Positions 1 through 64,000 of a stretch of DNA of 64,000 nucleotides are shown piece by piece (position 1 is the stretch's first letter; each line of letters begins with the position of its first letter). Origin of the DNA: Oscillospiraceae bacterium (GTDB taxonomy: Bacteria > Bacillota > Clostridia > Oscillospirales > Oscillospiraceae); assembly GCA_009783555.1 (NCBI GenBank), contig WRDH01000003.1, positions 1 through 64,000 of the forward strand, in the 5' to 3' direction. The translations under genes were made by a program, and so were the position numbers. A model generated the notes under the pieces. That model was given only the letters and a program-made list of their open reading frames with translations, made no database searches and was not told the origin of the DNA.

Positions 1-72
1 AGCGGCAACCGCTGCTACCGCCCTGCGCTTCGCTCCGGTTGGTCTCCTTTATTTTCTATTATTTTTGGCAAT

Positions 73-92
73 AGACGAAATCGTCTTTTTTG
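73..92 (+). terminator. Rho-independent terminator
   Basis: A perfect 6-bp stem (AGACGA, AA loop, TCGTCT) is followed directly by a T run. It would end a plus-strand transcript entering from the left of the window. The short stem makes it modest in strength. The rest of 1-180 shows no recognisable gene. Confidence 0.6.
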
Positions 93-180
93 CCTTAAAT
101 ACCCATGAACATTTTACACTAAGTTGATTTACTTGGGGTAATTCATTAAAGATGTTACTATTCAAACGTCACTCGCCCTT

Positions 181-213
181 GTCATTGCGAGCCACGTAAT
201 GGCGCGGCAATCC
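181..213. repeat. Short dispersed repeat (GTCATTGCGAG...GCGGCAATCC type)
   Basis: The 33-bp stretch starts GTCATTGCGAG and ends GCGGCAATCC, with partly complementary ends (ATTGC and GCAAT). This looks like the small intergenic repeat seen in many bacterial genomes. It abuts the glycosyltransferase fragment and supplies its first in-frame ATG and codons (MARQSI), so it sits at the truncation point. Confidence 0.5.
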
Positions 214-519
214 ATTAACTCAGCGTTCCTGTTCCCATCCCTGTTCGAGGGGTTCGGGCTGCCGATACTTGAAGCAATGGCGCGCGGCTGCCCCGTTATA
301 ACATCAAACGTCTCCAGTATGCCGGAAGTAGCTGGCGATGCTGCGATTTTGATAGACCCGTACAACACGGAGCAGTTAACGCATGAAATTGAGCGGGTCG
401 TATTGTCGGACACCCTGCGAGCTGAAATGAAACGCAAAGGCTTGGAACAATGTAAAAAATTCTCATGGGACAAAACCGCCGCAATGACAGAGGATGTTTA
501 TAAGGCGGCAGCGCTTTAA
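199..519 (+). pseudogene. GT4 glycosyltransferase, 3' fragment
   Basis: About 100 codons match the C-terminal third of the GT4 (GT-B fold) glycosyltransferases found intact at 11,766, 12,959 and 15,633. The donor-binding EGFGLPILE (E-x7-E) motif, the SSMPEVAGDAA segment and the terminal KFSWDKTAAMTEDVY helix are all there. The N-terminal acceptor domain (roughly 280 residues) is missing. The first codons come from the repeat at 181-213, so the reading frame is a chimera, not a natural start, and no ribosome site precedes it. A full GT of this family is about 390 residues. It is best read as a decayed copy from the glycosyltransferase array that now begins at 4.5 kb. Confidence 0.85.
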
Positions 520-666
520 AACTAAGCGACTCCGAATTTGCACCTGTCTATATCCTTGACTGCTGCATGGCAATTAACCCGTGGTTTGATGGGGTTGGTC
601 TCCAAATAACTGAAGTAAAGTGCTACAAAAATATGAAACAAAAAGCTCCAATATGTTGAAATGGTA

Positions 667-695
667 TTGCATTTTACACATGATGAGTGTATAAT
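667..695 (+). promoter_or_regulatory. Sigma-A promoter with palindrome, ATPase gene at 728
   Basis: TTGCAT (667-672) and TATAAT (690-695) are separated by 17 bp. An imperfect inverted repeat, TTTTACAC (672-679) and GTGTATAA (687-694), 7 of 8 bases matching, lies over the -10 box and could be an operator. The predicted transcript starts near 702, leaving a leader of about 26 nt. Confidence 0.65.
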
Positions 696-727
696 TCTTA
701 GTAATTCATGCATTAAGGTAGTTTGAT

Positions 728-1993
728 ATGCGTTACATAGAAAGAATTACAGATAAAGAAATAAAGGAAAAGATGTCAGCAACCGGTGCAATTGTCATCA
801 GAGGTCCTAAGTGGTGCGGGAAAACGACAAGTGCAAAACAGATAGCTAAAAGCGTTTTAGACATGCAGAATCCGGATCTGCAAGAAAACCATCTGGAGCT
901 GGCAAACACAAAACCTTCTTTGTTGCTGGAAGGGGAAAAGCCGCGATTAATCGATGAATGGCAAATAGCCCCGAAACTATGGAATGCAGTCAGATACTCG
1001 GTAGACAAAATCTCCAAACCCTCACAGTACATATTAACCGGCTCGGCTTCACCGGTTGATGATAGTACCATGCATACAGGTACAGGAAGATTTGCATTTG
1101 TTACTATGAAACCAATGACACTTTTCGAATCGGGAGAATCGAAAGGTACTGTATCATTGCAGGATTTGCTTTCAGGGATGACAGACATAGATGGAAAGCG
1201 TACAGACTTAACATTTGAGAGAATAGCTCATGTTCTATGTCGCGGCGGATGGCCAAATGCTATAAATATGAGTGAGAGCAACGCACTGAAGGTTTCGCGA
1301 AACTATCTTGAGTTGCTTTGCGAATCTGATATTTCCAAGGTTGATGGCGTCAAAAGAAACCCGATACTGGCAAGGGCAATTCTTAAGGCGTACGCTAGAC
1401 ATATTTCTACAATCAACTCCAATAAATCCTTATACGATGATATAACGGCTAATTATGCAGATGTAAGTGACAGGACTATAATCGACTATTTAGATGCATT
1501 GAAAAGGATATATGTTATTGAAGAAATCGAAGCGTGGAATCCAAATATCAGATCCAAGACTTCGATTAGAACTGCACCAAAGAAAAGTATGGTTGACCCT
1601 TCTATTGCTACTGCGGCTCTTGGCTGTTCTCCCAAAGAACTAATGCTTGATATAAAAACGTTTGGTTTGTTATTTGAAAATCTTGTTAACAGGGATCTGC
1701 AAGTCTATGTTAACTCCATCGGAGGTCACTTGAAGCATTATCGCGACAGATTCGGACTGGAATGTGATAATGTTATCCATTTTCACAATGGTAAGTATGC
1801 TTTGGTAGAAGCTAAACTCGGTGGAAACAGGATAAAAGAAGCTGAAAAACACTTACTAAGCTTAAAAAATCTTATTGAAACAAAAGAGTCAAGGCTTGGA
1901 TCACCGGCTTTTCTTATGGTAATAACCGGTACCGATCTGGCATATACAACTGAAAACGGGGTTCTGGTGGTACCTATCGGCTGTTTAAGGTGA
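728..1993 (+). CDS. AAA_14/DUF4143 ATPase with PD-(D/E)XK-like C-terminus
   Basis: This 421-residue protein has the two-part build of the DUF4143 family. The N-terminal P-loop has Walker A GPKWCGKTT (26-34) and Walker B LIDEWQ (74-79), followed by the sensor-like ILTGSASP segment. The C-terminal part carries the spaced acidic and lysine residues of a PD-(D/E)XK nuclease fold: D347 in ECDNV and E361-x-K363 in VEAKL. The biological role of this family is not established. The gene stands alone with its own promoter, between gene fragments. It belongs to the same subfamily as the gene at 33,903 (shared LIDEWQ), which lies in another accessory patch. The start fits the leader from the TATAAT at 690. 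Confidence 0.85.
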   Translation: MRYIERITDKEIKEKMSATGAIVIRGPKWCGKTTSAKQIAKSVLDMQNPDLQENHLELANTKPSLLLEGEKPRLIDEWQIAPKLWNAVRYSVDKISKPSQYILTGSASPVDDSTMHTGTGRFAFVTMKPMTLFESGESKGTVSLQDLLSGMTDIDGKRTDLTFERIAHVLCRGGWPNAINMSESNALKVSRNYLELLCESDISKVDGVKRNPILARAILKAYARHISTINSNKSLYDDITANYADVSDRTIIDYLDALKRIYVIEEIEAWNPNIRSKTSIRTAPKKSMVDPSIATAALGCSPKELMLDIKTFGLLFENLVNRDLQVYVNSIGGHLKHYRDRFGLECDNVIHFHNGKYALVEAKLGGNRIKEAEKHLLSLKNLIETKESRLGSPAFLMVITGTDLAYTTENGVLVVPIGCLR

Positions 1994-2033
1994 GCGGTTT
2001 CATCACGGAGGCTCTGACGGATGAACCGTCTCC

Positions 2034-2184
2034 ACCCCTAAAGATTCTTATATAAATCCTCCAGCATTTCAATGTATTGCCTGAGAGCCGGCTCTACAGC
2101 CTCGGCATCTTCTGTGTCTGCATAACCTCGCAATACGCTACGAAATTCTTCTGTCATTTTAATGAACGCACTTTCCCATGGCTG
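2034..2184 (-). pseudogene. Duplicated 3' end of the hypothetical gene at 2,916
   Basis: These 151 bp repeat 2,912-3,062 in the same orientation with only a handful of differences, at an exact offset of 878 bp. The copied part is the C-terminal coding end (minus strand) of the frameshifted hypothetical gene. Homology stops abruptly after the shared CCCATGGCTG. The stretch 2,185-2,470 then holds no gene that I can recognise. It contains an 8-bp inverted repeat, ATCACCAC (2,328-2,335) and GTGGTGAT (2,359-2,366), followed by four T residues, which may be a weak terminator. Confidence 0.85.
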
Positions 2185-2470
2185 TTGATGAGATTAGGAC
2201 ACTCTACATAGGTAATTGTGTCTGAATTTAATGCCAACTGTATAATGTTAACAAAAAATTAATATGCTAAATATCTGTTGTTAAAGTTCATGGTTTTCTA
2301 CATTGTGCATTACGAAGCGTGAAAATTATCACCACTAAAGTGTGACTTACCTACATTTGTGGTGATTTTTGACGTTTGTTGAGCACCTTGTGCTATATAT
2401 CTCATTGTGGTATCTTATGTTCCCGCTGCTGACACGGTTTGTATTATCCCGAAATTTAGCTTGTGTTTAA

Positions 2471-2869
2471 CAGCAAAACATCTTAAAATGGAAAGGTAAG
2501 CTTGGTGATATACTCGAAAAGCAAACCGATTATATGACCCCGCTGGAAATGTGGCTTATATTCTTGCGTTATGCAGACGATGTAAAAAAGCGTGATTTAG
2601 TAAATGACATACTTTACCGGAGGGAGACTATAACCATGGCAGCAAATGTATTATCTGAAATAACCCAAGAAGAGCATATGCGAGCTAAACGCATGAGCCA
2701 ACGTAAGTATGAAACCGATATGGCAAATAATTACCTCGTAGGCGTCAGTGTCGGCAGAGCTGAGGGCAAAAAGGATGTAGCAAAAAAACTTAAAACAATG
2801 GTGATATTGCCGAATGCGCAGATTGCGGAGATATCAGGTCTCTCAATTGCAGAGATTGAAAAGCTATAA
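2471..2869 (+). pseudogene. Rpn/PDDEXK_2-type transposase-nuclease, C-terminal remnant
   Basis: The frame is open from just after a stop at 2,468-2,470. It reads through TPLEMWLIFLRYADD, TMAANVLSEITQEEHMRAKRMSQRKYETD and a terminal ISGLSIAEIEKL. This is the typical C-terminal half of Rpn-family recombination-promoting nuclease/putative transposase proteins. The N-terminal nuclease core, about 170 residues with the catalytic D and ExK, is absent. The first ATG (2,534) has no ribosome site in front of it. This is probably a dead remnant. It lies between the two copies of the 151-bp repeat. Confidence 0.75.
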
Positions 2870-2915
2870 ACAAGATGACTATGAGAATCATGCTAATGAA
2901 AAGAAAGGACAACCC

Positions 2916-3478
2916 CTAAAGATTCTTATATAAATCCTCCAGCATTTCAATGTATTGCCTGAGAGCCGGCTTTACAGCCTCGGCATCTTCTGTGTCTGCA
3001 TAACCTCGCAATACGCTGCGAAATTCTTCTGTCATTTTATTAAACGCACTTTCCCATGGCTGCATATTACCGCTGTTGGTTGAATCGTGATCGGCCCCGC
3101 TGCTCGACGGAGTACCGGGTCTTCTGCTGACGAATGTTCCTTCGTTTATTTCATCGATCACTGCGGAAACATCTTCATGAGTGCCGGACGACAGCTCCTT
3201 TAGCTGCTTTCTGGTTATGTGCGTTGTGACGGAGAGAATGTTAGATTTAATGTCTGGTGATTCTTCTCAATTGATGCCAGCTCTTTCTCACTCAGCACCG
3301 GCAAAATTCGTTTAAACTCTTTATCAATGGTTATATCATTCGCATTTGTAAGTGTATAATATGTATATTCTTGTTGCAGCATAATATCATTCCATCCTTT
3401 CGTATTTAATAATTCGCTTTTACAAAACTCTACTGGATTATACAATATTTCTTTGCAAGTTTGAATAAAATGTTTCAA
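2916..3478 (-). pseudogene. Hypothetical protein, split by a frameshift
   Basis: Two overlapping minus-strand frames form one protein. The upstream frame (3,478 to about 3,260) runs from a TTG through FKRILPVLSEKELASIEKN. The downstream frame picks up near 3,262 as SPDIKSNILSVTTHITRKQL and runs to the terminal YIEMLEDLYKNL at 2,916. The join falls where both frames are plausible, so a single-base shift near 3,255-3,265 is the simplest reading. The joined product is about 185 residues. It has a mid-region rich in Ser, Gly, Pro and Asp, then a helical, acidic tail. I do not recognise the family. A stop sits directly before the TTG, so the true N-terminus may also be lost. Confidence 0.55.
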
Positions 3479-3538
3479 CGATTACAAAGCTGCGCATGGT
3501 TACAAAGCACGCATTGTGTTTATTTTTGCGTTATGGTA

Positions 3539-3579
3539 TAATCCGAAGAATGCGAGAGTTAGACTTTTGCCATTATAAC
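3539..3579 (+). repeat. Copy of the DUF5615 gene 3' end
   Basis: These 41 bp match 4,239-4,279, the last codons and stop of the toxin-like gene, with one difference (T for A). The offset is exactly 700 bp. It sits upstream of the antitoxin-toxin pair, as if an earlier copy of the pair had been lost by recombination between the ends. Confidence 0.85.
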
Positions 3580-3630
3580 GCAGTAGGAAAAACTAATATA
3601 TGAGAAAATAACTGTATGTTCTTAGCACTC

Positions 3631-3650
3631 TTTGGTATAATTTTGGTATA
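3631..3650 (+). promoter_or_regulatory. Extended -10 promoter with 11-bp-spaced direct repeat
   Basis: TGGTATAAT (3,633-3,641) is an extended -10 box (TGnTATAAT), so a poor -35 is not a problem. The 9-mer TTTGGTATA occurs at 3,631-3,639 and again at 3,642-3,650, one helical turn apart. This is a plausible antitoxin operator. A strong purine-rich ribosome site (GAGGCGAGGAG) follows before the ATG at 3,689. Confidence 0.55.
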
Positions 3651-3688
3651 GATAAAACAATTCATAAAGACGAGGCGAGGAGACCAAT

Positions 3689-3919
3689 ATGGAACGATTT
3701 AATCGAATTAGTCATGATGTAAATATAATGGGTGGGAAAGCATGTATTACAGGTACACGCATAACCGTTGGTGCAATACTTACACTTATAAGTGAAGGCA
3801 TTTCAAATGAAGAACTTCTTGTTCAATATCCCTATTTAACAGAAGATGATATCATTGAAGCACTTCAATACGCTGCTTGGGCAGTTGGTGTCAGAGAAGA
3901 TGCGGTGGCATTTGCGTGA
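3689..3919 (+). CDS. DUF433 family antitoxin-like protein
   Basis: The 76-residue protein is a typical DUF433 winged-helix-like protein. It reads GKACITGTRITVGAILTLISEGISNEELLVQYPYLTEDDIIEALQYAA, and the GxxxIxGTRI start and YPxLxxxDI helix are family hallmarks. DUF433 genes usually sit immediately before a PIN-like DUF5615 gene, as here, and are regarded as antitoxins that also bind their own promoter. Its stop overlaps the partner's GTG start (GTGA), which suggests translational coupling. Regulation is probably through the 9-bp repeats over the promoter. Confidence 0.9.
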   Translation: MERFNRISHDVNIMGGKACITGTRITVGAILTLISEGISNEELLVQYPYLTEDDIIEALQYAAWAVGVREDAVAFA

Positions 3920-4278
3920 GAGTTTTAGTTGACATGAATATACCTTTAGATTATTCGTATTTACTGAAGGAAAAAGGTGTTGAAGTAATACTGTGGTATG
4001 AAGTTGGGTCACCTATGGCACAGGATGAAGAGCTTATTAGATATGCAAATAACAATAACTGTGTGATTTTGACATATGACCTTGATTTTAGTGCCATTTT
4101 ATCGATGACACGTATATTAAAGCCCAGTATAATACAACTGCGAATATCGTATATCAGCGCAGATAGAGCCGTAGATATGATTGTTGCTGCTATGCAACGA
4201 TATTCAAGTGAGTTAGATCAGGGTGCTATCCTTTCTATTAATCCGAAGAAAGCGAGAGTTAGACTTTTGCCATTATAA
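3916..4278 (+). CDS. DUF5615 PIN-like toxin candidate
   Basis: The start is GTG 3,916, overlapping the DUF433 stop by four bases. An upstream ATG at 3,877 in the same frame would add 13 Cys- and Gly-rich residues that do not fit the family. The 120-residue product begins VRVLVDMNIPLDYSYLLKEKGVEV, with the N-terminal acidic D of PIN-like folds. It continues with AQDEELIRYANNNNCVILTYDLDFS, the second conserved acidic cluster (D-E...TYDxDF). DUF5615 proteins are predicted ribonuclease toxins of VapC-like type, and activity here is inferred. The last 41 bp are duplicated 700 bp upstream. Confidence 0.88.
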   Translation: MRVLVDMNIPLDYSYLLKEKGVEVILWYEVGSPMAQDEELIRYANNNNCVILTYDLDFSAILSMTRILKPSIIQLRISYISADRAVDMIVAAMQRYSSELDQGAILSINPKKARVRLLPL

Positions 4279-4333
4279 CTCGTAATATAATCGGAAAAAC
4301 TCCAATAAGCATCTCTGACGCTGACGGTTGAAT

Positions 4334-4432
4334 CGTCCCGGGCACTCTACGCGAGGAAATGAAACACAAAAGCTTGGAGCAATGCAAAAATTCTCGTGGG
4401 ACAAAACCGCCGCGATGACAGAGGACATCTAA
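4334..4432 (+). pseudogene. GT4 glycosyltransferase 3' scrap
   Basis: The stretch aligns with about 405-500, the end of the GT4 fragment, at roughly 80 percent by eye. It includes GAAATGAAAC, TGGGACAAAACCGCCGC and ATGACAGAGGA. One A is missing in the poly-A run, which breaks the frame, and a stop follows directly. It is a second remnant of the glycosyltransferase array, lying just before the intact cluster. Confidence 0.8.
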
Positions 4433-4484
4433 AAATAACAGCAGATATCTAAACGATACATATTAAAGTATGAGGATGATCAGG

Positions 4485-5513
4485 ATGAGCATAAAAATGA
4501 AAGAACAAGCGTTGATCTGGGGTGCGGGATACGATGGGTTATTCTATAAATGGAAACTGATGCTTACACATGATGTAGTAGGATGGGTTGATAATGATAT
4601 AGAAAAACAGGGAACGATAGTTGAGAACATTCCAGTATATTCGGCAACTGATTTACTTTCAAAATTTGAGAGAAATACATTGATAGTTGTTTGTTGCCGT
4701 TCATACATGGACATACAGAAGCAATTGTATGCAATGGGCTTTATAAATGTGGTGTGTTCAAATCTGCATGTTGACGATTTTTGGTCAACTTTAGTCAAGG
4801 GTATATTCTTCCCAAAAGATGCAGAATCCTATTCTGTCTGGGGGGAAGACTTGATCGTAGACGCTATTTTCAAGGCTATTCAAACAAGTCCTCCAAAGTA
4901 TGCTGAAGTAGGCGTTGCAGCGCCTGTTCACGGCAGCAACACATATTTATTCTACAAGCGAAATATCAATCATTCGGGCATACTTGTTGAGCCGGACATA
5001 TCATATGAGCGATACATACGGCTAATGCGCCCGAGCGACAAGTATATATCGGTGGGCATAGGTGTAGACAGAGGGACATACCGGTTCTTACGTACCGGAA
5101 CCGGAGTGTCTACTTTTTGCGATGAAATGGCTAAATTATGGTGTAACATTGCCGGTGTCCCCGAGATGACAGCCATCGACTCTATTCAAGTAGTGACTTT
5201 TGATGATGTATTTTTAGGTGAAGGCATCCAGTATTTATCAATAGACATTGAGGGATGGGATAAAAAAGTTTTGTGCTCAATAGACTTCCAAAAATATCCG
5301 GAGCTGTTAGTGGTAGTCTCAGAGACTCAATCTGATACTGATGTTAGGAATCATATGTTGTCAAGCAGATATGCCTTTTTTGCGTCAACAAGAGATAATG
5401 AAATATATATTAAAGAAAGTATATTGGAGCAAGTGCTTGTAAATTATGAGTGCAGACGTATTTATGATTTCATGAAATATCTGGACGCAAGGGAAGTAAG
5501 CTGGATGCTATAA
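4485..5513 (+). CDS. Rossmann module + FkbM-like methyltransferase
   Basis: The 342-residue protein has two parts. Residues about 5-100 form a small Rossmann-like module (WGAGYDG, then VVGWVDNDIEKQGTIVENIPVYS), which recurs in five other proteins of the cluster. The remainder resembles FkbM-type SAM methyltransferases: YAEVGVAAPVHGSNTYLFYKR, HSGILVEPD, and SIDIEGWDKKVL near residue 254, which is the usual D-x-E-G motif. FkbM-type enzymes methylate hydroxyls on sugars and polyketides. I chose ATG 4,485 because GAGG (4,472-4,475) lies nine bases upstream; ATG 4,470 is possible. It is the first intact gene of the glycan operon. Confidence 0.75.
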   Translation: MSIKMKEQALIWGAGYDGLFYKWKLMLTHDVVGWVDNDIEKQGTIVENIPVYSATDLLSKFERNTLIVVCCRSYMDIQKQLYAMGFINVVCSNLHVDDFWSTLVKGIFFPKDAESYSVWGEDLIVDAIFKAIQTSPPKYAEVGVAAPVHGSNTYLFYKRNINHSGILVEPDISYERYIRLMRPSDKYISVGIGVDRGTYRFLRTGTGVSTFCDEMAKLWCNIAGVPEMTAIDSIQVVTFDDVFLGEGIQYLSIDIEGWDKKVLCSIDFQKYPELLVVVSETQSDTDVRNHMLSSRYAFFASTRDNEIYIKESILEQVLVNYECRRIYDFMKYLDAREVSWML

Positions 5514-5542
5514 TACGTAGACTATTCAGAAAGGTTATATAA

Positions 5543-6772
5543 ATGAGCAACAGGAACAATCAAGCCGAAATAGACGCTGAGATACAATCGTTATTTTCAA
5601 ATAGAGCACCCATATACAAAACAATAGAAGAACTGTGGCAATTTTGTGAAAGCCATAGTAGTATCTATATTTATGGTGTTTGCGGAATGTCCTCGAACAT
5701 ACACGAGTACCTAAGAATTCTTGGAATAAAAATAAAAGGATATGTCGTTAGCGATGACCGCATCAGCTACTATAAGAAATTACAAGTACACGGAGTCCCG
5801 ATATTATCATTGAATAAAGTTCCTAATCTTACGAATATAGGATTCATACTGGGATTACCCGATATATACTATAACGAAGTTATTTATAATCTGAGACAAA
5901 GAGGCTTTTTGGATTTCTTACTCGTGAGAGATTCCGACAAGTTACTTATTGGTGGGAAAATACGGAATCCTACTAAGGAAACGCTTTTTTTCGGATTTAG
6001 TATTGTAGAGCACTGTAATCTGGGATGTAAAATGTGCGCTGCTTTTGCACAACTATCTGATGAAAAATACATGGATATCGATGCTTTTAAACGCGATATG
6101 CTCAGATTACGGGAGTTAGTAGGCAATGATTTTTCCGGAGCAATAATTCTTAGCGGCGGCGAGCCTTTACTGCACCCCGGAGTAAGCGAATTTATCACTT
6201 TGTCTCGCAATATATTTCCGTCAGCATATTTGCTTGTAGGAACAAACGGTATAAAATTGCTTGATATGGATATATCGTTTTGGAGTGCTCTGCGGGAATG
6301 TGGCTTTACTATTGCATTAACAACATATCCAATCAATGTAGATTACATCGCTGTAAAGGACAAGGCAAACCAGTTTCAAGTGAATATGTATGCGACTTCG
6401 ATACTTGACTCCATTGACTCAAACCCTACTGACAAATTAACGCTGAAGTACCCTCTTGACATGACCGGAAAACAGCCGTTTGGTAATTTTATATGCTGTT
6501 ATGAGTTTAATCAATTCGCCGTAGTAAACGGTGGGAAGGTATACGCTTGCAGCATTCTCCCGTTTATACACAGATTCAATAAGTTTTTCGCAAAGGATTT
6601 GGTGGTTAGCAAAGAGGATTATCTCGATATCCATCAGGTTAAGGATTTTATGGAACTGGCAAACTTCCTGAGTAAACCTCCCGCTTTTTGTAAGTACTGT
6701 GATGTGAAAAACAGACGAGCTGTTGGTGTTTGGGAGTATAGTAAAAGAACCATTGACGAATATATAGACTAG
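5543..6772 (+). CDS. Rossmann module + radical SAM enzyme
   Basis: The 409-residue protein starts with the cluster's Rossmann-like module (about 37-130: IYIYGVCGMSS, IKGYVVSDD, VHGVPILS). A radical SAM domain follows, with the iron-sulfur motif C158-NLG-C162-KM-C165 and the SGGEP segment at 204-208. The C-terminus has extra cysteines (CCYEF, VYACS, and C383-KY-C386), which look like an auxiliary SPASM-type cluster. The substrate is unknown. The setting, between methyltransferases and glycosyltransferases, suggests modification of a sugar or of a glycosylated peptide, which is inference. An AAAGG ribosome site precedes the ATG. The gap to the next gene is 10 bp. Confidence 0.8.
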   Translation: MSNRNNQAEIDAEIQSLFSNRAPIYKTIEELWQFCESHSSIYIYGVCGMSSNIHEYLRILGIKIKGYVVSDDRISYYKKLQVHGVPILSLNKVPNLTNIGFILGLPDIYYNEVIYNLRQRGFLDFLLVRDSDKLLIGGKIRNPTKETLFFGFSIVEHCNLGCKMCAAFAQLSDEKYMDIDAFKRDMLRLRELVGNDFSGAIILSGGEPLLHPGVSEFITLSRNIFPSAYLLVGTNGIKLLDMDISFWSALRECGFTIALTTYPINVDYIAVKDKANQFQVNMYATSILDSIDSNPTDKLTLKYPLDMTGKQPFGNFICCYEFNQFAVVNGGKVYACSILPFIHRFNKFFAKDLVVSKEDYLDIHQVKDFMELANFLSKPPAFCKYCDVKNRRAVGVWEYSKRTIDEYID

Positions 6773-6782
6773 GATATATATA

Positions 6783-7586
6783 ATGAGAACTGTGGATGAG
6801 CAAAACATAATTTTCTGCGATAGCTTGCTTAGGTTTGTGAAACTTGATGGCAAGAGTATTCTGGATGTTGGTTGTGGAAACGGCGATTTGGTCAGATACA
6901 TTGCGGAAAAGTACTTGCCCGAGTATATTGCCGGAATTGAACCGGCATTAGTTGAGTACTGGGACTCTGACGAGCAAGAGGGAAAAAACTGGTGTGTCAA
7001 ACATGGTAATGCCTATAGTTTGGATTACGACGATAACACATTCGATGTGGTAGCAAGTCTTTCAACTTTTGAACACATCGGTGATATTCCAACAGCTCTG
7101 TCCGAAATAAAGCGCGTTTTGAAACCTTATGGCCGTTTTTATGCGGAGTTTTCACCAATTTGGACATCCGCAGCCGGACATCACTTTCTTCATGGAAAAG
7201 ATCGTAGCTGGAATCCCGAGCATCTTTTGGCAATTCCGGCATGGGGACATTTATACTTATCGGAAAAAGACATGAAGCTCAAGCTTGAGAAATCATTTTT
7301 AGATGAAAAGCTTATATGCAAAATTCTTAATTTTATATACAGTAGCGATTATATCAATCGCTATTCACGTACAATGTTATCGCAAGCTTTAGCTAACTCA
7401 AATATGATAGTCCGATATTATGAAGAAAGAGTATCGTTTAACAGGCTTTGGGCGATAAACGGTGTAGGTGGTTCAGAACTTACAGAAGACATAGTTTCAG
7501 CCATTGCTGAAACAAAGTACAGTGTTTATGATTTGGGGGTCGTTGGATTACGTGTTTGTCTTGAAAAATATGCCGCACTTCCATAA
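6783..7586 (+). CDS. Class I SAM methyltransferase (first of tandem pair)
   Basis: This 267-residue Methyltransf_11-type protein has motif I ILDVGCGNGDLVRYI near residue 22 and the acidic loop IAGIEPA. It also has the post-core FDVVASLSTFEHI...EIKRVLKPYGRFYAEFSP segment. It is a clear paralogue of the next gene: both continue with IWTS, GHHF, and WGHLY in the same places. The pair differ mostly in the N-terminal and C-terminal helices. An AGGA ribosome site lies before the ATG. The substrate is unknown, presumably a sugar unit made by the cluster. Confidence 0.88.
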   Translation: MRTVDEQNIIFCDSLLRFVKLDGKSILDVGCGNGDLVRYIAEKYLPEYIAGIEPALVEYWDSDEQEGKNWCVKHGNAYSLDYDDNTFDVVASLSTFEHIGDIPTALSEIKRVLKPYGRFYAEFSPIWTSAAGHHFLHGKDRSWNPEHLLAIPAWGHLYLSEKDMKLKLEKSFLDEKLICKILNFIYSSDYINRYSRTMLSQALANSNMIVRYYEERVSFNRLWAINGVGGSELTEDIVSAIAETKYSVYDLGVVGLRVCLEKYAALP

Positions 7587-7598
7587 TGGAGAATAATA

Positions 7599-8396
7599 AT
7601 GAGTGATAATGAGCAATTAAAAATGCTTGCTGAGCGAATTGATTCACATATACATCTTGCGGGGAAAAAGGTTCTTGAGATTGGTTGCGGAAACGGAGAT
7701 TTGCTTAAACTCATAGCCGAAAGTTATGATATAGCACATATCACAGGGGTTGATTCATCTCTGTCCGGCTGGTGGGGGATTGGGGAAAGTGTTGGCGCAA
7801 ACTGGTCTGTCTGCGATGGCAACGCAGAACGATTATGTTTTGATGATAACAGTTTCGATGCAGTTATATCCTATGCGGCATTTGAGCATATCGAGAATGT
7901 AAAGCTGGCATTATCTGAGATAAAACGGGTTATGAAGCCATATGGAAGGTTTTATACCGAATTTAGCCCCATTTGGACGTCTATTGTTGGCCATCACTTT
8001 GTAGCAAAAGACGAAACATTATTCAACCCTAGTCACCTGAAGCTCATTCCACCTTGGGGCCATCTATATATGAACGAACTCCAAATGCACGACCATTTAC
8101 ATGAGCAAACTGAAGAGGATGCCTTAATAGATGAAATTTTGTACTTTATTTACCACAGCAGCATAATAAACCGCCTTGGTAGGAATGATTTCCTTGATAT
8201 CATTGTAAATTGCGGAATGATTATAAAAATGTACCAAGAGACGATTGCATTTAACCGGCTTGCCATACTGGGAATGGAGAAAGCTTCTGAGTTAACTGCC
8301 GATATACTTAAAAAAATCGTGTCTGCCGGTTATGATGCCACAGATATTGGTGTACTAAGTATGATGGTTCTTCTTGAAAAATACGAGAGTATATAG
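7599..8396 (+). CDS. Class I SAM methyltransferase (second of tandem pair)
   Basis: The 265-residue protein is a duplicate of its upstream neighbour. It has motif I VLEIGCGNGDLLKLI, ITGVDSS, FDAVISYAAFEHI and EIKRVMKPYGRFYTEFSPIWTS. Two divergent copies side by side suggest methylation of two positions or two related sugars. GGAGAATAAT before the ATG is a good ribosome site. It is followed after 30 bp by the first long GT4 gene. Confidence 0.88.
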   Translation: MSDNEQLKMLAERIDSHIHLAGKKVLEIGCGNGDLLKLIAESYDIAHITGVDSSLSGWWGIGESVGANWSVCDGNAERLCFDDNSFDAVISYAAFEHIENVKLALSEIKRVMKPYGRFYTEFSPIWTSIVGHHFVAKDETLFNPSHLKLIPPWGHLYMNELQMHDHLHEQTEEDALIDEILYFIYHSSIINRLGRNDFLDIIVNCGMIIKMYQETIAFNRLAILGMEKASELTADILKKIVSAGYDATDIGVLSMMVLLEKYESI

Positions 8397-8426
8397 ATTG
8401 TTTAATAGATTGGGGCAGATACAGTA

Positions 8427-10124
8427 ATGCGAAAGAGAATTTTAACTGTTAACTTCTATGATATCCTTCACGTAAATCATGGTGGAGGAAGCTTCTGCGT
8501 TCGCGGACTACAAAGCGCTCTATCGAAATGGTTTGATATTACGTTGGTGTCATATCATGATGAGTATGATATTTATAGCAGTCGGATATGGATTAATAAA
8601 AATCTGTGTGTAGCTTCTATTCCAAAACCCGACACGTTGAGAGATACGGAAAAGAGATTTTACCGGGAGGAAGGGTTTGAAAAGGTTGACATTTTCTTTG
8701 ATCCGTCACTACCTGCAACTCGATATTACGCAGATTTTGTTGAGTTAATGGATCCTATATATGAGATTGCTGCAGATTCGGACATATTGATAACGGAACA
8801 CCCATATACATACAGATTATTGAAACAAGCCGCGCCTGGTAAGTGTATTTGGTATAGGGCTCATAATGTGGAATATGACTACAAAAATAAAGCATGGCAG
8901 CACTGTGAAAGCAAAGAGGCGTTGTTAAACGAGGTTTATGATCTTGAAAAAGAGTGCTGTGACGGATGTGACTTGATACTGACAATAACAGAAAAAGATG
9001 CCGAAAGATTTCATATGCTGTATAATGTACCGAAGTCAAAGCTGTTGAATATTTCAGCCGGTATAGATACATCATTTTTTGTGTTGCCAAGCGAACGAGA
9101 AAAGCTATCAATGGATTATGAGGAAAGTGCATTCTTTATATCGAGTTACGCAGAAGCCTCAGCGGATGCGGCAAGGCGGGTATCGGCACTTGCGATTAAA
9201 ACACCGAACATTATGTATTATATTGCCGGAAGTGTCTGCGGTGCGATAAAGCAGTGTGATGCGCCCGGAAACCTGTGTCTTTTAGGCATGATTTCTGATG
9301 AGCAGAAAATAAAGTATCTGATTCAAGCTGACTTTGCATTAAACTTGATTGATAGCGGCTCCGGGATGAATATCAAGATGCTTGAGTATTTCGCGTATGG
9401 ACTACCAACTATTACTACTGAATTTGGTTTGCGCGGGATATCTGCCAAGGATGGAACTCATTGTATCACTACATGTCTAAAGAATGTCGAGGATACAGTA
9501 AAATCATTTTGTGAGATGGGAGATTCAGCGCGCGACACAGTTGCAAAAAATGCATATGAGCTGGTCAAGAGTGATTATAGCTGGAACGCTTGTGTTGATC
9601 GCATACTTAATCATCTGTCTGAGAGCAATAAGGATTTTTACGAAGCCGTTGTAAACTCAACCTTAAATGACATGGATAAGGACGCTGATGCTGATACATT
9701 AGAATTAAATCTTGACAGATCCCGGAAGTATTTTATCTTTGGAGCCGGGTGGTTTGGTGCTAAGTGTAGAGAAATGTTATCATCACTTGCTATTACTCCT
9801 ATTGGATTCATTGATAATAACTCATCACTGTGGGGGAGTATGGTCAAAAAAATCCCCATTTACCCGCCGAGTGAGTATTTCAAAGCATCTGACGCGAACA
9901 TTATCATAGCGGCAGGCGTTTCTTTCACCGTTGATATATTATGTCAATTAGTTGATAGTGGGATTCCATTAGCCAATATCTTTCTTGCGTTTGATGGTGT
10001 CAATCTGTACTCATGTGGAAAACGTATAGGTTATAATCCAGATTATTACGATGTTGAGAAGTTGTTAAAATTTGGCAGGAAGCGGAGACGTGAAAATGGA
10101 GCGGCAGAAAATCACGGTCATTAA
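8427..10124 (+). CDS. GT4-like glycosyltransferase with C-terminal Rossmann module (copy A)
   Basis: The 565-residue protein opens with a GT-B N-domain (ILTVNFYDILHVNHGGGSFCVRGLQSAL) and contains WYRAHNVEYDY. Its nucleotide-sugar half is marked by GSGMNIKMLEYFAYGLPTITT, the equivalent of the E-x7-E region. After about residue 430 the cluster's Rossmann module is attached (KYFIFGAGWFGAKC, then IGFIDNNSSLWGS and IPIYPPSEYF). The gene overlaps the next one by 29 bp, and the two proteins are clear tandem duplicates. The ribosome site is weak (GGGGCAG). The transferred sugar cannot be told from sequence. Confidence 0.85.
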   Translation: MRKRILTVNFYDILHVNHGGGSFCVRGLQSALSKWFDITLVSYHDEYDIYSSRIWINKNLCVASIPKPDTLRDTEKRFYREEGFEKVDIFFDPSLPATRYYADFVELMDPIYEIAADSDILITEHPYTYRLLKQAAPGKCIWYRAHNVEYDYKNKAWQHCESKEALLNEVYDLEKECCDGCDLILTITEKDAERFHMLYNVPKSKLLNISAGIDTSFFVLPSEREKLSMDYEESAFFISSYAEASADAARRVSALAIKTPNIMYYIAGSVCGAIKQCDAPGNLCLLGMISDEQKIKYLIQADFALNLIDSGSGMNIKMLEYFAYGLPTITTEFGLRGISAKDGTHCITTCLKNVEDTVKSFCEMGDSARDTVAKNAYELVKSDYSWNACVDRILNHLSESNKDFYEAVVNSTLNDMDKDADADTLELNLDRSRKYFIFGAGWFGAKCREMLSSLAITPIGFIDNNSSLWGSMVKKIPIYPPSEYFKASDANIIIAAGVSFTVDILCQLVDSGIPLANIFLAFDGVNLYSCGKRIGYNPDYYDVEKLLKFGRKRRRENGAAENHGH

Positions 10125-11769
10125 TTTTTATGACATACGTCAATTACATCACGGTGGCGTACGGGTTATGCAGGGGCTTTATAGTGCGTTGTCTGAATGG
10201 TTTGATGTTACCCTTGTGACATTCCATGAAGATTTGGATATTTTCTCTGATAAAATATGGATAAACAAAAAGCTCTACTTATCCACTATTGCAAAATCCG
10301 ATGAGCTTAAAGAAATCGAGAAGGAATACCATAAGGAAGTCGGTTTTGACAATATGGGTATTATCGACCCGTCACTGGCAGCATCTCGATATTATGCTGA
10401 CAGGCCGGAACTCGTTAGTGCCATACAGAAAATAGCAGAGGATTCGGCAATTGTTATCACCGAGCATCCTTATACGTACAGGGTATTAAAGCGGGCTATC
10501 CCCGCAAAAACTATTTGGTACAGGGCACAGAATGTAGAGTATGACTACAAACATATGGCATGGAGGCATTGCGAGAACCATGAAGCCTTAGAAAAAGAAG
10601 TTTATGATCTCGAAAAAGAATGTTGTGATGGGTGTGATTTAATTTTAACTATAACTCAGGCAGATGCAAACAGATTCCACAAACTGTATAAACTGCCGGT
10701 GTCAAAGCTCCTAAGTATCTCGGCAGGTACTGATATTTTCTCTTTTAAATTGCCCGGCGAGAGGGAAAAGCTGTCGGCGGACTACAACGAAAGCGCACTG
10801 TTTCTTTCAAGCTACATAGAAGCTTCGGCAAATGCGGCAAGGCGAGTACTTGAACTTGCTAAAGCTACCCCCGCGGTAATGTATTACATGGCTGGAGATG
10901 TATGCCGCGCAATAGAGCCGAACGATGTGCCCGATAATCTCCTTCTTTTAGGTATTGTGTCTGAAGAGGATAAAGAGAAGTATCTCAACCAAGCTGATTT
11001 TGCATTAAATCTAATAGAAGGCGGTTCAGGGATGAATGTGAAAATGCTCGAGTATTTCGCTCATGGGCTGCCGGTTATTACAACTGAATTCGGGAAGCGA
11101 GGGATTTCTGTTACAGACAAAACACATTGTTTAGTGACAAGCATAGAAAACGTAGAAAACGCTGTGAACAGGTTCTGCAAAATGGATAGAACAAAACGCG
11201 ATGTTATGGCAGTAAACGCATATGAGCTGGTCAAAAGTGAGTATAGCTGGAATAATTGCGTTGACCGCATACTTGAGTATTTATCCGAAAACGATAAGCG
11301 ATTGTATGAAATAATAAGAAATACGCATTTAGTTGATTCAAAGACGGAAATCGGCAACAATTCCATAGAAGTGAATCTAGATAAGACGCGGAAGTATTAC
11401 ATATTCGGTGCAGGGTATTACGGGAAGAAATGCATGTCTTTGTTATCCGGGCTTGGTATTATCCCAATCGGAATCATCGACAACAATACATCGTTGTGGG
11501 GAAGCATTATTAATCAAGTTACAGTGTATCCTCCGCAACATTTCTTCAAAGAAATCGAAGCTGATATAATCATTGCCACACAGTTCTTTTTTCCCGCAAT
11601 AGACATTTTGCGCCAACTGGTCGACAACACCGTATCTTTAAATAGAATCTATCTTGCCATTGAAGGCATTAACTTATTTTCATGCGGGAGCAACAAAGGG
11701 TATAACCCAAATTCTTACAATGCGGGAAAACTGGTGGAATTTAGCAAGGAGAGGCAGAAGCATCAATGA
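10096..11769 (+). CDS. GT4-like glycosyltransferase with C-terminal Rossmann module (copy B)
   Basis: I place the start at ATG 10,096 (MERQKITVINFYDI), aligned with copy A and preceded by AGGAAGCGGAG; an upstream in-frame ATG at 10,072 would only add residues inside the previous gene. The 557-residue protein repeats copy A throughout: RAQNVEYDYKHMAWRHC, LEKECCDGCDLILTIT and GSGMNVKMLEYFAHGLPVITT. The C-terminal module begins near residue 433 (KYYIFGAGYYGKKC, IGIIDNNTSLWGS). Its last codons overlap the next ATG (ATGA), so translation is probably coupled. Confidence 0.87.
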   Translation: MERQKITVINFYDIRQLHHGGVRVMQGLYSALSEWFDVTLVTFHEDLDIFSDKIWINKKLYLSTIAKSDELKEIEKEYHKEVGFDNMGIIDPSLAASRYYADRPELVSAIQKIAEDSAIVITEHPYTYRVLKRAIPAKTIWYRAQNVEYDYKHMAWRHCENHEALEKEVYDLEKECCDGCDLILTITQADANRFHKLYKLPVSKLLSISAGTDIFSFKLPGEREKLSADYNESALFLSSYIEASANAARRVLELAKATPAVMYYMAGDVCRAIEPNDVPDNLLLLGIVSEEDKEKYLNQADFALNLIEGGSGMNVKMLEYFAHGLPVITTEFGKRGISVTDKTHCLVTSIENVENAVNRFCKMDRTKRDVMAVNAYELVKSEYSWNNCVDRILEYLSENDKRLYEIIRNTHLVDSKTEIGNNSIEVNLDKTRKYYIFGAGYYGKKCMSLLSGLGIIPIGIIDNNTSLWGSIINQVTVYPPQHFFKEIEADIIIATQFFFPAIDILRQLVDNTVSLNRIYLAIEGINLFSCGSNKGYNPNSYNAGKLVEFSKERQKHQ

Positions 11770-12953
11770 AGGTCAATATTGAAGCGCAGTATATATGCGT
11801 TACCAAAGAAAACATCCGGGGCATACAGACCTATACAATAAATCTAATAAAGAGTCTAGTCATGAGAAGAAAGAATGATTATTCAATATCATACTTCGAC
11901 CTTAATAAGGAACGTGGTAACAATAAGTATATTCGGGAGTATATTGGAAATGATGTTTTGAGGTCTATTCGTGAACATGAATGTAATAGCACAGGATTCT
12001 TTGAGCTACAAACTAATGGGGAAGGAGTTTATGGCAAGTCGTCATATAATGACATAACAGGTGCCGTCGCAGATGTATTTCATTTTGTTCATTTCGAAAC
12101 CATACCATTTGAGTTAAACGGGAAAATGGTAGTAACTATACATGATTTACTGCCGCTGTTGCCAAAAGCACACAATTGGTTTGATGAGAGTTATTTATTT
12201 CATGCTCCTCCTAACTGTGCAAGAAGCCTTAAGTTTCTGGAAAAAAAACCACAAACTATAATCATTGCGGATTCATACTCAACAAAAGCAGACATTATGA
12301 ATTATTCCGGGATAAAACAAGAACGTGTTTTCGTTGTACCTTTAGCGCATGATGCGACTATCCATTATCCTGAAAAAAACCAAGCACTCCTAAAGACAAT
12401 GAAAATTCACAGTCCTTTTTTACTTTATTTAGGGGAGTTGGATTTTCGTAAAGGCATAGTCGACATATTTGATGCATTTGAAGTAATAAAACCGAATTTT
12501 CCTGATTTAAAACTGGTCCTTGCAGGATTCCTAAAAACGACTACATCACCAATCCATGAGAAACTCAGTGAGTTTCGTTATATCAATGATGTAATATTGA
12601 CCGGATTCGTAAACAACGAACAAAAAAGGGCATTACTGTCATCCGCTTCGGTTTTCTTGTTTCCGTCAGAATACGAGGGTTTCGGCTTGCCGGTACTCGA
12701 AGCGATGGCTTGCGGCAGTCCTGTAATTACAACAAACGTTTCCAGCTTACCTGAGGTTGGCGGCAATGCGGTTGTTTATGTTTCTCCAAACAACCCGGAA
12801 CAGCTTGCATATGAAATAGAGTGTTTGCTCAACTCTGAGAGCCTGAGAAATGAATACATACAAAAAGGATTTAAACAATCAAGTAAGTTCTCATGGGACA
12901 AAACCGCGCAGATGACAGAAGAGGTTTACAAAACAGCGCATGAACAGAGGTAA
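11766..12953 (+). CDS. GT4 glycosyltransferase
   Basis: A 395-residue GT-B glycosyltransferase of family GT4. It has an N-domain with VADVFHFVHFE and MVVTIHDLLPLLP, then VVPLAHD and LLYLGELDFRKGIVDIFDAF. The donor site holds [25 protein letters not shown], including E-x7-E. It is one of three intact paralogues here that share the start M-K-V/I-N-I and the end KFSWDK-TA-MTEEVY. The ATG overlaps the previous stop, and AGGAGAGG is an excellent ribosome site. Retaining transfer of a nucleotide-activated sugar onto a lipid- or protein-linked acceptor is expected. Confidence 0.93.
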   Translation: MKVNIEAQYICVTKENIRGIQTYTINLIKSLVMRRKNDYSISYFDLNKERGNNKYIREYIGNDVLRSIREHECNSTGFFELQTNGEGVYGKSSYNDITGAVADVFHFVHFETIPFELNGKMVVTIHDLLPLLPKAHNWFDESYLFHAPPNCARSLKFLEKKPQTIIIADSYSTKADIMNYSGIKQERVFVVPLAHDATIHYPEKNQALLKTMKIHSPFLLYLGELDFRKGIVDIFDAFEVIKPNFPDLKLVLAGFLKTTTSPIHEKLSEFRYINDVILTGFVNNEQKRALLSSASVFLFPSEYEGFGLPVLEAMACGSPVITTNVSSLPEVGGNAVVYVSPNNPEQLAYEIECLLNSESLRNEYIQKGFKQSSKFSWDKTAQMTEEVYKTAHEQR

Positions 12954-12958
12954 TAAGG

Positions 12959-15595
12959 ATGAAGATTAATATTGATGTACAACAATTATGCATTTCTCCA
13001 CACGAAATACGCGGCATTCAGAACCATATATTAAATCTTCTTCGAAGCTTGCTAAAAAGAGGCGTTAATGAGTACCATGTATCTTTTTTCGACAAAGACG
13101 AGCAGGGCGGATATCTGCAATTGCTTAGACAGAATATTGACGAGAAATGCTTAAATGTCATTCATATCAACGAGTGCGCTACTTTGGATTGTCAGTCTAT
13201 TACAGATGGAGTATATTATAATAATACATCACTATATGATGCAAAAACATACAGTGAATATATAGGTGTAGATTTTGATTTATTGCATTTTCCACTGTCT
13301 AATTATATTCCCAGAAATATTGATAAAGCATGCGTTGTAACTGTCCATGACATTATACCAATGATCAACCCTATGAGGCTATACCTTCCCGAAAGGTATG
13401 TAACGGAGTTCGAGAACTCTATGCATAATATCGCAAGCAATGAGAAAATAGCGGTTATCACAGTTTCTGAAGCCACAAAGAATGATTTGCTACAGTTTAC
13501 TTCAATATCTGAAAATCGTATTTTTGTTGTGCCAAATGGATATGACAATGCAGTGAATTATCCTGACAAAAATGAATCGGTTTTGCGTAATCTAAGGATT
13601 AGCTCGCCGTATCTCTTTTTCTTGGCGGCACATGAGCCACATAAAGGTATATTAGATATTATTGATGCGTTCGATATTATAAAGACTAAGCACTCAGGCA
13701 TTACTTTATTACTCGGTGGGCAAAAAAGTAATATTGAGAGTTATAACTTTACATTAAAGAGACGTATCGAAAGGAGCTCCAACAAAGATGACATAATTCA
13801 ACTCGGATTTATAAGTGAAATTGAGAAACGGGTTTTGATGTCGTGTGCTGAAGCTTTCCTGTTTCCATCGGAGTATGAGGGTTTCGGATTTCCTGTTTTA
13901 GAAGCTATGGCTTGTGGGTCACCGGTGATTACAACTAATGTATCAAGTTTACCGGAAGTATGTGGTGACGCTGCGTTATATGTTTCACCAAGGCAGCCGG
14001 AATTACTTGCGTATCAAATTGAGCGATTGCTTGATTCACGGCAGTTGTGTGATGATCTTGTTACAAAAGGGCTTGTACAAGCATCAAAGTTTTCGTGGGA
14101 TGAGAATGCGCGCTTGACCGAAGAAGTATATAGAATTGCACACGACCGGTATAGAACTGGTCAATCCTTTGAGGTGAAAGCACCGGCTATGTCAAATAAA
14201 ACAAACAGGAGGCATTACCCAATGATAAATCAAATTAATGAAAATCTACCAACAGTACTGTATGGAGCAGGAAAAAATGCAAAAAACGCATATGAACAGT
14301 TTCTGGAAAAGGGAATCCAAGCTGTGTGCTTTGTAGATAAAGACCCGTCAAAATGGGGCAATTCCGCATATGAGGGCTGTCCGATTGATGTGTGCTCCTT
14401 AGATGAGGCAACGAATAAGTATGGTGACTATAATTTATATATCACAGTTGGGTCAGCACCAAAATATAGTATTATGGCATATTTAACTGAAGACAAAGGA
14501 GTTCCGATTAACAGGATTATAAATTATGAGCCATATATAAAGCGAAAAAGCTGCATCTTGCTTGAAACGACAATAGCTCCGCTTGGTGAGCGTGATGTCG
14601 GGTTGTGCCGGGGTGGACGCCTTATCAATGTGACACAAATGCCGACAGTAAAATGGACAGACGATGCCGTGGAGACTCTTGATAGCTTTATGACGTTACG
14701 CAATGAGTTGTTGGACGAAATCCAAACCTCGCCTGAAAAATCGCCATGTGATGGATGTATAGTACTAAGGGAGCAAATGTGGCCTGCCGATTATCGAGTC
14801 AAAGACTACGTTTTATCTACCGAGCCAAGTTCTATATGTCAGTTTAAGTGCATGTACTGCTATGCCGGACACTATGGCAACAGCGAAATTGAAGCAAAGC
14901 GTTCCACTGATATAAGGTTTGACAGACGTGTTGATTTACTTCTGGAACTGGAAAAACGAGGTCTTGCCGACCCGGAATTTACGACTATTTCGCTGTCCGA
15001 TGGAGAGCTTTGCATAGATCCGAAAAAAGATAACCTTTTTGCGCTGGCTGAAAGATATAAAACATGGATATACACAAATGCAGGTGTTTACAGCGAAACC
15101 ATTGCCTCCTTGCTTGACCGCAAAAAAACATTTATTGTTGTCAGTGTGGACGCAGGTACACGCGAAACATTCAAAAAAGTTAAAAACGCGGATGTGTTTG
15201 ACAAGGTGTGCGAGAACTTGCGCCGGTATTCAAGAATCGACAATATGCGAACGCGTTTGCAATATATTTTCTTACCTGGTATTAATGATAGCATCGATGA
15301 TATTGAAGGATTTGTTGCTCTCTGTACCGAGCTGAAAACCGTAACTGCTTCTGTGCTGCTGGATGTACTGTCTGACAGGGCTGAACTGCCTCCGGAAAAG
15401 ATTGCACGGGTATTTAATTTGTTGGACATGCTGCTGAGAAATGGCATCAAAATCTTTACAGGCGGCAATGTTTCGCTTACCGAAAATGAGCGACAACAGC
15501 TTTGGGATATCGCAAACAGTATTGACGACGGCCTTGAAAGAGACAGTGTTTACTACGAGCGCCTTAGCAATGCACTTAATGAAAAGGTTTATTGA
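12959..15595 (+). CDS. GT4-Rossmann-radical SAM three-domain fusion
   Basis: An unusual 878-residue protein. Residues 1 to about 400 are a complete GT4 enzyme ([44 protein letters not shown]). Residues about 428-530 are the cluster's Rossmann module ([30 protein letters not shown]). From about 560 a radical SAM domain follows, with C627-QFK-C631-MY-C634 and extra cysteines nearby (CDGC). Upstream and downstream GT4 paralogues end where the first domain ends. An AGGAGG ribosome site lies nine bases before in-frame ATG 14,222 (residue 422), so the last two domains may also be made alone. The start follows a short AAGG after the previous stop. Confidence 0.85.
14207..14224 (+). promoter_or_regulatory. 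Internal ribosome site and start inside the fusion gene
   Basis: A full AGGAGG (14,207-14,212) stands nine bases before ATG 14,222, which is in frame with the large protein. Translation from here would give a 457-residue Rossmann-radical SAM protein beginning [17 protein letters not shown]. The linker upstream (NKTNRRHYP) is the weakest-conserved part, as expected at a gene junction. Confidence 0.6.
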
Positions 15596-15632
15596 CTTTT
15601 GACTATATAACTTATGAAAGAAGAGATTTACT

Positions 15633-16799
15633 ATGAAAGTAGTACTAGAGGTTCAAAGCGTTTGTACACCTATACCTACAGGTATCGCTTGGTATGCGGT
15701 TAATTTGGTGGATAATCTGTTATCACGCGCCAATCACGATTATGCGCTGGCTTTCTTTGACAAAGGTAAAGAGCGCGGAAACCGTGAAAAATATGTAGAT
15801 AAGTTCTTTGGGAAGCATAATCCGGAGCTGTTTGAGTGCAACACAGAAAGCTTTAAGGTTGTGAACACTTCTGAAGATGCATATAAAATACTAAGCTACA
15901 ACGACTATACCGGAGCGATAGGTGATGTCTTTCATTTTATGCTGCCCCTGTGGATGCCCGGTAGATTAACAGGTGAAATGGTAGTCACAGTCCATGATTT
16001 AATAGCAGCTCTTCATCCCGAAATGTCGCTTTCAGAGGAAAACGCCCGTAACTGTGCAACTGGATTTAATTTAATCAAACAAAAAAAGCCAATCTGTATT
16101 GCAGACTCTCTTTCAACAAAGGCAGACATATGCAATAATTCGGACATATCACCGGATAATGTATTTGTTGTACCACTTGCGCATGACCCGTCAGCTTTTT
16201 ATCCCGATAAGGATGACAATGCGCTAAGAGAGTTTGGAATAGATAGTACGTATATCTTATTTGCAGGGACCGTTGACGATCCGAGAAAAGGCGTTGCGGA
16301 TATAATTGACGCATTTGAATCACTTGCGTCTAACCATGACGGGTTAATGCTTGTACTTGCCGGCGACTACGGTCATAGGAGAGGTTGGGAGCGAATCAAA
16401 GAGAAGCTTGGTAACTCAAACCTAAAAGAACGGATTATTCTGACCGGATTTGTGACGGTCAAGCAGTTACGCAATTTGATGTCGGGAGCTGGAGTATTCC
16501 TTTTTCCTTCTGAGTATGAGGGATTTGGCTTACCGGTGCTCGAAGCTATGGCTTGCGGCAGCCCTGTTATAACAGCAAATGTGTCGAGTTTACCGGAAGT
16601 CGGCGGTGACGCAGTGGTATATGTGGAGCCAAACAAACCTGAACAATTGGCTTTCGAAATCGAACGATTGCTTAACTCAGAGGAATTACGCAACGAATAC
16701 ACATTAAAAGGCTATGAGCAGACACGTAAGTTCTCATGGAGCAAAACAGCGCAAATGACAGAGGAGGCTTATACGGTAGCATATGAACGGAGACAATAA
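15633..16799 (+). CDS. GT4 glycosyltransferase
   Basis: The 388-residue protein is the third intact GT4 paralogue. It has [64 protein letters not shown] and [24 protein letters not shown] with the E-x7-E pair. It ends [15 protein letters not shown]. The ribosome site is AAAGAAGAG. The 37-bp gap from the fusion gene contains no terminator. It differs from its paralogues mainly in the N-terminal acceptor half, which suggests a different acceptor. Confidence 0.93.
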
Positions 16800-16805
16800 A
16801 CAATT

Positions 16806-17669
16806 ATGGACGATGCTGTAAAACGTTTTAGACAGATATTTGGCTGTAAACAGGATATAATACAAGAACGGCTATGCTCCAGTATTTGTCGTCCCACTGA
16901 TTTAGAGTGGCTTCCCCGTTGGGCTATACTCGGAAAAGATTGTAATGAGACTGAGTGGCATGCGACACCACACCGCAAAATGTGGGAATGGTTGTTTATC
17001 TATCATGCATTATCAGAAAGGAAAATGTTAATGTCTTCGCGGAAAGGGTTGGGGTTCGGCGTTGGCAAAGAACCTCTGTCATCAGTGTTCACATCACTTG
17101 GTTGTAGCATTACCGCTACCGATGCACCACCGGACATGTCAACCGGTTGGGAGGAAACAAACCAATATGGAAAGCATATCAACGATTTATTTAACTCGCA
17201 CTTCGTCGAGTATAATCGTTTTTTTAGCAATGTCCGGTTTGAATATGTTGATATGAGGCATATACCTCCACATCTGAATGAATATGATTTTTTATGGTCG
17301 TCATGCGCATTGGAGCACTTAGGTTCACTATACGCAGCTAAAGAATTTATTTACAGAGCAATGGATTGTTTGAAACCGGAGGGTATAGCAGTTCATACCA
17401 CAGAAATAAACTTGTCTTCGTCTTCAGAAACACTAGTGTCAAGTAATGATTCCATTTTGCGTACTGTCGATTTTATAGAAATTGCGGAACATCTGGTTCG
17501 GCAAGGACACTGTGTTGAACCTCTTGACTTTAGACTTGATGGATCTGCGTTGGATGAGTTGGTAGATGAGCCGCCATATTCATTGCCGCATTTCAAATTA
17601 GAGGTCGGAGGATATGTATCCACATCGTTTTGTTTGATTATCCGGAAAAGAACAGGAGATAACAAATGA
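16806..17669 (+). CDS. SAM methyltransferase-like protein
   Basis: The 287-residue protein has a degenerate class I methyltransferase core: GLGFGVGKEPLSSVFTSLGCSITATDAPP (motif I and the acidic residue of motif II). It continues with FEYVDMRHIP and YDFLWSSCALEHLGSLYAAKEFIYRAMDCLKPEGIAVHTTEINL. The SAM-binding glycine loop is G-x-G-x-G. It belongs with sugar-cluster methyltransferases but is not a close relative of the pair at 6.8-8.4 kb. CGGAGAC upstream overlaps the end of the preceding gene. Its stop overlaps the ATG of the following pseudogene. Confidence 0.75.
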   Translation: MDDAVKRFRQIFGCKQDIIQERLCSSICRPTDLEWLPRWAILGKDCNETEWHATPHRKMWEWLFIYHALSERKMLMSSRKGLGFGVGKEPLSSVFTSLGCSITATDAPPDMSTGWEETNQYGKHINDLFNSHFVEYNRFFSNVRFEYVDMRHIPPHLNEYDFLWSSCALEHLGSLYAAKEFIYRAMDCLKPEGIAVHTTEINLSSSSETLVSSNDSILRTVDFIEIAEHLVRQGHCVEPLDFRLDGSALDELVDEPPYSLPHFKLEVGGYVSTSFCLIIRKRTGDNK

Positions 17670-17900
17670 AAGTTAAAATTGTAATTTATGGCTTGGGTAT
17701 TACTTATGCCAATATCTAAGACACAGCCATCATAAAGATCTGGAAGAAATCATTATAGAAGTCGGAACTACATCAAGTGATTCGAAGTTCTACTCCGGGA
17801 AGACTTCTTCCTTGAAATGTTAAAAAGAAGCAAGCTGCGGCTAGACAGAACATTTATTTCAAGCACGGGAGCAAAGAATTATGTTGTAATGAAAGCATAA
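17666..17900 (+). pseudogene. Decayed Rossmann-module protein
   Basis: The ATG overlaps the previous stop and reads MKVKIVIYGLGITYANI before a stop at codon 18. That opening looks like the beta strand and glycine loop of the cluster's Rossmann module. Further on, another frame gives FEVLLREDFFLEMLKRSKLRLDRTFISSTGAKNYVVMKA before TAA 17,898, the end of some enzyme. The two parts are in different frames and most of the middle is gone. The catalytic domain cannot be identified. Confidence 0.65.
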
Positions 17901-17931
17901 ATAATATGATTATGATATTGGAAAGGTAAAC

Positions 17932-19020
17932 ATGAATATGAACGTTAAACTGAATATGATAATGGAAAACAAGGAGGAATTAACAGCCTGTGAAAAGAGC
18001 TTTCTTGAGAAACTCCATGTCAGTACTGTCATAATCTGGGGTGCGACCCAGACGTGCAAACAAATTATCGACATTTGGGGTCGCGATATCAAGAAGCTTA
18101 TTATCTGGGATACTAACAAGGCAGGGCAGATATTTGAAAACCGTGAAATCAAAAAACCGGAGCTCATTAGATACAGCGATAGCGTTTTGCATAATACTCA
18201 AGACTATTTCATTATCCTTGCATTAAACACACAAAAGAGCTACTGGCAATGCTACTATAGCCTTAAAGAGCTTGGGTATGTTAATAGAGTCAACGGTGCT
18301 ACGCTTGCCGGTAAGGCAATTGCGCACAGGTTCAAGGCAGACTATGATGAATATAGCAATAAAAATACAGACGAGCTATTCAAGATAGACACAGAGCTCG
18401 AGAATATTCAACTGCACGATTGGTATAAAGATGCAGGCGTTAACTTTAATGATGACCTTCTGACTCAGGATCTTTGGGCAGCAAAAAAGGTATATAAGAA
18501 TCGTCCGTCAATACATTATGATATTGCTTCAAGGGTCGACGGGTTTATTACCCATCTTCTTAGCTTTGGTGTAAGAACTGTAATGATTGATATAAGGAAT
18601 CTCGATACTTTCGGGATTGAGAACCTTGAATTTATCAGGGATGATGCAACCATGTTAAAAAATCTGGCTGGCAACTCTGTAGAATCGCTTTCGGCGCTTT
18701 GTTCAATCGAACACTTTGGTCTGGGCCGATTTGGAGACCCCATAGATCCTGATGCTCATATTAAGTGTTTTAAAAGTATACAACGCGTAATGAAAAAAGG
18801 CGGAAATCTATACCTTTCGCTGCAAGTCTCCAATAAGTGTAGCTTGGTATTTAATGCTCATAGAGTATATACTGCCGAGTATGTAATAAAGCAGTTTGAT
18901 TCTATGGATTTAATAGAGTTTTCATATACATCCAAGGATGGTTTGATAAGTAACGCAAACATAAACAGCGTTGGCGATGGGGATTATTACGGTTTGTTCC
19001 ACTTCCAAATGCGAGAGTGA
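17932..19020 (+). CDS. Rossmann module + DUF268 protein
   Basis: The 362-residue protein has an N-terminal Rossmann-like module (about 34-120: VIIWGATQTCKQIIDIWG, LIIWDTNKAGQ) and a C-terminal DUF268 domain. The latter is recognised by YDIASRVDGFITHLLSFG, VMIDIRNLDTFGIENLEFIRDDA, SLSALCSIEHFGLGRFGDPIDPDAHIKCFKSIQRVMKKGG and FNAHRVY. DUF268 looks like a methyltransferase-fold family and occurs in polysaccharide clusters; its reaction is unproven. GGAAAGG precedes the ATG. It is the last gene of the cluster, before the terminator at 19,065. Confidence 0.85.
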   Translation: MNMNVKLNMIMENKEELTACEKSFLEKLHVSTVIIWGATQTCKQIIDIWGRDIKKLIIWDTNKAGQIFENREIKKPELIRYSDSVLHNTQDYFIILALNTQKSYWQCYYSLKELGYVNRVNGATLAGKAIAHRFKADYDEYSNKNTDELFKIDTELENIQLHDWYKDAGVNFNDDLLTQDLWAAKKVYKNRPSIHYDIASRVDGFITHLLSFGVRTVMIDIRNLDTFGIENLEFIRDDATMLKNLAGNSVESLSALCSIEHFGLGRFGDPIDPDAHIKCFKSIQRVMKKGGNLYLSLQVSNKCSLVFNAHRVYTAEYVIKQFDSMDLIEFSYTSKDGLISNANINSVGDGDYYGLFHFQMRE

Positions 19021-19064
19021 TATTTGTAGGCGGTTCACTAGTGATACTCGCATTTTATTAACGG

Positions 19065-19105
19065 ACACCGCCCACATTTCTATTTAAAGAATGCGGGCGG
19101 TGTTT
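19065..19105. terminator. Bidirectional terminator
   Basis: A 14-bp stem with one mismatch, ACACCGCCCACATT against AATGCGGGCGGTGT, is followed by T residues. It lies between the converging glycan operon (ending 19,020) and the secreted-protein gene (ending 19,149). Confidence 0.8.
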
Positions 19106-19148
19106 GCCGTATTATCGGTTCTGATGGAAATATACTTATTCGATTGTA

Positions 19149-20873
19149 TTAATCAGTCAGGGTTATCACAATTATAAATGGAGTTCCCAAGTCCAGCCAA
19201 ACAGTTATCTCATAATCGTCTTCCGGCCATCCGGTGAAGTCAATCTCTATGCCTCCTGAGACTTCTTCTATGAACGGACCCATGTCGTTATGCGAACCCA
19301 TTGAGTATAGAGAAACACCTGCGAGTACGCTATCGCCGAAATGGAATGGTACTAGTACAACGCCTACATCATCAGTCATCGTTGCATCATCCGGATCGCC
19401 TGAAACTGCTCCGCCGATGATGAAGCCAACCGGCACTACCGCACTCGTATCAATAAAGCTGGCGGCGGTCAGTCCGTTACCTGCAACCAGTCCGTATGCT
19501 CCGGCAATCGGGGTTCCGGGAGATGCAAGCGGTCCTGTCGGGAATTCCCAGACATGATCCGGTGTTGTCGGAGGAGTTGTCAGGGTGAGCTTGATATCGA
19601 TAGCAAGATCGCTCGCATCAACACCACTCCAGTCGGCATCCGGGTTACAATCGCCGTAAAGTGTAAACCGTGTACCATGGCCGTTGTCGCCGATAGCTTT
19701 TGTTTTTCTTTGCTCGACATCGATCCCTATGAGGACATCATCGACATCTCTGTCTATCTCAATTACGTCAGTGTACTGTGCTGCACCCAGAAGGAATAGC
19801 GGTGTCCGTGCTGTCGTTTGGATTGGTAATACTATATCTCCTGTGACTGTGAAATCGGTCAAACCTGGAGCGGTTATTATATTTGCAGAAGAGAATTTTG
19901 CTCCGATGAAAACATTGGGAGCAGTAATTGCAGGACCGGTAACAGCATCCGGGGTTGCTACAGCAACTACGCCTGTGGCAGCAGCGCCAAAAGCAAATTC
20001 GATTTCAAGAGCTACGTCAAAGTTGCTGTTGTTAATAAAGAATGGCGCGTAATCCGAGAATATGATTTGCCCTGCGTCTTCAAGAAGACCCCATACTCCT
20101 TCTCTTACCTCATTACAATCTTCAACTAGCGGACATGGTGTTGATCCTCCTGTTACATGATCTTCACAGTCAGCCTCAGCGCAAACTCCATGATCCGGAC
20201 AGAGAGGTTCATTGCATTCTGTTATAATAGTCCCTGTTGGATTTGGATACATCCGACCAAGGCGGGTGCCGCCGGGGATGGGTTCAACAACCAAGTCTAG
20301 TATTTGCGTGTCAGTTAGATTATACAAGCCTTGCGGGTCAAGTACGAATGTGAAGCCCGCGCTTGTGGGGAGTGTGGCTTCCCTGTGCTGTTCATAAGAT
20401 GTGGTCGGGAGAAGCATACCGCCGCCGCCGGTGTGGTCTTCGCTGTTTGCAGGGGTAACGGTAACTGCTTGGTTAGTAATTATCGCTACCTCTACTGGTG
20501 TACCGTCAGTACCATCACATATGAGTGGTGTAACGGCTGTTAAAGGGTTATATGATACTGTAACACCTGTTGCACCGGTTGGAATCGGCTCGTCAAGTGT
20601 CAGAGTGACGGTAGTTGCGTTGGTGACTGCCACAGCTGTAACCTCGGGGTCAAGATCGGCAGGGTCTGCGACTTCAACTGTGAAAGCTGCGATGTTAGGT
20701 ACTACGGCTGTGTCAAGACCGTGTCCGCCAAAAGTAATCGTTATAGTGCTAGTGTTAGCTCTGACCGTTGCGCCGGAGACTGTCGGGGCTGCTCCCGCGA
20801 GTGCCATAATCGGGAATGCGCTCATGAGGAACATTACTACCAGTAAAATTGCGAAAATCCTTTTTGCTTTCAT
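19149..20873 (-). CDS. Secreted surface protein
   Basis: I use the ATG at 20,873, which begins a signal peptide (MKAKRIFAILLVVMFLMSAFPIMALAG) after AAGGAG. An in-frame start 20 codons upstream lacks both features. The 574-residue product has an N-terminal beta-sandwich-like repeat (SGATVRANTSTITITFGG, VTLTLDEPIPTGATGVTVSY), similar in style to bacterial Ig-like or SwmB domains. A Cys-rich segment follows midway, with about eight cysteines in CNEPLC, CAEADC, CPLVEDC. The rest is acidic, Gly/Thr/Val-rich beta structure. I see no LPxTG anchor. Function unknown; probably an exported adhesin or matrix protein. It is downstream of the membrane protein at 20,984 on the same strand. Confidence 0.8.
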   Translation of the reverse strand: MKAKRIFAILLVVMFLMSAFPIMALAGAAPTVSGATVRANTSTITITFGGHGLDTAVVPNIAAFTVEVADPADLDPEVTAVAVTNATTVTLTLDEPIPTGATGVTVSYNPLTAVTPLICDGTDGTPVEVAIITNQAVTVTPANSEDHTGGGGMLLPTTSYEQHREATLPTSAGFTFVLDPQGLYNLTDTQILDLVVEPIPGGTRLGRMYPNPTGTIITECNEPLCPDHGVCAEADCEDHVTGGSTPCPLVEDCNEVREGVWGLLEDAGQIIFSDYAPFFINNSNFDVALEIEFAFGAAATGVVAVATPDAVTGPAITAPNVFIGAKFSSANIITAPGLTDFTVTGDIVLPIQTTARTPLFLLGAAQYTDVIEIDRDVDDVLIGIDVEQRKTKAIGDNGHGTRFTLYGDCNPDADWSGVDASDLAIDIKLTLTTPPTTPDHVWEFPTGPLASPGTPIAGAYGLVAGNGLTAASFIDTSAVVPVGFIIGGAVSGDPDDATMTDDVGVVLVPFHFGDSVLAGVSLYSMGSHNDMGPFIEEVSGGIEIDFTGWPEDDYEITVWLDLGTPFIIVITLTD

Positions 20874-20983
20874 TGTGTTCTCCTTTTTGTTTGTAATATT
20901 AATATATTTTAGTTTTGTGGGACTCCACCCCACCCTTCGGATTCCTTCCCTCAGGGGTTTAATTTCAAATTGTTGTGTTGTCG

Positions 20984-21580
20984 CTATCCGTTGATTGTAA
21001 GCGTTACAGTATCCACTACTTCGGCAACGACTTCGTTGTCGTCGTCTACTAGATGAAATCGTATGATAGCATCGTACACGCCTGCTCGCAGGTTAACGTC
21101 AAGTGCGAAGTTCTCGAGTGTTCCTCCGAGTGGTATATACGGTGAGGAATAAACAAGCTCGCCGGTGTCAACAAGTATGACATCAAAGTATACCGTGCGC
21201 GAATTGTGTTCCCGATTGTTTACAACGGCATTGCTAGATGGTGTTCTCGAGGTCTCAAATACCCAGTTTGTAGTCATGCTGACTGTGTATTGAGCGTCCG
21301 GATTGGGTTCGTTCATAATACGTCTTACTTCTTCGATGTTATCGGGGGTAAGTATCATGCCTCTTCCGCCCATTGCGGTGCCTCTGTCCTCGATGGTTAC
21401 TTCTTCAGTTCTGGGCCACATAAAATATGTTATTGTGCCGGCGAGTGCGAGTACTACTACGGCGATGATGACCCAATGCAGGGGTTTTAGTTTCCGTTTC
21501 TTTTCCTCACTGGAATTTACTTCGGAATTCTTTTTGGAATTCTGTTCACTCCCTTCCTTTTTCTTTATGTCTTTACTCAC
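20984..21580 (-). CDS. Membrane-anchored extracytoplasmic protein
   Basis: The start is GTG 21,580, after GAGAGGTGA. The 198-residue protein has a charged Lys/Glu/Ser-rich cytoplasmic head (about 36 residues) and one membrane segment (WVIIAVVVLALAGTITYFMW). The exported domain has a predicted beta-rich part (RTVYFDVILVDTGELVYSSPYIPLGG...AGVYDAIIRFHLVDDDNEVV). I do not recognise the family. It is the first gene of a two-gene unit with the secreted protein at 19,149-20,873, which suggests that the two act together at the cell surface. Confidence 0.7.
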   Translation of the reverse strand: MSKDIKKKEGSEQNSKKNSEVNSSEEKKRKLKPLHWVIIAVVVLALAGTITYFMWPRTEEVTIEDRGTAMGGRGMILTPDNIEEVRRIMNEPNPDAQYTVSMTTNWVFETSRTPSSNAVVNNREHNSRTVYFDVILVDTGELVYSSPYIPLGGTLENFALDVNLRAGVYDAIIRFHLVDDDNEVVAEVVDTVTLTING

Positions 21581-22193
21581 GAATAGTTCACCTCTCTTGT
21601 ACTAAACAAATTTTATCAAAAAAATACGATGCAACAACGATTCTGCTTCGTTTATTGAAACAGTTGCTAAATAGAACAATCGTTATAACACCATTTGTTG
21701 ATACTCCTTGCTTCCGTGCAGCATATAGTTGTCCGCTTATTAAGCATAGACCACTATATCTTGCGATTCCTTTCGCCTTTTCCTGCTTGTTTCGTATTAT
21801 ATCATTATTTTCGGTTAAATGCAAGTGAAACTTTAGTTTATTTTGTGCATTTTACGTCAGTTTTCCTACATCTTGTGTCATTTTTAGTGTGAGCCGCAGC
21901 CTTGCTAATGAGGGATTATACACCAAAAACGCACAGAAGTTACGTTTTTGGCTTGAAATGCCTTAAAGGCGACCCGGATATTATGTTTTAAGCATAAAAA
22001 GAGGTATATCGCATTCAAAACAAAAAAAGGACTTTTCAGGACAGATACGAATTTCGTGAAACTGTGAAAAATTCTACATATTGACGGCTCAAATGTAGAA
22101 TCAAATTCATATTGAAACCGTTGCGGCTCTAATGTAGAATGGACTTGTTGCGGCGGTCATGAGCAGGAATACCGATTTTAATCTGAAAAAGGA
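21581..22193. other. Gene-poor stretch
   Basis: No convincing gene lies here. A perfect 9-bp inverted repeat, CCAAAAACG (21,923-21,931) and CGTTTTTGG (21,943-21,951), has an 11-nt loop. A short near-repeat CGGCTCaAATGTAGAAT / CGGCTCtAATGTAGAAT occurs around 22,085 and 22,126, 41 bp apart. The region must hold the upstream signals for the minus-strand pair ending at 21,580, but I see no clear consensus promoter. Confidence 0.5.
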
Positions 22194-22222
22194 TTGAATA
22201 CGTATCGAATACGTGATACTAT
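22194..22222 (+). promoter_or_regulatory. Promoter with 11-bp-spaced repeat, HicB-like gene
   Basis: TTGAAT (22,194-22,199) and TACTAT (22,217-22,222) are 17 bp apart. The 8-mer GAATACGT occurs at 22,196-22,203 and 22,207-22,214, one helical turn apart and inside the promoter. This suits autorepression by the ribbon-helix-helix domain of the HicB-like protein. A GGAGG site lies six bases before the ATG. Confidence 0.6.
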
Positions 22223-22245
22223 AAAGGAGAGAATGGAGGATCATT

Positions 22246-22647
22246 ATGTCTAAATATGTATACCCCGCAATATTCACACAAGAGTATGACGGCAAATACT
22301 CGGTTTTATTTCCTGATATAGAAAATTGTTTTACCGGCGGCGATAATATGGCAGATGCTCTTGAAATGGCCGAAGATGTTTTATGCTTGACGATTTACGA
22401 TATGGAGAAAGATGGAAAACCTATCCCTGCACCTTCCGATTATAAAGCTATTGAGACCGACGATGTCAGCGTTGTTTCTCTTATACGCTGTGATACAGAG
22501 TTTTATCGCAGGTATTACGAAAACAAATCAATTAAAAAAACACTTTCGATACCTATGTGGCTGAACGAACGTGCGGAACGCAAAAATGTCAACTTCTCCG
22601 GCATTCTTCAAGAGGCACTAAAAGTGCATTTACACATTCATGAGTAG
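22246..22647 (+). CDS. Orphan HicB-like antitoxin
   Basis: The 133-residue protein has the HicB layout. The N-terminal partial RNase-H-like domain reads KYVYPAIFTQEYDGKYSVLFPDIENCFTGGDNMADALEMAEDVL. The C-terminal ribbon-helix-helix DNA-binding segment reads SIKKTLSIPMWLNERAERKNVNFSGILQEAL. HicB proteins neutralise the HicA mRNA interferase and repress their own operon. No hicA gene is found on either side, so it is an orphan. It converges with the glycerophosphotransferase-like gene ending at 22,673. Confidence 0.88.
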   Translation: MSKYVYPAIFTQEYDGKYSVLFPDIENCFTGGDNMADALEMAEDVLCLTIYDMEKDGKPIPAPSDYKAIETDDVSVVSLIRCDTEFYRRYYENKSIKKTLSIPMWLNERAERKNVNFSGILQEALKVHLHIHE

Positions 22648-22672
22648 GGATATACTTATGTGATTTTACATT

Positions 22673-25201
22673 TCAAGACAAAATCGTTTTCTTTATGTAT
22701 TCATATATCTTCTTGCCGGCGGTTCCGTCGGGGTTGGAGGAAAGTGAGCGTGCGACTTCCTTGCGGCGGTCACGTTGCGACTTTTCTTCGTCGTTATCTT
22801 TTTCTATGTATACTAAAAACCCATTTAATCGATAATAGTCACTCTCGTAGTAACAATAATCTTGAACAGTTTTTATTTTCTTAATATCTTTTATGAATCT
22901 CCCTGATAACATATTTTCTAGTTGAACCGATATTTCAGGGTTATAATTAACAATTTCTTCTTTTCGAGATTCAGTTATGAAATCATACTTTATTAGCGTC
23001 CCTGTGTAATAAATAAAAGCATATATACTGTCACCATAATTCTGCGCTGATATGAACTTAAAGAGTGCATGACCGTTTTTGCTGTCTGCAGGACCGGACG
23101 CAAATTCGCTTGCTATTGAAACGGAGTCTGTAGCTGTATTAATTATTACTGCATGCTCACCGAACATCGGGAGAAGCCATATATATCCTCCATAAAAGAA
23201 CATAGGATAAAATGCATGGTCTTTACCGTCAACATATATATCCGCGAAATACGTAGTTTCTCCTGTATCGGGATTCCACTTAACGACCGGTGCTTTTGTT
23301 TCCCAATGTGGGGATAGCCAAAAATGTATACCGTCAAAGTAAGAACCGCAGTAGCGATAGTCTTTTTCACCAACCTCATGAAAAGCATATTCATATGTTT
23401 CCATATCAAATTCCATGATGATATTTGCTTCAAGTACCGGTAGCCACACTGAACAGTTAATAGTAAACGGGTAGCCTAAATAGAAGCCTTTTACATCACC
23501 CATCAACTTTGTGAGCGATTCAATCCAATCGGTATGGCAGGTTATTTCCATAGTCTTGATGTTCAGTTGAATTATCGCCGGATACTCATATGGAATGAAG
23601 AATATAAAGTCCCCGGAAACAACCGCAGCCAGAAAGTCTCCGGTTTCTTTCCGGTAGTCCTTGGCTTCTTTGTACTTGATTTTTCCGAATGTCCCTGTTT
23701 GTGTAGAGTACATAACAATTTCATTTGCCAAAAATGGCGGGAAATAGAGAATGCCGTCAACTTCTACCGGTTTTCTATAAAGAGAGTCATCAGGTTCTTT
23801 TATATAGTCACTCTCATCAGGAAAGCTACCTGCGAACTCCGGAATCCAAGTGTTCCTATCCATGCTTATCAGGGCGTTGAAACGACGGATAGTGAACCAG
23901 AAGTTGTTTTTTGTTATGCAGATATCGGTTGGTTCAAATGGAGGTATGGTTTCCGTTATCTTTGGATCGTTAATCATTATCGGCTTTCCTGTAGCTTGAT
24001 ACAATATAACCAATGAGCTTGGATCGCCATAATATGCATCTGTCCAGGATATAGCCCGATGCAGTTCCGGTGTATCATCATATATGCCGTAGTCTGTCTG
24101 CTTGTATACCTCTACAATACGATTATACTGTCCGGCAAGCTCGGGGTTCATTGTGTCGTATGCGCTTTCGCTGAGCGGGTGTGGACGCCACCATAGTACC
24201 ACATCATTTCTGTCGCGGAAAGCATCTAGAACATACTGCAGTTTCTTTAAGTATTGCTCTTTGTAGTTTACAATTGGTGTTACACTTGTGTTCAATAGAA
24301 TTACTTTTTTATTTTTGTTGAGCTTCGCCCATGATTTCGGAAGTGAAAAATCTTCTCTTTTTGCATTAATGACCGCATCGAATTTTGGTGAACCGAGAGC
24401 TATGATTTTATCCTCGGGAGCACCGTAGATATCCCTGCTGTATCCGATTTTTTCAAGCTCTTTATAATCACGGATGTAACACTGCCGGACTGCTTCCGAT
24501 TGAACAATAACGAGGTGTGAGAACATAACTCCGGGGCATTTGGTGAATGGTGCTCCTATGTTCTCTGATGTGACAAAGTACGGTACATAGACCAGCATCT
24601 CCGTGAGTTCACGCAAACGCCTGCAGTAGAAATCGGGATGAACGCTTGTCATGTGGCCGAGCTCATCATAAGGGGCGAATGTGACTATCACATCCGGGTG
24701 TCTTTCTTCGATATTGTATATTCGCCAATCGGTGCATTCTATACTGTCTTTATAGTATTCTGCTCCTTCGTAGTGCATAGCACCGAGTGTTCCATCCTGA
24801 TTACACTCGTAATACGGGATAGGTATCCAATAAACATCACAGCTCGGGTCAGCCTTCGCCGCTGTATAAATCGACTCGATGCTGTCGCTCATACTGGCTT
24901 TATAACTGAGAAATACCATTTCGTAACGGGTTTGCTTAAATTCGTTTTTGACACTGTTCTCTATTCGTAAAAACCCTTTGTCAAGTGCCTTTTTACCGAC
25001 CTCACCAATGCTTGCTTTATAAAGCAGTTCGCAGTAATCATCGAGCAAGGCAACCGTTTGTGTACCCTTACCCTCAAGCTCCTCAATGAACTCACCAATG
25101 GCAATAGCACCATCCTGACAGTCGGCGTAAAGCTCCGTTTCCTGCAAACTCTTTAACGTTCCCAGCAGCTCTAGTATTTGTTTTTGTTGGTGTTTACGCA
25201 T
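22673..25201 (-). CDS. Glycerophosphotransferase-like protein with propeller-like tail (copy 1)
   Basis: This 842-residue protein starts with a helical N-terminus (MRKHQQKQILELLGTLKSL). A CDP-glycerol glycerophosphotransferase-like (TagB/TagF, GT-B fold) domain follows over about residues 90-430, with KIIALGSPKFDAV, DVVLWWRPHPL and DAYYGDPSSLVILYQATGKPIMI. The C-terminal half holds six repeats of about 45 residues, each with an aromatic-rich strand (YFPPFLANEIVMY, FIFFIPYEYPAIIQL, VWLPVLEANIIMEF, FWLSPHWETKAPVVKW, IWLLPMFGEHAVII, IYAFIYYTGTLIKY). These look like a beta-propeller. It is probably a wall- or glycan-decorating transferase. It is second in an operon, 27 bp after its paralogue. Confidence 0.78.
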   Translation of the reverse strand: MRKHQQKQILELLGTLKSLQETELYADCQDGAIAIGEFIEELEGKGTQTVALLDDYCELLYKASIGEVGKKALDKGFLRIENSVKNEFKQTRYEMVFLSYKASMSDSIESIYTAAKADPSCDVYWIPIPYYECNQDGTLGAMHYEGAEYYKDSIECTDWRIYNIEERHPDVIVTFAPYDELGHMTSVHPDFYCRRLRELTEMLVYVPYFVTSENIGAPFTKCPGVMFSHLVIVQSEAVRQCYIRDYKELEKIGYSRDIYGAPEDKIIALGSPKFDAVINAKREDFSLPKSWAKLNKNKKVILLNTSVTPIVNYKEQYLKKLQYVLDAFRDRNDVVLWWRPHPLSESAYDTMNPELAGQYNRIVEVYKQTDYGIYDDTPELHRAISWTDAYYGDPSSLVILYQATGKPIMINDPKITETIPPFEPTDICITKNNFWFTIRRFNALISMDRNTWIPEFAGSFPDESDYIKEPDDSLYRKPVEVDGILYFPPFLANEIVMYSTQTGTFGKIKYKEAKDYRKETGDFLAAVVSGDFIFFIPYEYPAIIQLNIKTMEITCHTDWIESLTKLMGDVKGFYLGYPFTINCSVWLPVLEANIIMEFDMETYEYAFHEVGEKDYRYCGSYFDGIHFWLSPHWETKAPVVKWNPDTGETTYFADIYVDGKDHAFYPMFFYGGYIWLLPMFGEHAVIINTATDSVSIASEFASGPADSKNGHALFKFISAQNYGDSIYAFIYYTGTLIKYDFITESRKEEIVNYNPEISVQLENMLSGRFIKDIKKIKTVQDYCYYESDYYRLNGFLVYIEKDNDEEKSQRDRRKEVARSLSSNPDGTAGKKIYEYIKKTILS

Positions 25202-25228
25202 AAGCTATTATCCCTATAATTCATAGTA

Positions 25229-27769
25229 TTAAGATAAAGCCGGTACTTTTTTCTTTACATAATCATATATCACTTTGCCGCTAGTACCATTTGTGTTAAC
25301 AGAAAGATGCTCAGTTCGATTATTTACTAAAGTTTGCTTCTTTGACTCATTTTCGTTGCTGGTATTTACAATATAAGATAGAAAGCTGCTTAGCAGCATG
25401 CCATCACATTCCTTAAAATAACAATCAATTTCTAAAGTTCCATTTTCTTCTGCTGCTGTAAATGCTTCTGAATATAACTTCTCCAATATAGAAAAAATCT
25501 CAGAGGAATAATAAACCGTTTCTTCTCTATGTTTATTTGTAATGCAATTATATTCTATTAATGTACTTCTATTATTACTATATATGTAAATAGAATCAGA
25601 AAAAGTATCAACCGCTAGGTATTCACTGCTTTGATATTGATTATCGTCGACGGAGAAACTTAACTCCTTTACAACATAAGCATCATCTGTTCGAAAATCT
25701 ATTTTATATGTATCACCATCAAATATAGGTATAAACCAAATATAGTCTCCACAATGCTTTTCCGCAAGAAAACCCTTAGTATTATTCTCAGAATAAATAT
25801 CACCGAACTCGTTTTTAACACCTTTAATCGGATGCCATTTTGTTATCGGCATGTTATTACCAAAAAGCGGAGATAACCAAAAATTGGCACCATCAAATGA
25901 GATGCTTATGTATCTAAAGTGTTTCTCTCCAACCTCATAAATACTGCATTTGTTTTCTTTGATATCATATTGGAGTACAGCATTACTTTCCAGTGACGGT
26001 GCCCAAATCGAACTGTCAACAAGACACGCACGATAAAAATGTGTTTGAGGGTTTCCGGTTATATTGTTTAGAGGCTCAAGCCAGTCAACGATATACGACA
26101 TTTCCATTGATTCGGTACATAGGCGTAAAATCCCGGGATAACCGTGTGGAATAAAATAAATATTACTACCATATAAAATAGCATCAGAGAAGTCATTTTT
26201 GTTTTTTTGAGTTTTCTCTCTATTATAGCGCACCTTACTAAATTTCTCGCTATGTAAATCAAAAACTGCAATTTCATTAGCACTAAAAGGTGGAAAGTAG
26301 AGTTTGTTATTATACTCCACCGGTGTTAAGTATAACGAGTAGTCACTTGCAGGAATATATGCGACCTCTCCGGGTACACTTCCTGCAAGCTTTAATACAC
26401 AATCATCTTTAGCCATATAAAATAGTGCATTAATATACCTAACAGTGAACCAAATTTTATCTTTATTTACGTAGATACTTGTCGGTTCAAACTTAGGTAT
26501 ACTGTGCATTATTTCAGGATTACTAATCATAATCGGTTTCCCGGTTACCTGATACAAAATAACCACTGAACTGTTGTCGCCATAATACGCATCGCTAAAA
26601 GCAATCGCACGATGCAAATCCGGGGTATCATCATATATGCCCCATCCGCCGTTTTTATACTCTTCGACTTTTTTATCATATGTATCTATCAGCTCAGGAT
26701 ACGCTTTTGCAAACGCTGTTCTTCCAAGGGGATGCGGCCGCCACCATAGGACAACGTCGTCGCGTTTGCTGAACTCATCGAGAATAAAAATGAGTTTTTT
26801 CAGGTATTGACTTCCGTTATTAAATGAAGCGTTTATGCTTGTGATAAAAAGGATTACTTTTTTCTTCGTGCCATCCGGCTTCTCAATCAGGTTTTTCCAT
26901 TTATCAGGCAAAGCAAAATCGCTCGGCTTGGCATTGATTACAGCGTCAAACTTTGGCGAGCCGAGAGCAACGATTTTCTTTTTGGGAGCACCGAGAGCAT
27001 TCTGATCATATCCGATTTCCTCAAGAGCCAAACAGTCGCGGATAAAGTCTTGTCTGACACTCTCCGATTGAACAACCACAAGATGAGAATACACAACTCC
27101 CGCGCATTTAGTATAAGGCTCACGCACGGTTCCCGATGTTACGTAATACGGAACATAGACCAGCATATCTGTAAGATTTCGTAGTCGTACACAGTAAAAG
27201 TCAGGATGTATTCTTGTTACATAGCTATCATCATCATACGGAGAAAACGTGAAAATTACATCGGGATGACGTTCTTCGATATCATACTCCCGCCAATCCG
27301 TGCATTCGATGCTTGATTTATAGTTTTCCTGCCCCTCATAACGCATTGCGCCTAAGGAGCCGTCCGGGTTGAGTTCATAGTAGGGGATAGGTATCCAGTA
27401 CACGTCACAGTTCGGGTCTTCTTTTGCGGTAAAATAAATCGACTCCAGACAATCACTCATGCTCGCGTTATAACTCAGAAAAACCATTTCAATACGGTTT
27501 GGCTTAAGTTCGCTTCTGACACTGTTTTCTATTCTTGTCAGTTGCTTGTTTAGTGCTTTTGTGACGTTTTCCCCAATGCTTGCTTGGTATAATAAGTCGC
27601 AGTATTCCTCGAGCAACTCAACCGTTTGAGTACCTTCACCCTCAAGCTCTTCAATAAACTCGCCAATGCTGATTGCACCCTCCTGACAATCAGCGTAAAG
27701 CCCTGCTCCCTGCAAACTCTTTAGTGTTTCCAGCAGCTCAAGTATTTGCTTTTGTTGATGCTTTCGCAT
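25229..27769 (-). CDS. Glycerophosphotransferase-like protein with propeller-like tail (copy 2)
   Basis: I choose the ATG at 27,769 (MRKHQQKQ), which aligns with the paralogue and has GGAG seven bases upstream; an in-frame start ten codons earlier lies on the leader. The 846-residue protein matches copy 1 from end to end, most strongly in the transferase half (KIVALGSPKFDAVINAK, DVVLWWRPHPLGRTAF, DAYYGDNSSVVILYQVTGKPIMI). The propeller-like repeats are more diverged. A third, ruined copy lies at 29,459-29,620. The promoter at 27,800-27,828 probably drives both genes. Confidence 0.8.
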   Translation of the reverse strand: MRKHQQKQILELLETLKSLQGAGLYADCQEGAISIGEFIEELEGEGTQTVELLEEYCDLLYQASIGENVTKALNKQLTRIENSVRSELKPNRIEMVFLSYNASMSDCLESIYFTAKEDPNCDVYWIPIPYYELNPDGSLGAMRYEGQENYKSSIECTDWREYDIEERHPDVIFTFSPYDDDSYVTRIHPDFYCVRLRNLTDMLVYVPYYVTSGTVREPYTKCAGVVYSHLVVVQSESVRQDFIRDCLALEEIGYDQNALGAPKKKIVALGSPKFDAVINAKPSDFALPDKWKNLIEKPDGTKKKVILFITSINASFNNGSQYLKKLIFILDEFSKRDDVVLWWRPHPLGRTAFAKAYPELIDTYDKKVEEYKNGGWGIYDDTPDLHRAIAFSDAYYGDNSSVVILYQVTGKPIMISNPEIMHSIPKFEPTSIYVNKDKIWFTVRYINALFYMAKDDCVLKLAGSVPGEVAYIPASDYSLYLTPVEYNNKLYFPPFSANEIAVFDLHSEKFSKVRYNREKTQKNKNDFSDAILYGSNIYFIPHGYPGILRLCTESMEMSYIVDWLEPLNNITGNPQTHFYRACLVDSSIWAPSLESNAVLQYDIKENKCSIYEVGEKHFRYISISFDGANFWLSPLFGNNMPITKWHPIKGVKNEFGDIYSENNTKGFLAEKHCGDYIWFIPIFDGDTYKIDFRTDDAYVVKELSFSVDDNQYQSSEYLAVDTFSDSIYIYSNNRSTLIEYNCITNKHREETVYYSSEIFSILEKLYSEAFTAAEENGTLEIDCYFKECDGMLLSSFLSYIVNTSNENESKKQTLVNNRTEHLSVNTNGTSGKVIYDYVKKKVPALS

Positions 27770-27799
27770 AAGTATTCTCCACGTGTGATTCTTTGCCAA

Positions 27800-27828
27800 A
27801 TTATATTATATTGAGCAAGCAAATACAA
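27800..27828 (-). promoter_or_regulatory. Promoter of the tandem transferase genes
   Basis: On the minus strand, TTGTAT (27,823-27,828) and TATAAT (27,800-27,805) are 17 bp apart, about 30 nt before the ATG at 27,769. The same region, with TTGAAT and TATAAT at 29,651-29,679, precedes the truncated third copy. Confidence 0.7.
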
Positions 27829-27892
27829 CCTGTACTTCAGACTCAAGACGTGTGTTTTTCAATAACGAAACTGTTATAGTAGGTCTGTCCGA

Positions 27893-29305
27893 TTACTCGA
27901 ATAAGTCATCCAGTGTAACCTCAGAATGTACAACTCCGAAGTATCCGCTTTTTGTGACGCCGTACGTCGTTATCATGGTTAGATGAACCCCATGTTGAAT
28001 CCCGGTTTCCATCTGAAAAGAAATACGCTTGTTGTTCAGCATTTCCGAGTAGGATTTCGTGATCACAAAGGGTTGATTCACATATTTGATTTCACACAGA
28101 TTTGTAATGCGATCCTTGCGGCGTATCACTAAGTCAATTTCTGCACCGGGTTTCGCGGTCTTACTGCGCCATGATGATGTTTCTGTTGACACCCCTGAGA
28201 TGCCGAGTGCCTTTTTGATTTGTCTGAGATGTAAACGGCATAGTTGTTCAAAAGCGTAACCACGCCACGCATTGCGCGTACCATCGTTAATGTTACCTGT
28301 CCAGTAATATTCATCTTTTGTGTCGTTGTCTTTCATATAGCGTAGATAAAACATTGTAAATGGGTCAATAAGGAAGAAATATCTTCCCTTTTTTCCTTTG
28401 GATGTATCGCTGTATGTGTCTATGAAATCACATTGTTCAAGATCGTCCAATACTATAGAAAGATGACCGTTCGATTGGAGTCCGGCAATTTCGATAATAT
28501 CATTTCTGCATAGCCCGCTGTTTTTTGTCGCAAGAGCTTCAACCACAGCTATATAGCGGGTCGGGTTGCTAAACAGCGACATATATAGCTCATAGAACTC
28601 GTTTTTAAGCGATGCGTTTTTCGCAAAACAAAGCCTATCCACATTTTGCGAGAGCGATAAGCCTCTATCAAGTAGGTTCAGATAGTATGGGATTCCGCCG
28701 AATATCATATAGCATTCTGCTAACTGATAGCGATCCATCTCTACACCCCGATTTTTAAGGAATACCTCGCACTCGCCAATTGTAAAAGGCGCCAGATGAA
28801 TTCTACCGGTAACCCGGTTGTGCAAGCCTCCTCGGTTTTTGAATATTTTTTTTGTTATCCACGAAGTAGCACTTCCGCATCCGATAAAGAGTATATCCTT
28901 GTTAGCTGAAGCGAAGCTGTTCCAAAAGTAGTCGAAAGCAAGTAAAAATCCTGATTTCCCGGTATCCAGCCACGGCATTTCATCAATGAATACTACTTTT
29001 CTCTCACCCGGTGATTTCCGGAGAAGCCTCTCAAGCTTATGAAACGCGTCTGCCCAACTCATAGATTTCGGACTCTTGTCACCACCATATTCGATAATCG
29101 CATTGTCAAAATCATCGAGATTGCCTTTCCGTGAAGAGCTAACCTTTCCGGTAAAGTAAAAAGAGAAACCTCCCTCGAAATGCTCTTTTATAAGAAATGT
29201 TTTGCCAATGCGACGTCGACCATACACTATGATCAGTTCCGGTCTTCCTGAATAATAGTAGTCATCAAGTTGCCGCCGTTCTTCTTTCCTGCCTATAATT
29301 GCCAT
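27893..29305 (-). CDS. Archaeal-type AAA ATPase with DUF234-like nuclease tail
   Basis: The 470-residue protein starts MAIIGRKEERRQLDDYY, the usual opening of the archaeal ATPase/DUF234 family. I choose ATG 29,305; a second ATG four codons upstream is possible, and a farther TTG (29,338) lies inside an operator palindrome. Walker A is GRRRIGKT (29-36), and Walker B is KVVFIDEMPW. The C-terminal domain has the PD-(D/E)XK-like pattern EIDLVIRRKDRITNLCEIKY (D...E-x-K). The role of this family is unproven. The gene sits exactly between the intact transferase pair and the remnant of a third copy, so it probably arrived as a module. Confidence 0.85.
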   Translation of the reverse strand: MAIIGRKEERRQLDDYYYSGRPELIIVYGRRRIGKTFLIKEHFEGGFSFYFTGKVSSSRKGNLDDFDNAIIEYGGDKSPKSMSWADAFHKLERLLRKSPGERKVVFIDEMPWLDTGKSGFLLAFDYFWNSFASANKDILFIGCGSATSWITKKIFKNRGGLHNRVTGRIHLAPFTIGECEVFLKNRGVEMDRYQLAECYMIFGGIPYYLNLLDRGLSLSQNVDRLCFAKNASLKNEFYELYMSLFSNPTRYIAVVEALATKNSGLCRNDIIEIAGLQSNGHLSIVLDDLEQCDFIDTYSDTSKGKKGRYFFLIDPFTMFYLRYMKDNDTKDEYYWTGNINDGTRNAWRGYAFEQLCRLHLRQIKKALGISGVSTETSSWRSKTAKPGAEIDLVIRRKDRITNLCEIKYVNQPFVITKSYSEMLNNKRISFQMETGIQHGVHLTMITTYGVTKSGYFGVVHSEVTLDDLFE

Positions 29306-29332
29306 ATCGACCCCCATATCATGTGGATATTC

Positions 29333-29367
29333 GGCCAAATGCTGGTTTATGATACACTGTTTTGGCC
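29333..29367. promoter_or_regulatory. Operator-like palindrome O2 (35 bp)
   Basis: GGCCAAAT (29,333-29,340) faces TTTTGGCC (29,360-29,367) across a 19-bp spacer. The arms, orientation and spacing are the same as in O1 (29,420-29,454), although the spacers differ. It lies in the 5' leader of the ATPase gene. Confidence 0.65.
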
Positions 29368-29412
29368 TACTATTTATGCACTTTTCGTCTCTCTACAGCG
29401 AATAACAGTATT

Positions 29413-29454
29413 ATAATACGGCCAAATGTGGGTGTTGTCAACCCACTTTTGGCC
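29413..29454 (-). promoter_or_regulatory. Consensus promoter overlapped by palindrome O1
   Basis: On the minus strand, TTGACA (29,436-29,441) and TATTAT (29,413-29,418) are exactly 17 bp apart and point at the ATPase gene. A 35-bp palindrome (29,420-29,454) covers the -35 and spacer. Its 14-bp arms, GGCCAAATGTGGGT and ACCCACTTTTGGCC, differ at one position. A protein bound here would block RNA polymerase. Confidence 0.8.
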
Positions 29455-29458
29455 TAAT

Positions 29459-29620
29459 ATCTTTTTTGGGAACACCGAGAGCATTCCGATTATATCCGAT
29501 TTCCTCGAACTCGCCAATACCGATTGCCCCCTCCTGACAATCCGCATAAAGCTCCGCATCTTGTGCAGTTTTAAGTGTTTTAAGCACTTCAATTATCTCT
29601 CGTTGCTGCCGCTTTCTCAT
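29459..29620 (-). pseudogene. Third transferase copy, internally deleted
   Basis: The frame starts MRKRQQREIIEVLKTL and follows the N-terminus of the two big transferases up to IGIGEF. It then jumps to EEIGYNRNALGVPKK, which matches a point about 220 residues further on in the intact proteins. Similarity ends at about 29,459, against the ATPase promoter region. The intact paralogues contain E-E at both sides of the jump, so a deletion through short homology is likely. Its promoter-like region (29,651-29,679) is preserved. Confidence 0.8.
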
Positions 29621-29844
29621 TAGAATTCTCCAAGTGCGATTCTTTGTAGAATTATATTATAATAAGCAGCCAAATTCAACCTGCATGTTACCTGAGGCTT
29701 TAATTATTTATTGCAGGTGTCTTGGTGCTCCATTTTTCTACTTTTTCATCATAAAATGTGTATTGATATGTGTAAAGCCTTTGTGATACTGTGATTTCAT
29801 AGATTACAAGTTAAGAGCTAGTATACAGAAAAAACGATAGACAA

Positions 29845-29888
29845 TACGTAAATTATGTATGGTCATTACGTAAATTATGTAGTACAAT
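29845..29888 (+). promoter_or_regulatory. Promoter with 22-bp-spaced repeats, second HicB-like gene
   Basis: TACGTAAATTATGTA occurs at 29,845-29,859 and 29,867-29,881, two helical turns apart. The second copy lies in the spacer between TGGTCA (29,860-29,865) and TACAAT (29,883-29,888). Each copy is itself partly palindromic (TACgTA-TAnnTA-like). It is a likely autoregulatory operator. The rest of 29,640-29,949 shows only the old transferase promoter and the hicA scrap. Confidence 0.6.
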
Positions 29889-29909
29889 ATGAATATGGAG
29901 AGGATAGAG

Positions 29910-29990
29910 ATGAAGCGCAGAGAATTAGTATGGAAGAGGATGGTACAAAATGAATTACATTTATCCGGCAATATTCAGTTCAAACGATGA
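29910..29990 (+). pseudogene. Possible hicA remnant
   Basis: ATG 29,910, behind GGAGAGG, opens MKRRELVWKRM, which resembles the conserved start of HicA toxins (MKxxELIKxL). The frame then runs out of phase through the HicB start and stops after 26 codons. The toxin body, including its histidine motif, is absent. The position, immediately after the promoter and before hicB, is where hicA belongs. Confidence 0.4.
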
Positions 29991-30321
29991 TGGGAGTTAC
30001 ACAATCACCTATCCTGATTTGAAAGGATGTATTAGCGAGGGGAAAGACTTAGAAAATGCAATGGTAATGGCACAATCTGCACTATCGCAATGGTTAGAAT
30101 ATCTGGATTCAGATAAACAGGAATTTCCAAAGCCATCAGAAATAATCGAAATAACAGTTGAAGGAAACGAGTTTACAAGCTTAATACGTGCCGATATAAG
30201 AGACAGCAGAGCGGTCAAACGCACAGTAAGCTTACCAAAATGGATGGACGAAAAAGTCTCAGAAATGGGGTTAAGCCTATCACGTGTACTGCAAGACGCA
30301 CTTGCTAAGAAAATGAGCTAA
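29950..30321 (+). CDS. Orphan HicB-like antitoxin
   Basis: The 123-residue HicB-type protein has an N-terminal domain NYIYPAIFSSNDDGSYTITYPDLKGCISEGKDLENAMVMAQSAL. Its C-terminal ribbon-helix-helix segment reads RAVKRTVSLPKWMDEKVSEMGLSLSRVLQDAL. No complete hicA accompanies it; only a few toxin-like codons remain upstream at 29,910. With its own promoter and repeats, it is probably still expressed and may act as a stand-alone DNA-binding repressor or anti-addiction protein. Confidence 0.88.
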   Translation: MNYIYPAIFSSNDDGSYTITYPDLKGCISEGKDLENAMVMAQSALSQWLEYLDSDKQEFPKPSEIIEITVEGNEFTSLIRADIRDSRAVKRTVSLPKWMDEKVSEMGLSLSRVLQDALAKKMS

Positions 30322-30365
30322 ATTAGGAGACTGCTACATGTCGGCTTTGGCAATGATGCTCAAAA

Positions 30366-30447
30366 TCGTGATAACATGATAATTTAATCTTGCAAAAATC
30401 TCGATTACGTGATATATCGGGTCGTGAAAATACTTGATTTCGTGAAG
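30366..30447. repeat. Cluster of (T/A)CGTGA short repeats
   Basis: Between the HicB-like gene and the next ATPase, four TCGTGA or ACGTGA words occur near 30,367, 30,413, 30,422 and 30,440. The wider context reads ATCGTGATA, TTACGTGATA, GTCGTGAAA and TTTCGTGAA. Similar words recur at 35,243-35,294. Irregular spacing makes the function unclear. Confidence 0.4.
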
Positions 30448-30568
30448 AAAGGAATAGTTTTCCTTCCGATATATATGACTCCGTGTTTGCTGCAAGGTGC
30501 TATTTTACGAAGTGCAAAATCGCGAGAATCAGAATAAAGCTGAACGGCTCCGAATGATCCGCACCCGT

Positions 30569-31822
30569 CTATATCATCCATGCAGGGACAAACCAGTTAT
30601 TAATATCTGCCGGCAATAAATCGTTGGCCATGCAAACAACTGCACCGTTGCCGATTTCAACTTTGTATTGTTCTAACTCGCCTAATAGTGTCGGCACGGT
30701 AACCGGGTTAAGGACTTTGAAATGTTTTACAGCATCCTTACCCGGAGATGCGGATTTCTTAATTTCAATTGGGTATAGCGTACCATTTTCATATATGAGA
30801 ATGTCGATTTCACGTTTTTCTTTATCGCGGTAATAGTAAACCGGAACTTCCCTCCCGGCGTTTAAATAGCTTTTGTAAATTTCCGAAAATACCCAGCTTT
30901 CAAAGAACGCTCCCGACATTGCACCTCTCTCTAAGATTTCAGGATTACCCCATTTCAACAAGTAAGCACAAAGCCCGGTGTCCAGAAAATGCATAAGCGG
31001 CATTTTCACTGCGCGTTTAAGAACATTATTGTGGTATGGCTGCACCAAGGCGATAAGCCCGGAGGAAACTAAAATTGAAATCCATTTTTTTGCCGTTGGT
31101 GCGCTAATTCCGGCATCTTTCGCTATTTCCTCATATATTACAGGTCTGGCGGTACGCGCCGCCACAATGGTCATAAAACTATAGAACGCTGTCTCATCGG
31201 CAACCTGAGTTAAATCCTTGATATCCCGTTGTAAATAGGTGTTGATATAGGAACGGTAGAATTCTGATAACTCCGGAGGATTTTCACGGTGCAAAGCAGG
31301 AAATGCACCAAGGAAAATTCTTTCGTAAAGCGTGTGTAAATCCAGTTTTCGGACATTTTTCACACGAGACATCAATCGTTCGGGAGATGTGGTAAATGGC
31401 TCGGAAGGTTGGGAGTTGATTTCGTTTGTTGACAACCCTAACAGGTTTATGATACCTACTCGCCCCGCAAGCGATTCGCTGACATTCTTCATCATGTGGA
31501 ATGCTTGAGATCCTGTAAGCCAAAAATCACCCATATTCCCGGAATTATCAACGCTCATTTTTATATAAGGCAGGATTTGGGGTGCGTATTGGATTTCATC
31601 AATTAATATAGGAGGAGTGTAGCGATGCATGAACAACGCCGGGTCATTTCGTGCTGTATTGCGAACATCCGGGTCGTCAAGCGTTACATAGTTGCGAGTT
31701 TTGTCTGAAAGATGCTTTAACAGTGTTGTTTTTCCGACTTGTCTAGGTCCCGACATTAGTAAAACGGGAAAAGTTTTTGATACTTTCACTACAGAATCTT
31801 CGATTGCACGTTTGATATACAT
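30569..31822 (-). CDS. AAA_14/DUF4143 ATPase
   Basis: The 417-residue protein has Walker A GPRQVGKTT (25-33), Walker B ILIDEIQ (72-78), a DFWLTGSQAFHMM sensor segment and the SLAGRVGIINL turn typical of DUF4143 proteins. A winged-helix-like middle follows (YEEIAKDAGISAPTAKKWISILVSSGLI). The tail keeps the PD-(D/E)XK-like residues in REIDILIYENGTLYPIEIKK. It belongs to the best-known DUF4143 subfamily. GGAGGG lies close before the ATG, and the promoter with an inverted repeat is at 31,842-31,892. It is an isolated single-gene unit. Confidence 0.9.
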   Translation of the reverse strand: MYIKRAIEDSVVKVSKTFPVLLMSGPRQVGKTTLLKHLSDKTRNYVTLDDPDVRNTARNDPALFMHRYTPPILIDEIQYAPQILPYIKMSVDNSGNMGDFWLTGSQAFHMMKNVSESLAGRVGIINLLGLSTNEINSQPSEPFTTSPERLMSRVKNVRKLDLHTLYERIFLGAFPALHRENPPELSEFYRSYINTYLQRDIKDLTQVADETAFYSFMTIVAARTARPVIYEEIAKDAGISAPTAKKWISILVSSGLIALVQPYHNNVLKRAVKMPLMHFLDTGLCAYLLKWGNPEILERGAMSGAFFESWVFSEIYKSYLNAGREVPVYYYRDKEKREIDILIYENGTLYPIEIKKSASPGKDAVKHFKVLNPVTVPTLLGELEQYKVEIGNGAVVCMANDLLPADINNWFVPAWMI

Positions 31823-31841
31823 AACAAACCCTCCACTTGCT

Positions 31842-31892
31842 GACTAAACTAAAATGCAAACTTAGTATAGTCGGGTATGTTGTTTTTGTCAA
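31842..31892 (-). promoter_or_regulatory. Consensus promoter with operator-like inverted repeat
   Basis: On the minus strand, TTGACA (31,887-31,892) and TATACT (31,864-31,869) are 17 bp apart. The inverted repeat GACTAAACTAA (31,842-31,852) / TTAGTATAGTC (31,862-31,872), 10 of 11 bases matching with a 9-bp centre, covers the -10 box and start site. It drives the ATPase gene starting at 31,822. Confidence 0.8.
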
Positions 31893-32017
31893 CTCATTAA
31901 TCATTGACCGCTCCACCTGCCCTCTAAAAAGTAAACATAGAAGCAATTGCAAGAGGCATACCCCAACAGTTCATTCACTGTTATACATAGAGATAACGTC
32001 GTGGACTTTCTACATTT

Positions 32018-32341
32018 TTGAATGCTATAGTGTCCTCCGGTGAGAATATTGCCGAGGCACTTATAATGGCAAAAGACGCTATTGAAATGTGGTTGTGGGA
32101 TGCTGAAAACAAAAATGAGGATATTCCTGAAGCAACATCATCCGGGAAAATAAAGTTGGAAGAAAATCAACAAGTAACATTAGTTGCGGCAGACACAGAC
32201 GAGTGGAGACGCTTATACGATACAAAATCAGTTAAGAAAACATTGTCTATACCGTCATGGCTTAATACCAGAGCGGAAAAAGCCAATGCGCCGTTTTCCC
32301 AAATACTGCAAGAAGGGCTAAAGGAATACTTGAAAGTATAA
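32018..32341 (+). pseudogene. HicB-like gene, 5'-truncated
   Basis: The frame begins NAIVSSGENIAEALIMAKDAIEMWL, matching HicB from its middle (compare GCISEGKDLENAMVMAQSAL in the intact copy). It then keeps the whole ribbon-helix-helix end (SVKKTLSIPSWLNTRAEKANAPFSQILQEGLKEYL). The first about 25 residues (YPAIF...FPDLPGC) and any ribosome site are missing. The DNA-binding half could still fold if translated, but expression is doubtful. Confidence 0.75.
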
Positions 32342-32348
32342 GTGCTCA

Positions 32349-32437
32349 GAAGACAAGGGGACGGTTCATCTGTCCTCTTTATATTGTCTTACGCAGTTGC
32401 AGCCGGCTTCTTTTGCGGCGTACAGGGCTTTGTCGGA
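32349..32437 (-). repeat. Copy of the GGDEF gene 3' end
   Basis: About 89 bp closely match 35,306-35,394, the last codons and downstream flank of the minus-strand REC-GGDEF gene, with some seven differences. The matching DNA includes GACGGTTCATCTGTCCTC, TATTGTCTTACGCAGTTGC and GCTTTGTCGG. The copy is a displaced gene end with no body. Confidence 0.85.
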
Positions 32438-32472
32438 AAAAATGAAACAATATTCACAAATAAGAAAAAAGA

Positions 32473-32501
32473 TTGACAAATCGCATGTTAATGCATATAA
32501 T
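32473..32501 (+). promoter_or_regulatory. Perfect consensus sigma-A promoter
   Basis: TTGACA (32,473-32,478) and TATAAT (32,496-32,501) are separated by exactly 17 bp. Transcription from about 32,508 rules out the in-frame ATGs upstream and fixes the ATPase start at 32,539. A small inverted repeat, GCAT-GTTA-ATGC, lies in the spacer. Confidence 0.85.
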
Positions 32502-32538
32502 TGAAAAGAATGACGATTGCAGCAAAGAGGGTGTCTAT

Positions 32539-33789
32539 ATGGTCCTGCGAAAAATATACTTGGAACGATTAAAAAAATGGCGAGAGAAGCAACTGATTAA
32601 AGTAATCAGCGGTGTACGCCGTTGTGGAAAGTCGACACTGCTTGCACAATACATCGATTACTTGTTGTCCGAAGGTATAGGAAATGAGCAAATCGTATCG
32701 GTCAATCTTGAGGATGTTGAGTATGAGCATCTCTTAAACTACAAAGCGTTGTATGACTATATAAAAGAACGGCTCTGTAAGGATAGATATACTTATGTAT
32801 TTATAGATGAAATACAACAATGTAGTAGTTTTGAAAAAGCTGTAGACAGCCTGTTCATAAAAGACAAAGTCGATGTGTATATTACCGGTTCAAATGCATA
32901 TCTGCTCTCAGGCGAACTTGCAACGCTTTTATCGGGTAGATACATAGAAATCAACATGTTGCCGTTATCGTTTTTAGAGCATATGGATTTTTTAAATTGG
33001 GAGGATTCTTTCCTTCCGGCATATCTTCCCATGCCGCTTGGTCCGAATCTTAGAGCGGAGTTTGATATTTACTTACGTTATGGTTCCTTCCCATATGTGA
33101 GTCAGCTTGAAAGAGACGATGCAGTCATTAAAACATATATTGACGGCATCTACTCGACAATACTTATTAAAGATGTAGCAATGCGTGAGGGTATATCCGA
33201 TATATCCGTCCTTGAGGGTGTGGTGAAATTTCTTTGCAATAATATAGGAAGTCCGGTTTCAATAAAAAAAGTCAGTGATACCATCAACTCAAGCGGTCGC
33301 AATATCTCAGTTAACACGGTCGAAAAATATGTTAGAGCACTCACAGACAGCTTCATTTTCTACAAAGCCGACAGATTTGATATAAAAGGGCGGCAGCACT
33401 TGAAAACCCTAGGTAAATACTATCTTGTGGATACCGGTCTTAGAAATATGCTGTTATCCGGTTCGTCACCGGATCTTGGACATCAGTTGGAGAATATCGT
33501 ATATTTAGAGCTTTTACGCCGGGGAAATAGAGTTAATATAGGAAAGCTTGCAGAAAAAGAAGTGGATTTTGTTTCAAATAATGTTGACGGTATTTGTTAT
33601 TACCAGGTAGCGGCAACTGTGATGGATGAAAACACACTTGACAGGGAGTTGGCACCTCTGCGAAAGATACCGGATCACCACCCTAAATATTTACTGACAC
33701 TGGATGATATAATTACGAATGCCAATCACGACGGTATCCGCCAAATAAATGTTTTGAACTGGCTGCTTTTTAATAATGATGCAGGGTGA
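32539..33789 (+). CDS. AAA_14/DUF4143 ATPase lacking the nuclease lysine
   Basis: The start is ATG 32,539 (MVLRKIYLERLKKWREKQLIKVISGVRRCGKSTLL), placed downstream of the promoter. The 416-residue protein has Walker A GVRRCGKS (25-32) and Walker B YVFIDEIQQC. The sensor YITGSNAYLLSGELATLLSGRYIEI and the DUF4143 region FYKADRFDIKGRQHLKTLGKYYLVDTGLRN follow. In the nuclease-like tail the acidic part is kept (KEVDFV) but the E-x-K position reads YYQVAA, so cleavage is unlikely. This QVA form is usual in this subfamily. Confidence 0.9.
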   Translation: MVLRKIYLERLKKWREKQLIKVISGVRRCGKSTLLAQYIDYLLSEGIGNEQIVSVNLEDVEYEHLLNYKALYDYIKERLCKDRYTYVFIDEIQQCSSFEKAVDSLFIKDKVDVYITGSNAYLLSGELATLLSGRYIEINMLPLSFLEHMDFLNWEDSFLPAYLPMPLGPNLRAEFDIYLRYGSFPYVSQLERDDAVIKTYIDGIYSTILIKDVAMREGISDISVLEGVVKFLCNNIGSPVSIKKVSDTINSSGRNISVNTVEKYVRALTDSFIFYKADRFDIKGRQHLKTLGKYYLVDTGLRNMLLSGSSPDLGHQLENIVYLELLRRGNRVNIGKLAEKEVDFVSNNVDGICYYQVAATVMDENTLDRELAPLRKIPDHHPKYLLTLDDIITNANHDGIRQINVLNWLLFNNDAG

Positions 33790-33798
33790 GGATTGACT

Positions 33799-33861
33799 CT
33801 CTATTTTGTTAGCTCAATACCCTCTATTATGTTGACAATATGCCCTCTATTATGTTACACT
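33799..33861 (+). promoter_or_regulatory. Promoter with three 23-bp-spaced direct repeats
   Basis: The 12-mer CTCTATT(T/A)TGTT starts at 33,799, 33,822 and 33,845, exactly 23 bp apart each time. TTGACA (33,832-33,837) and TACACT (33,856-33,861), spacer 18, form the promoter of the next ATPase gene. The last two repeats flank and touch the promoter boxes. Confidence 0.75.
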
Positions 33862-33902
33862 CTGTATTGTTGGTCATTAACACTGATGAACGGAGACAAG
33901 AT

Positions 33903-35195
33903 ATGACACTGCGTAACAGTAACTACAAAGATCGTCTTCTGGATGGGCTGCTTGAAAAGCATCTTCGAGCTTTTGGCGCGATTGAAATCGTAGGGAGCAT
34001 GTGGTCCGGAAAAACATGGATGGCGGAAGCCCACGCTGTGAGCAAAATAAATTTATCAACCAAGGGAATCAGAACGCTCATTGAAGCAGATCCAAGCCTG
34101 GCTTTTGACGGCGGTAGACCTCATTTGATAGATGAATGGCAAGAGATTCCATCGTTGTGGGATGAAACACGTCTGGCAGTCGACACTGCTGCCGGCGAGC
34201 GCGGCATGTTTATTCTGACAGGTTCATCAACGCCAAATAAAGAAGAAACCATTCATAGCGGAACGGGACGTATATCTCGCATACACCTCAGACCTATGAG
34301 CCTTTATGAAACCGGAGATTCTGACGGTTCGGTATCGCTTAGCGGATTGTTTGATGGCAACTTTAACAATGCACGAGTAAAAACAGACCTACGCAACATT
34401 GCTGATCTGATATGTAAAGGTGGATGGCCGGGGGCTTTGTACCTAAAGTCGGTCGATGCAAAGTTAATTCCAAACCAGTATCTTGATACATTTTTATCTT
34501 CAATAGGAAGCAAGAGCGGAGCAAATGAATATAAACTGAGGCGTTTTCTGTCATCTTTGGCAAGGAATATCGGACAGGCGGTGACCTATCAGACGATTGC
34601 GAGCGATATCGTTGAAGGAAACATTGATAATAAAAACGAATTTGCATCAAGACAGCAAATAGAAGCGTTTATTACTGCATTCAAGGAGCGATTCATTATT
34701 GAGGATTTATCCGGGTGGGATGCTCCTATACGCGCAAAATCGCGGGTACGGTTGAAACCAAAACGCAGTTTTGTCGACCCTTCGCTGACGGCGGCACTAC
34801 TTGGTGCGGATAAAGACCGTTTGCTTCAGGATGGCCAATTGTTTGGTAAGTTGTTTGAGGAATTATGTATAAGGGATTTGAAGATATATGCTTCCTGTAT
34901 GGACACAGCGTTGCCGGATTCAGTCAAATACTACAGGGATTCCGACAATCTCGAAGTCGATGCTATTGTTGAGCTCAGAGATGGGCGATGGGCCGGAATC
35001 GAAATAAAGTTGAGCGAGAATAAAGTGATGGAAGGGGTCAACAACCTTCTACGGCTTAAAACCAAGATAGCATTAAACCCAATGGCGCGAAATCCTGAAC
35101 CTGCATTCCTGGCGGTGATGGTCGGCAAGGCAGAGTTTTGCAGAAGGACGCCTGAGGGTATATATGTGATTCCATGCACATCATTAACAGCATGA
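33903..35195 (+). CDS. AAA_14/DUF4143 ATPase with PD-(D/E)XK-like tail
   Basis: The start is ATG 33,903 after CGGAGA; codons upstream in frame overlap the promoter. The 430-residue protein has a variant Walker A GSMWSGKT (31-38), Walker B HLIDEWQEIP and MFILTGSSTP. The RPMSLYETGDSDGSVSL segment is shared with the protein at 728. The tail keeps KYYRDSDNLEVDAIVELRDGRWAGIEIKL, so the D...E-x-K nuclease-like residues are present. It is the closest relative of the first ATPase in the window, although the two lie 33 kb apart. Confidence 0.87.
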   Translation: MTLRNSNYKDRLLDGLLEKHLRAFGAIEIVGSMWSGKTWMAEAHAVSKINLSTKGIRTLIEADPSLAFDGGRPHLIDEWQEIPSLWDETRLAVDTAAGERGMFILTGSSTPNKEETIHSGTGRISRIHLRPMSLYETGDSDGSVSLSGLFDGNFNNARVKTDLRNIADLICKGGWPGALYLKSVDAKLIPNQYLDTFLSSIGSKSGANEYKLRRFLSSLARNIGQAVTYQTIASDIVEGNIDNKNEFASRQQIEAFITAFKERFIIEDLSGWDAPIRAKSRVRLKPKRSFVDPSLTAALLGADKDRLLQDGQLFGKLFEELCIRDLKIYASCMDTALPDSVKYYRDSDNLEVDAIVELRDGRWAGIEIKLSENKVMEGVNNLLRLKTKIALNPMARNPEPAFLAVMVGKAEFCRRTPEGIYVIPCTSLTA

Positions 35196-35242
35196 CACCG
35201 AGGATTATGATGGTGGCAACTGTAAGTAGCGAGTGATGCAGA

Positions 35243-35294
35243 CAACTTGCGGATTCGTGATAATATTGCCATATTCAACTTGCGCTTTCGTGAT
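35243..35294. repeat. Paired direct repeat CAACTTGCGnnTTCGTGAT
   Basis: The 19-bp motif occurs at 35,243-35,261 and again at 35,276-35,294, 33 bp (about three helical turns) apart, between the ATPase gene and the GGDEF gene ends. The TTCGTGAT part resembles the repeats at 30,366-30,447. Confidence 0.55.
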
Positions 35295-35322
35295 TTCCAT
35301 GATAGGAAGACAAGCGGACGGT

Positions 35323-36237
35323 TCATCTGTCCTCTGTATATTGTCTTACGCAGTTGCGGCCGGCTTCTTTTGCAGCGTACATAGCTTTGTCGGCTTTGGC
35401 GATCATGTCCGGGATCGTATCGGTTACATTGGGTATCAGCGAATGAACGCCCACGGAAATGGTGACTTTACCGGCTGTGCCGTCCTCGCATCGGAACACC
35501 AGAGTCTCGATGGCTTTGCGTATTTGTTCAGCGACCAGCATTGCGCCGTCCATGTCTGCTCCCGGCAGCAGCACACAGAACTCTTCGCCGCCAAAACGAG
35601 CGGCAAAGTCTCCCGCACGCTGTAAGGTCGCAACAATTGTTTCTGCAATCATTTGCAACACCGTATCTCCTTGCAAATGACCGTATTTATCGTTGTATAC
35701 TTTGAATTTATCAACATCGATCATCAGCAGACTGAGCGGAATGTTTTCGCGGATAGACCTGCCCCATTCGGAAATAAGCTGCTGATCCAGGCTGCGTCTA
35801 TTTGGTATCTGCGTCAGTTGATCCAGATTGCTCAGCAGCTCAATTGTGCGTATTTGATTTACTATTTGAATTTGGTTTTTTACCCGTAAATGAACGATAC
35901 CCGGACTGAAAGGCTTGCTTATATAGTCAACCGCGTCCATAGAAAGACCTTTTTCCTCCTCGGTTTTACTATCAAGACCCGTGATGAAAATGACGGGGAT
36001 ATGCCGTGTTTCTGAGTCGCTTTTTAGTATGCCAAGCACTTCATATCCGTCCATTTCCGGCATAAGGATGTCAAGCAGTATAAGGTCGGGCTTTTCTTTA
36101 GACGCTATAGCTATAGCTGTAAGTCCGTCCTTTGCCGTAAATACGATATATTCGTCATGCAATATGCTCCTGAGCATTTTCAAATTCAACAGTTCATCAT
36201 CTACTATCAATATGCTGTTCATTTTTTTAGTATCCAT
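35323..36237 (-). CDS. REC-GGDEF diguanylate cyclase
   Basis: The 304-residue response regulator has a receiver domain with phosphoacceptor D56 (LILLDILMPEMDG), conserved T in VIFITG and K in ISKPF. A GGDEF domain carries the active-site loop GGEEF (216-220), and an inhibitory RxxD site lies five residues upstream (RAGD, 207-210). It should make cyclic di-GMP when phosphorylated and be feedback-inhibited by it. Its ATG immediately follows the TGA of the sensor kinase, so the two are translationally coupled. Its 3' end is duplicated at 32,349-32,437. Confidence 0.93.
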   Translation of the reverse strand: MDTKKMNSILIVDDELLNLKMLRSILHDEYIVFTAKDGLTAIAIASKEKPDLILLDILMPEMDGYEVLGILKSDSETRHIPVIFITGLDSKTEEEKGLSMDAVDYISKPFSPGIVHLRVKNQIQIVNQIRTIELLSNLDQLTQIPNRRSLDQQLISEWGRSIRENIPLSLLMIDVDKFKVYNDKYGHLQGDTVLQMIAETIVATLQRAGDFAARFGGEEFCVLLPGADMDGAMLVAEQIRKAIETLVFRCEDGTAGKVTISVGVHSLIPNVTDTIPDMIAKADKAMYAAKEAGRNCVRQYTEDR

Positions 36238-39200
36238 TCAACTCTGCTCCTCCAATTTTCGTATCATATCATTAAGGGTTTTTTCCGCAGTTAGGAAATC
36301 GTAGTTCTCTATTTGTTTAACCAGTGTTTCGCATCCTTCTACCCGATATAATTCATCAATATAATCCAAACATTCTGAGTTATTGCTGTTTAGTAACGGC
36401 TTTAGTTTCTCAAACAGGTCCATCACTTCTGTTTGATTGAGCATATCTTCATTTTTGACTGATTTGCCTTCATACTCAAACAGTGGTTCGAAATCCCTGA
36501 GAACTGCTTCGAGCTCCTCGTCAAGGCGGTCTATATGCCGCTTTTCGACGTCTTTTTTACCGTCAGCCAAATGACGTTCTATCTCTACCGCGATGTCGTG
36601 CAACCCCGGACGTCCAATTAATGCTGCATTGCTCTTTAAAGTATGCGCGAGCAGATGGGCACGCTGGATGTCATTTGTTTCAAGCGCGCCGGTGAATTCG
36701 GCGAACTTACCCTTGTTGCCCACATAAAAATCACGTTTTAGCATATTCAAAAATTCGTTATTTGTTTCATCCGATAGGGTAATATCTTCTTTTAATGCAC
36801 CGGGATTGTCCACCGGCTTAATGTATTTAAGAAGACAAGCCCATAACTCCTGAGATGTGAACGGTTTTCCCATACACTCGTTCATGCCGTTCTTTTTATA
36901 AAGCTCCTGGTCGTTACTCATAACATTCGCTGTTAATGCGACAATCGGGGTACCGACATCCATACGCATAATGGCGGACGCTGTTTCAAGACCGTCCATC
37001 TCAGGCATGTGCATGTCCATAAAAATCAAGTCAAATGGTTTTTCGCCGTTTTCCATCCGGCTTTTTACTTCTTCAAGGCCTTTTTTTCCGTTTTCAACTA
37101 TGACGACTTGCACCCCGATCCGTTTGAGATGCTCCTCAATGACACGCTGGTTCATTCTGTTATCTTCGCAAACAAGTATAGCCGTATCGCTGCTGAACAT
37201 CGGTTTTTCAATATCACCGACACTGTACATTTGAAGTCCCGTGTCATCATCCGCTTCTACAGTATCAAATTTAAGCTTAAAGTCAAATTTGCTGCCTAAG
37301 CCGGGTATGCTTTCCACTTCCAGGTTACCACCCATCAATTCTATTATGTTTTTTGTGATTGGCAGACCCAAGCCGGTGCCGCCGTATTTGCGGGTCGTGC
37401 TTGAATCGGCCTGAGCAAACGGCTTGAAGATTTTTTCCATCTGTTCGGGGGTCATGCCTATCCCGCTGTCGCGGATATCGAAAAGCACCGTGCAGTCGGT
37501 ATCTGTCATTTCCGTTACAGTCGCGGAGACCTTGACCGTTCCGATATGAGTGAATTTAATAGCGTTCGACAGGATATTAACAATGACCTGACGCAGACGG
37601 GTCGGGTCGCCGAGCAGCTTTTTACCGATAAACGGTTCTGTATAAAATTGTAAATGGATGTTCTTTTCCAATGCTTTTGGAGTTATGATTGATTGACAAT
37701 GCTCCAGAATTTCCCCCAAATCGAATGGTACATGCTCAAGATCCATCCTGCCTGATTCAACTTTTGAAATATCCAGAATATCATTGATGATTTGCAAAAG
37801 CCATTTAGAGTTATCTATGATATGGTCAAGACGTTCCTGTGTCTGCGGCGTAATCACGTCACCCTTGGCAAGCTCACTGAAACCTATGATGCTGTTCATG
37901 GGAGTCCGTATTTCGTGGCTCATGTTGGCGAGAAAAATACTTTTTGCTTTGTTGGATGCTTCTGCTTCCTCCACAGCATGCTCAAGTTCGATCATTACCC
38001 GCTTCTGCTCACTAACAGCTATATTTAACTCTGCGGTACGTTTCTGCACAAGTGCTTCCATCCGTGCTCCTTCATTACGGTTTCTGCGATGGAGTAAAAT
38101 CATAATGACCAATAAACTCAAAGCAATGCTTATGGCGAAGACTATCGGTAGACGTGCCTGTGCCAATGCGACACGATAATCGTATGTTCTGCGTGACCAC
38201 TGTGCCGAAATGCTTTGCGTGTCAATCAGTTGAAGTGCTTTATCTATGATGGAGCATAAAATCGCTTCATCCCTGTGGAATGCGAAAGTGGATTCAAATG
38301 TGTGCTCGAAAACGATATTTGCTTTAAAACCCGGCTCCTCATGGAAGTTTGTTTGCAAAAGAACCATGTTCTCGCTACCCATAAGCATATCGATTTCGCC
38401 TTTGCTGAAAGCTTCAAAAGCATTAGTTACAGTTGGATACCATTCTATATACCTGTGGTCGGGAAACCAAGTCAAAAACAGGTCTGCGTATGCAGAGTTC
38501 TCAATTAATCCGATTTTCTCCCGCATGATGTCGGTAAAATCGATGTTGGGAGTTTCTGTTCCGGAAATAAGAGTGGCACGGCTTGTCATAACATATGCCG
38601 AGGGCCATATAAAGAGTTCATCACGTTCCGGTGTATGAAGAAGTTCTGTTATCATAAGTGCTTCCTTATATTCCAGCATACGCAGCAATTCAACCATTTC
38701 CGTATTCGCTGCGTTGTACACTTCAAATGAAAGCCCGGTCAGGTTTCCTATCCTGCTCAGAACGTCAAAAGCTATCCCTTGCCATTCTCTCTCGTACGTG
38801 TTGTAAAAGCTCAGGGGATAATTATCATATCTGGCAAGAAACGGTATGGCACTGCCTATGTTGTTTTCGATGAAATGACGCTCCGTGAGAGTGAGATTCA
38901 CAAGCAGGCTGTGCCTCAAGTAGTCCTCATAACCCATTTTATACAGTTCGACTAAATGGTAGCTGCTGCTGTGTTCTTCCAAAAGCTTTTGCACAACGTT
39001 GATTAAGATTTCCAAATCCGGATTCCTTGTTGTCATTGAAACCGGAGCGAAAACCAACGGGAACATCACGGAGGTTATTACATTCCCGAATTGATCAAAA
39101 ACCGCTTCGACTCCTCCTTCGGCAAAAAACGCATCTATAACTCTGTTTGCAAGCAGATCATATGCCGCTTCGTAGTTTTCAACAAAAAACGCTTCAAACT

Positions 39201-39765
39201 CATACTCGATTACACCGGTGACCTGATCATGGTTAGTCGTGCCGTCCAGAAACGCGAGGTTTAAAGTTCGTATCGCCGCGATTTCCGATAAAGGCGTGCT
39301 GTCGGCGAGTCGCATAAACTTTAGTGTGCGCTCTGCGATTGTTCCTGTCATGAAGTATCCGCGTTGCCGGCGTTCATACGTTTCCGTCAGTTCGCCAGTA
39401 AAATCGACAGTATGGTTTTCAAGCCCCGCGCTTAAGTAATCCCATTCATGGATTTCAGGTATAAATTGAATTTCAAACAATTCCGTGAGCCACTCGCAGA
39501 GCAACGCAGAAAAGCCGCGGACATCATTGTTTACATCGTAAAATGCCTCGGTGCTCGGAGTCATTCCGTAAATAAAATGAGTCCGCCGGTTTTGCAGCGC
39601 GGTTATACCGGCTATCTCTTCATCGGTAATACCCGGGATGTCATAAAATGAAGTGATGAGCGGCGCATTGTCATTAGTGCCCGGCGGGAGCACGCTCTCG
39701 CAAGACACCATGAAAACTAAAAATAATGCTAAAAAGAGGCATATCGCTCGCCGCATTTGTCGCAT
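36238..39765 (-). CDS. Hybrid sensor histidine kinase with two SBP_bac_3 domains
   Basis: The 1,175-residue protein has an export signal that looks lipoprotein-like (FLVFMVSC, Cys22). Two periplasmic-binding-type modules (about 45-265 and 290-540) follow, then a membrane segment (IVFAISIALSLLVIMILL). A short coiled linker leads to HisKA with H617 (MSHEIRTPMNS), an HATPase with DSGIGM and GGTGLGLPI, a receiver with D917 (LIFMDMHMPEMDG) and a C-terminal HPt with H1041 (HLLAHTLKS). This is an EvgS/BvgS-style phosphorelay. The adjacent REC-GGDEF protein is the likely output. The ligand is unknown; these SBP modules usually bind amino acids or similar small molecules. Confidence 0.93.
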   Translation of the reverse strand: MRQMRRAICLFLALFLVFMVSCESVLPPGTNDNAPLITSFYDIPGITDEEIAGITALQNRRTHFIYGMTPSTEAFYDVNNDVRGFSALLCEWLTELFEIQFIPEIHEWDYLSAGLENHTVDFTGELTETYERRQRGYFMTGTIAERTLKFMRLADSTPLSEIAAIRTLNLAFLDGTTNHDQVTGVIEYEFEAFFVENYEAAYDLLANRVIDAFFAEGGVEAVFDQFGNVITSVMFPLVFAPVSMTTRNPDLEILINVVQKLLEEHSSSYHLVELYKMGYEDYLRHSLLVNLTLTERHFIENNIGSAIPFLARYDNYPLSFYNTYEREWQGIAFDVLSRIGNLTGLSFEVYNAANTEMVELLRMLEYKEALMITELLHTPERDELFIWPSAYVMTSRATLISGTETPNIDFTDIMREKIGLIENSAYADLFLTWFPDHRYIEWYPTVTNAFEAFSKGEIDMLMGSENMVLLQTNFHEEPGFKANIVFEHTFESTFAFHRDEAILCSIIDKALQLIDTQSISAQWSRRTYDYRVALAQARLPIVFAISIALSLLVIMILLHRRNRNEGARMEALVQKRTAELNIAVSEQKRVMIELEHAVEEAEASNKAKSIFLANMSHEIRTPMNSIIGFSELAKGDVITPQTQERLDHIIDNSKWLLQIINDILDISKVESGRMDLEHVPFDLGEILEHCQSIITPKALEKNIHLQFYTEPFIGKKLLGDPTRLRQVIVNILSNAIKFTHIGTVKVSATVTEMTDTDCTVLFDIRDSGIGMTPEQMEKIFKPFAQADSSTTRKYGGTGLGLPITKNIIELMGGNLEVESIPGLGSKFDFKLKFDTVEADDDTGLQMYSVGDIEKPMFSSDTAILVCEDNRMNQRVIEEHLKRIGVQVVIVENGKKGLEEVKSRMENGEKPFDLIFMDMHMPEMDGLETASAIMRMDVGTPIVALTANVMSNDQELYKKNGMNECMGKPFTSQELWACLLKYIKPVDNPGALKEDITLSDETNNEFLNMLKRDFYVGNKGKFAEFTGALETNDIQRAHLLAHTLKSNAALIGRPGLHDIAVEIERHLADGKKDVEKRHIDRLDEELEAVLRDFEPLFEYEGKSVKNEDMLNQTEVMDLFEKLKPLLNSNNSECLDYIDELYRVEGCETLVKQIENYDFLTAEKTLNDMIRKLEEQS

Positions 39766-39963
39766 TTACTGTCCCCCTGTCCGCAATTGAATAAAGTATA
39801 TCGGAATACCGGTTTATTATCAAGTAGTTTAATCAAGTGTCTGATTTTCAATATTAAACTCATAAACCGGAAATATTTACGCACTTTATACAATAAAAAA
39901 ATAGAAATTATGTTGATAAAGGTTCATAATATATGGTAGTATTAAGAGACCGTTTATAAACAT

Positions 39964-39972
39964 TGTTATAAT
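39964..39972 (+). promoter_or_regulatory. Extended -10 promoter
   Basis: TGTTATAAT is a full extended -10 box about 72 bp before the ATG at 40,044. No good -35 is present. The gap 39,766-40,043 separates the divergent kinase and small-protein genes. Confidence 0.5.
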
Positions 39973-40043
39973 TGATAATATAAAGTGGCACTAAAACAGC
40001 TCTTATATGCAGATTTCCATTAGTATAAAGGAGAATATTCTTA

Positions 40044-40406
40044 ATGAAGGATGTACATAAATGGAGAACGGAGCTAAGCAACATTGAGTTCACATTCAAT
40101 GACAGAGGCAGCAACGGTAAAGTATTTTGGCAACGTCGAAAAGAGTTACTGTTGAAAGCCGGTGCGGTGCTAACACCGGATCCGCAGATAAACAAGGACG
40201 GCACGTTAAATTTCTCTGCAAAAGTGGCAAAAACTCTCAGAGCAGACCATACAGATAAAATAGAAAATGGGATAACAACTGAGGACATCATTTTTCCATC
40301 TCCGAATGAGCTTGGCATTTTTCTTCGCTACGGCGGAGAAAACACATGGGAAAGCCTGAAGGATAAATCGGGAAAAAGCTTGCATGACTGGAGTAAAGTT
40401 GAATAA
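40044..40406 (+). CDS. Hypothetical protein
   Basis: The 120-residue protein follows a good AAAGGAG site. It begins KDVHKWRTELSNIEFTFNDRGSNGKVFWQRRKELLLKAG, is basic in its first half, and ends in NELGIFLRYGGENTWESLKDKSGKSLHDWSKVE. I see no signal peptide or membrane segment and do not recognise the family. It lies 46 bp before the second REC-GGDEF gene on the same strand, so the two are probably co-transcribed and it may modulate that protein. Confidence 0.65.
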   Translation: MKDVHKWRTELSNIEFTFNDRGSNGKVFWQRRKELLLKAGAVLTPDPQINKDGTLNFSAKVAKTLRADHTDKIENGITTEDIIFPSPNELGIFLRYGGENTWESLKDKSGKSLHDWSKVE

Positions 40407-40452
40407 ACACATTTTAAAATGGTTTTAATATAGCAGACGGGAGCGATGAGTA

Positions 40453-41376
40453 ATGATTGAAACCCCAAAAGAATTTACTATTTTAATAGTCGATGACGAA
40501 AAAAGTAATCTGGAAGTATTGGCAAGAATACTGTCGCCATTATACAATATCCTGATTGCCCGAAATGGTTCAAGAGCACTGGAGCTGGCAAAACAACATA
40601 CTCCCGATCTCATTTTACTTGATATCATAATGCCTGATATGAGTGGCTTCGATGTTATTACGCAACTGAAAGAAGCAAGCGCAACCGTTAACATCCCGGT
40701 CATTTTCATAACAGGGCTGACCGGCACTGCCGACGAAGAAAAAGGCTTTTTCCTCGGCGCGGTAGACTATATCGCAAAGCCGTTTAATAAAGCTATTGTT
40801 AAAGCCAGAGTTAACACGCACATAAAAATAGTAGACCAAATGCGCACAATTGAGCGTATAGGTCTTATCGATTCGCTTACGAAACTATCAAACCGGCGCG
40901 GTTTTGATGATAGATTCAACGCGGATTGGGGGCGTGCAATCAGAGAGCAAACGCCAATCAGTTATATGCTGATGGATATTGATCACTTCAAAACCTACAA
41001 CGATACGTACGGTCATCATCAAGGGGATGTCGCACTGAGATCATTTGCGGATGCAGCAATGAACACTATTAACCGTTCAGCCGATTTTATAGCGCGTTGG
41101 GGCGGCGAAGAGTTTGTTATCATTTTGGTAAATACAGACGCAGAGGGAGCGGTAGAAGTTGCCGAAAATGTCCGTAAAAACGTAGAGGACATGGTAATAC
41201 TCACAGAAGACGGAAAAGAAACAAGAGTTACAGTCAGCATAGGCGTGAACTCAACAGTACCGAAGCTGCAAACATCACCCGACGATTTCATGGAAAACGC
41301 CGACCAGGCCCTCTACAAAGCAAAAGCATCAGGCAGAAACAGAGTAGAGGTATATAAACGCGGCGGTATGAGGTAG
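40453..41376 (+). CDS. REC-GGDEF diguanylate cyclase
   Basis: The 307-residue protein has a receiver domain (D57 in LILLDIIMPDMSG, VIFITG, IAKPF). The GGDEF domain carries GGEEF at 217-221 and an upstream RxxD inhibitory site (RSAD), so it is a probable active, feedback-inhibited diguanylate cyclase. It shares the layout and linker (QMRTIERIGLIDSLTKLSNRR) with the protein at 35,323, so the two genes are paralogues on opposite sides of the kinase. A terminator follows at 41,398. Confidence 0.93.
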   Translation: MIETPKEFTILIVDDEKSNLEVLARILSPLYNILIARNGSRALELAKQHTPDLILLDIIMPDMSGFDVITQLKEASATVNIPVIFITGLTGTADEEKGFFLGAVDYIAKPFNKAIVKARVNTHIKIVDQMRTIERIGLIDSLTKLSNRRGFDDRFNADWGRAIREQTPISYMLMDIDHFKTYNDTYGHHQGDVALRSFADAAMNTINRSADFIARWGGEEFVIILVNTDAEGAVEVAENVRKNVEDMVILTEDGKETRVTVSIGVNSTVPKLQTSPDDFMENADQALYKAKASGRNRVEVYKRGGMR

Positions 41377-41397
41377 CGGCCGAAATCATACAAAAAG

Positions 41398-41432
41398 AAA
41401 CTCCGCAATAGTTTTCTATCACGGAGTTTTTT
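41398..41432. terminator. Bidirectional terminator
   Basis: AAACTCCG (41,398-41,405) pairs with CGGAGTTT (41,422-41,429) and is followed by TTT on the plus strand. On the minus strand the same stem is followed by TTTCTTTTTG, so it ends both the GGDEF gene and the tRNA-Ser transcript. Confidence 0.75.
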
Positions 41433-41449
41433 CTTCGGAGTTTTTAGTG

Positions 41450-41541
41450 TGGCGGAGAAGAAGGGATTTGAACCCTTGCACGCTGTTACACGCCTACTCC
41501 CTTAGCAGGGGAGCCCCTTATAGCCACTTGGGTACTTCTCC
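41450..41541 (-). tRNA. tRNA-Ser (anticodon GCT)
   Basis: On the minus strand the 7-bp acceptor stem GGAGAAG/CTTCTCC (41,535-41,541 with 41,454-41,460) closes a type II tRNA. The anticodon stem CTCCC/GGGAG encloses loop CTGCTAA, giving anticodon GCT. A long variable arm (GGCGTGTAACAGCGTGC) and T arm (GGGTTCAAATCCC) follow. The gene encodes discriminator G and CCA. It reads codons AGC and AGT. Confidence 0.95.
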
Positions 41542-41624
41542 GTAACTCCGCGTTGCTCTAGGTAATATTATCGTTATTTAACATGAAAGTCAAGAGTTGT
41601 ATTCACAACCAAAGACAACAACAC

Positions 41625-42164
41625 CTACATCAGACCCTCATCATACTTTGCTCTGCCGCCGCCAATCAGGGGAGGGCGGGTGCGAGCGGCAATCACAATC
41701 GCTTCGCCGACAAGCTTCACATCCAAACGCAGCGGTACTGCAACACGCTTGAGGTGCATGCCTATCAATGTACCGCCTATATCTATGCCCGCATCTGCCG
41801 AAAAAGTTTCCAGAGCGACAGGGTCGCCAAAGCCCCTGTATGCAGCAGCGGCAAACGCTCCGCCTGCTCCGGGAATCGGAACAACATTCACAATGCTAAA
41901 ACCTTTTGATATCTCACGTTCAACGATAATAGCTCTATTCAAATGTTCACAGCACTGTGCGGCTAAATGTACACCGTGCTTGGAGAAAACATCGAACAGC
42001 CCGTTGAAAACAATAGCACCGATTTCCGCATTAGAAAAGCTGCCGATGCGGTGTCCGCCGATTTCGCTTGTTGAACAACCGACGATGACGGTCTGACCGC
42101 TTTTAAGCCCTGCTTTTTCACAGAACTCCAACGCTAAGTTTCGTACAGCCTCGTCTATCTTCAA
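41625..42164 (-). CDS. TIGR01440/UPF0340 family protein (YwlG-like)
   Basis: The 179-residue protein fits the TIGR01440 family: VIVGCSTSEIGGHRIGS near the N-terminus, CEHLNRAIIVE, VNVVPIPGAGGAFAAAAYRGFGDPV, and IDIGGTLIGMHLKRVAVPLR. It is the usual length of the family. The function is unknown; it is conserved across Firmicutes. It is followed upstream by a 135-residue protein 10 bp away, so the two genes form a small operon. Confidence 0.9.
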   Translation of the reverse strand: MKIDEAVRNLALEFCEKAGLKSGQTVIVGCSTSEIGGHRIGSFSNAEIGAIVFNGLFDVFSKHGVHLAAQCCEHLNRAIIVEREISKGFSIVNVVPIPGAGGAFAAAAYRGFGDPVALETFSADAGIDIGGTLIGMHLKRVAVPLRLDVKLVGEAIVIAARTRPPLIGGGRAKYDEGLM

Positions 42165-42173
42165 AGCGATACC

Positions 42174-42581
42174 TCACTTATCAAGCGAAATGTTGTCAAT
42201 GCCGTTTAGTTCAAACTCCGCAATGTATTCGTCTATCCTGTTTGTAAGCTCATTGAAGTTCTCAGGACCTATAGGCTCAAAGTCCATGTCGCGCCGCGCA
42301 AGCTCTTCGGCCAGAATTTCAAAGAACATTGAGTCCTCGTAATCGGCAATCGCCTCGTGAATACCGCCTTGTTCAAACGCAGCCGATGGGCGAACCACAC
42401 CATCAACAAATTCCGCCAATGTATGCATACCATGCTTGGAACAATAGGAAAACAAGCGGTTTTCGACATTGTCATAATCTGCAAATCTATCTGAACCGCG
42501 CGAAGAATTAAGCACCCAGTTTCCGATATATGCCATATCCAAAAGACGCCTAAACTCCAACTCTGTCAGTTCAATGTTCAT
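42174..42581 (-). CDS. Hypothetical protein
   Basis: ATG 42,581 (MNIELTELEFRRLLDMAYIGNWVLNSSRG) is chosen because GGAGG stands about eight bases upstream; the in-frame GTG at 42,596 overlaps that site. The 135-residue acidic, helix-rich protein contains ENRLFSYCSKHGM, YEDSMFFEILAEELARRDM and a terminal NELTNRIDEYIAEFELNG. It has no signal or membrane segment. I do not recognise the family. It is first in a two-gene operon with the TIGR01440 gene. Confidence 0.75.
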   Translation of the reverse strand: MNIELTELEFRRLLDMAYIGNWVLNSSRGSDRFADYDNVENRLFSYCSKHGMHTLAEFVDGVVRPSAAFEQGGIHEAIADYEDSMFFEILAEELARRDMDFEPIGPENFNELTNRIDEYIAEFELNGIDNISLDK

Positions 42582-42673
42582 TCTGCTGTCCTCCACGGAA
42601 AAAGACTCCTGTCTTAAAAGGGGATTTTTAGCATTATAACAGAAATTTTAGAACAATTCCATATGAATTTTGC

Positions 42674-42704
42674 GAAAGACAGAGGGACAGGTACCTTGTC
42701 TTTC
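42674..42704. repeat. Palindromic element around AGGTACCT
   Basis: GAAAGACA (42,674-42,681) pairs with TGTCTTTC (42,697-42,704), and a perfect AGGTACCT (42,689-42,696) lies inside. It resembles the short GGGACAGGTACC-type intergenic repeats of clostridia. It touches the presumed -35 region of the transporter gene. Confidence 0.45.
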
Positions 42705-42729
42705 ATTCTCGTCCAATCCATGTTATACT
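42701..42729 (+). promoter_or_regulatory. Promoter of the OFA transporter gene
   Basis: TTTCAT (42,701-42,706) and TATACT (42,724-42,729), 17 bp apart, with TGT before the -10 giving an extended -10 (TGTTATACT). AAAGGGGA follows shortly before the ATG at 42,777. Confidence 0.55.
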
Positions 42730-42776
42730 TCATTGATTTAACTGTAATAACTTAATTGCTTGAAAGGGGATAAGGC

Positions 42777-44018
42777 ATGGAGAATCATAAGGTACAAAAG
42801 CAAGGAAATGTCGTATTAATCGCATGTATACTGTTTAATCTGATTATTCAGGTACTATATATTTGGAGCTTGCTAAAGGTTGAGATGATGTCGGAGGCTC
42901 AAGGGGGTTGGGGCTGGACCAGCCAACAGGCGGGACTTCCGTATACACTCGTTCTTATATTCTTTGCCGTTGGCGTTCTTATCGGCGGAAGGGTACAGGA
43001 TAAAATCGGACCCCGCCGGGTAGCAACGGTTGGCGGTGTTATGGTCGGTCTTGGCATGGTTCTTTCCGGTCTTGTCGGAGAAAATCCTGTCGGCGTGGCA
43101 ATTGCGTTTGGTGTTATAACGGGACTCGGTATAGGCTTTGGTTACGGAAGTGTTCTCCCTGCAAGCATGAAATGGTTTCATCCAAGCAAGAAAGGTCTGA
43201 TAGGCGGTCTGGTATTAGGTGGTTTCGGGCTGGCAACCATTCACTATGCGTTTACCGCATCTGCACTACTTGATGCCTTCGGAATCGAAAATACAATGCT
43301 ATACATCGGCATTGCAGTAGCTGTATTGTCGGCACTTGTCGCACAATTTGTAAAAAATCCGCCGCCGGGGTATGTCCCCGCCGTACCGAAGAGTGTAAAA
43401 GATTCTGCAATCACAACAAAAACCGCTATTGACTTCAAGTGGCGCGAAATGCTTAAGACAAAACGATTTTACTACATGTTTGTCTTATTCATATTCTCCG
43501 CATCAATGGGACTTATGATTCTGGGAAATCAAGCGAAAATAGCGCACCTTCAAGCGGGAATCTCAAACGCTGTGTTCCTCATGTCCATTGCGGCAATAAT
43601 GAATGCAGCGGGTAGAATACTTGGCGGCTCTTTATCGGATAAAATAGGCAGAAACAACACTCTGTTTATAGCAATAATCTTGCAAATGCTCAATATGATA
43701 GGATTCATATTCTACAATAACCCCGTAACAATAACACTCGGATTTATACTGGTCGGTCTATGCTTCGGTACATTTCTCGCTGTATTTCCGGCTCTCACTG
43801 CTGACCAATACGGACTTAAAAACTACGGAGTTAACTACGGTATAGTCTATCTGGCATATGGTTTTGCAGGCATAGTCGCTCCTGTGATAGCAGACTACTT
43901 CTTTGATCTGGCAGGAAGTTTTACAACTACATACATAATCTGCGCAGTCATGATGGCATTTATGATAGGATTGAATTTGCTGTTGAAGCGTGAGATATCC
44001 AAGCAGTTACTGCGATAA
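42777..44018 (+). CDS. OFA-family MFS transporter (OxlT-like)
   Basis: The 413-residue polytopic membrane protein has about 12 hydrophobic segments. It has the OFA signature near the N-terminus (GWTSQQAGLPYTLVLIFFAVGVLIGGRVQDKIGPRRVATVGG) with the MFS loop motif GRVQDKIGPR. It continues with GFGYGSVLPASMKWFHPSKKGLIGG and GGSLSDKIGRNNTLF. Members exchange or import small carboxylates such as oxalate, formate, lactate or pyruvate; the substrate here is not evident. It stands alone between its own promoter and a terminator at 44,046. Confidence 0.9.
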   Translation: MENHKVQKQGNVVLIACILFNLIIQVLYIWSLLKVEMMSEAQGGWGWTSQQAGLPYTLVLIFFAVGVLIGGRVQDKIGPRRVATVGGVMVGLGMVLSGLVGENPVGVAIAFGVITGLGIGFGYGSVLPASMKWFHPSKKGLIGGLVLGGFGLATIHYAFTASALLDAFGIENTMLYIGIAVAVLSALVAQFVKNPPPGYVPAVPKSVKDSAITTKTAIDFKWREMLKTKRFYYMFVLFIFSASMGLMILGNQAKIAHLQAGISNAVFLMSIAAIMNAAGRILGGSLSDKIGRNNTLFIAIILQMLNMIGFIFYNNPVTITLGFILVGLCFGTFLAVFPALTADQYGLKNYGVNYGIVYLAYGFAGIVAPVIADYFFDLAGSFTTTYIICAVMMAFMIGLNLLLKREISKQLLR

Positions 44019-44045
44019 AACCAACAAATGATATCAATATTAAAT

Positions 44046-44083
44046 CAGCCCTGTCGAACTACACGATGAAATCGACAGGGCTG
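44046..44083. terminator. Terminator hairpin
   Basis: A perfect 12-bp stem, CAGCCCTGTCGA (44,046-44,057) with TCGACAGGGCTG (44,072-44,083) and a 14-nt loop, lies between the converging transporter gene and the small gene at 44,153. There is no long T run, so termination strength is uncertain. Confidence 0.65.
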
Positions 44084-44152
44084 CTCTGTTGTTTAAAAGC
44101 AAATCTCAATCAACCAAAAACGACTATAAAATATAGCGTGAGGAGTGTTGCT

Positions 44153-44404
44153 TTATTTTTCTGTTCCATGTGACCAGAAGTTAACGGAAAAGACTTCCAG
44201 AAAATCTCGGGACATGGGTGCGACTTCCTTAACAATTTGCGAGTTTTGCGACGCAGTATGCGCCTTGTTGCTGATTTCAACCCTGTCATCATGTTCTGTA
44301 ACACCTACGGTTACTTCCTCGATTTCGTTGACAGGTAAATCATCAGACACTTTGCCTACAGTGTTTACCTGTGTTGCAGCATTTAACTGTACGTTACTGA
44401 TCAT
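44153..44404 (-). CDS. Small hypothetical protein
   Basis: The 83-residue frame is backed by an excellent AAGGAGG site eight bases before the ATG. The protein is soluble and acidic, starting MISNVQLNAATQVNTVGKVSDDLPVNEIEEVTVG and ending DFLEVFSVNFWSHGTEK. Asn, Val and Ser are abundant, and no Cys, signal or membrane segment is seen. I do not recognise a family. It is divergently placed to carB and separated from it by about 250 bp. Confidence 0.6.
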   Translation of the reverse strand: MISNVQLNAATQVNTVGKVSDDLPVNEIEEVTVGVTEHDDRVEISNKAHTASQNSQIVKEVAPMSRDFLEVFSVNFWSHGTEK

Positions 44405-44549
44405 TTTCTTGCCCTCCTTTGCAAATGCGATCTACATCCTTGTATGGTTTCGGAATTTGGTTGGTTTTGCTAAATGTATAATTTGGGTATTACATTTCTC
44501 CTCACTCGCTATATCGGTATTTATGACGAAAAACTTTAGTATTTTATCA

Positions 44550-44582
44550 AAAAAAATGAAAAAAATGAAAAAAATGAAAATG
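44550..44582 (+). repeat. 9-bp microsatellite (A7TG)
   Basis: Three exact copies of AAAAAAATG (44,550-44,576) and a partial fourth stand just upstream of the carB -35 box. The A tracts are nearly in phase with the helix and may act as an UP-element or bend. Copy number could vary by slippage. Confidence 0.7.
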
Positions 44583-44590
44583 CAATTTAC

Positions 44591-44619
44591 TTGAACTATA
44601 TAATGTTTTCATATATTAT
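44591..44619 (+). promoter_or_regulatory. carB promoter
   Basis: TTGAAC (44,591-44,596) and TATTAT (44,614-44,619) with a 17-bp spacer. The leader to ATG 44,652 would be only about 26 nt, too short for a pyrimidine attenuator. GAGGAAG is the ribosome site. Confidence 0.65.
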
Positions 44620-44651
44620 TAGAGCGCAAATCAGAGAAAAGAGGAAGAAAT

Positions 44652-47600
44652 ATGCCGAAAAGGACAGATATCAACTCGATTATGATTATCGGATCGGGGC
44701 CTATTGTCATAGGTCAAGCGTGTGAGTTTGACTATTCGGGGACGCAAGCTTGTAAAGCACTCAGAGGACTGGGGTACAAAACAATACTGGTAAACTCAAA
44801 CCCCGCTACGATTATGACAGACCCGACTGTTGCAGATGTAACATACATCGAGCCGCTGAACATTGCAAGGCTCACCGAAATTATCGAAAAGGAAAAACCC
44901 GATGCCCTGCTTCCGAATCTCGGCGGACAAACAGGGCTTAATTTAAGCCTTGGCTTACAGGAAGCCGGAGTTCTCGATGCATTTAGTGTCGAAGTAATCG
45001 GAATCAACCTCGAAGCAATAAAACGCGGGGAAGACCGTATAATATTCAAAGAAATGATGGAAAAAATCGGTGTTGGCATGGCAAGAAGCTATGAAGCACT
45101 GACAGTCGAGCAAGCAGAGGAAGCCACCGAAAAACTCCATTACCCCGTGGTCGTACGCCCCGCGTATACAATGGGCGGAACAGGAGGCGGCATCGCCTAC
45201 AACAAAGAAGAACTGCGGATCATTGCCAACAGAGGGATACAGGCATCTATGATCGGGCAGGTTCTTATCGAAGAGAGCGTCCTTGGCTGGGAAGAGCTTG
45301 AAGTTGAAGTTATCCGTGACTCAAAAAATAAACTCATTGCGATCTGCATGATTGAAAACATTGACCCGATGGGAGTTCACACAGGCGATTCCTTCTGCGC
45401 AGTCCCGATGTTAACAACCGCAGAGGAAGTACAGGTCAGACTCCGGGAAACAGCATTTAAAATCGTGGAAGAATGCGGAGTCATCGGCGGCTGTAATGTA
45501 CAACTGGCGTATGACCCTAAATCAGACAGGATAATAGTAATAGAAATAAACCCCAGAACATCACGTTCCTCCGCGCTTGCGAGCAAGGCGACAGGATTTC
45601 CCATTGCATATGTATCCGCGTTATTGGCAACGGGCATTACACTTGACGAAATCCCATACTGGAAAGAAGGCACAATGGATAAATACGTGCCTTACGGTGA
45701 TTATATAGTTATAAAATTCGCCAGATGGGCATTTGAAAAATTCCCCGGAATAGAAGACAAGCTCGGAACACAAATGAAAGCCGTCGGGGAAGTCATGAGC
45801 ATCGGCAGAACATTTAAGGAGACTCTCCAAAAAGCGATACGCTCTCTGGAAATCGGCGTTAGCGGACTTGGGTTTTATAAGGATTTTGACGAACTCTCCA
45901 TCGACGAGCTCCTTGTTAAAATATCTGTTCCAAACAGCGAAAGATACTTTGCTATATACGAAGCCATGCGCAAAGGGGTCAGTGTAGACGAGATATATGC
46001 AACATCAAAAATTAAGAAATACTATCTGCAGCAAATCAAAGACCTGCTGGATTTGGAAATCGAAATACTTGCGCACAAAAAGCGTGTTTTGCCCGATGAA
46101 CTACTGTCAAAAGCGAAAAAAGACGGATTTGCGGATAAATATCTCTCGCAATTGCTTGAAGTGCCGGAGGAATATATAAGACTGCACAGAAAAGTCGCGG
46201 GGATAAAGCAAGAGTGGGATGTAGTGCCGGTCAGCGGAGACGATGCGGAATACTTCTATTCAACATACAATGGTATCGGTAAGCTTGGCGGCGAGCTTAC
46301 AAAGTCGAGAAAGAAAAGAGGCATCAAAACAAAAGAAAACAGTAACCGCAGAAAAGTCATCGTCCTCGGAGGCGGTCCCAACAGAATAGGGCAGGGGATA
46401 GAGTTCGACTACTGCTGCGTACACACTGCCTTTGCGCTCCGTGAGCTGGGATTTGAAACAATTATGATAAACTGTAACCCGGAAACTGTTTCAACCGATT
46501 ACGATACATCAGACAGGCTATACTTTGAGCCGCTAACTGTAGAGGATGTTTTATCAATATGCGAAAATGAAAAACCGCTCGGAGTAATTGCACAATTTGG
46601 CGGACAAACACCGCTCAACATTGCGATGGAGCTAAAAAACGCCGGCGTACTCGTACTGGGAACAACGCCTGAAGTAATATCATTTGCCGAGGACAGGGAT
46701 TTATTCAGAAAAATGATGGTGGAAATGAAAATCCCGATGCCGGAATCAGGTATGGCAAAAAACTACGAAGAAGCAGTTGCTGTTGTTAGCGAGTTAGGTT
46801 ATCCTGTCATGGTCAGACCATCCTACGTTTTAGGCGGAAGGGCAATGGCGGTGGTATTTGACCAGGAACAGTTAAAGACCTACATCCAAGTCAACTCGGT
46901 ATATATCAACGACGAAACACCGATATTGATTGACCGCTTCCTCGACAACGCCCTCGAATGCGAAGCCGATGTCATGGCTGACGGAGTCACCACCTTTGTA
47001 CCGGCGGTAATGGAGCATATTGAGTATGCCGGAGTCCATTCGGGCGATTCGGCATGTGTAATCCCCACTGTCAGCATCAGTGAAAAACAGCTTGCAACAA
47101 TACGCGACTATACATGCAAAATAGCTGAAGGGCTCAACGTTGTGGGGCTTATGAACATACAATACGCAATTCATCAGGACAAAGTTTATGTATTGGAAGC
47201 AAACCCTCGCGCATCAAGAACCGTCCCGATTGTTTCAAAAGTATGCGGCTTAAACATGGTGAAAATCGCCGTCAGCTCAATTATGTCGGAGTACACGGGT
47301 GAGAACGTAGATTTAGCGGCAATGCAACCGCCAAACGTGCCGTATTTCGGTGTAAAAGAATCGGTATTCCCATTTAACATGTTCCCGGAGGTTGACCCTG
47401 TGCTCGGGCCTGAAATGAGGTCAACAGGCGAGGTTCTGGGATTGGCGGATTCATTCGGTCTTGCATACTACAAAGCGTTGGAAGGCAGCAAATCGCTTCT
47501 GCCGCTCACAGGTGCGGTATTGATTTCGGTTACGGACAAAGATAAAGATGTTGCGGGAGAAGTCGCAAAACAGTTTGAAGAGCTTGGTTTCAAAATAGTT

Positions 47601-47918
47601 GCAACACTGGGAACACATGCATACTTAACTTCAATAGGAGTAAAGTCAGAGTTTATCAAGAAAATGCACGAAGGCCGCCCGAACATAGACGACGCAATAA
47701 AAAACCATCAACTGGATATAATAATAAACTCCCCAAGCAGTAAACGGCAAAGTAATGTGGATGATTCTTATATAAGGAAATCGGCAATCCGCTATAATGT
47801 ACCCTACATGACAACCATGACTGCTGCACTCGCGGGTGTAAGAGGAATAACAGAAAAAATGAATAACCCGAAAGAAAAAGTCTGCTCCCTACAGGAGTAC
47901 CAATCGAGGAACAAATAA
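44652..47918 (+). CDS. carB: Carbamoyl-phosphate synthase large subunit
   Basis: The 1,088-residue protein has the duplicated ATP-grasp design of CarB. The first half opens with IMIIGSGPIVIGQACEFDYSGTQACKALR and holds VVRPAYTMGGTGGG and VIEINPRTSRSSALASKATG. The second half opens with VIVLGGGPNRIGQGIEFDYCCVHTAFALR and holds VMVRPSYVLGGRAM and VLEANPRASRTVPIVSKVCG. A C-terminal MGS-like regulatory domain follows (VAGEVAKQFEELGFKIVATLGTHAYL). It makes carbamoyl phosphate from bicarbonate, glutamine-derived ammonia and two ATP, for pyrimidines and arginine. No carA lies beside it in this window, which is unusual. Confidence 0.98.
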   Translation: MPKRTDINSIMIIGSGPIVIGQACEFDYSGTQACKALRGLGYKTILVNSNPATIMTDPTVADVTYIEPLNIARLTEIIEKEKPDALLPNLGGQTGLNLSLGLQEAGVLDAFSVEVIGINLEAIKRGEDRIIFKEMMEKIGVGMARSYEALTVEQAEEATEKLHYPVVVRPAYTMGGTGGGIAYNKEELRIIANRGIQASMIGQVLIEESVLGWEELEVEVIRDSKNKLIAICMIENIDPMGVHTGDSFCAVPMLTTAEEVQVRLRETAFKIVEECGVIGGCNVQLAYDPKSDRIIVIEINPRTSRSSALASKATGFPIAYVSALLATGITLDEIPYWKEGTMDKYVPYGDYIVIKFARWAFEKFPGIEDKLGTQMKAVGEVMSIGRTFKETLQKAIRSLEIGVSGLGFYKDFDELSIDELLVKISVPNSERYFAIYEAMRKGVSVDEIYATSKIKKYYLQQIKDLLDLEIEILAHKKRVLPDELLSKAKKDGFADKYLSQLLEVPEEYIRLHRKVAGIKQEWDVVPVSGDDAEYFYSTYNGIGKLGGELTKSRKKRGIKTKENSNRRKVIVLGGGPNRIGQGIEFDYCCVHTAFALRELGFETIMINCNPETVSTDYDTSDRLYFEPLTVEDVLSICENEKPLGVIAQFGGQTPLNIAMELKNAGVLVLGTTPEVISFAEDRDLFRKMMVEMKIPMPESGMAKNYEEAVAVVSELGYPVMVRPSYVLGGRAMAVVFDQEQLKTYIQVNSVYINDETPILIDRFLDNALECEADVMADGVTTFVPAVMEHIEYAGVHSGDSACVIPTVSISEKQLATIRDYTCKIAEGLNVVGLMNIQYAIHQDKVYVLEANPRASRTVPIVSKVCGLNMVKIAVSSIMSEYTGENVDLAAMQPPNVPYFGVKESVFPFNMFPEVDPVLGPEMRSTGEVLGLADSFGLAYYKALEGSKSLLPLTGAVLISVTDKDKDVAGEVAKQFEELGFKIVATLGTHAYLTSIGVKSEFIKKMHEGRPNIDDAIKNHQLDIIINSPSSKRQSNVDDSYIRKSAIRYNVPYMTTMTAALAGVRGITEKMNNPKEKVCSLQEYQSRNK

Positions 47919-47919
47919 A

Positions 47920-48144
47920 TCAATCAATGCGCCAGCGGTTGCCGCAGGTTTGACAAATGGCGACAGTATGTGTCTTTGACTTAGTTTTGCTGTTCGTCAA
48001 AAGCGGGATTATCAAAATCAGCCCGAAAGTGCAAATAGCCAGCAAAATCCAAAGAAACCAGCCAAAACACCCGCGCCTCTTTGTCTTAACCTCAGTAACA
48101 GCTTGAAAAGTAATGTTATTCCCGCCACACCTTGAACAAATCAT
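47920..48144 (-). CDS. Zinc-ribbon membrane protein
   Basis: The 74-residue protein starts MICSRCGGNNITFQAV and ends AICQTCGNRWRID. Two C-x2-C pairs bracket a basic stretch and a hydrophobic hairpin-like segment (CFGWFLWILLAICTFGLILIIPLL). The two pairs can form one zinc ribbon on the cytoplasmic side. Small proteins of this shape are common and uncharacterised in Firmicutes. Its stop is one base from the end of convergent carB. Confidence 0.75.
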   Translation of the reverse strand: MICSRCGGNNITFQAVTEVKTKRRGCFGWFLWILLAICTFGLILIIPLLTNSKTKSKTHTVAICQTCGNRWRID

Positions 48145-48330
48145 AACTAACCAACCTCACAATCCAAACACTATAGAAATCACCAAACGTGCATTTTGTA
48201 TGCCATTATACCAAATATCTCAACGTAATAATACACATTCTTTGCTTTCCTTGCAACTATGTGATAGTATTGCCGCAGCCTTTATGGCAGCAAATTTCGC
48301 ATAATATATGAGAAGAGGGTAAGTATCCAA

Positions 48331-49563
48331 ATGATAGGAGATTTCAAGCGGTACGATATGACTCGCAAACCCAACAGGCAGTGGAACATACTTCGACCGA
48401 TTACATGGCTTCTTAGTTTCCCCGATTGTATCACGCATAAAGCGCAAATCAACAAGGATAATATGCCCAAAGATATAAAACCCCCGTTTTTTCTATTATG
48501 CAATCACAACGCATTTATGGATTTCAAAGTCATGACAAAAGCGATATTTCCCTCACGCGCAAGCTACGTTGTTGCGATAGACGGCTTCCTCGGCAGGGGA
48601 TGGCTGCTCAGAGCTGTCGGCTGTATATGTAACCGGAAGTTTGTAAGAAGCGTAAACCTTGTAAAAAACATGATTTACTCAAAAAACAGCGGCGATGTCG
48701 TTGTACTCTTCCCGGAAGCCAGATATTCATTGTGCGGGACTCCCGCCGTTTTGCCGAAATCTTTAGGGAAAATGGCACGAATGATGAATGTACCCGTTGT
48801 ATCACTTATAATGCACGGTCATCATATAAACTCTCCGTTTTGGAACACCGGTAATCGCAAGGTAAAGCCTGTTGAATCAGAACTAAAGTTGCTCTTTACA
48901 CAGGAGGAAACACAAACATTGTCGATTGACGAACTCAACGAAAGAATCGTAGCGACTTTTCAATATGACGATTATACATGGCAAAAAGAAAGAGGAATAA
49001 GAGTAAAAAGCAAAACCCGCGCAGAAGGTCTGCACAAGGTTTTGTATCAATGTCCGGCATGCAAAACAGAGTATAAAATGTCCTCAAAAGGAACAGAGCT
49101 ATCCTGCGAAAGCTGTGGTAAGGTTTGGGAAATGAGCGAACTCGGAGAACTTACCGCCAAAACCGGAGAAACAGAGTTTTCGCACATCCCCGACTGGTAC
49201 GAATGGGAACGCTCAAATGTAATAAAAGAAGTACAAGACGGCACATACTCATTTGAAGCAAAAGTACGTGTAGAATCCCTGCCGAACGACAAACGCTTCA
49301 TAGTGTTCGAAGAAAGAGCAACCCTGAAGCACAACATGAGCGGCTTCAACCTGACAGGCTCCTACAAAGGAGACCCCTATGAGATAAGCATCCCCGTTCC
49401 ATTAATGTACTCCTGCCACATAGAATATGATTACATGGGCAGAGGAGACTGCATAGACCTCAACACAAACGACGAAACCTTGTATCTTTTCCCGGAACAA
49501 GGAGAATTTTCGGTAACAAAGATAAGTCTTGCAACTGAGGAATTGTTTAATCAAACAACTTAG
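48331..49563 (+). CDS. PlsC-like acyltransferase with extra zinc-ribbon domain
   Basis: The 410-residue protein has the 1-acyl-glycerol-phosphate acyltransferase signature N-H59-x4-D64 (CNHNAFMD), then VVVLFPEARYSLCG (motif III-like) and NVPVVSLIMHGHH. After residue about 230 comes an unusual cysteine pair-of-pairs (YQCPACKTEYKMSSKGTELSCESCGKVWEM). A beta-rich tail follows. AAGAGGG lies 11 bases before the ATG. It should acylate a glycerolipid or related acceptor at the membrane. Its last 17 bp overlap the convergent reductase gene. Confidence 0.85.
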   Translation: MIGDFKRYDMTRKPNRQWNILRPITWLLSFPDCITHKAQINKDNMPKDIKPPFFLLCNHNAFMDFKVMTKAIFPSRASYVVAIDGFLGRGWLLRAVGCICNRKFVRSVNLVKNMIYSKNSGDVVVLFPEARYSLCGTPAVLPKSLGKMARMMNVPVVSLIMHGHHINSPFWNTGNRKVKPVESELKLLFTQEETQTLSIDELNERIVATFQYDDYTWQKERGIRVKSKTRAEGLHKVLYQCPACKTEYKMSSKGTELSCESCGKVWEMSELGELTAKTGETEFSHIPDWYEWERSNVIKEVQDGTYSFEAKVRVESLPNDKRFIVFEERATLKHNMSGFNLTGSYKGDPYEISIPVPLMYSCHIEYDYMGRGDCIDLNTNDETLYLFPEQGEFSVTKISLATEELFNQTT

Positions 49564-50659
49564 AAACCTTCTTCATTGTATCAATTATCTCCAAATCCTG
49601 CGGGCATATATCTTCACAATGACCACATTCAGTACAATCCTTCGCTTTGCCTTTTCCGCCGGTCATCCAGCCGTAAGAACCTGACAGGTTTGTTGTTGTT
49701 TTGTGAATCAGGTGGTCGTTATAGAGGTTTATCAGATTATGAATCGGGATATTAGCAGGGCAGTCTTTGCAGTAATCGCACGAGGTGCATTCGATGCGCG
49801 GAACGCCTTCAAGGATTTTGATTGCTTCCTTAATAAGCTTCATTTCATCCTTGCTTAAAGGTATAAAGTCCTTGTATGTATTAACATTATCGACAACCTG
49901 ATCAAAAGCACTCATGCCGCTCAGGTTGACAAAAACGCCTTCAAGCTGCCCGATAAAACGCATTGCCCATGAAGCAACGGAAGCAGCGGGATCGGCTTTC
50001 TTTAATAAATCGGCAATCGGGGAGTCGGGGCTTGCGAGCTTGCCGCCAAACAGAGGTTCCATAACTACAATAGGCTTGTTATGCTCGCGTGCAATTTCAT
50101 AAGTCCTGCGTGCATTAACCTTAGCTCTGTTCCAATCCCAGTAATTTGCCTGAATCATCACGAACTCAACTTCAGGATGCTTCGTCAGGATTTCGTCCAT
50201 GTCTTTGGGATGACCGTGGAAGGAAAAGCCCATGTGACGGATAATTCCCTGCGACTTAAGGTCGCGGAAGTATTCCCATAAACCAAGCTCCTCGGCTTGC
50301 TTACTTGCACCTGAATTGATTCCGTGCAACAGATAAAAATCGATGTAATCGGTACCGAGACGCTCCAGTGACGTTTCGAGAAAATGATTCATAGGTCTTT
50401 GAGCGTTAACCATCCCGACAGGGAGTTTAGTTGCAATTTGAATGCTCTCGCGGGGGTGACGCTTTACAACAGATTCGCGCAACGCTTCCTCCGCACCTCC
50501 ATAAACATATGCGGCATCAAAATACGTACCGCCGCTCTCCAAAAAGGCATCAGCCATTTTAATGACTTGCGCTAAATCCAATTTGTCGTCAATGTACGGC
50601 AAGCGCATGTAACCAAATCCGAGTTTTCCGATTTTTTCCATTTGTATAGTCGATGACAT
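49547..50659 (-). CDS. Aldo/keto reductase with C-terminal [4Fe-4S] ferredoxin domain
   Basis: ATG 50,659 (MSSTIQMEKIGKLGFGYMRLP) has GGAGG eight bases upstream and is preferred to an in-frame start 14 codons earlier. The 370-residue protein is an AKR TIM barrel (GTYFDAAYVYGGAEEALRESV with the catalytic Tyr, IQIATKLP with the Lys, DYIDFYLLHG). A C-terminal ferredoxin-like domain carries two clusters, CTSCDYCKDCP and CTECGHCEDICP. Such proteins are frequent in anaerobes; the substrate is unknown. It stands as a single gene. Confidence 0.92.
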   Translation of the reverse strand: MSSTIQMEKIGKLGFGYMRLPYIDDKLDLAQVIKMADAFLESGGTYFDAAYVYGGAEEALRESVVKRHPRESIQIATKLPVGMVNAQRPMNHFLETSLERLGTDYIDFYLLHGINSGASKQAEELGLWEYFRDLKSQGIIRHMGFSFHGHPKDMDEILTKHPEVEFVMIQANYWDWNRAKVNARRTYEIAREHNKPIVVMEPLFGGKLASPDSPIADLLKKADPAASVASWAMRFIGQLEGVFVNLSGMSAFDQVVDNVNTYKDFIPLSKDEMKLIKEAIKILEGVPRIECTSCDYCKDCPANIPIHNLINLYNDHLIHKTTTNLSGSYGWMTGGKGKAKDCTECGHCEDICPQDLEIIDTMKKVSKLFD

Positions 50660-50708
50660 TATTAAAACCTCCAATATTCTACTAGTTTTCACAGTATACA
50701 ATAATAAT

Positions 50709-50745
50709 CAAAAAAAAAGAACCCTTTTGTATAAAAAGGATTCTT
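50709..50745 (-). terminator. Rho-independent terminator
   Basis: Read on the minus strand, AAGAATCCTTTT pairs with AAAAGGGTTCTT around a short loop (11 of 12 pairs), followed by a long T run. It ends the transcript of the gene at 50,860-51,438. Confidence 0.85.
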
Positions 50746-50747
50746 CT

Positions 50748-50850
50748 GTCATTCTGCGCGAAGTCGCAGAATCCATGTCGCAACTATGTTATATATCTGG
50801 TAGAATGTTTATACACAGCAATAGATTCTGCGACTAAAGCGCAGAATGAC
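50748..50850. repeat. Inverted-repeat element (GTCATTCTGCGC type)
   Basis: Two arms of about 27 bp face each other: GTCATTCTGCGC...AGTCGCAGAATC (from 50,748) and its near-perfect reverse complement (ending at 50,850). About 50 bp of unrelated DNA lie between them. It resembles the common small intergenic palindromic elements. No coding capacity. Confidence 0.75.
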
Positions 50851-50859
50851 GGTATTATC

Positions 50860-51438
50860 CTACGCTGCTGTGCCGCCTGCTTTCCAATCATCGAATGCTT
50901 GCATGATTGCAGCGTGTGTTTCTTTAGTTACATCCGGAAGCTTGTCGAAACCGCCGAACATTCTGGCGACTTCATCAAAACCCTTCTGTACTGCCGCGCG
51001 CATGTTTTCAATCTGAGCTTCACTTGCGCCTTCGCCTACCATTGCTTTCGCAAAATCCATGATTCGCGCTGTTGTCTGCTTGACGCCAAAGAACCCGTCT
51101 TCGCTGATTAGTTCCTGCGCTTGTGCTCTGTCGATTTCACTGAGCTTTGCGCCACCGGCTCTCACTGCCCAAAAGCCTTGACCGGTTGCATCATTTTTGC
51201 CGAGTGCCGAAGCTATAAGTTTTCTTACCGCTTCACCTGCATGGTTTGTGTCTCTCCAAAGCTGGTCGAGTTTTGCAGGGTCAGCCGCTCCTTGAAGATG
51301 CTTTGACGGTGTAAACGTGTCTACGGGTGCTTTAAAAATGTCGTTTGTTGGGTTATTTTGATGTTTTCCTTTGTTTACATTGCTAGTGTTCTGAAAATTA
51401 CTATACGGGTTTGTGCCTCCAACGTTACCGGTTTTCAT
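50860..51438 (-). CDS. Hypothetical protein, possibly DUF5610-like
   Basis: ATG 51,438 (MKTGNVGGTNPYSNFQN) follows GGAGGG with correct spacing; the in-frame ATG 13 codons upstream does not. The 192-residue protein has a low-complexity N-terminus rich in Asn, Gly, Lys and Thr. A helical C-terminal domain follows: EDGFFGVKQTTARIMDFAKAMVGEGASEAQIENMRAAVQKGFDEVARMFGGFDKLPDVTKETHAAIM. That pattern reminds me of DUF5610 proteins, but I am unsure. No signal or membrane segment is seen. Confidence 0.7.
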   Translation of the reverse strand: MKTGNVGGTNPYSNFQNTSNVNKGKHQNNPTNDIFKAPVDTFTPSKHLQGAADPAKLDQLWRDTNHAGEAVRKLIASALGKNDATGQGFWAVRAGGAKLSEIDRAQAQELISEDGFFGVKQTTARIMDFAKAMVGEGASEAQIENMRAAVQKGFDEVARMFGGFDKLPDVTKETHAAIMQAFDDWKAGGTAA

Positions 51439-51583
51439 GTCAGGATCCCTCCATTTATTAAAGTGCGTTGGCATCATTGCCCTTCGATATACTCAAAGTA
51501 CGCCTTATATCATATATCGGAACAATTACTGTAAACTTTAGCAGAAAACGCAAAAAAAAACAATAGTTTTAATTCGCTCAAAG

Positions 51584-51592
51584 TGTTATAAT
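51584..51592 (+). promoter_or_regulatory. Extended -10 promoter of the envelope operon
   Basis: TGTTATAAT (51,584-51,592) is an extended -10 box about 30 nt before the GTG start of the phosphatase gene. No good -35. It probably drives the co-directional genes to 60,346. Confidence 0.55.
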
Positions 51593-51621
51593 ACATTTCG
51601 GTATCTTGTATTAAGTGGTAG

Positions 51622-52407
51622 GTGATTAACATTAAAGTCGAATGTACGGTTATTACACACGTAGGATTGGTAAGAGGTAACAATGAAGACAATTTTTTTA
51701 TTAACGGAAGGTGCAAGTCCGATAACACGGTGACTGCTGAGGGGTTTATTGACAATACACCCCGCGATTCATATATATATGCGGTTTGTGATGGTATGGG
51801 CGGAGAAAGCGCAGGAGAAGTAGCATCAATGATTGCGGCAAAAGTCCTTATGGAATACATGTCAACCGATATTAGACACACTGTATCAAGCTACATTCAA
51901 AAAGCCAACAAATACATATGTGATGAAATCACTGCAAACAACGGGGTCAGGAGCGGCACGACCTTGGCTCTGCTATATATACGTGATAATAAAGCGACAT
52001 CATATAATCTGGGAGACAGCAGAATTTATCTCTTAAGAAAAGGAGATTTATATCTGCTGACCGAAGACCACACAGAAGTGCAGCGGTTGATAAAAATGGG
52101 CATGCTTGACGAAGAAAGCGCAAGGCATCACAAATCCAGAAATAAATTAACTCAACATTTGGGGATATTTCCCGATGAATTAATAATAGAGCCTCACGTT
52201 TCAAAAGAAATAAAACTGAAAAAAGACGACATATTCCTGATATGCAGTGACGGCCTTACCGATATGGTTTGCGATGATGACATTGCGGATATCATGGCAG
52301 ATAAAAACCTCGACACATCGGGAGTCGCCAAAGAACTCTCCGCAACCGCTCAGGAAAACGGCGGAAAAGACAATACAACAGTAATCGTTGTCAAAATTAC
52401 GAAATAG
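51622..52407 (+). CDS. PP2C-type serine/threonine phosphatase
   Basis: The 261-residue protein (GTG start at 51,622 behind GGTAGG) has all PP2C metal-site motifs: GLVRGNNEDNFF, YAVCDGMGGESAGEVAS, RSGTTLALLYI, NLGDSRIYLL, CSDGLTDMV and KDNTTVIVVK. Such enzymes reverse phosphorylation by PASTA-type kinases and often control cell wall genes. No partner kinase lies in the window. It leads the envelope operon; the next gene starts 33 bp downstream. Confidence 0.93.
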   Translation: MINIKVECTVITHVGLVRGNNEDNFFINGRCKSDNTVTAEGFIDNTPRDSYIYAVCDGMGGESAGEVASMIAAKVLMEYMSTDIRHTVSSYIQKANKYICDEITANNGVRSGTTLALLYIRDNKATSYNLGDSRIYLLRKGDLYLLTEDHTEVQRLIKMGMLDEESARHHKSRNKLTQHLGIFPDELIIEPHVSKEIKLKKDDIFLICSDGLTDMVCDDDIADIMADKNLDTSGVAKELSATAQENGGKDNTTVIVVKITK

Positions 52408-52440
52408 AGAGAAGTGAATGAAAGCCTCGGGGTTAAACGA

Positions 52441-53646
52441 ATGAAGGTCATTAAAAACATAATCTGCCTTATTCTGATAATTACATTATTTGCGACAATG
52501 GCTTCGCCCGCATACGCGTCTACGCCCGATACTTCTGCGCCTATAGCGGTTGTCATGGATTTTTATACAGGCGAGATCCTATACGAAAGAAATATGGAAC
52601 AACGCTGGATTCCTGCCAGCATGACAAAAAGCATGACAGCGTTCATTGTCTATCAAGAGATTGAAGCAGGCAATCTGACGCTTGACACTGAAATCCGCGT
52701 GAGTGCGGGTGCTTCAAGATTTTCAAACAGAAGATCGGTTCCGGGCACGTTTGTGCCGTTGCCTTCAGGTGGGCTTGTAACGGTTGAAACACTTTTACGC
52801 CTTATGATGATACCATCAGGTAATGCCGCCGCCGTTGTTTTTGCGGAGCATATATCGGGAACCGAAGAAAATTTCGTAATTAGAATGAACGAAACGGCTG
52901 CGGAAATGGGCATGTATACGGAGTTTACAAATTCGCATGGAGCATTCGTTCATTACTCAAACGCATACTCAACGGCGATTCTTGTGCGGGAGTTTATTAT
53001 GAGATATCCCGACATATTGCGCATTACAGCTATGTCAAGTGTGCGGTTTCAAGGCAGAACATACAGAAATACCAACCTTCTTATTTCGCAAAATATGATG
53101 GCAGACGCCGATGGATTTAAAACAGGCTCATTGCGGCAGGCGGGGTGGAATCATTCTGCAACTGCAGAGCGAGATGGAAGACGTATTATTACGGTAGTAA
53201 TGAACACTTCGTCACGCTCTGCCCGTCAAATTGAAAGCCGCCGTCTCCTAAACTACGGATTTGAAGAGCTGCAGCGCCGCGAGACGGAACGGATTGAAAG
53301 AGCAAGGATATTCTTTAACGGAGGGCTGATCCCTCTGACAGAAGCGCCAACGTTTTTCCATGGAAGCTTACTGCTGCCGCTTGAAGATATTTTAGGGCAG
53401 CTTGGCTATTTAATCAACCGTGATGAGGAACATAGCCTGATTTCCATCACAAATGAAAACGGGTATACAGCAACACTTTTAACAGGCAGGGATCTCGCTG
53501 TAATAAACGGTGAAACCCACACCTTGTCAATGCCCGCACAAGTGGTTAACGATATCATATACACCTCAATCGAGACGATTGGAGCACTAACCGGCACTTT
53601 AGCCGAGTGGAGTATGGAAACGGGTGTAATCCGGTTCAGGAATTAA
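52441..53646 (+). CDS. D-alanyl-D-alanine carboxypeptidase (S11, DacF-like)
   Basis: I choose ATG 52,441, which starts a clean signal peptide (MKVIKNIICLILIITLFATMASPAYA). The 401-residue enzyme has the penicillin-binding triad: S60-MT-K63, SGN (in MIPSGNAAA) and KTG (in DGFKTGSLRQ). The C-terminal 120 residues form a copper-amine-oxidase-N-like stalk domain (FFNGGLIPLTEAPTFFHGSLLLPLEDILGQLG...). It trims the terminal D-Ala of peptidoglycan pentapeptides. GTG 52,414 is a less likely start, as it would precede the signal peptide with extra residues. Confidence 0.92.
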   Translation: MKVIKNIICLILIITLFATMASPAYASTPDTSAPIAVVMDFYTGEILYERNMEQRWIPASMTKSMTAFIVYQEIEAGNLTLDTEIRVSAGASRFSNRRSVPGTFVPLPSGGLVTVETLLRLMMIPSGNAAAVVFAEHISGTEENFVIRMNETAAEMGMYTEFTNSHGAFVHYSNAYSTAILVREFIMRYPDILRITAMSSVRFQGRTYRNTNLLISQNMMADADGFKTGSLRQAGWNHSATAERDGRRIITVVMNTSSRSARQIESRRLLNYGFEELQRRETERIERARIFFNGGLIPLTEAPTFFHGSLLLPLEDILGQLGYLINRDEEHSLISITNENGYTATLLTGRDLAVINGETHTLSMPAQVVNDIIYTSIETIGALTGTLAEWSMETGVIRFRN

Positions 53647-53692
53647 AGTCCGCCAACTAAAAAAACGATAATAACAGATAATTAGAGGAAGG

Positions 53693-54889
53693 GTGAACGA
53701 TACGCTAAGAGGAATACTGCTGGCACTTTTAGTATTAGCTGCTTTACTTGTTATGTTGATAATATTTACAAATAACGATTCTCCGGTTATAAACACGAAT
53801 CCGGGTAATAATAACAACAACTCCACGGATTTACATTCAGACGATGACCCGGAGCAAAACGGGGGTGAACGGGAGGACGGTCCGGATTATATCTATGATG
53901 AATCCGGCGAGCACATGTTTTACCGCGGCAGATTAGAACTGCCCGTCGCAGGCGCAACAGGTTGGGCGGCAGCAAATCTTGTAATGCGCAGCGAACCGAG
54001 AGCATCTTCCGACAATGTGATTAATCTTGTCCCCGGAGATGCATTTGTGATTTTTGAAGAGACCGATGACTGGTGGAATGTTATTTTGCCAAATGAATTA
54101 AGCGGCTGGGTAGAAATTAACAAATGCTTTATTAATCTTCCCGACGTAATACCCTCAATTGTCTATAATGTTTCAAATGCGGTATCGTCGGAATTCAGAT
54201 CCAGCGGCTTTGATCTACCGGGTATTACACAAAATAATTTATACCCGGCATACTCCTTTAACGAGCGTCTCGGACGGGGAGAGTTCATTGTTCCCGGCTC
54301 GTACGCATTGGCACGAGCACTATTTGCAGTGCAACAGATAGCCCTTAGTAACGACGAAACGCTTATAGTATACGAGGTGTTTCGTCCTATGGAAACCCAG
54401 CGTGCTGTTGCAGGAGCACTAAACAGGCTTATGAACAGAAATGATGATGATTTTAACGAAGTAGTGTATCGCGCAATTGCTGATTCACAATTTTCGGTAG
54501 GTAATTTTATATCGCAAGGACGTTCAAATCATCAACTCGGTGCTGCCATTGATGTTACAATAGGTATTGTGGACGAAAGAGAAATAATAAGATCGGGCGA
54601 CTACTCGTTTCACCGTGTTAAGTTCCACAGCAGGGTAGAGGAACCTTCGCCTATGCATGAACTCAGTCCGTTAGCGGTATTGCCGGGCAGGGATTCACAG
54701 GCTGCGACGGGTATATATGACGGCATATGGAGAATGAGGTCATACTTTGAACAAATGGGATTCACCCCCATTCCATCCGAATGGTGGCATTTTAACCATA
54801 CGGCAAGTGTCAGAAGCGGCTCATCCGCCGGAATAACAGGAAATTTCCTCACACCGTCAATTTACAGCATACCACCGTTCATTAACTAG
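53693..54889 (+). CDS. Membrane-anchored SH3 + M15 D,D-peptidase (VanX/VanY-like)
   Basis: The 398-residue protein has an N-terminal anchor (LLALLVLAALLVMLIIF), a low-complexity linker (Asn, Asp, Glu-rich), an SH3-like domain (AANLVMRSEPRASSDNVINLVPGDAFVIFEETDDWWNV) and an M15 peptidase domain. The zinc site is visible: H280 and D287 in SNHQLGAAIDV, and catalytic E363 with H366 in SEWWHFN. It cleaves D-Ala-D-Ala or D-Ala-containing stems. The start is GTG behind AGGAAGG. With the DacF-like gene before it, the operon has two wall-trimming enzymes. Confidence 0.88.
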   Translation: MNDTLRGILLALLVLAALLVMLIIFTNNDSPVINTNPGNNNNNSTDLHSDDDPEQNGGEREDGPDYIYDESGEHMFYRGRLELPVAGATGWAAANLVMRSEPRASSDNVINLVPGDAFVIFEETDDWWNVILPNELSGWVEINKCFINLPDVIPSIVYNVSNAVSSEFRSSGFDLPGITQNNLYPAYSFNERLGRGEFIVPGSYALARALFAVQQIALSNDETLIVYEVFRPMETQRAVAGALNRLMNRNDDDFNEVVYRAIADSQFSVGNFISQGRSNHQLGAAIDVTIGIVDEREIIRSGDYSFHRVKFHSRVEEPSPMHELSPLAVLPGRDSQAATGIYDGIWRMRSYFEQMGFTPIPSEWWHFNHTASVRSGSSAGITGNFLTPSIYSIPPFIN

Positions 54890-54904
54890 GGGAGAGGGGT
54901 AGTT

Positions 54905-56272
54905 ATGGTCTTTTCCAGTCTATCTTTTCTTGTACTTTTTTTACCGTTATTTCTATTTGCGTATTTTATAGTACCAAAAAAACATATCAATATACGCAAT
55001 TTTGTATTGTTGGTTTTTTCATTGTTTTTTTATGCCGCAGGAGAACCTGTATGGGTTTTGATTCTTTTATTTTCCGCGTCAACAGACTGCCTACTCGGTC
55101 TGTTTATTGAAAAGTACAGAGGACAATGGCATTCAAGAGTATTTCTTGTAATATCTTTATGCTGCAGCCTCGGAGTGCTTGTACTGTTTAAGTATATGGA
55201 ATTTTTCCTGGGGCTTGTCGGAATACATGTAACATTTTCTCCCGGCTTACCTATAGGCATATCGTTTTACACCTTCCAAACAATGTCATATTCAATAGAC
55301 TTATATCGCGGCAGAGTAAAAGCACAACGCAACCCGATTGCATTTCTAATGTATGTTTCAATGTTTCCGATGCTGGTTGCCGGACCTATTGTACGGTATG
55401 CGGATGTTGAAACAATGCTGACCCAGAGGGAAACAAACATTTCTTCAATAAGCAGGGGTGTATCTCGTTTTGTAATGGGGCTTGGGAAAAAAGTCATTTT
55501 TGCAAATCATGCAGGTACAGTCGCAAGTGAACTGCTAAGTTCACCGCATACATCTACCCTGACCGTGTGGCTCGGCTCGATTATGTTTATGTTCCAGATT
55601 TACTTTGACTTTTCATCATACTCCGATATGGCAATCGGTTTAGGCAAAATAATCGGATTTGATATAAAAGAGAACTTTAACTACCCTTACATCTCAAAAT
55701 CAATAACAGACTTCTGGCGGCGGTGGCACATTTCACTCGGTACATTCTTCAGGGAATATTTATACATCCCGCTTGGCGGAAACCGCAAACACGCTGTATT
55801 TAACATAATGTTCGTCTGGCTTATCACAGGTCTGTGGCATGGCGCATCGATTAACTTTATTATTTGGGGTATGTATTTCGGAATCGCGCTTCTTATTGAA
55901 AAGTACCTGCTGAGAAACATATTGGAAAAGTTTCCGTCCTACGTCGGACATGCTTATTGTTTACTCATAGTCCTGTACGGCTGGGTATTATTCTACTTTA
56001 CAGATCTGTCGGAAATGGCAGTTGCATCGGCACGGTTTTTCGGTTTCGGCGGAACATTCGCCGACTACAGAGCGGTAGAGCTGCTTTTGGCTAACTTGTG
56101 GATTTTACCGGTATTTGCAATCTTCTCAACCCGCGCACCAATCCGTTTATTAAACAGCCTGAACAAACGCTTTCCCATAACAGAACCCGTACTCAACTTC
56201 GCATTGCTCTGTATAAGCTTCATTTTATTGATAGGTCAGACATTTACCCCGTTTATTTATTTCCAGTTTTAG
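54905..56272 (+). CDS. MBOAT O-acyltransferase (AlgI/PatA type)
   Basis: The 455-residue polytopic membrane protein opens MVFSSLSFLVLFLPLFLFAYFI. It has the family's GISFYTFQTMSYSIDLYRG, FPMLVAGPIVRY, FDFSSYSDMAIGLGKIIGF and DFWRRWHISLGTFFREYLYIPLGGNR. The catalytic His is H312 in LWHGASINFIIWG. It should move an acyl (acetyl) group across the membrane to an extracellular glycan or wall polymer. GGAGAGGGG precedes the ATG. Its partner follows 10 bp downstream. Confidence 0.93.
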   Translation: MVFSSLSFLVLFLPLFLFAYFIVPKKHINIRNFVLLVFSLFFYAAGEPVWVLILLFSASTDCLLGLFIEKYRGQWHSRVFLVISLCCSLGVLVLFKYMEFFLGLVGIHVTFSPGLPIGISFYTFQTMSYSIDLYRGRVKAQRNPIAFLMYVSMFPMLVAGPIVRYADVETMLTQRETNISSISRGVSRFVMGLGKKVIFANHAGTVASELLSSPHTSTLTVWLGSIMFMFQIYFDFSSYSDMAIGLGKIIGFDIKENFNYPYISKSITDFWRRWHISLGTFFREYLYIPLGGNRKHAVFNIMFVWLITGLWHGASINFIIWGMYFGIALLIEKYLLRNILEKFPSYVGHAYCLLIVLYGWVLFYFTDLSEMAVASARFFGFGGTFADYRAVELLLANLWILPVFAIFSTRAPIRLLNSLNKRFPITEPVLNFALLCISFILLIGQTFTPFIYFQF

Positions 56273-56282
56273 GAGCATTCTA

Positions 56283-57512
56283 ATGTATCAGCAACCTGAT
56301 AGACTTAATATCGTCCTATCACTCGCAGCAATTGCGCTCTTATCGCTATTTGTATTCATCCTTCCGACCGATGAGAAAGCGTCTGAGTTTGAAAACCGCG
56401 CTATGGGAAGTTTTCCCGAGCTTAACGCACAAAGCTATTTCAGCGGGGAATTTTCACGTGATTATGAAACATTTTTGCTTGACAACACAGCAAATCGCAC
56501 CACCTGGCTTACATTTGCGCAGTTTGCGGAAAATACTTACGGGATAAACAGACAAGGTGCGATGATGGTGGAATTTGACGTTGATGATTTGGGAATCGGA
56601 CTTATTCCCGATGAGATTTCAGAAGCTGTAGTTTTTACCACATCAGGCGCAAACGTTAACCCGAATCAACCTTTCAGCGTGGATATCCATTTCAACGAAA
56701 ACGCAATATTCTACCTTCGCTACACGGAAAATCAAGAACTCGCGTCACGTTATGCGGAGGTGTTAAATGCATATGCAGAGGCTCTGCCAAACAACACACG
56801 GATGTTTTCTCTTATATCACCCGTGAAGGTTGAATTCATGAGCGAAAGATATGCTTCAGTAAACTCTTCGCAAATAGATACGATAAAATATATAAATGCA
56901 TTATTAAATGATGAAATTATCCCGGTTGATGCACATAAATTTTTATCAGAGCATTCGGACGAATATATTTTCTTCCGTACAGACCACCACTGGACTGCTC
57001 TCGGTGCTTATTATGCGTACCTGGCATTTGCGGAGGCAGCGGGGCTTGAGCCTGTTACTATTGATAATTACATTGAAAATGCAATCGAAGGCTTTATAGG
57101 TTCACTGGCAGTCGGCACAAGAAACCGCATGATTCTGAGCCATCCCGATACTGTGTATTTTTACACTCTTAATGACGGCACGGAATTTTCAATAAACATG
57201 TTTACTATACCTTCCGATTTATCTATCTTAAGCTATAGATTATTCCTTGGCGGGGATAGAGATTATTACTCTTTTAACTCATCAAACAAAAACGGAAGAA
57301 CCCTTGTTGCCGTAAAGGACTCCTTTGCAAACGCCATGCTTCCGTGGCTTGCGCCGCACTACGAAACGGTGGCGGTCATTGACCCCAGACAGTTCACAGG
57401 CAGTGTAATGCAAATTTTGGAGGAATATGACGATATCGACCTTCTGTTTATTAACTACATCCCTGCCACAACAATGTCAGATTTAATAGAGCAGACGTAC
57501 AATGCAAAATAG
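56283..57512 (+). CDS. DHHW/AlgX-like acetyltransferase partner
   Basis: The 409-residue protein has an N-terminal membrane anchor and the DHHW family core: D234-HH-W237 in FFRTDHHWTALGAYYAY, the nucleophile region VKDSFANAMLPWLAPHYETV, and VIDPRQF. Members such as AlgJ and AlgX take the acyl group from an MBOAT protein and put it on sugars outside the cell. Immediate linkage to the MBOAT gene supports this role. GGAG lies before the ATG. Downstream, tandem small hairpins (CCC...GGG and CGGCGT...ACGCCG) occupy 57,513-57,550. Confidence 0.88.
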   Translation: MYQQPDRLNIVLSLAAIALLSLFVFILPTDEKASEFENRAMGSFPELNAQSYFSGEFSRDYETFLLDNTANRTTWLTFAQFAENTYGINRQGAMMVEFDVDDLGIGLIPDEISEAVVFTTSGANVNPNQPFSVDIHFNENAIFYLRYTENQELASRYAEVLNAYAEALPNNTRMFSLISPVKVEFMSERYASVNSSQIDTIKYINALLNDEIIPVDAHKFLSEHSDEYIFFRTDHHWTALGAYYAYLAFAEAAGLEPVTIDNYIENAIEGFIGSLAVGTRNRMILSHPDTVYFYTLNDGTEFSINMFTIPSDLSILSYRLFLGGDRDYYSFNSSNKNGRTLVAVKDSFANAMLPWLAPHYETVAVIDPRQFTGSVMQILEEYDDIDLLFINYIPATTMSDLIEQTYNAK

Positions 57513-57593
57513 CCCTCTTCTGGAAGGGGGTCGGCGTGAAACGCCGTGGGATGTCATAACATATGCGTTTCGATGAAAGGAACAATCATAAAC

Positions 57594-58799
57594 ATGAGTA
57601 ACATGTCAAAGAAGAAAATACTAAGTAAAAAAAGACTTCAAATGGAGGCTAGAAAAAAGATCCTTCAGCAAAAAGAATCACAACAAACGGAGAAAAAAAC
57701 TGCGCTTAAAGTAAGTGCTGTTGCGGAAGATACACTAGTAATGACACACGAAGCTGCTCCCACGATTGCGGAAAGCACATCATCCGATGATATCGAGCAT
57801 TTGCTGAAAAAAATAAAAATGGAAATAACATTTTCCGATGACAGCACCATCAACAAGGAGATTGTCATATCGGGCAATGAATTAAGTAAAGCACCCACGG
57901 CATCAAATGAAAAAACGCTCAATGCTTTACATCCGGAAACGCAACCGGAAGAACTTAAAGATCTATCACCGCCCGAAGAAACAAAAATACCCTGGGTAAC
58001 AGTTGCAGTTTTAGCATTTATAGTTTGCGCATCTTTAGTTACAGGTATTATCCATTGGTACAACGCATATTATCTGCCCCCTGATGCCGTAGATCCCGGA
58101 CATGTAATTGCAGATCCGGTAAGAACGCCGGACGCTAACCTCGAACAGACAAGAGAAGATGAAACTGACGCACAACCGCATGATACGGATATTGACCCCG
58201 ACCCGCCCGAAACAAGCCGGCGTTACGCAATCGAACCGCTCCCGGAATTTTTACTGCTATGGGATGAACACGACAATGAAGATATTGTTGCGATTTTGAC
58301 CCTGGGCGAAACAGAAATCCCGGTCGTTCAAAGCAATGATAACGCCTTTTACATAACCCATGATATAAACGGTAACCTCTCTCCATTGGGGTGGGTGTTT
58401 CTTGACTATCAGGTTGACCTTTATATAGGAATGGAACATAACATGGTCATATACGACCCCACCGGCGAATTTTTACGCTCTGTAATGCAGGAATTTGCCG
58501 AATATGATTTCTTCCTGAGAAACCCGATGATTTCATTATCAACGCTTTTCGGAGAACTTGAATGGGAAATATTCTCTTACTATATCGCTCCTTCGGATTT
58601 CCCGTTTGCAATCGTAGACCATCCGGACGATGATATATGGGGAGAAACGGTAGAGCAATTTACATTGGCGTCATTATATAACGCAATGCTTGACGTAACC
58701 ATGTACGATCAAGTGCTGACAATAGTAGTCCCAACCACGGTAAACCCCGAATTATTCTATATCTTGCAAGCAAGAATGCTAAGGCAAATTACATCGTAG
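57594..58799 (+). CDS. Single-pass membrane protein, function unknown
   Basis: The start is taken as ATG 57,594 (MSNMSKKKILSKKRLQM), with AAAGG 13 bases upstream; ATG 57,573 is possible. The 401-residue protein has a long, charged cytoplasmic head (Lys, Glu, Ser, Thr-rich), one membrane segment near residue 145 (WVTVAVLAFIVCASLVTGIIHWY), an acidic Pro/Asp linker, and an exported domain (RRYAIEPLPEFLLLWDEHDNEDIVAILTLGETEIPVVQ...). The exported part resembles sortase in style (YVGMEHN.. IYD), but I see no catalytic Cys, so it is not called a sortase. It lies between the acyltransferase pair and the transglutaminase-like gene. Confidence 0.7.
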   Translation: MSNMSKKKILSKKRLQMEARKKILQQKESQQTEKKTALKVSAVAEDTLVMTHEAAPTIAESTSSDDIEHLLKKIKMEITFSDDSTINKEIVISGNELSKAPTASNEKTLNALHPETQPEELKDLSPPEETKIPWVTVAVLAFIVCASLVTGIIHWYNAYYLPPDAVDPGHVIADPVRTPDANLEQTREDETDAQPHDTDIDPDPPETSRRYAIEPLPEFLLLWDEHDNEDIVAILTLGETEIPVVQSNDNAFYITHDINGNLSPLGWVFLDYQVDLYIGMEHNMVIYDPTGEFLRSVMQEFAEYDFFLRNPMISLSTLFGELEWEIFSYYIAPSDFPFAIVDHPDDDIWGETVEQFTLASLYNAMLDVTMYDQVLTIVVPTTVNPELFYILQARMLRQITS

Positions 58800-58831
58800 A
58801 AGCAGTTACTCACGATTAAAGGTAAATTTTA

Positions 58832-60346
58832 ATGAAATCGCTCAGACAAAAATTACATTCAATTAAAAACGTTCTTTTACCCGTAATATTGATTATTGGG
58901 TTATCTGCTATCGGTGTTTCGGGTTGGTATTTCTGGAGCGTGTCACAATCGGCTTTTGAATTTGAGGTACAGGATTTAATTGTTCTTGACGGGCGGGACA
59001 TTGACCCCGAGGAATTTTTGTTGCCCGGCAGAAATTTCGAACGTATTTCAGTCGTTTTCAGAAACCCTTTGTTTAGACCGGCAGTAGGGCATCAGGATGT
59101 CCACTTAACCTTGACAATGGGCATGAGATCGGTCGAAGCAACTGTTTCCTTATACGTCTTGACTGTAGTCACCGAAGATGAACATGAATTTGGTACTGTC
59201 GGATCGCCGCCTAATCCGATGGGTTTTATAGTTAATTCTTCAGTGCTGGAGGGTGTACCTGTTGACCTCCGGTTTACTGAAGAGCCCATGTTGCTTAAAG
59301 ATTACCCGGTTGGTGAGCATATATTACGCCTTACCCTAAATGGCGAACCATTTGAAGTCCTGCTTACAGTAAAAGACACCACACCTCCTGCGGCAGAACC
59401 TGTCGATGTCGCAATAAAAATCGGCGAAGCAGTAGAGCCGGAGGATTTTGTAAAAAAAATTACCGATGCGTCAAGCCATCTTCCTATCTTGATAACATAT
59501 TACGGAGCAGAGCCTGATATATTTGGGCATAGCCAAACTATAACAATAAAGATAGAGGACTACTACGGCAACTATTCGGTAGTTCATGCAAATTTTACCG
59601 TAAAACATAATGAAGACCCCCCTGTTATTACGGGAGTTGAAGAAATCTTTTCAAATATCGGCGATACAATACTCTTTATGCAAGGCATTACGGCTTACGA
59701 TGATTTCGGAAGAGATTTAACGGAACTGGTTATAGTCGACAGTACCGATGTCAACAAGGATGAAGTCGGCATTTACACCGTGCGTTACAGTGTTGTAGAT
59801 TTTACCGGACATACATTTGAGGTTGAAGCAACTGTGCATGTTATTAATATAACAGCAGATTTTGTCAATGAAAGGGTAGACGGAATTCTTGATGGTATTA
59901 TTGACGATGAAATGACGCAGTTGGAAAAAGTTCAAGCAATATTCAGTTGGATCAGAAGCAATGTATCGTACGCGCCTCTGGATAGAAACAGACCGGAAAC
60001 CTCATATGAGGGAGCTTATCTCGCTATACGGGCACGTCGGGGAAATTACTTGGAATTTTCCTCTATATCCGAGATAATGCTTACCCGCGCAGATGTTCCG
60101 AACATGCCAATAGACCGAATCCCCGGCACACCCGTAAGACACCGCTGGAATCTTATAAATCCCGATGACCTGGGCTGGCATCACTTTGACTCATTCCCCT
60201 CACCCTTCGGCGTCGGCATACAAAAAGCTTTCTTCACAGACACACAAGCAGATGAATTCACACACCACATAGCAACTCTGGAAGAAAACCCGATGAATAA
60301 TTACTACACCTACGACCCCGCTCTATATCCGGAAATCGTACAGTAA
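58832..60346 (+). CDS. Transglutaminase-like surface protein with Cys-to-Tyr change
   Basis: The 504-residue protein has an N-terminal membrane anchor, several beta-sandwich repeats (DTTPPAAEPVDVAIKIGEAVEPEDFVKKITDAS, EDPPVITGVEEIFSNIGDTILFMQGITAYDDFG) and a C-terminal transglutaminase-like domain. In that domain VQAIFSWIRSNVSYAP leads to RRGNYLEFSSISEIMLTRADVP, where Y406 stands at the usual catalytic Cys of GNC. RHRWNLINPDDLGWHHFDSFP keeps the His and Asp. Catalysis by the standard Cys route is therefore unlikely. It may be a structural or binding protein. It is the last gene of the envelope operon. Confidence 0.8.
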   Translation: MKSLRQKLHSIKNVLLPVILIIGLSAIGVSGWYFWSVSQSAFEFEVQDLIVLDGRDIDPEEFLLPGRNFERISVVFRNPLFRPAVGHQDVHLTLTMGMRSVEATVSLYVLTVVTEDEHEFGTVGSPPNPMGFIVNSSVLEGVPVDLRFTEEPMLLKDYPVGEHILRLTLNGEPFEVLLTVKDTTPPAAEPVDVAIKIGEAVEPEDFVKKITDASSHLPILITYYGAEPDIFGHSQTITIKIEDYYGNYSVVHANFTVKHNEDPPVITGVEEIFSNIGDTILFMQGITAYDDFGRDLTELVIVDSTDVNKDEVGIYTVRYSVVDFTGHTFEVEATVHVINITADFVNERVDGILDGIIDDEMTQLEKVQAIFSWIRSNVSYAPLDRNRPETSYEGAYLAIRARRGNYLEFSSISEIMLTRADVPNMPIDRIPGTPVRHRWNLINPDDLGWHHFDSFPSPFGVGIQKAFFTDTQADEFTHHIATLEENPMNNYYTYDPALYPEIVQ

Positions 60347-60490
60347 AGGTTGGCGGTCAGGGGGTATTCGGGAAAGTTTAATAGTTTCAGTCAGCACACA
60401 AATTTTGCCGATAGTGCAGGTTTCCACCAGCGTGCTAGTGCATTGGCTGGAACTATAAAAGTTTCTCGAATACCCCCTGACCGTCAACCT
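60347..60490. repeat. 144-bp long inverted repeat
   Basis: Arms 60,347-60,394 and 60,443-60,490 are 48 bp long and match at 41 positions, enclosing a 48-nt centre. Five of the seven differences would be G-U pairs in a plus-strand RNA. The outermost 29 bp of each arm differ at two positions. It lies between converging genes. It may be a terminator or a small non-coding mobile element. Confidence 0.85.
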
Positions 60491-60497
60491 ATAATTA

Positions 60498-61616
60498 TCA
60501 AGCTTCTTTATTTTTCTCTGCAATAATAATAACGATTCTTTGCATAACTATAAACAGGAACAACAACACGCCGACCATTATTTTAGCATACCCCGACATT
60601 AAATTACCAAACGAAACGAATTTGCCGATTATCCCTTGAGTCATAACACCAAACATTGACCCGAGCGGATAGCCTATTCCACCTGTCAGCAGTGAGCCGC
60701 CGATAACAACGGGGGCTATTACTTCCAGTTCCATTCCAATCAAGTGCCGTCCCCATCCGGATAGTAATGAAAGCGAAAATGCTATGCCTGCCAGAGCCGA
60801 ACAAAAACCGTTGAAAGTATACACAAATATCCTGGTTCTCTTTACCGGCAAGCCCATAAGCTCGGCACTATGCTCATTGCCGCCAATCGCATAAACGTTG
60901 CGTCCGAGCTTTGTTGACTTCATAAGAATAATCGCGAAAATCAACAACACAATGAATATAAACACCCCTATGCCGATAGGTGCTATCAGTCTAGGATTAC
61001 TGTGAAATATATCAGGGATCGGAATTCTCCACATTCCGAGCGCTCTGAAACCCTCATCAGAAATCGGAATAGAATCCGTGCTTATGATCAAAGCCAACCC
61101 CCGCGCGAAAAACATTCCTCCAAGAGTTGCGATAAAAGGCGGAACCTTAAAAATCTGTATGAGAATGCCCATTAAATATCCGAGTAATGTGCCGACAGCG
61201 AGTGCAACAAGAACACAGAGCCACATGGGTAAGCCAAGACCGATTGCATCCGGGCCGTGGTCTACTGCGGTGCCGAACGCCAGGATCATTGTTGACAGCG
61301 CGGCAACCGACCCGACCGATAAATCAATGCCGCCCGAGATAATAACCAACGTCATTCCTACTGCCGATATCAAAAGATGGGTATTGTCCGTAAACAAGCT
61401 TAGGGTATTGCGGAGCGTTACAAAGTTTTCCCCGAAAATAATACCGCCGATGATAAATGCAATCAGAAAAAGCACAAGAGTCGATACAGAAGGGATAATT
61501 TTTACATGCTGTGCTATGAACCTTTTTATCTTGTCGGATTTAATCCGGGATGCAATCGGTGCTGCGATTTTTTCGGTAGCGTTATTTATTGCCTTACGTA
61601 AATCAAACTGACTCAT
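60498..61616 (-). CDS. yjfF: Sugar ABC transporter permease (YjfF-like)
   Basis: The 372-residue BPD_transp_2 permease has VGMTLVIISGGIDLSVGSVAALSTM and FKVPPFIATLGGMFFARGLALIISTDSIPISDEGF. It also has GRNVYAIGGNEHSAELMGLPVKRTRIFVYTFNG and IGGSLLTGGIGYPLGSMFGV. The SIPI segment and general pattern are close to E. coli YjfF, a permease of the galactofuranose importer. It is the last gene of the operon and overlaps the previous permease by 14 bp. The sugar itself is inferred. Confidence 0.82.
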   Translation of the reverse strand: MSQFDLRKAINNATEKIAAPIASRIKSDKIKRFIAQHVKIIPSVSTLVLFLIAFIIGGIIFGENFVTLRNTLSLFTDNTHLLISAVGMTLVIISGGIDLSVGSVAALSTMILAFGTAVDHGPDAIGLGLPMWLCVLVALAVGTLLGYLMGILIQIFKVPPFIATLGGMFFARGLALIISTDSIPISDEGFRALGMWRIPIPDIFHSNPRLIAPIGIGVFIFIVLLIFAIILMKSTKLGRNVYAIGGNEHSAELMGLPVKRTRIFVYTFNGFCSALAGIAFSLSLLSGWGRHLIGMELEVIAPVVIGGSLLTGGIGYPLGSMFGVMTQGIIGKFVSFGNLMSGYAKIMVGVLLFLFIVMQRIVIIIAEKNKEA

Positions 61617-62664
61617 TTGCTGCCACCTCCTGCTTATTTGATACCTTCGTCTTAAACAAGGATTTTACAAACCGGCCGGTTGTCGGTGACTGTATCAGAA
61701 CAATCAAAACAATAACAACTGCCTTAATAAACATTGAGTATTGTATGCCTACTCCAAGGAAAGTCATTGTTCTCGGCAGCAAATCCAGTATTATCGCGCC
61801 AATGACAGTGCCGCCCAGGTTAAACTTTCCGCCTTTCATGTTTGTACCGCCGAGGACGACGGCAAGAATCGCATCGAGCTCCATGTCCTCTCCCGCCCGA
61901 GCGGGTTGAATTGCTAAAATATTGGATGCGCTCAGGATGCCTGCTATACTCGCACATAATCCCGAAATAGCGTAAATAGCCAAAAGAATTTTTGTGGATT
62001 TTATGCCGGAATATTTTGCAGCGGACTTGTTGATACCGGTAGATTCAACAAAAAGACCGAATGCAGTTTTACGGGTAAAAAGCCAAAACATCATAAATAT
62101 AATAAACGCTATCCAGATCGGGTTTTGCACACCCAAGGTGAATCCGTTAGCTATCTGACCAAACGGAAGATGCCCGGTAGTAATGCTTCGCTCCAGTGTG
62201 ATAACCTGTGTAAGTCCGCGACCGGCTACCATAAATATCAACGTAGCGACAATCGGCGGAATTCCTATTTTCGCTACGAGAAAACCGTTCCACAATCCGC
62301 ATACGACACCGACTATCATCGTTATTACAACAACAAGCCATAAAGCCATTGCCGTGTCCGCTGTTGGTGCGACAGTATCTCCTCTGATAAGGGAAAGCGA
62401 AACCGCGCTTCCTATAGCGAGAACCGAGCCGACCGAAAGGTCGACGCCCCCTGTTGCTATAACCAGTGTCATACCCAAAGCAAGCAGCATTACCGGAACC
62501 GAGCGCAGTAGAATCAACATAAGTCCGCCGCTCAAATTTCCGTCGGCATTAATCGAAACAGAGAAAATTCCCGGTTGAACGATTAAGTTGAATATAACAA
62601 TAAGCAACAGCACAAGCAACGGCGTAAACATAGCCGATCCTGTGATACGCTTCAGTACACTCAT
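61603..62664 (-). CDS. ytfT: Sugar ABC transporter permease (YtfT-like)
   Basis: The 353-residue BPD_transp_2 permease carries LALGMTLVIATGGVDLSVGSVLAIGSAVS and KIGIPPIVATLIFMVAGRGLTQVITLERSI. It continues with GLFVESTGINKSAAKYSGIKSTKILLAIYAISG and QPARAGEDMELDAILAVVLGGTNMKGGKFNLGGTVIGA. The order ATPase, this permease, then the YjfF-like permease is that of the E. coli ytfRT-yjfF operon. It overlaps both neighbours (4 and 14 bp), so translation is coupled. Confidence 0.82.
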   Translation of the reverse strand: MSVLKRITGSAMFTPLLVLLLIVIFNLIVQPGIFSVSINADGNLSGGLMLILLRSVPVMLLALGMTLVIATGGVDLSVGSVLAIGSAVSLSLIRGDTVAPTADTAMALWLVVVITMIVGVVCGLWNGFLVAKIGIPPIVATLIFMVAGRGLTQVITLERSITTGHLPFGQIANGFTLGVQNPIWIAFIIFMMFWLFTRKTAFGLFVESTGINKSAAKYSGIKSTKILLAIYAISGLCASIAGILSASNILAIQPARAGEDMELDAILAVVLGGTNMKGGKFNLGGTVIGAIILDLLPRTMTFLGVGIQYSMFIKAVVIVLIVLIQSPTTGRFVKSLFKTKVSNKQEVAANESV

Positions 62665-64000
62665 GCTTGTTCACCTCCTGCGATTTTTTCAAGTATGCGG
62701 TCATGGTCTATTTCATCTCCGCGGAGCTCAGCCACTTTTTTTCTATCTCGCATAACTACAACGGAGTTTGACAGCTTTATGACTTCCTCAAGCTCCGATG
62801 AAATAAACGCTACAGCCATTCCATTTTCGCACAGCTCCAATGTCAGCTTCATGATTTCAGCCTTTGCACCGACATCAATACCTCTTGTCGGCTCGTCCAT
62901 GATAAGCGCGTCGGGCTCTGTTGCAAGCCATCTTGCCAAAATACATTTTTGCTGATTGCCGCCGGAGAGCTCCCCGATTTTCTTTTCCGCATCAGGCGTT
63001 GCGATTCCAAGCAGTTTTATATATTTATCCGCAAGTTCCTTCTGCTTCTTTTTGGATATGTACTTAAACATACCCATACGACCCTGAAGTGCAAGAACGA
63101 TGTTTTCTCTGGTCGTGAGATCGGCAACAACCGCATCGCTTTTTCTGTCCTCGGGGCAAAAGGCTATCTTTTGCTTGATTGCCATTGCCGGATTTCGTAA
63201 CTGAACAGTGCTTCCTCTGACAGATATTGTCCCGTCGCTTATTCTGTCAATGCCGAAAAGTGCTTTTGCGGTTTCCGACCTTCCCGATCCAAGCAAGCCG
63301 GCAAAACCCAGGACTTCCCCTTCCGTGAGGGTTAATCCTATATCTTGAATTGAAGCCGGCACCGAAACATTTTTAGCTTCAACAACTACTTTGTGTTCGT
63401 CCGTATGACTTGTCTTTTTAAGCTTTGTCATCTGCTCGAGTTCTTTTCCGACCATTAACTTAACAAGCTCTATTTGCGGTAAGTCCGCTGCTAAGTATTC
63501 ACCGATAAGCTCGCCGTTGCGAAGTACGGTGATTCTATCGGAAATCTCGTATACCTGGTCGAGAAAATGTGTAATAAAGATTATTGCAATTCCTTCAGAT
63601 TTCAGTTTGTTAATGACTTCAAAGAGCCTTTTAACCTCGTCCTTATCAAGAGAGGACGTCGGCTCGTCAAGTATCAGTACTTTCGCATCTATATCAACTG
63701 CTCTTGCAATCGCTATCATTTGCTGTATTGCTACAGAATATGTATCAAGGTTTTTAGTGACATTAATATCTAAATCAAACTTCTTCAAAGCCTCTCTGGA
63801 AAGCCTGTTCATCTTTTTCCAGTCAATAAGAGCACCCGCCTTCATTGGTTGGCGGCCGATAAAGATATTCTCCGCAACCGTTAAGTTAGGGCAAAGATTT
63901 ACTTCCTGATAAACACTGCTTATTCCCAGCTTCATAGCATCGCTGACAGAATTCGGTCTGATATGCCTGCCATCAAAAACGATACTTCCGCTATCCATTT
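62661..64000 (-). CDS. ytfR: Sugar ABC transporter ATP-binding protein (YtfR/RbsA-like), 5' end outside window
   Basis: The gene runs off the right edge, so the first Walker A is not seen. The visible part starts in the first ATPase domain (SGSIVFDGRHIRPNSVSDAMKLGISSVYQEVNLCPNLTVAENIFIGR, then LDEPTSSLD). The second domain is complete: GFAGLLGSGRSETAKALFG (degenerate P-loop), ELSGGNQQKCILARWLATEPDALIMDEPTRGIDVGAKAEIM. Two fused ATPase domains are typical of ribose/galactose-type importers. The missing upstream gene should be a sugar-binding protein. Confidence 0.9.
   Translation of the reverse strand, partial: MDSGSIVFDGRHIRPNSVSDAMKLGISSVYQEVNLCPNLTVAENIFIGRQPMKAGALIDWKKMNRLSREALKKFDLDINVTKNLDTYSVAIQQMIAIARAVDIDAKVLILDEPTSSLDKDEVKRLFEVINKLKSEGIAIIFITHFLDQVYEISDRITVLRNGELIGEYLAADLPQIELVKLMVGKELEQMTKLKKTSHTDEHKVVVEAKNVSVPASIQDIGLTLTEGEVLGFAGLLGSGRSETAKALFGIDRISDGTISVRGSTVQLRNPAMAIKQKIAFCPEDRKSDAVVADLTTRENIVLALQGRMGMFKYISKKKQKELADKYIKLLGIATPDAEKKIGELSGGNQQKCILARWLATEPDALIMDEPTRGIDVGAKAEIMKLTLELCENGMAVAFISSELEEVIKLSNSVVVMRDRKKVAELRGDEIDHDRILEKIAGGEQA

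Follow-up and report, generated by a model that had tools for sequence, protein, structure and literature searches.

The locus described here lies within a 64,000-nt stretch of DNA (the window, meaning the whole stretch analysed) and is centred on a minus-strand gene at 27893..29305, with its ATG at 29305, which encodes a 470-residue protein of the PDC-S27 / ATPase_2-DUF234 type composed of a P-loop ATPase, a winged helix and a PD-(D/E)XK nuclease domain. This protein matches the PADLOC-DB model PDLC04984 (PDC-S27) over its full length (residues 2-469, E 4.9e-190), and no match was obtained in NCBIfam. The features of STAND-type P-loop ATPases, i.e., Walker A, Walker B and a GxP motif, are present. 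The Walker A motif reads GRRRIGKT (residues 29-36; 29198..29221, minus strand), and in all 188 members of the subfamily that were compared G29, G34, K35, D108, E109, G203 and G204 are invariant, with P206 found in 185/188. Structure matches of the protein include 2FNA, 2QEN, MalT, NLR proteins and Orc1/Cdc6 (2QBY). The C-terminal superstructure-forming sensor repeats of the STAND class are absent, the C-terminal part being the PD-(D/E)XK domain, and the protein is not assigned to the classic STAND sensors. In this domain (residues 342-469; 27899..28282, minus strand), the E...D...ExK signature is conserved almost without exception (E353 188/188, D391 187/188, E405 187/188, K407 188/188). The winged-helix DNA-binding domain (residues 248-312; 28370..28564, minus strand) consists of a helix-turn-helix with a wing and is modelled by AlphaFold2 with a mean pLDDT of 89. 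Its recognition helix (residues 280-291; 28433..28468, minus strand) is predicted from this model and from the covariation described below; it is immediately preceded by the specificity residues 278-279 (codons 28469-28474, minus strand) and followed by the wing (residues 295-312 in the model), whose turn (residues 300-307; 28385..28408, minus strand) includes K306. The same genome encodes five paralogues that are close (44-70% identity) and four that are distant; the paralogue on contig 19 is intact, not frameshifted.

An earlier note on this DNA had described two operator copies of identical geometry before this gene, the first in its leader and the second covering a -35 box, and all of this was confirmed. 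The pattern GGCCAAAW-N19-WTTTGGCC has exactly two matches in the window, 29333-29367 and 29420-29454 (0.00 expected by chance; 0/100 dinucleotide shuffles with a match). These are GGCCAAAT-N19-TTTTGGCC dyads lying 87 bp apart over and below the promoter of the ATPase gene; within each copy the half-sites start 27 bp apart, and the 19-bp centres are unlike each other. The predicted proximal operator, read on the minus strand as GGCCAAAA-N19-ATTTGGCC (29333..29367), is located in the leader, between the promoter and the ATG, with its dyad centre 45 bp before the start codon. The predicted distal operator (29420..29454, minus strand) has the same arms and a different centre, and encloses the -35 box. 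A sigma-70-type promoter with 11/12 consensus matches is predicted at 29413..29441 (minus strand; start site unmapped), where TTGACA (29441-29436) is separated by a 17-bp spacer from a TATTAT -10 box. One of the two dyads is extended by an additional inverted repeat.

Three PDC-S01-type ATPases (AAA_14/DUF4143; 30569-35195) adjoin the PDC-S27 gene, with four solitary candidate-defence ATPases lying together. Interspersed with them are two ORFs (29950-30321 and 32018-32341), one a HicB-like antitoxin gene by Pfam match and the other judged HicB-like by eye, with no HicA recognised near them. No operator pair was found upstream of the three PDC-S01 genes, of either HicB-like gene or of the window's glycosyltransferase-like gene. 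Tandem copies of a large glycerophosphotransferase-like gene, together with a 60-residue remnant (29438-29620), span 22673-29620; the remnant has lost an internal segment, and its sequence stops at the beginning of the distal operator.

Paired dyads across the subfamily

The paired sites, their privacy and their phasing emerge from sequence comparison. Members were gathered from relatives, one genome collection, one viral-contig collection and 23 further genomes, giving 188 non-redundant proteins of the same subfamily from several phyla (profile scores of at least 498, vs at most 181 for 33 distant ATPases). A promoter was taken to pass the pair test when it had two dyads with shared arms inside 300 bp, with 200 dinucleotide shuffles as the reference. 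This was the case for 112/186 testable subfamily promoters vs 0/33 distant ATPase_2 promoters; three of the 112 (L047, L180 and L202) look spurious or off-register and were excluded from later steps. In control windows taken elsewhere in the same loci only 2/399 passed, and both were operator copies just 3' of the stop codon. Promoters failing the pair test still carry single dyads of the family framework in 42/78 cases (1.9 expected), so that a pair or a single dyad precedes 152/188 genes; in the other 36/188 no site was found by either the pair test or the single-dyad test.

The arms themselves are specific to each gene. The earlier note had proposed a search for its motif in the genome and its relatives; in its own genome the relaxed form was indeed found only at two ATPase promoters, but GGCCAAA is not conserved before most orthologues. 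Instead, the arms are particular to each gene within a common framework: in half-sites aligned on the dyad axis, the position 14 bp from it is C in 79-87% and the position 10 bp from it is A in 83-86%, most remaining positions varying between loci. Literal matches to the motif in three other genomes fall inside or beside unrelated genes and were taken as chance. Arm mismatches average 0.64 of 7 positions within a locus vs 4.19 of 7 between loci, and in multi-copy genomes the arms of all copies are distinct (12/12 in G131, 10/10 in G141, 9/9 in G136). In the window genome, every close paralogue is preceded by paired inverted repeats with arms such as CGCCAAAA, TATTGCTCGCTG and GGCTGTAACT, among others; 4/5 arms are distinct, the shared ones belonging to two paralogues that are 70% identical. 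One pair, at L011, is degenerate and failed the pair test. Pattern searches of this 2.75-Mb genome returned only four instances of GGCCAA-N19..27-TTGGCC, two in the window and two before the 70%-identical paralogue, and two of CGCCAAA-N17..24-TTTGGCG, each of which precedes the C4 paralogue; the genome showed no wider regulon for either specificity.

The distance between paired dyads is also constrained. Centre-to-centre spacings cluster at 53, 63, 73, 83-87, 96, 107, 120, 131, 142 and 163 bp, with a best period of 11.05 bp (R 0.75, 0/1000 jittered nulls) and a fitted slope of 11.0 bp. The 53-bp class (about 60 loci, mostly from Bacteroidota) dominates these data, and the loci spaced above 57 bp are phased independently. 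A period close to 11 bp is an indication of DNA looping between the dyads. With regard to promoters, the best candidate of a Bacillota locus is mostly located between its two dyads; Bacteroidota-like loci have a TAnnTTTG box after the centre of the proximal dyad in 67/89 cases (4.7 expected). Two features of an autoregulatory looping repressor, sites over the gene's own promoter and whole-turn spacing, are present here.

Other repeats have been observed in the same material. For example, the flanks (upstream or downstream) of L009, L012, L024 and L048 contain a G+C-rich palindromic repeat that is dispersed in the genus of the window, its core resembling GGGGACGGTTCT. In L014, a 26%-identical ATPase is preceded at -196 by a perfect inverted repeat, ATATTAGGCTA-N21-TAGCCTAATAT, and closer to its start by a second one that differs from the first. 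It may be that distant ATPases carry single sites of a different type.

Covariation of arms with protein residues

A residue-base code was likewise revealed by comparison: for each pair of loci, the similarity of the half-sites was set against that of the proteins in each 9-residue segment, with overall identity taken into account. In a blind scan of all 470 residues the covariation peaked at residues 277-285 (partial r 0.20, a modest value; family-wise 1 of 2000), and permutation within clades never matched it (0/1000). This peak coincides with the start of the recognition helix (280-291) in the AlphaFold2 model (pLDDT 89), and site specificity follows the recognition helix, as expected of a winged-helix DNA-binding protein. 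The strongest couplings join residues 278 and 279 to base 13, and residue 306, in the wing, to bases 11 and 9. Among 74 representatives with less than 60% identity, D278 is associated with G13 (14/19), N278 with T13 (11/15) and S278 with C13 (12/15), and K306 is associated with A11 (30/36) and R306 with T11 (19/25). The code is present separately in a termite-gut Bacillota set, where D278 is weaker, and in the remainder. In held-out genes, base 13 was predicted correctly in 48/74 cases and base 11 in 55/82 (0/5000 label shuffles). The window protein obeys the same rules in the register that places C at 14: the proximal dyad has C14, and its C13 and A11 are those predicted from S278 and K306. 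Some residues outside the winged helix also covary with the half-site (T374, I436). A second, weaker peak has been noted at residues 373-381 of P0001, in the nuclease domain, with T374 coupled to base 12; the nuclease domain may also touch the operator.

Because the sequence of the sites tracks the DNA-reading residues of the encoded protein, it is almost certain that each protein binds at its own gene and controls it, and the joint covariation of arms, helix and wing leaves little room for a binder other than the ATPase itself. The earlier note had suggested a dimeric or tetrameric autoregulator, perhaps with looping; this idea is well supported by the pairs of dyads at promoters across the subfamily, by their phasing of about 11 bp and by arms that covary with the recognition helix and wing of the protein encoded beside them, and it appears to be right over a wider range than was proposed. 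In our judgement, the dyads are private operators of the ATPase gene downstream, to which the encoded protein would bind for self-repression by looping, with a probability of roughly 87%.

Sites beyond the stop codon and alternative readings

The sites are more than operators, as the same dyads recur within 270 bp past the stop codon in 16/63 loci with enough 3' sequence, vs about 1% of other 300-bp blocks. Where two 3' dyads exist their spacing is that of the upstream pair, and in L166 (flanked on both sides, as is L104) the repetition takes the form of a direct repeat of 64 bp without mismatch. In related strains, sites also occur as orphans, the gene being absent, at the syntenic place. For example, a single site is left in G134 at a position where a gene with sites on both flanks is present in G136, and GTCCACGAAA dyads are kept in both G130 and G134 where G136 has the gene; in G134 the operator and promoter stand directly before the next gene, the ATPase gene lying in between in G136. 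At the place of a missing PDC-S27 gene in G130 (L276, G130:C1), a PDC-S01-like gene, recognised by eye, occupies 7553-8935 beside an orphan operator pair. From the 3' repeats and from the orphan sites in strains lacking the gene, operator and gene seem to behave as a cassette, a behaviour compatible both with protein-driven and with ordinary repeat recombination.

These data are the main support for another explanation, in which a small mobile cassette has the dyads primarily as its ends or as recombination sites, the ATPase-nuclease recognises these flanking sites of its own to move or copy itself, and promoter control is a by-product comparable to that at transposon ends. In its favour, the similarity of some near-identical copies begins at the outer edge of the operator and stops at the stop codon or the 3' operator (others have more flank in common), the PD-(D/E)XK residues are invariant, and the family has representatives on some plasmids and phages. 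On the other hand, the window gene and most loci have no 3' copy of the dyads, neither target-site duplication nor constant end was seen at the loci examined, and deletion by repeat recombination or plain loss of unselected flanks would look alike. Since the phasing of the dyads and their position over promoters point to regulation, mobility as their primary purpose is considered unlikely. Nevertheless, autoregulation alone leaves two facts unexplained, namely an intact nuclease in a repressor and the sites past the stop codon. A more speculative reading, which we would not favour on present evidence, is that of self-targeting cassettes, where the ATPase-nuclease would recognise private dyads at both ends of its gene and use them for self-silencing together with excision, copying or defence of the own locus. 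If true, cassettes of equal specificity would exclude one another, and this exclusion would be what makes the recognition code diversify, as in phage immunity groups.

The remaining explanations have been rejected on the basis of spacing, covariation, genome-wide site counts and promoter position. Regulator genes and their targets can be separate, and binding by the ATPase is here a prediction, so another transcription factor of the cell might be imagined at these sites; this is very improbable, as the arms vary from locus to locus within one genome, the sites stand at the tested ATPase genes only, and the arms track the ATPase's own recognition helix and wing residues. Still less credible are hairpins of the leader RNA (an attenuator or terminator): the proximal dyad does lie in the transcribed leader, and the additional inverted repeat lengthening one window dyad would suit a hairpin, but the distal dyad is upstream of, or contains, the -35 box, the spacing period is that of the DNA helix, and the arms covary with a DNA-binding helix. 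Finally, dispersed palindromic repeats of the REP or MITE type, placed here by chance, can be practically discarded: such repeats are common between bacterial genes and the same genus has another G+C-rich family, but the four genome-wide copies of the relaxed GGCCAA pattern all lie at two ATPase promoters, centres are unrelated and arms differ per paralogue.

Proposed mechanism and related systems

For the preferred reading, that of private operators of a self-repressing gene, we infer the following scheme, in which repression rather than activation is proposed. A dimer would read both half-sites of one dyad, the recognition helix contacting the G+C-rich part and the wing the A/T-rich inner edge, and two dimers would join across dyads spaced by whole helical turns. 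With the promoter within or between the dyads, direct cover and looping would keep transcription low. A trigger would then free a protein that keeps itself scarce; by analogy with other STAND ATPases, this could be an exchange of nucleotide or oligomerisation. As each paralogue has its own operator-reading residues, 10 to 29 copies in one genome could remain free of cross-talk. The invariant ATPase and nuclease residues suggest that the protein is probably an active effector; its most likely function is that of a self-repressing ATPase-nuclease held low until a trigger arrives, and involvement in defence, or in competition among elements, would fit.

PDC-S27, an ATPase domain fused to a PD-(D/E)XK domain (PMC12988326), ranks with the commonest candidate defence families made up of a single gene, with thousands of copies in archaea and rumen bacteria (PMC12988326, PMC13356809), and validation has been stated to be pending for most such candidates (PMC12988326). 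The passages of these two papers that deal with PDC-S27 concern abundance and domain make-up, and in them no operator, DNA specificity or autoregulation is described. A literature search, with most subscription journals outside its reach, returned no paper on PDC-S27 operators and no PDC-S27 mechanism, and nothing on operators was found for DUF234, COG1672, SSO1545 or PF01637. The present comparison supplies likely DNA targets and a residue-to-base code for an uncharacterised and very common candidate phage-defence family. It also offers a large natural collection of mutually orthogonal self-regulators whose specificity can be read off, useful for studying the evolution of DNA recognition. Abundance alone is a poor ground for calling these genes defence genes, because self-recognition and cassette behaviour also fit a selfish element.

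Several known systems resemble parts of this scheme. The best structural matches are the archaeal STAND ATPases SSO1545 (2FNA, E 5e-11) and PAB2304 (2QEN, E 1e-13), which share the P-loop and the conserved GGIP motif but are only 16-18% identical and have solved chains of about 350 residues, vs 470 with the nuclease domain in the window protein; we know of no operators for either. Archaeal Orc1/Cdc6 initiators (2QBY) have a similar P-loop ATPase and winged-helix fold and bind DNA repeats, but they are devoid of a nuclease domain and act at replication origins, not at promoter operators. In ATPases of the 2QEN/2FNA type, as in Orc1/Cdc6, MalT and NLR proteins, assembly is governed by the nucleotide state. 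In toxin-antitoxin systems and in the controller genes of restriction-modification systems, self-control through palindromic operators limits a potentially harmful activity; PDC-S27 differs in that the DNA-binding and effector domains would reside in one protein, no partner gene having been identified. Finally, GalR and LacI are looping repressors with two operators around the promoter, and the likeness extends to paired dyads spaced by whole helical turns; here, however, the predicted binder is an ATPase-nuclease, and the operators are private to each copy of the gene.
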